Source of the DNA: Pseudomonadota bacterium
GTDB lineage: Bacteria > Pseudomonadota > Gammaproteobacteria > Xanthomonadales > Rhodanobacteraceae
Reading direction: 5' to 3'
DNA: 8,726 nucleotides
Assembly: GCA_021798675.1 (NCBI GenBank)
Contig: JAJZGE010000049.1
Location: forward strand, 1 to 8,726
Shown here piece after piece: positions 1-8,726 of the stretch (its first letter is position 1; each line of letters starts with the position of its first letter). The notes under the pieces are model-generated. The model saw only the letters and a program-made list of their open reading frames with translations. It made no database searches and had not been told where the DNA came from. The position numbers and the translations under genes are program-made.

Positions 1-143
<143 letters not shown>

Positions 144-213
144 GCGTCGGTGTCTGATCAGTGGTGCGCGGGGCGCGGATAGCCGGTCGATGGTGCCACA
201 AAGCAGGCGTCAG

Positions 214-1083
214 CTATTGGCGAACCGCCTCGATACCCAGCTTGCGCAGCTGCGCCTGCACGCTGTCCGGACCGGCCAGGTGGGCGGCGCCGACGGCGAT
301 GAAGACGGTGCCTGGCCGTTGCAGCATGGCGGCGATCTGCTTCGCCCACGCTGCGTTGCGCTGGACCAGCAGGCGCTGATACAGCTGCGGCTCGCGCTGA
401 CGCAGCTGTTCGTCCTCGAGCCGGGCGATGGTGGCGGTGTCGCCGGCTTTCCAGGCGGCGATCAGGGTGCCCAGCTCGGTGCCGGCGTGGTCGGTATCGC
501 GCAGCGTGGAACGCAGAAACGCCAGTTCCACCGCCGGCGGCATGTCCGCGAAAAAGCGGATCTGCTGTGCGGCTGTCTCCAGCCCGTGCACCGGCTTGCC
601 CGCCTGCAGCATCTGCGCCTGCAGCCGCTTGTCGACGCCGTGCGCGGGGTTCAGCCCGGCCTTCAGCAGCGGCGCCACCGCCAGCGTCAGCGCCGCCAGC
701 CAGGGCCGCATCACCTGCAGCGTGGTGGCGCCGCCGGGGACGCCGGCGACCTGTGCGGCATGTGTCAGCGCGATGTTTTCCGCGCGGGTGAGCTTGTCCG
801 CCAGCGGATGGCCCGGATCCAGCCCGTACTGCAGCACCAGCGCCTGCATGCGCGCGCTGTCGTCGTCGGTCAGCTCGATGGTCAGCGAGTCGCTGGCGGC
901 CAGCGCCTTGTCCAGTGCCGGAAAGCGCCAGGCCGTGTCGTGCGGCAGCAGGTGCACGGTGCCGAACAGGTAGATGGTGGTGTGTGCGCGGCGGATCATC
1001 CACAGCGCTGGCGCGGCCGTCACCGGGGCGGCCAGCAGCAGGCCCAGCGCCAGAACGGCCAGCAGTCGATAGCGGATTTTCAT
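214..1083 (-). CDS. TraB/GumN family protein, exported (Tiki-like putative metalloprotease fold)
   Basis: A 289-residue protein of the TraB/GumN family (PF01963). Residues 1-24 form a signal peptide: basic MKIRYR, a leucine-rich core, then a VTAA-type cleavage site, so it probably works in the periplasm. Family marks are visible in order: YLFGTVHLLP (38-47), IEL with Glu70, NPAHGVDKRL (145-154), GLET (167-170), RN (242-243), and VGAAHLAGPDS (264-274). The two G-x-x-H motifs plus a glutamate are the hallmark of the TraB/Tiki clan, some animal members of which are metal-dependent proteases. The bacterial members have no firmly assigned substrate, so no reaction is claimed. The start at 1083 is chosen because it begins the signal peptide; an in-frame ATG at 1161 would add 26 residues in front and mask it. 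parC follows 70 nt downstream, and a phosphoesterase lipoprotein gene diverges from it. Confidence 0.9.
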   Translation of the reverse strand: MKIRYRLLAVLALGLLLAAPVTAAPALWMIRRAHTTIYLFGTVHLLPHDTAWRFPALDKALAASDSLTIELTDDDSARMQALVLQYGLDPGHPLADKLTRAENIALTHAAQVAGVPGGATTLQVMRPWLAALTLAVAPLLKAGLNPAHGVDKRLQAQMLQAGKPVHGLETAAQQIRFFADMPPAVELAFLRSTLRDTDHAGTELGTLIAAWKAGDTATIARLEDEQLRQREPQLYQRLLVQRNAAWAKQIAAMLQRPGTVFIAVGAAHLAGPDSVQAQLRKLGIEAVRQ

Positions 1084-1148
1084 GCCGAAGGGCCTGCCAC
1101 GGATGCGCAGCGCCGATGATGCCTCAGCGACCGCCGCGCTGCGCAGCC

Positions 1149-1177
1149 TTGACGCTGTCATGTGCGGTTGTTCCAAT
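1149..1177 (+). promoter_or_regulatory. Putative sigma-70 promoter for the phosphoesterase gene
   Basis: TTGACG (1149-1154), a 17-nt spacer, then TCCAAT (1172-1177; four of six positions match TATAAT). Transcription would begin near 1184, about 50 nt before the chosen ATG at 1234. This placement argues against an upstream GTG start at 1162, which would lie inside the promoter. It is pattern matching only. The 150-bp divergent region has no other clear signal on this strand, and I found no convincing promoter for the opposite TraB/GumN-family gene. Confidence 0.4.
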
Positions 1178-1233
1178 CGCCGCTTGCCTCGGCGACGCCG
1201 CGTCGGCCAGCCATTCCAACGGGAAGTAGATCC

Positions 1234-2403
1234 ATGCACCAACCTTCGAAAACGTGCGTCGTGGCCGCTTCCGCCATGCGGGCCATCGGCGCACTGCTGG
1301 CACTGCTGTGGCTGGGCGGCTGCGTCGCCAGCCCTCTCAAGCCAACGCCCGCGGCTGCTCCGGTGGTGGCTGCACCGGTGCGCCACGTATTCGTGATCGT
1401 GCTGGAGAACGAGCCCTACCAGGTCAGCTTCGGCGCGCATTCGCCGGCGCCGTACCTGGCGCATGACCTGCCCCGGCAGGGCGCGCTGCTGCCGCACTAC
1501 TACGGCATCGGCCACTACAGCCTCGACAACTACATCGCGATGATCAGTGGGCAGGCGCCGAATCCGGCGACCCAGATGGATTGCGCGTTCTACAACGAGT
1601 TCAAGCGCAGCGTGCCGGGGCTGGACGCGCATGGCCAGGCGCTGGGCGCGGGCTGCATCTATCCGTCCGACGTCAAGACGCTGGCCGACCAGCTCGATGC
1701 CGCGGGGCTGAGCTGGAAGGGCTACATGGAGGACATGGGCGCCGACCCTGCCCGCGAGGCGGGCACCTGCGGCCACGTGGCGATCGGCGCCGAGGACTAT
1801 ACCCGGCACGCCAGCGCGAAGGACCAGTACGCCGCCAAGCACGACCCGTTCGTGTACTTCCATTCGATCATCGACGAGCCGGCCCGCTGCGCGCAGCACG
1901 TGGTCAATCTGGATCAGCTGACGCAGGATCTGCAGCGCGTCGACAGCACGCCGAACTTCGCCTTCATCACGCCTGATCTCTGCCACGACGGTCACGATGC
2001 GCCGTGCGCGAACGGCGAACCGGGCGGGCTGCCGTCAGCCGACAAGTTCCTGCGCGAGTGGGTGCCGCGCATCCTTGCCGCGCCCGCGTTCCGCCAGGAC
2101 GGCCTGCTGGTGATCACCTTCGACGAGGGCACCGATGCCAGCGCCTGCTGCGGCGAACGCGGACTGGCGGGCGGTCCGCGGCCGGGCCAGTTCGGCCCCG
2201 GTGGCGGCCGCACCGGCGCGGTGCTGCTGTCGCCGTTCATCGCGCCAGGCACAGTGTCACGCAAGCCGTACAACCACTACAGCCTGCTGCGCACGATCGA
2301 GGACTTCCTCGGCGTGGGCCATCTGGGATACGCCGGTGCGCCAGGCCTGCGCACGTTCGGCACGGACGTGTTCACCGCCGCGCCGGCCGCTCGGCGCTTG
2401 TGA
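1234..2403 (+). CDS. Phosphoesterase-family lipoprotein (acid phosphatase AcpA / phospholipase C-like)
   Basis: A 389-residue protein of the phosphoesterase family PF04185 in the alkaline-phosphatase superfamily, which includes AcpA-type acid phosphatases and phospholipases C. Residues 1-30 form a lipoprotein signal ending in lipobox LGGC with Cys30, so it should be membrane-anchored and face the periplasm or outside. Family marks: VFVIVLENE (52-60; Glu58 and Asn59 at the metal site), YGIGHYSLDNYIAMISGQ (90-107; Ser96 in the expected nucleophile region), ITPDLCHDGHD (245-255; Asp248 and His251), VITFDEG (293-299; Asp297 and Glu298), GRTGAVLLSP (325-334) and NHYSLLRTIEDFLG (347-360; His348). 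The metal and nucleophile set therefore looks intact. The ATG at 1234 is chosen because GGGAAG lies 7 nt upstream; ATG 1276 would also keep the lipobox but lacks a binding site. Substrate is not predictable: phosphomonoesters or phospholipids are both possible. Its TGA lies inside a terminator-like hairpin. Confidence 0.88.
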   Translation: MHQPSKTCVVAASAMRAIGALLALLWLGGCVASPLKPTPAAAPVVAAPVRHVFVIVLENEPYQVSFGAHSPAPYLAHDLPRQGALLPHYYGIGHYSLDNYIAMISGQAPNPATQMDCAFYNEFKRSVPGLDAHGQALGAGCIYPSDVKTLADQLDAAGLSWKGYMEDMGADPAREAGTCGHVAIGAEDYTRHASAKDQYAAKHDPFVYFHSIIDEPARCAQHVVNLDQLTQDLQRVDSTPNFAFITPDLCHDGHDAPCANGEPGGLPSADKFLREWVPRILAAPAFRQDGLLVITFDEGTDASACCGERGLAGGPRPGQFGPGGGRTGAVLLSPFIAPGTVSRKPYNHYSLLRTIEDFLGVGHLGYAGAPGLRTFGTDVFTAAPAARRL

Positions 2404-2430
2404 AGAAAACCACTTCCTGTGGTTTTCTTC
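2402..2430 (+). terminator. Perfect 12-bp stem-loop, probable bidirectional terminator
   Basis: GAAGAAAACCAC (2402-2413), loop TTCCT, GTGGTTTTCTTC (2419-2430). The 12-bp stem has no mismatch. It begins within the TGA stop of the phosphoesterase gene. The A-rich 5' arm and T-rich 3' arm give a CCAC/GTGG core followed by TTTTCTTC, the layout of an intrinsic terminator that works in both directions. It could stop transcripts from both convergent genes. Confidence 0.75.
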
Positions 2431-2465
2431 CATCGCGAGTCCGGCGCATGTCCGGACTCGCGATG
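2431..2465. repeat. Perfect 14-bp inverted repeat (second hairpin in the convergent region)
   Basis: CATCGCGAGTCCGG (2431-2444), 7-nt loop, CCGGACTCGCGATG (2452-2465), with no mismatch. It directly abuts the preceding terminator-like hairpin. It is GC-rich and lacks a flanking T-run, so it is not a classical terminator in isolation. It could block 3' exonucleases, back up termination, or be a copy of a dispersed REP-like palindrome. I see no second copy in this window. Confidence 0.6.
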
Positions 2466-2506
2466 GCGCATCATGCACTGGCGTACCCGATCCGCGACCG
2501 GCGGGC

Positions 2507-2536
2507 CTGAGAGGTTGAATAGTCACAACCTCTCAG
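2507..2536 (-). terminator. Perfect 11-bp hairpin spanning the cfa stop codon
   Basis: CTGAGAGGTTG (2507-2517), 8-nt loop, CAACCTCTCAG (2526-2536), all paired. The TGA stop of cfa (2533-2535 on the minus strand) lies in the stem. No T-run follows on the minus strand, so intrinsic termination is not assured. It may act with the two other hairpins further along, the one at 2402-2430 being the likelier terminator for a transcript arriving from cfa. Confidence 0.5.
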
Positions 2537-3651
2537 CGCGGCACGCGGTAGCCGCCGGCGACGCCGCGCGGGCTCAGTGTGAGCTGCCACAGCTGGTCGC
2601 GGCGGCTGCGGAACACCGCAGCGGAGACCGCGAGGTAATAGCGCCACATGCGCCGGAAGCGCTCGTCGTAGTTCGCCGCAAGCGTGGGCCACGCCGCTTC
2701 CACGTTGTCGCGCCAGGCCATCAGGGTGCGGTCGTAGTCGGCGCCGAAGTTGTGCCAGTCCTCGATCACGAACAGGTTCTCCAGCGCAACGGTGACCTGG
2801 CTGGCCGCGGGGATCATCGAGTTCGGGAAGATGTATTTCTCGATCCACGGATCGGGCTGCGCCGGCGCACCGTGGCTGCCGATGGTGTGCAGCAGCGAGA
2901 GGCCGTCCACCGTCAGGCAGCGCCGCACAGCCTCGAAATAGGTGCGGTAGTTCCTGCCGCCGACGTGCTCGAACATGCCGATCGAATACACCGCGTCGAA
3001 GCGCTCGTCGATATCGCGGTAGTCCTGCAGGCGGATCTCGATCGGCAGCCCTGCGCACAGCGCGCGCGCGTACTCGGCCTGCTCCTGCGAGATGGTGATG
3101 CCGACGCCGGCGACGCCGTAGCGTTCGGCGGCGTATTTCAGCGCCTCGCCCCAGCCGCAGCCGATGTCCAGCACGCGCTGTCCCGGTCGCAGCTGCAGCT
3201 TGCGGCAGACCAGGTCGAGCTTGGCCGCCTGGGCGTCGTCGAGGTTGTCCGCGTTCGCCCAGTAGCCGCAGGAATACACCAGCCGCTGGCCCAGCATCGC
3301 CCGGAACAGGTCGTTGCCGAGGTCGTAGTGCAGCTTGCCCACCTCGAAGGCACGCTCGCCGCGCTGCAGGTTGATGAAGCGCGCCTTGAGGTGTGCCAGC
3401 AGAGCGTCGAGGGTTTTCAGCTCCTGGTCCAGCCCGGCCAGCAGCAGGCGGGTGCACAGGCCGGGCAGGTCGTCGGCATCCCACCAGCCGTCCATGTAGG
3501 CCTCGCCCAGCCCGAGCGAGCCGTGCGCGAACACGCGCGCATACAGGCGCTGGTCGTGCACCCGCAGGTCGGTCGGCGCGCTGCCGTCGAGGCGGATGCC
3601 GGCCTGTTCGAGCAGTTCGCCGGCGCGGTTTCTCAGACTGTCCTGGCCCAT
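2533..3651 (-). CDS. cfa: Cyclopropane-fatty-acyl-phospholipid synthase
   Basis: A 372-residue enzyme, close to E. coli Cfa (382). It adds a methylene group from S-adenosylmethionine across cis double bonds of phospholipid acyl chains at the inner membrane, making cyclopropane fatty acids that lower membrane permeability and aid acid tolerance. The AdoMet site is LDIGCGWG (161-168). Active-site residues of the family are present at a constant offset of 11 from E. coli: Cys128 in YSCGYW, Glu228 in MFEHVG, His255 in LLHTIGS and Tyr306 in NFGADYD. The C-terminus QLWQLTLSPRGVAGGYRVPR resembles that of E. coli Cfa. The ATG at 3651 has GAGGT about 5 nt upstream (3657-3661 on the plus strand). The DUF190 gene ends 36 nt upstream on the same strand and crcB lies before that, with no obvious promoter in the 36-nt gap. 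It is therefore probably the last gene of a fluoride-riboswitch operon, though a promoter inside DUF190 is not excluded. Confidence 0.95.
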   Translation of the reverse strand: MGQDSLRNRAGELLEQAGIRLDGSAPTDLRVHDQRLYARVFAHGSLGLGEAYMDGWWDADDLPGLCTRLLLAGLDQELKTLDALLAHLKARFINLQRGERAFEVGKLHYDLGNDLFRAMLGQRLVYSCGYWANADNLDDAQAAKLDLVCRKLQLRPGQRVLDIGCGWGEALKYAAERYGVAGVGITISQEQAEYARALCAGLPIEIRLQDYRDIDERFDAVYSIGMFEHVGGRNYRTYFEAVRRCLTVDGLSLLHTIGSHGAPAQPDPWIEKYIFPNSMIPAASQVTVALENLFVIEDWHNFGADYDRTLMAWRDNVEAAWPTLAANYDERFRRMWRYYLAVSAAVFRSRRDQLWQLTLSPRGVAGGYRVPR

Positions 3652-3687
3652 GCGTGACCTCGCGTTGAAGGGAGCCCGCGGTGTGAA

Positions 3688-4026
3688 TCAGCGCTTGCCC
3701 AGCACGGCGAAGCTGGCTGTCAAGCGCTCGTAAACCACTTCGACCCCGGCGGCACGCACGCGCTGCAGCAGCAGCTCGGCCTGATCCTCGCGCAGCAGAA
3801 ATTCCACCCGCACCGGCAGATCGTCGGCCAGCTCGAAGAACTGCTCCTCGTGCATCACGCCGTGGCGGCCGAAGCCGGCGATCGCGCGGAACACCGAGCC
3901 GCCGCCGAGGCCGTGGTCGCGCGCCTGTGCCAGCAGCCACTCGGACAGCAGCATGCCGGCGTGCCTGGCGCGCAGGTGGCAGTAGAAATTCAGATGCACG
4001 CCGGTCTGCACGGTTTCCTGATTCAT
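3688..4026 (-). CDS. DUF190 family protein (PII-like fold), CrcB-associated
   Basis: A 112-residue soluble protein of the DUF190 family (PF02641), which has a ferredoxin-like fold related to PII/GlnB signalling proteins. The family pattern is visible: HLNFYCHLRARHAGMLLSEW (11-30), GGGSVFRAIAGFG (41-53), ADDLPVRVEFL (67-77) and an alternating C-terminal region around VEVVYERLTASFAVLG. There is no signal peptide or membrane segment, so it should be cytoplasmic. DUF190 genes are commonly found beside crcB, and some proteins fuse the two (established genomic association), but the molecular role is unknown. Here it starts only 13 nt after the crcB stop, a spacing typical of one operon. The start ATG at 4026 has a weak GGGA-type binding site. 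A regulator or partner of the fluoride channel is the natural guess (inference). Confidence 0.9.
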   Translation of the reverse strand: MNQETVQTGVHLNFYCHLRARHAGMLLSEWLLAQARDHGLGGGSVFRAIAGFGRHGVMHEEQFFELADDLPVRVEFLLREDQAELLLQRVRAAGVEVVYERLTASFAVLGKR

Positions 4027-4039
4027 GCGATTTTCCCGA

Positions 4040-4426
4040 TCAATGGCGCAGCAGGCTGCGGGTCAGCGTGATGCCGAGCACGGTCATCGCCAGCGAACCG
4101 GCGACATGCACCACGACGTGGCCGCTGAACCACAGGTACTGCTGGCGCAGCAGCAGCGTGGCGGACTCCGCCGAAAAGGTCGAGAACGTGGTCAGGCCAC
4201 CGAGGAAGCCGGTGAACACGAACAGCCGCAGCGCTGGCGGCAGCGTCTGGAAATGATCGAACAGGCCCATCACGCAGCCCATCAGCAGGCCGCCGGCCAA
4301 GTTGGCCGCCAGCGTGCCCAGCGGCAGCGTGGGAAACAACGGGTTGAGCAGCACACCCAGCCCCCAGCGCAACCAGCAGCCGATCATGCCGCCGATGCCA
4401 ACTGCCACAAATCCGGTAAACCCCAC
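4040..4426 (-). CDS. crcB: Fluoride ion channel/exporter CrcB (Fluc)
   Basis: A 128-residue inner-membrane protein of the Fluc/CrcB family, which works as an antiparallel dimer and lets F- leave the cytoplasm. It is the usual length and has four hydrophobic segments. Diagnostic motifs: GGMIGCWLRW (12-21; Arg20), GTLAANLAGG (37-46; Asn42), and FTGFLGGLTTFSTFSAE (71-87), where Phe81 and Phe84 match the pore phenylalanines of characterised Fluc channels. The start is a GTG at 4426, chosen because AGGAG (4435-4439 on the plus strand) lies 8 nt upstream and because the protein then begins just before the first membrane helix. A fluoride riboswitch and promoter lie upstream, and DUF190 and cfa follow on the same strand. 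Confidence 0.95.
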   Translation of the reverse strand: MGFTGFVAVGIGGMIGCWLRWGLGVLLNPLFPTLPLGTLAANLAGGLLMGCVMGLFDHFQTLPPALRLFVFTGFLGGLTTFSTFSAESATLLLRQQYLWFSGHVVVHVAGSLAMTVLGITLTRSLLRH

Positions 4427-4469
4427 GAGCGCGTCTCCTGACAGAGTTAAGTGTCCGGTTGCCGCGGTG

Positions 4470-4508
4470 GCAGGCACGCCTGCGCCGCCGGAAGCCGGTG
4501 GTGCAGGC
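4470..4508 (-). promoter_or_regulatory. Candidate expression platform of the fluoride riboswitch: competing hairpins
   Basis: On the minus strand GCCTGC (4508-4503) can pair with GCAGGC (4483-4478), and that same GCAGGC can instead pair with GCCTGC (4475-4470). The first pairing uses bases 4506-4508, which are also needed for the riboswitch pseudoknot, so ligand binding and the upstream hairpin should exclude each other. No T-run follows, so an ordinary intrinsic terminator is not evident; translational or Rho-dependent control is possible. The AGGAG binding site of crcB is a further 30 nt downstream. Pairing is seen; the switching role is inferred. Confidence 0.45.
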
Positions 4509-4596
4509 ATCATCAGCCTCAACGTCGAAGGGTGAGAGGCGGTTGGTCGCGCGCACGCCGGTGGCTCGCGCGCGACGGGAGGCATGCCATCTCCCG
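4503..4596 (-). promoter_or_regulatory. Fluoride riboswitch (crcB motif) upstream of crcB
   Basis: All core parts of the crcB-motif RNA are present on the minus strand. P1 is CGGGAG (4596-4591) with CTCCCG (4581-4576), closing the loop ATGGCATGC. The loop segment GGCAT (4588-4584) pairs with ATGCC (4510-4506) to form the pseudoknot. AACCGCC (about 4544-4538) and GGCTGATG (about 4518-4511) are the conserved strings flanking P3 (GCCTC 4540-4536 with GAGGC 4520-4516). An extra hairpin, about 8 bp of GC (4546-4553 with 4568-4575), sits in the variable region between P1 and P3. The RNA ends about 77 nt before the crcB GTG, the gene this class most often controls; binding F- normally turns expression on. 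Identification is by eye against the known consensus. Confidence 0.93.
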
Positions 4597-4604
4597 AAGG
4601 CTCA

Positions 4605-4635
4605 ATCGTAGTCGATCGGGGCGGTTGCCCGTCAA
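4605..4635 (-). promoter_or_regulatory. Putative promoter of the riboswitch-crcB-DUF190-cfa transcript
   Basis: Minus strand: TTGACG (plus-strand 4635-4630), a 19-nt spacer, then TACGAT (4610-4605; four of six match the -10 consensus). The expected start is near 4598, placing P1 of the riboswitch at the very 5' end of the RNA, as is typical. The spacer is about 2 nt longer than ideal, so the promoter may be weak or activator-assisted. Confidence 0.5.
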
Positions 4636-4669
4636 GCGCCACACGTTCCGCAGGATTCTCGGCCGGCCC

Positions 4670-4675
4670 TATACT
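4670..4675 (+). promoter_or_regulatory. Putative -10 element for the MFS transporter gene
   Basis: TATACT matches five of six positions of the -10 consensus. Transcription would start near 4682, giving a leader of about 28 nt before the ATG at 4710. No good -35 is visible at the right distance (TTCCGC at 4646 is poor). The position excludes in-frame upstream starts at 4584 and 4677, which would lie upstream of the transcript's start. Confidence 0.4.
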
Positions 4676-4709
4676 CATGCGGCCTCTTTCCTGTCCGCCA
4701 CGTCCCGCC

Positions 4710-5978
4710 ATGCATGCAACCCCGCGCACCGTGCAGCGCAGCCTGCCCTGGCTGCTGGCCGCGGTGTCGATGATCGGACCGTTCTCGATCGACGCGGTGT
4801 TTCCGGCGTTTCCGCTGATCGGCGCCCGCTTCGGGGTGGATGCGGCCGCGTTGCAGCAGCTGCTCAGCGTGTATCTGATCACCTACGCCGCGATGAGCCT
4901 GTTCCACGGGGCGATTTCCGATGCGATCGGGCGCAAGCCGGTGATGGTCGGCGGCATCCTGGTGTACGCGCTGGCCTCGGTCGGCGCGGCGCGTTCGACC
5001 TCGTTCGCGATGCTGCTGGGCTGTCGCGCCCTGCAGGGCGTGTGCGCGGGTGCGGGCCTGGTGGTGGGCCGCGCGCTGATCCGCGACAGTCTGGAGGGCG
5101 CCGCCGCGCAGCGGCTGATGTCGCGCGTGATGATGATTTTCGGCGTGGCGCCGGTGATCGCGCCGATGGTCGGCGCGCTGCTGCTGCCGCTCGGCGGCTG
5201 GCACGGCATCTTCTGGGTGCTCACCGGATTCACCGCGCTGCTGGCGCTGGCGCTGGCCTTGCTGCTGCAGGAAAGCCACCCGCTCGAGCGGCGCACCTCG
5301 TTCGCGCCGCGTCCGCTGCTGGCGAGCTATCGCGCGTTCGGTCGCGACCGGCTGTTCTGGCCGCTGCTGATTTCCAGTTCGGTCAACTTTGCCGGGCTGT
5401 TCCTGTACATCGCCTCGGCACCGGGCATCGTGCGTGGCCTGCTGCGGCTGCCGGCGCAAGGCTTTCCGTGGCTGTTCGTGCCGGTGGTGCTGGGCCTGGT
5501 CGGCGGCGCCTGGTTGTCCGGTCGGCTGGCCGGGCGGCGCAGCGCGCAGTTCACGCTGAACCTCGGCTACGCGATGCTGCTGCTGGCATGCGCCCTGCAT
5601 CTGCTGCTGGCGTGGGTGTGGGCGGCGCCGCGGCTGCCGTGGTCGGTGCTGCCGCTGATCGTGCATGGAATTGGCGTGCAGCTGGCGTTTCCCACCCTCA
5701 CGCTGCTGCTGCTGGACCGGTTTCCGCAGCAGCGTGGCGGCATTTCCTCGGTGCAGGCGTTTGCCAGCCTGCTGCTGTGCAGCGTGGTCGCCGGCGTGCT
5801 GTCGCCGCTGCTCTCCGCCAGCATGCTGCAGCTGGCGCTGGGAGCCACCGCGCTGACCGTGATCGGCGCGCTCTCATGGTGCTGGTACGGCGCGATCAGC
5901 CGCCGGCCGCTGGCTCGGCCGCTGGCGTCGGCGGATGCCGGCATGGCGCTGCAGGCGGACATCGTCGAGCCGCACTGA
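4710..5978 (+). CDS. Bcr/CflA-family multidrug efflux transporter (MFS)
   Basis: A 422-residue inner-membrane protein with about 12 hydrophobic segments, the size of Bcr/CflA drug:H+ antiporters of the major facilitator superfamily. Marks: FSIDAVFPAFP (25-35) in helix 1, the loop 2-3 motif A as GAISDAIGRKPVM (67-79), CRALQGVCAGAGLVVGRALI (105-124) in helix 4, and the antiporter motif C-like stretch GVAPVIAPMVGALLLPLGGW (145-164). These match Bcr (bicyclomycin/sulfonamide resistance), but the substrate cannot be read from sequence. The ATG at 4710 is chosen from helix 1 position and the TATACT element; no purine-rich binding site is seen before it. It diverges from the fluoride operon, and its stop lies 27 nt from the convergent DUF2235 gene with no clear terminator between. 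Confidence 0.9.
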   Translation: MHATPRTVQRSLPWLLAAVSMIGPFSIDAVFPAFPLIGARFGVDAAALQQLLSVYLITYAAMSLFHGAISDAIGRKPVMVGGILVYALASVGAARSTSFAMLLGCRALQGVCAGAGLVVGRALIRDSLEGAAAQRLMSRVMMIFGVAPVIAPMVGALLLPLGGWHGIFWVLTGFTALLALALALLLQESHPLERRTSFAPRPLLASYRAFGRDRLFWPLLISSSVNFAGLFLYIASAPGIVRGLLRLPAQGFPWLFVPVVLGLVGGAWLSGRLAGRRSAQFTLNLGYAMLLLACALHLLLAWVWAAPRLPWSVLPLIVHGIGVQLAFPTLTLLLLDRFPQQRGGISSVQAFASLLLCSVVAGVLSPLLSASMLQLALGATALTVIGALSWCWYGAISRRPLARPLASADAGMALQADIVEPH

Positions 5979-6005
5979 GGGCTGGCGCAAGGCCGCTGGC
6001 GCTAT

Positions 6006-7136
6006 TCATGCGGGCCGCGGCGCGGGCGGCACCACCGCCTCGATCGACATCAACACCGCCCCGCGCGCCAGCGCATGCGCCAGCGTCGGCGAACGGTAGC
6101 CGGGGTCCGCCAGCCAGCGTTGCCAGACCGAGTCGTCCACCTTTTCGTTGACGCCGGTGCCGAACGTGCGGTCGAACGGCGGCTTGAACAGCCGGTACAG
6201 GCCGCCCATGAACTCCGCATACGAATTGCGCGGCACACCGGTGTTGGCGTCGGCCGCCGGGACCACCTGCGCGCTGCAGCCCAGGCCCGCTGCGATCGCC
6301 TTGCGTTGCAGCCACGCCAGCGGCAGCTCGGGCAGCGGATCGGGCCGGCGTCCCGCGCCGTCGCGCAGGTAACCGCCGCCCACGTCGCCATGCGCGCCGA
6401 TGAACCAGCGCTGCTCGATCTCCACCTGCTCGGGCTTCTTCGCGGTGAGCGACTCGCCGGGTTTCAGGGTGTCCGGGTTGCGCGTCCACACGGTCGGCGC
6501 GAAATCGGCGCGGTGCTCGTCCAGCGCCAGTGCCTGATAGGCGTAGCGCACGATCTTGCTCAGCTCGGTGTCGTGAAACTGGTAGCGCGCGCGGGCGAAC
6601 GGAAACCACGAGGCGGTGTCGGGTATGCCCAGCGCGCCGACCGTATCCCACACGCCGATGAAGTGGATCGCGATCTCGATCGCGCGCCGCGCGCGCCATT
6701 CCACCGCTGCCGGATCGCCCGGCTTGGTCGCGCCGTCGCGATAGAAAGCGTAGGCGGCGACAATTTCCGCTGCGGCGACCTTGCCGTCGGCGCCGCGCCG
6801 CAGCAGGCCGCATTTGCGGATCATGCCGCCGAGGCTGCGCGCGGTGTACGCGCCGCGGCTGAAGCCGAACAGGTACAGCTGGTCGCCCGGCTGCCACGTC
6901 TCGCACAGCCAGCGGTAGCCGTCGCGCACATGGCCCGACAGGCCGTAGCCGAACGCGCCACCCAGCACGTGGCTGAGCCCGGCCGACACGCCCACGCCGG
7001 CGATGTAGTTGAGCAGCTGCGGGTTGCCGTCGGCGTCCTGCGCAGCGATCAGCTGGCGCAGGCGCTCCACGTTGGTATTCGACTCCGGCTTGTTCCAGGT
7101 GCCGTCGAACAGCAGCACCAGTCGACGCGTGGCCAT
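6006..7136 (-). CDS. DUF2235 alpha/beta hydrolase (Tle1-like lipase superfamily member)
   Basis: A 376-residue protein of family DUF2235 (PF09994), alpha/beta-hydrolase-like enzymes that include the Tle1 phospholipase effectors of type VI secretion. Marks in order: LVLLFDGTWN (6-15), the nucleophile elbow GFSRGAYTAR (91-100; Ser93), FIGVWDTVGALGIP (159-172; Asp164) and FIGAHGDVGGGY (245-256; His249, Asp251). The Ser-Asp-His set looks complete, so an esterase or phospholipase activity is expected, with unknown substrate. There is no signal peptide, no visible N-terminal delivery domain and no VgrG, PAAR or immunity gene nearby, so calling it a secreted toxin is not supported here. The ATG at 7136 has GGAGG 6 nt upstream, a strong binding site; an upstream in-frame start at 7199 is therefore rejected. 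The GT9 gene ends 91 nt upstream on the same strand. Confidence 0.9.
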   Translation of the reverse strand: MATRRLVLLFDGTWNKPESNTNVERLRQLIAAQDADGNPQLLNYIAGVGVSAGLSHVLGGAFGYGLSGHVRDGYRWLCETWQPGDQLYLFGFSRGAYTARSLGGMIRKCGLLRRGADGKVAAAEIVAAYAFYRDGATKPGDPAAVEWRARRAIEIAIHFIGVWDTVGALGIPDTASWFPFARARYQFHDTELSKIVRYAYQALALDEHRADFAPTVWTRNPDTLKPGESLTAKKPEQVEIEQRWFIGAHGDVGGGYLRDGAGRRPDPLPELPLAWLQRKAIAAGLGCSAQVVPAADANTGVPRNSYAEFMGGLYRLFKPPFDRTFGTGVNEKVDDSVWQRWLADPGYRSPTLAHALARGAVLMSIEAVVPPAPRPA

Positions 7137-7177
7137 TGGTGTCCTCCAGCATGACGCGGCGAGACAGGCTGGCCGTG

Positions 7178-7206
7178 ACTCTAGGACGGTGCCCGCCACG
7201 CGGCCA
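7178..7206 (-). promoter_or_regulatory. Possible promoter for the DUF2235 gene
   Basis: On the minus strand TGGCCG (7206-7201), a 17-nt spacer and TAGAGT (7183-7178; four of six match TATAAT). Transcription would start near 7171, about 35 nt before the ATG and its GGAGG site. The -35 match is weak (three of six), so this is tentative. If real, the hydrolase is transcribed independently of the upstream glycosyltransferase gene. Confidence 0.28.
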
Positions 7207-7227
7207 GTGCCGGATGCGCGGCCCCGA

Positions 7228-8325
7228 TCACGCGGGCTGGAGCGGTCGTGCAGGCAGTGCGTCGATCAGCGCAGCCAGCTCGCGCGCGATCGCCGCGGGC
7301 GGCAGGCCGTGGGCGTGCAGGGCGTGGTTGCCGGGGCCGTACGGCCCCCACTCGTCAGCCTGGGTGGTGGTGAAGATGCCCAGCGTGGGCGCGCCGGCGG
7401 CGCAGGCCAGGTGCATCACGCCGCAGTCCAGGCTGACGTGGGCGTCCAGGCTGCCCAGCACGCTGGCCAGCTTGCGCAGGTCGCCGGTGTAGTAGGCGGG
7501 GTAGCGCGAGTCCAGCAGCGAGCGGCCGAAGTGCGGAATGATCTCGACCAGCCGGGTGTCGGGCAGGGCGGCTTCGAGCGCCCGCAGCAGGGTGCTCCAC
7601 CACGCCGCATCGAGCCGCTTGGGGCCGGTGGCATTGGCGAAGATGCCGATGATCTTGCGGCCATCGCGGCGGCCCTGCGGCTGGCCCAGCACCCGCTGCA
7701 GGGTGCGGCGACCCCACGCCAGCTCGGCCGCATCCAGCCGGATGTCGGGTACCGGATAGGCGGCCTGCGCGGCCTGCTCCGGTGTACCGAGGCCGAGCGC
7801 ATGCCGCAGCAGATATACCGGGCGCTGGCCGGTGCTGCGCAGGTCGGTGGGCAACGCGGCGGTGTGTGTCACGTGGCCGCTTTTCTTCGGCCCATTGAAG
7901 CCAAGTTTGAAAGTGGCGTGCGCCAGCCGCAGCAGCAGGCGTCCGGTCTGCGACTGCGGGTCGGGGTCGATCGCCAGGTCGTAGTGCTGCCGGCGCATGT
8001 CCCGCAACGTGCGCCACAGCTGCAGCGGGTGGCCGACGCCGTGCGCGGGCAGCCGAAACGCCCGGTTCAAGCCGCCATAGTGGCCGAACAGCACTGGCGC
8101 GATGCCGCTGCGGGTGATCACGTCGATCTCCGCGCCAGGCCAGGTCGCCTCCAGCTCCTGCAGCAGCGGCGTCAGCAGCAGCGCGTTGCCCAGGGTGAGG
8201 CTCATGTGGCAGATCAGGATGCGGTAGACGCCCGCGCGCGGCAGCGGTGCATCGTGCAGCTGCACCGGTGCGCCCAGCAGCAGGCGGGTGAGGCGGCGCG
8301 CCAGGCGGCGGCGCAGGTCGTTCAT
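7228..8325 (-). CDS. Glycosyltransferase family 9 (heptosyltransferase-like)
   Basis: A 365-residue GT-B-fold glycosyltransferase of family GT9 (PF01075), the group containing LPS inner-core heptosyltransferases WaaC, WaaF and WaaQ. The N-terminal acceptor half shows ILICHMSLTLGNALLLTPLL (36-55) then AEIDVITRSG (65-74), and YDLAIDPDPQSQTGRLLLRL (115-134). The C-terminal nucleotide-sugar half shows IGIFANATGPKRLDAAWW (226-243) and the signature HVSLDCGVMHLACAAGAPTL (296-315) followed by IFTTTQADEWGPYG. The usual D-S/T-G triplet is DCG here (300-302). There is no signal peptide; it should work at the cytoplasmic face of the inner membrane in LPS or other glycan synthesis. The ATG at 8325 has no good binding site; an in-frame GTG at 8352 with AGGT 6 nt upstream would add nine residues and may be the true start. 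No other LPS gene is in view, so donor and acceptor are unassigned. Confidence 0.88.
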   Translation of the reverse strand: MNDLRRRLARRLTRLLLGAPVQLHDAPLPRAGVYRILICHMSLTLGNALLLTPLLQELEATWPGAEIDVITRSGIAPVLFGHYGGLNRAFRLPAHGVGHPLQLWRTLRDMRRQHYDLAIDPDPQSQTGRLLLRLAHATFKLGFNGPKKSGHVTHTAALPTDLRSTGQRPVYLLRHALGLGTPEQAAQAAYPVPDIRLDAAELAWGRRTLQRVLGQPQGRRDGRKIIGIFANATGPKRLDAAWWSTLLRALEAALPDTRLVEIIPHFGRSLLDSRYPAYYTGDLRKLASVLGSLDAHVSLDCGVMHLACAAGAPTLGIFTTTQADEWGPYGPGNHALHAHGLPPAAIARELAALIDALPARPLQPA

Positions 8326-8404
8326 GCGAAGCGGTAGTGGCTGGGAAGGCACGGCGTGACCTGCGAAGGGTTGGTAGGTGGTGCGGCGCCGGTTCGCCGG
8401 GTGC

Positions 8405-8726
8405 TCAGGCAGCGTTGGCAGCGTCGAGAATCGGCCGGCGATGATCAAGCAGCCACTGCCGCGCGTCGCTGGCGTCGTGCTCGAACCAGGCGCGCGTCGA
8501 GCCGAGCCGGAACGTGTAGCCCCACGCGTCCATATCCGCCATCAGGCGGGCGCGACCGACGCCGGGCAGGTGATCGGCCAGCACGATCTGCAGATAGCAG
8601 GTGGCGTCCTCCTCCTCGATCGAATCGGTGGCATCGGTATGCACGGCGGCGCGGCGCTCCGGCGGCAGCACGATCAGATGGCCGGCCTCGTGCAGCAGCG
8701 AGTGCACCGGCGTGTCATCGCGTGCG
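8405..8726 (-). CDS. Unrecognised protein with HEAGH zinc-protease-like motif, C-terminal 106 residues (cut by the right edge)
   Basis: The frame stays open to the window edge, so this is the C-terminal end of a longer protein; a GTG at 8707 is only a possible internal start and would fall just before the conserved block. Visible near the edge is PVHSLLHEAGHLIVLP, with HEAGH at 8678-8692: an H-E-x-x-H zinc-binding motif. About 20 residues later comes DSIEEEDATCYLQ, an acidic E-x-x-A-like segment that could supply the third ligand, as in ImmA/IrrE-type (M78) or other gluzincins. The tail contains GRARLMADMDAWGYTFRLGS and a Trp-rich end. I cannot name the family. No membrane segment is seen in this part. 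The GT9 gene begins 79 nt downstream on the same strand. Catalytic activity is inference from the motif alone. Confidence 0.75.
   Translation of the reverse strand, partial: ARDDTPVHSLLHEAGHLIVLPPERRAAVHTDATDSIEEEDATCYLQIVLADHLPGVGRARLMADMDAWGYTFRLGSTRAWFEHDASDARQWLLDHRRPILDAANAA

Follow-up and report, generated by a model that had tools for sequence, protein, structure and literature searches.

Genes and leader of the crcB-DUF190-cfa cluster

The window analysed here is a stretch of 8,726 nucleotides from a member of the Rhodanobacteraceae, and a fluoride riboswitch aptamer followed by three genes lies on its minus strand. The aptamer (RF01734; positions 4497-4603, minus strand) scored 37.4 bits against a gathering cut-off of 34 (E 1.3e-7), and no other Rfam match in the window reached gathering threshold; it contains an extra long stem inserted 5' of the AACCGCC strand. 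An initial annotation had ended the unit at 4596, which is 7 nt short of the aptamer 5' end at 4603; a riboswitch search by regular expression was superseded by Rfam and a covariance model. The first gene, crcB (4040-4426, minus strand), encodes a Fluc-type fluoride channel of 128 aa (PF02537, 96.3 bits; NF010792, 148.7 against a cut-off of 125) that aligned to the solved Fluc 5a43 with an E value of 3.3e-26; its GTG start is our choice. It is followed by a gene for a DUF190 protein of 112 aa (3688-4026, minus strand; PF02641, 65.6 bits), a relative of hypothetical protein TM0021 (1o51) for which NCBIfam gave no match. The last gene, cfa (2533-3651, minus strand), encodes a predicted cyclopropane fatty acyl phospholipid synthase of 372 aa (NF008686, 580.9 against a cut-off of 400), which by profile alignment covers positions 13-383 of 383 of this model of the E. 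coli-type cyclopropane fatty acid synthase. It scored 437.6 bits against the solved synthase 6bqc, which we take to be the E. coli enzyme, and is identical to it in the alignment at the five residues that presumably form the bicarbonate site (C139, E239, H266, I268 and Y317).

The initial annotation had read these elements as one operon on one strand, and the shared strand and gaps of 13 nt (4027-4039) and 36 nt (3652-3687) were confirmed. Its statement that no promoter separates the genes also held, as a strict scan of positions 2380-4760 returned 0 sites (0.3 expected by chance). The claimed absence of terminators was borne out in the gaps; two weak terminator-like sites lie within the crcB and DUF190 coding regions, compared with a chance expectation of 1.0 (sd 1.0) for 2380-4760. 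The hairpin noted at the cfa stop does begin on the stop codon (10 bp; 2508-2535, minus strand; z -5.14) but is not followed by a U tract. A two-way terminator-like hairpin at 2402-2430 (z -6.15 on the minus and -6.00 on the plus strand) lies between cfa and a convergent phosphoesterase-family gene.

Directly 5' of the aptamer, we read a promoter-like sequence (4605-4635, minus strand) consisting of TTGACG (4635-4630) and TACGAT (4610-4605) separated by 19 nt. Of 46 related leaders, 19 have the pattern TTGAC[GA]-19-TAnnnT ahead of the aptamer, and spacers of 16-18 nt were found in 0 of 46; since a 19-nt spacer falls outside the 16-18 nt scanned, this is weak evidence. Pairing in the aptamer is well conserved: across 22 leader sequences picked by motif (alignment A1), P1, P3 and the pseudoknot were paired in 96.9% of 286 cells with compensatory changes kept, both sides had changed in 5 of 13 pairs, and pairing was equally high in 0 of 500 shuffles.

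The minimum-free-energy fold also contains a putative anti-aptamer hairpin, the proposed OFF state, whose 5' arm ATGCCTGC (4503-4510, minus strand) includes the aptamer 3' pseudoknot strand and whose 3' arm is GCAGGCGT (4476-4483, minus strand). This helix had p 0.04 in the window leader and p ≤ 0.05 in 27 of 52 leaders, and a permutation test of the complementarity gave 2/5000, pointing to arms that covary across leaders. In leaders lying directly before cfa it was unconvincing (p ≤ 0.05 in 1 of 6), and in one leader (L059) its own strand paired worse than all 12 others in a fixed-length test. The anti-aptamer hairpin of the window lacks a U tract; if control acted on crcB translation alone, cfa could therefore largely escape it.

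Recurrence of the linkage in related genomes

We followed the linkage in a family sample of 147 genomes, reached via one relative (L003). Among the matches listed, cfa lay downstream of a same-strand riboswitch in 85 of the 95 genomes that have both a riboswitch and a strong Cfa; the 86 Cfa genes of these 85 genomes were 154-3430 nt from it, and riboswitch and cfa were unlinked on the same strand in 10 of the 95. At 47 of 80 Cfa loci examined, cfa was preceded on its own strand by riboswitch, crcB and DUF190. The initial annotation had named loss of this linkage in related genera as grounds for abandoning its reading; at these frequencies the linkage is conserved and the reading is not refuted. 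Judged from these genomes, the association of riboswitch and cfa is no local accident and recurs in related soil bacteria. Outside the Rhodanobacteraceae-like group, none of the 19 riboswitch genomes in a class sample of 350 genomes had the linkage, nor did any of the 51 in a phylum sample of 398.

Other arrangements were found as well. None of riboswitch, crcB and DUF190 accompanied cfa at 19 of the 80 loci, and 10 retained crcB-cfa but had neither DUF190 nor a detected riboswitch. For eight of these ten (Luteibacter, Dokdonella and one MAG), an unfiltered search gave no riboswitch match with E < 0.01 5' of crcB, the other two having been searched with default filters only; L047 has a 19.8-bit match elsewhere, on the opposite strand and not before crcB. 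In three genomes (G047, G060 and G087), the nearest riboswitch leads into a hydrogenase-4-like operon, in the direction opposite to cfa.

The cfa gene is usually regarded as a stationary-phase gene, and E. coli cfa is under stationary-phase and stress signals, not a fluoride riboswitch. Conceivably, a housekeeping or stationary-phase cfa adjoins crcB-DUF190 by descent and is transcribed from a separate promoter that lies in DUF190 or ahead of it, with no meaningful fluoride control. Such a history would fit a linkage mostly inherited within one family and the persistence of crcB-cfa in lineages without a detected riboswitch. It would also fit the observation that, among the matches listed, the strong Cfa (E below 1e-120) is the sole one in 128 of 131 family genomes, and so must also serve ordinary needs. 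Two features of the loci argue against it. First, the flanks vary more than the cluster: at the 39 loci with both flanks, with frames picked mechanically, the commonest upstream gene and the commonest downstream gene each occurred at 11. Second, at 7 of the 50 loci with DUF190 this gene shares 4 nt (ATGA) with cfa, an overlap that suggests translational coupling and that we count in favour of joint expression. Together with the private riboswitches and plasmid islands described below, which also speak against it, these features make this history unlikely.

Riboswitches private to cfa and plasmid islands

In five genomes, a riboswitch above the Rfam cut-off lies directly 5' of a cfa above the NF008686 cut-off (G002/L040, 35.1 bits; G030/L083, 34.3; G131/L084, 46.8; G014/L081, 49.1; G617/L101, 49.9), and in a sixth a CfaB-like gene has its own riboswitch (G136/L094, 44.9 bits). 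In G002, G030, G131 and G617, crcB-DUF190 occupies another site and has a separate riboswitch match (33.9, 41.4, 32.1 and 33.1 bits, respectively, three of them just below the cut-off of 34); with crcB-DUF190 separate from the riboswitch-cfa unit, cfa is no mere passenger of crcB. The direct riboswitch-cfa units fall into two separate, well-supported Cfa clades, an analysis from which the CfaB-like gene was omitted as too distant. At L085-L087, the Rfam and covariance search found no riboswitch on the cfa side, and the L085 leader was also inspected.

The linkage is also found on plasmids. One Burkholderia plasmid (L113) carries a riboswitch (48.8 bits), crcB and cfa, with a 56% identical Cfa, and two further betaproteobacterial plasmids (L115 and L116) have a similar arrangement, giving 3 Burkholderia plasmids among 13 examined of 48 matched plasmid records. 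A plasmid search with the window CrcB returned nothing at 1e-12; the search with Cfa did reveal crcB-cfa plasmids. A plasmid cfa of E. cloacae/E. hormaechei FRM (L109) was considered as a fluoride-controlled candidate but gained no support, no fluoride riboswitch being found within 12 kb of it.

At L081 and L083-L087, cfa is divergent from, and adjoins, a riboswitch-led hydrogenase-4/complex-I-like operon (identified by PF00146 for L081 and L083 and by PF00361 for L083, otherwise by eye), and the Burkholderia islands, too, have proteins annotated in this way. Cfa might accordingly tune the membrane for these proton-translocating complexes and not against fluoride entry. However, no such operon occurs in the window or among the frames listed for the examined crcB-DUF190-cfa loci, and we regard this role as very unlikely.

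Cfa might instead be a replacement enzyme, made in extra amount because fluoride inhibits Cfa or its methyl-donor supply, as has been argued for the enolase and pyrophosphatase of fluoride operons. The cfa islands do include frames recognised by eye as enolase-like (L040 and L094) as well as MutS-like ATPases (PF00488 for L040), and Enterobacter cloacae FRM produces extra copies of enzymes that fluoride inhibits, according to the sections of PMC5533749 consulted. Against this, the riboswitch-linked Cfa is usually the sole strong match listed and not an extra copy. Moreover, we know of no report of fluoride inhibiting Cfa itself, and compensation of this kind seems quite unlikely.

Cyclopropanation and known fluoride defences

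As in known RF01734 regulons, the same aptamer is followed first by the crcB exporter, and the islands of relatives share with those regulons MutS-like genes, hydrogenase-4/formate-hydrogenlyase-like genes and frames judged enolase-like by eye. Unlike in those regulons, a gene for a membrane-lipid enzyme is added, which either closes the operon or follows a riboswitch of its own. In the portions seen of two sources, genes under fluoride riboswitches include mutS, K+/Cl- transport and formate hydrogen lyase (PMC2864571), and fluoride genes include exporters, Na+/H+ antiporters, pyrophosphatase, HAD phosphatases, enolase and formate hydrogen lyase, with chorismate mutase near exporters (PMC11139923); the word 'cyclopropane' is absent from both main texts. 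The fluoride operon of Enterobacter cloacae FRM, ppaC-uspA-eno-gpmA-crcB-orf5249, is likewise polycistronic and riboswitch-led, and its multi-gene resistance is fluoride-induced; cfa is not among its six genes in the sections consulted, and neither 'cyclopropane' nor 'cfa' appears in the main text (PMC5533749). The initial annotation's remark that it knew of no description of cfa as a member of the fluoride regulon agrees with the literature examined, none of which names it. The defences reviewed in the portions covered are export, pH and phosphate homeostasis and the replacement of inhibited enzymes; remodelling of the membrane may be a further part not yet listed.

Given the recurrent linkage, the private cfa riboswitches and the Burkholderia plasmids, cfa is, on comparative grounds, very probably a member of the fluoride regulon. 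Its control by fluoride, the regulatory half of the earlier proposal, is strongly supported by this comparison (47 of 80 loci, 85 of 95 genomes, private riboswitches). We consider it quite likely that cfa belongs to this regulon within a crcB-DUF190-cfa unit under an ON riboswitch and that Cfa limits proton or HF leak. Without fluoride, the aptamer 3' strand ATGCCTGC would pair with the downstream GCAGGCGT, keeping expression of the single transcription unit low. Binding of Mg-fluoride would fix the pseudoknotted aptamer and break the anti-aptamer hairpin, and crcB (for fluoride export), DUF190 and cfa would then be expressed together. Cfa would cyclopropanate membrane phospholipids, most likely reducing the leak of protons, HF or both during weak-acid fluoride stress. 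We infer co-transcription in this organism, induction by fluoride and the ON direction in vivo.

The initial annotation's reading is supported, and its membrane arm against HF and acid stress, in which cyclopropane lipids would be protective, is one that we infer. E. coli Cfa, of the same enzyme family as the window protein, has been tied to acid resistance (PMC7083825, in the part seen, where Chang and Cronan 1999 is cited by title). A bolder version, to which we give slightly less than even credence, is that fluoride-switched cyclopropanation forms a dedicated membrane arm in which the bilayer is altered to slow HF and proton re-entry while CrcB exports fluoride. The module would then have been assembled more than once, as a crcB operon, a private cfa riboswitch, a CfaB-like paralogue and plasmid islands in another class. 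Fluoride switching of cfa would mean that bacteria also alter the membrane that HF crosses, would give cfa a defined chemical inducer and would make the system relevant to engineering hosts tolerant of fluoride released from organofluorines. The same reading predicts that NaF raises cyclopropane lipids and that their loss is most harmful at low pH.

The fluoride riboswitch cluster in the window

The initial annotation had proposed that crcB, a DUF190 gene and cfa, the cyclopropane fatty acid synthase gene, form an operon under a fluoride riboswitch, and gene calls and model searches bore out the arrangement. The riboswitch (RF01734; 4603-4497, minus strand), the single Rfam match at the gathering threshold in the window, is followed on the same strand by crcB (4426-4040), which matches solved Fluc channels, the DUF190 gene (4026-3688), which matches hypothetical protein TM0021, and cfa (3651-2533), whose product scores 580.9 with the E. 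coli-type Cfa model NF008686 (cut-off 400). The intergenic gaps are 13 and 36 nt, and a site scan agreed with the annotation that they are free of promoters and terminators, finding no promoter-like or terminator-like site in either. The hairpin reported at the end of cfa begins on its stop codon; further 3' lies a second one, two-way and terminator-like. Residues 7-372 of the window Cfa align to the solved synthase 6bqc, and what we take to be the five bicarbonate-site residues are identical between the two. Elsewhere in the window, a minus-strand gene (6006-7136) carries a T6SS Tle1-like phospholipase catalytic domain (PF09994).

A reason for fluoride-linked cfa may lie in the combination of weak-acid entry of HF, the role of Cfa in E. 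coli and the permeability of cyclopropane-containing membranes. Cyclopropane lipids reduce proton permeability. In the available text of PMC11139923, HF enters through weak-acid accumulation and cytoplasmic pH falls, and exporters are the first riboswitch-linked class, with Na+/H+ antiporters the next most common; that of PMC7083825 ties Cfa to acid resistance in E. coli. Our literature search, mostly at the level of listings, returned no mention of cfa as a fluoride-riboswitch gene; we provisionally regard this control as undescribed, since most subscription papers lay outside the search. The word "cyclopropane" does not occur in the main texts of PMC11139923, PMC7266159, PMC10790756, PMC13273304, PMC2864571 and PMC5533749, and occurs once in that of PMC12421806, concerning a substrate.

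Linkage among relatives and across the family

The linkage is kept in relatives: 47 of 80 loci, the best 80 of at least 589 Cfa relatives confirmed by a search of genome contigs, contain riboswitch, crcB, DUF190 and cfa. In the Cfa tree the window protein groups with 13 Rhodanobacter rows, one Dyella sp. and the proteobacterial MAG L015 (16 rows in all; support 100/99); it is 99% identical to the L015 Cfa over 317 columns. Without a detected riboswitch, two loci (L032, L060) have crcB and DUF190, and ten, from Luteibacter, Dokdonella, Rudaea and two MAGs, have crcB alone beside cfa with no DUF190 match (L035, L039, L047, L051, L053, L054, L056, L057, L061, L065). One locus has the riboswitch alone (L040) and one DUF190 alone (L044, on a 4.4-kb contig); all three elements are absent from 19, the majority of them Lysobacteraceae, including Pseudoxanthomonas and Luteimonas.

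Where both flanks were present (39 loci), frames picked mechanically fell into 12 groups 5' of the riboswitch and 21 groups 3' of cfa, the largest holding 11 of 39 on either side; the crcB-DUF190-cfa cluster thus persists longer than its surroundings. In 7 of the 50 DUF190-bearing loci, DUF190 and cfa share 4 nt (ATGA); in L044 they are 2.2 kb apart. Six loci (L037, L038, L041, L045, L046, L048) have a frame of about 1.2 kb between the two genes, recognisable in each as one type of MFS transporter and confirmed by Pfam for L041. A similar MFS gene occurs in L081 behind another riboswitch, after a 150-aa frame with no Pfam match at 1e-5.

The family sample comprised 147 genomes centred on G001 (the genome of locus L003). 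Under strict filters, which lose weak matches, 101 had riboswitch matches, 82 of them above the cut-off, and 140 had Cfa matches. Joining the matches listed (150 riboswitch in 97 genomes; 134 Cfa with E<1e-120 in 131 genomes, excluding distant homologues, the only kind in nine genomes) placed cfa within 6 kb downstream of a same-strand riboswitch in 85 of the 95 genomes with both. Most distances were 812-945 nt, fitting crcB-DUF190. G001 is linked too but stands outside the 85, its riboswitch match not being among those listed; ten genomes are unlinked (G011, G013, G015, G037, G047, G051, G060, G076, G087, G115). Riboswitch matches were most numerous in G136, G083, G012 and G014 (14, 10, 9 and 8), and fluoride islands were seen on G136 contigs C3 and C10, G083 C35, G012 C4 and G014 C40.

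Private riboswitches and linkage beyond the family

In five genomes a riboswitch above the Rfam cut-off directly precedes cfa with no intervening gene: G002 (L040), G030 (L083), G131 (L084), G014 (L081) and G617 (L101). All five Cfa proteins pass NF008686 (L084 scanned from residue 19). These private riboswitches are our best argument for selection acting on the fluoride control of cfa itself. In an 88-row Cfa tree (duplicates L099 and L100 removed, L094 omitted as too distant) they split over two supported clades, {L081, L101} and {L040, L083, L084, L085, L086}. Four of the genomes carry crcB-DUF190 elsewhere with its own riboswitch match (G002, 33.9; G030, 41.4; G131, 32.1; G617, 33.1 bits), three of these slightly below the cut-off of 34; G014 has one cfa 854 nt after a riboswitch and its direct unit on a different contig. 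In G136 (L094) a riboswitch lies 180 nt 5' of a CfaB-like gene, whose product scores 449.3 bits with NF040703, below the cut-off of 650.

A riboswitch-led hydrogenase-4/complex-I-like operon lies divergent to cfa in L083-L087 and L081, assigned by PF00146 (L081, L083) and PF00361 (L083) and otherwise by eye; no riboswitch was detected on the cfa strand in L085-L087. In L040, a frame behind a fluoride riboswitch (340-900) resembles by eye an enolase without its middle part, possibly an assembly error or a remnant.

In the genomes and plasmids sampled, riboswitch and cfa are often linked within a single group and occasionally outside it. The order sample had the riboswitch in 35 of 180 genomes, 19 already within the family sample; one of the remaining 16 was linked (G617). 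Comparing by eye the places listed, we found linkage in 0 of 19 riboswitch genomes of the class sample (350 genomes) and 0 of 51 further ones of the phylum sample (398 genomes; 56 with riboswitch, five covered earlier), although a CMAS-family gene occurs somewhere in 18 of these class-sample genomes and 45 of these phylum-sample genomes. Of 48 plasmid records matching Cfa, 13 were examined; the order riboswitch, crcB, cfa occurs in three of these, all from Burkholderia, and R1, the riboswitch model used beside Rfam, gave no match in the ten remaining stretches. In B. multivorans (L113) cfa is intact (Cfa 56% identical), and in the Burkholderia cenocepacia plasmids L115 and L116 the match after crcB (6001-7081) is split in two and unannotated. 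Each of the three has four riboswitch matches within 13 kb (Rfam for L113; R1 for all).

The leader and its predicted switching

Immediately 5' of the window aptamer lie TTGACG and TACGAT, 19 nt apart; a like pattern (TTGAC[GA]-19-TAnnnT) occurs in 19 of 46 related leaders, so it is no general feature of them. On the 3' side of the aptamer, GCAGGCGT is able to pair with ATGCCTGC, which contains the aptamer's pseudoknot strand, and the pairing is present in the predicted leader fold. The best helix of this anti-aptamer type was better than composition shuffles (p<=0.05) in 27 of 52 leaders, which are related sequences and not 52 independent tests. In a strand-swap permutation test with one leader for each distinct 4-mer (n=13), own strands paired better than swapped ones, the observed sum being reached in 2 of 5000 permutations, although single leaders such as L059 run opposite to the trend. 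The direct cfa leaders fit this helix poorly (p<=0.05 against shuffles in 1 of 6). The window leader hairpin has no U tract, so control may act via Rho, translation or otherwise, and the mode of control matters for cfa as third gene. The window aptamer (4497-4603) also contains a long GC-rich stem, an insertion of about 30 nt ahead of the AACCGCC strand; this stem varies in length across Rhodanobacter and is missing in Dyella ginsengisoli (L020) and others.
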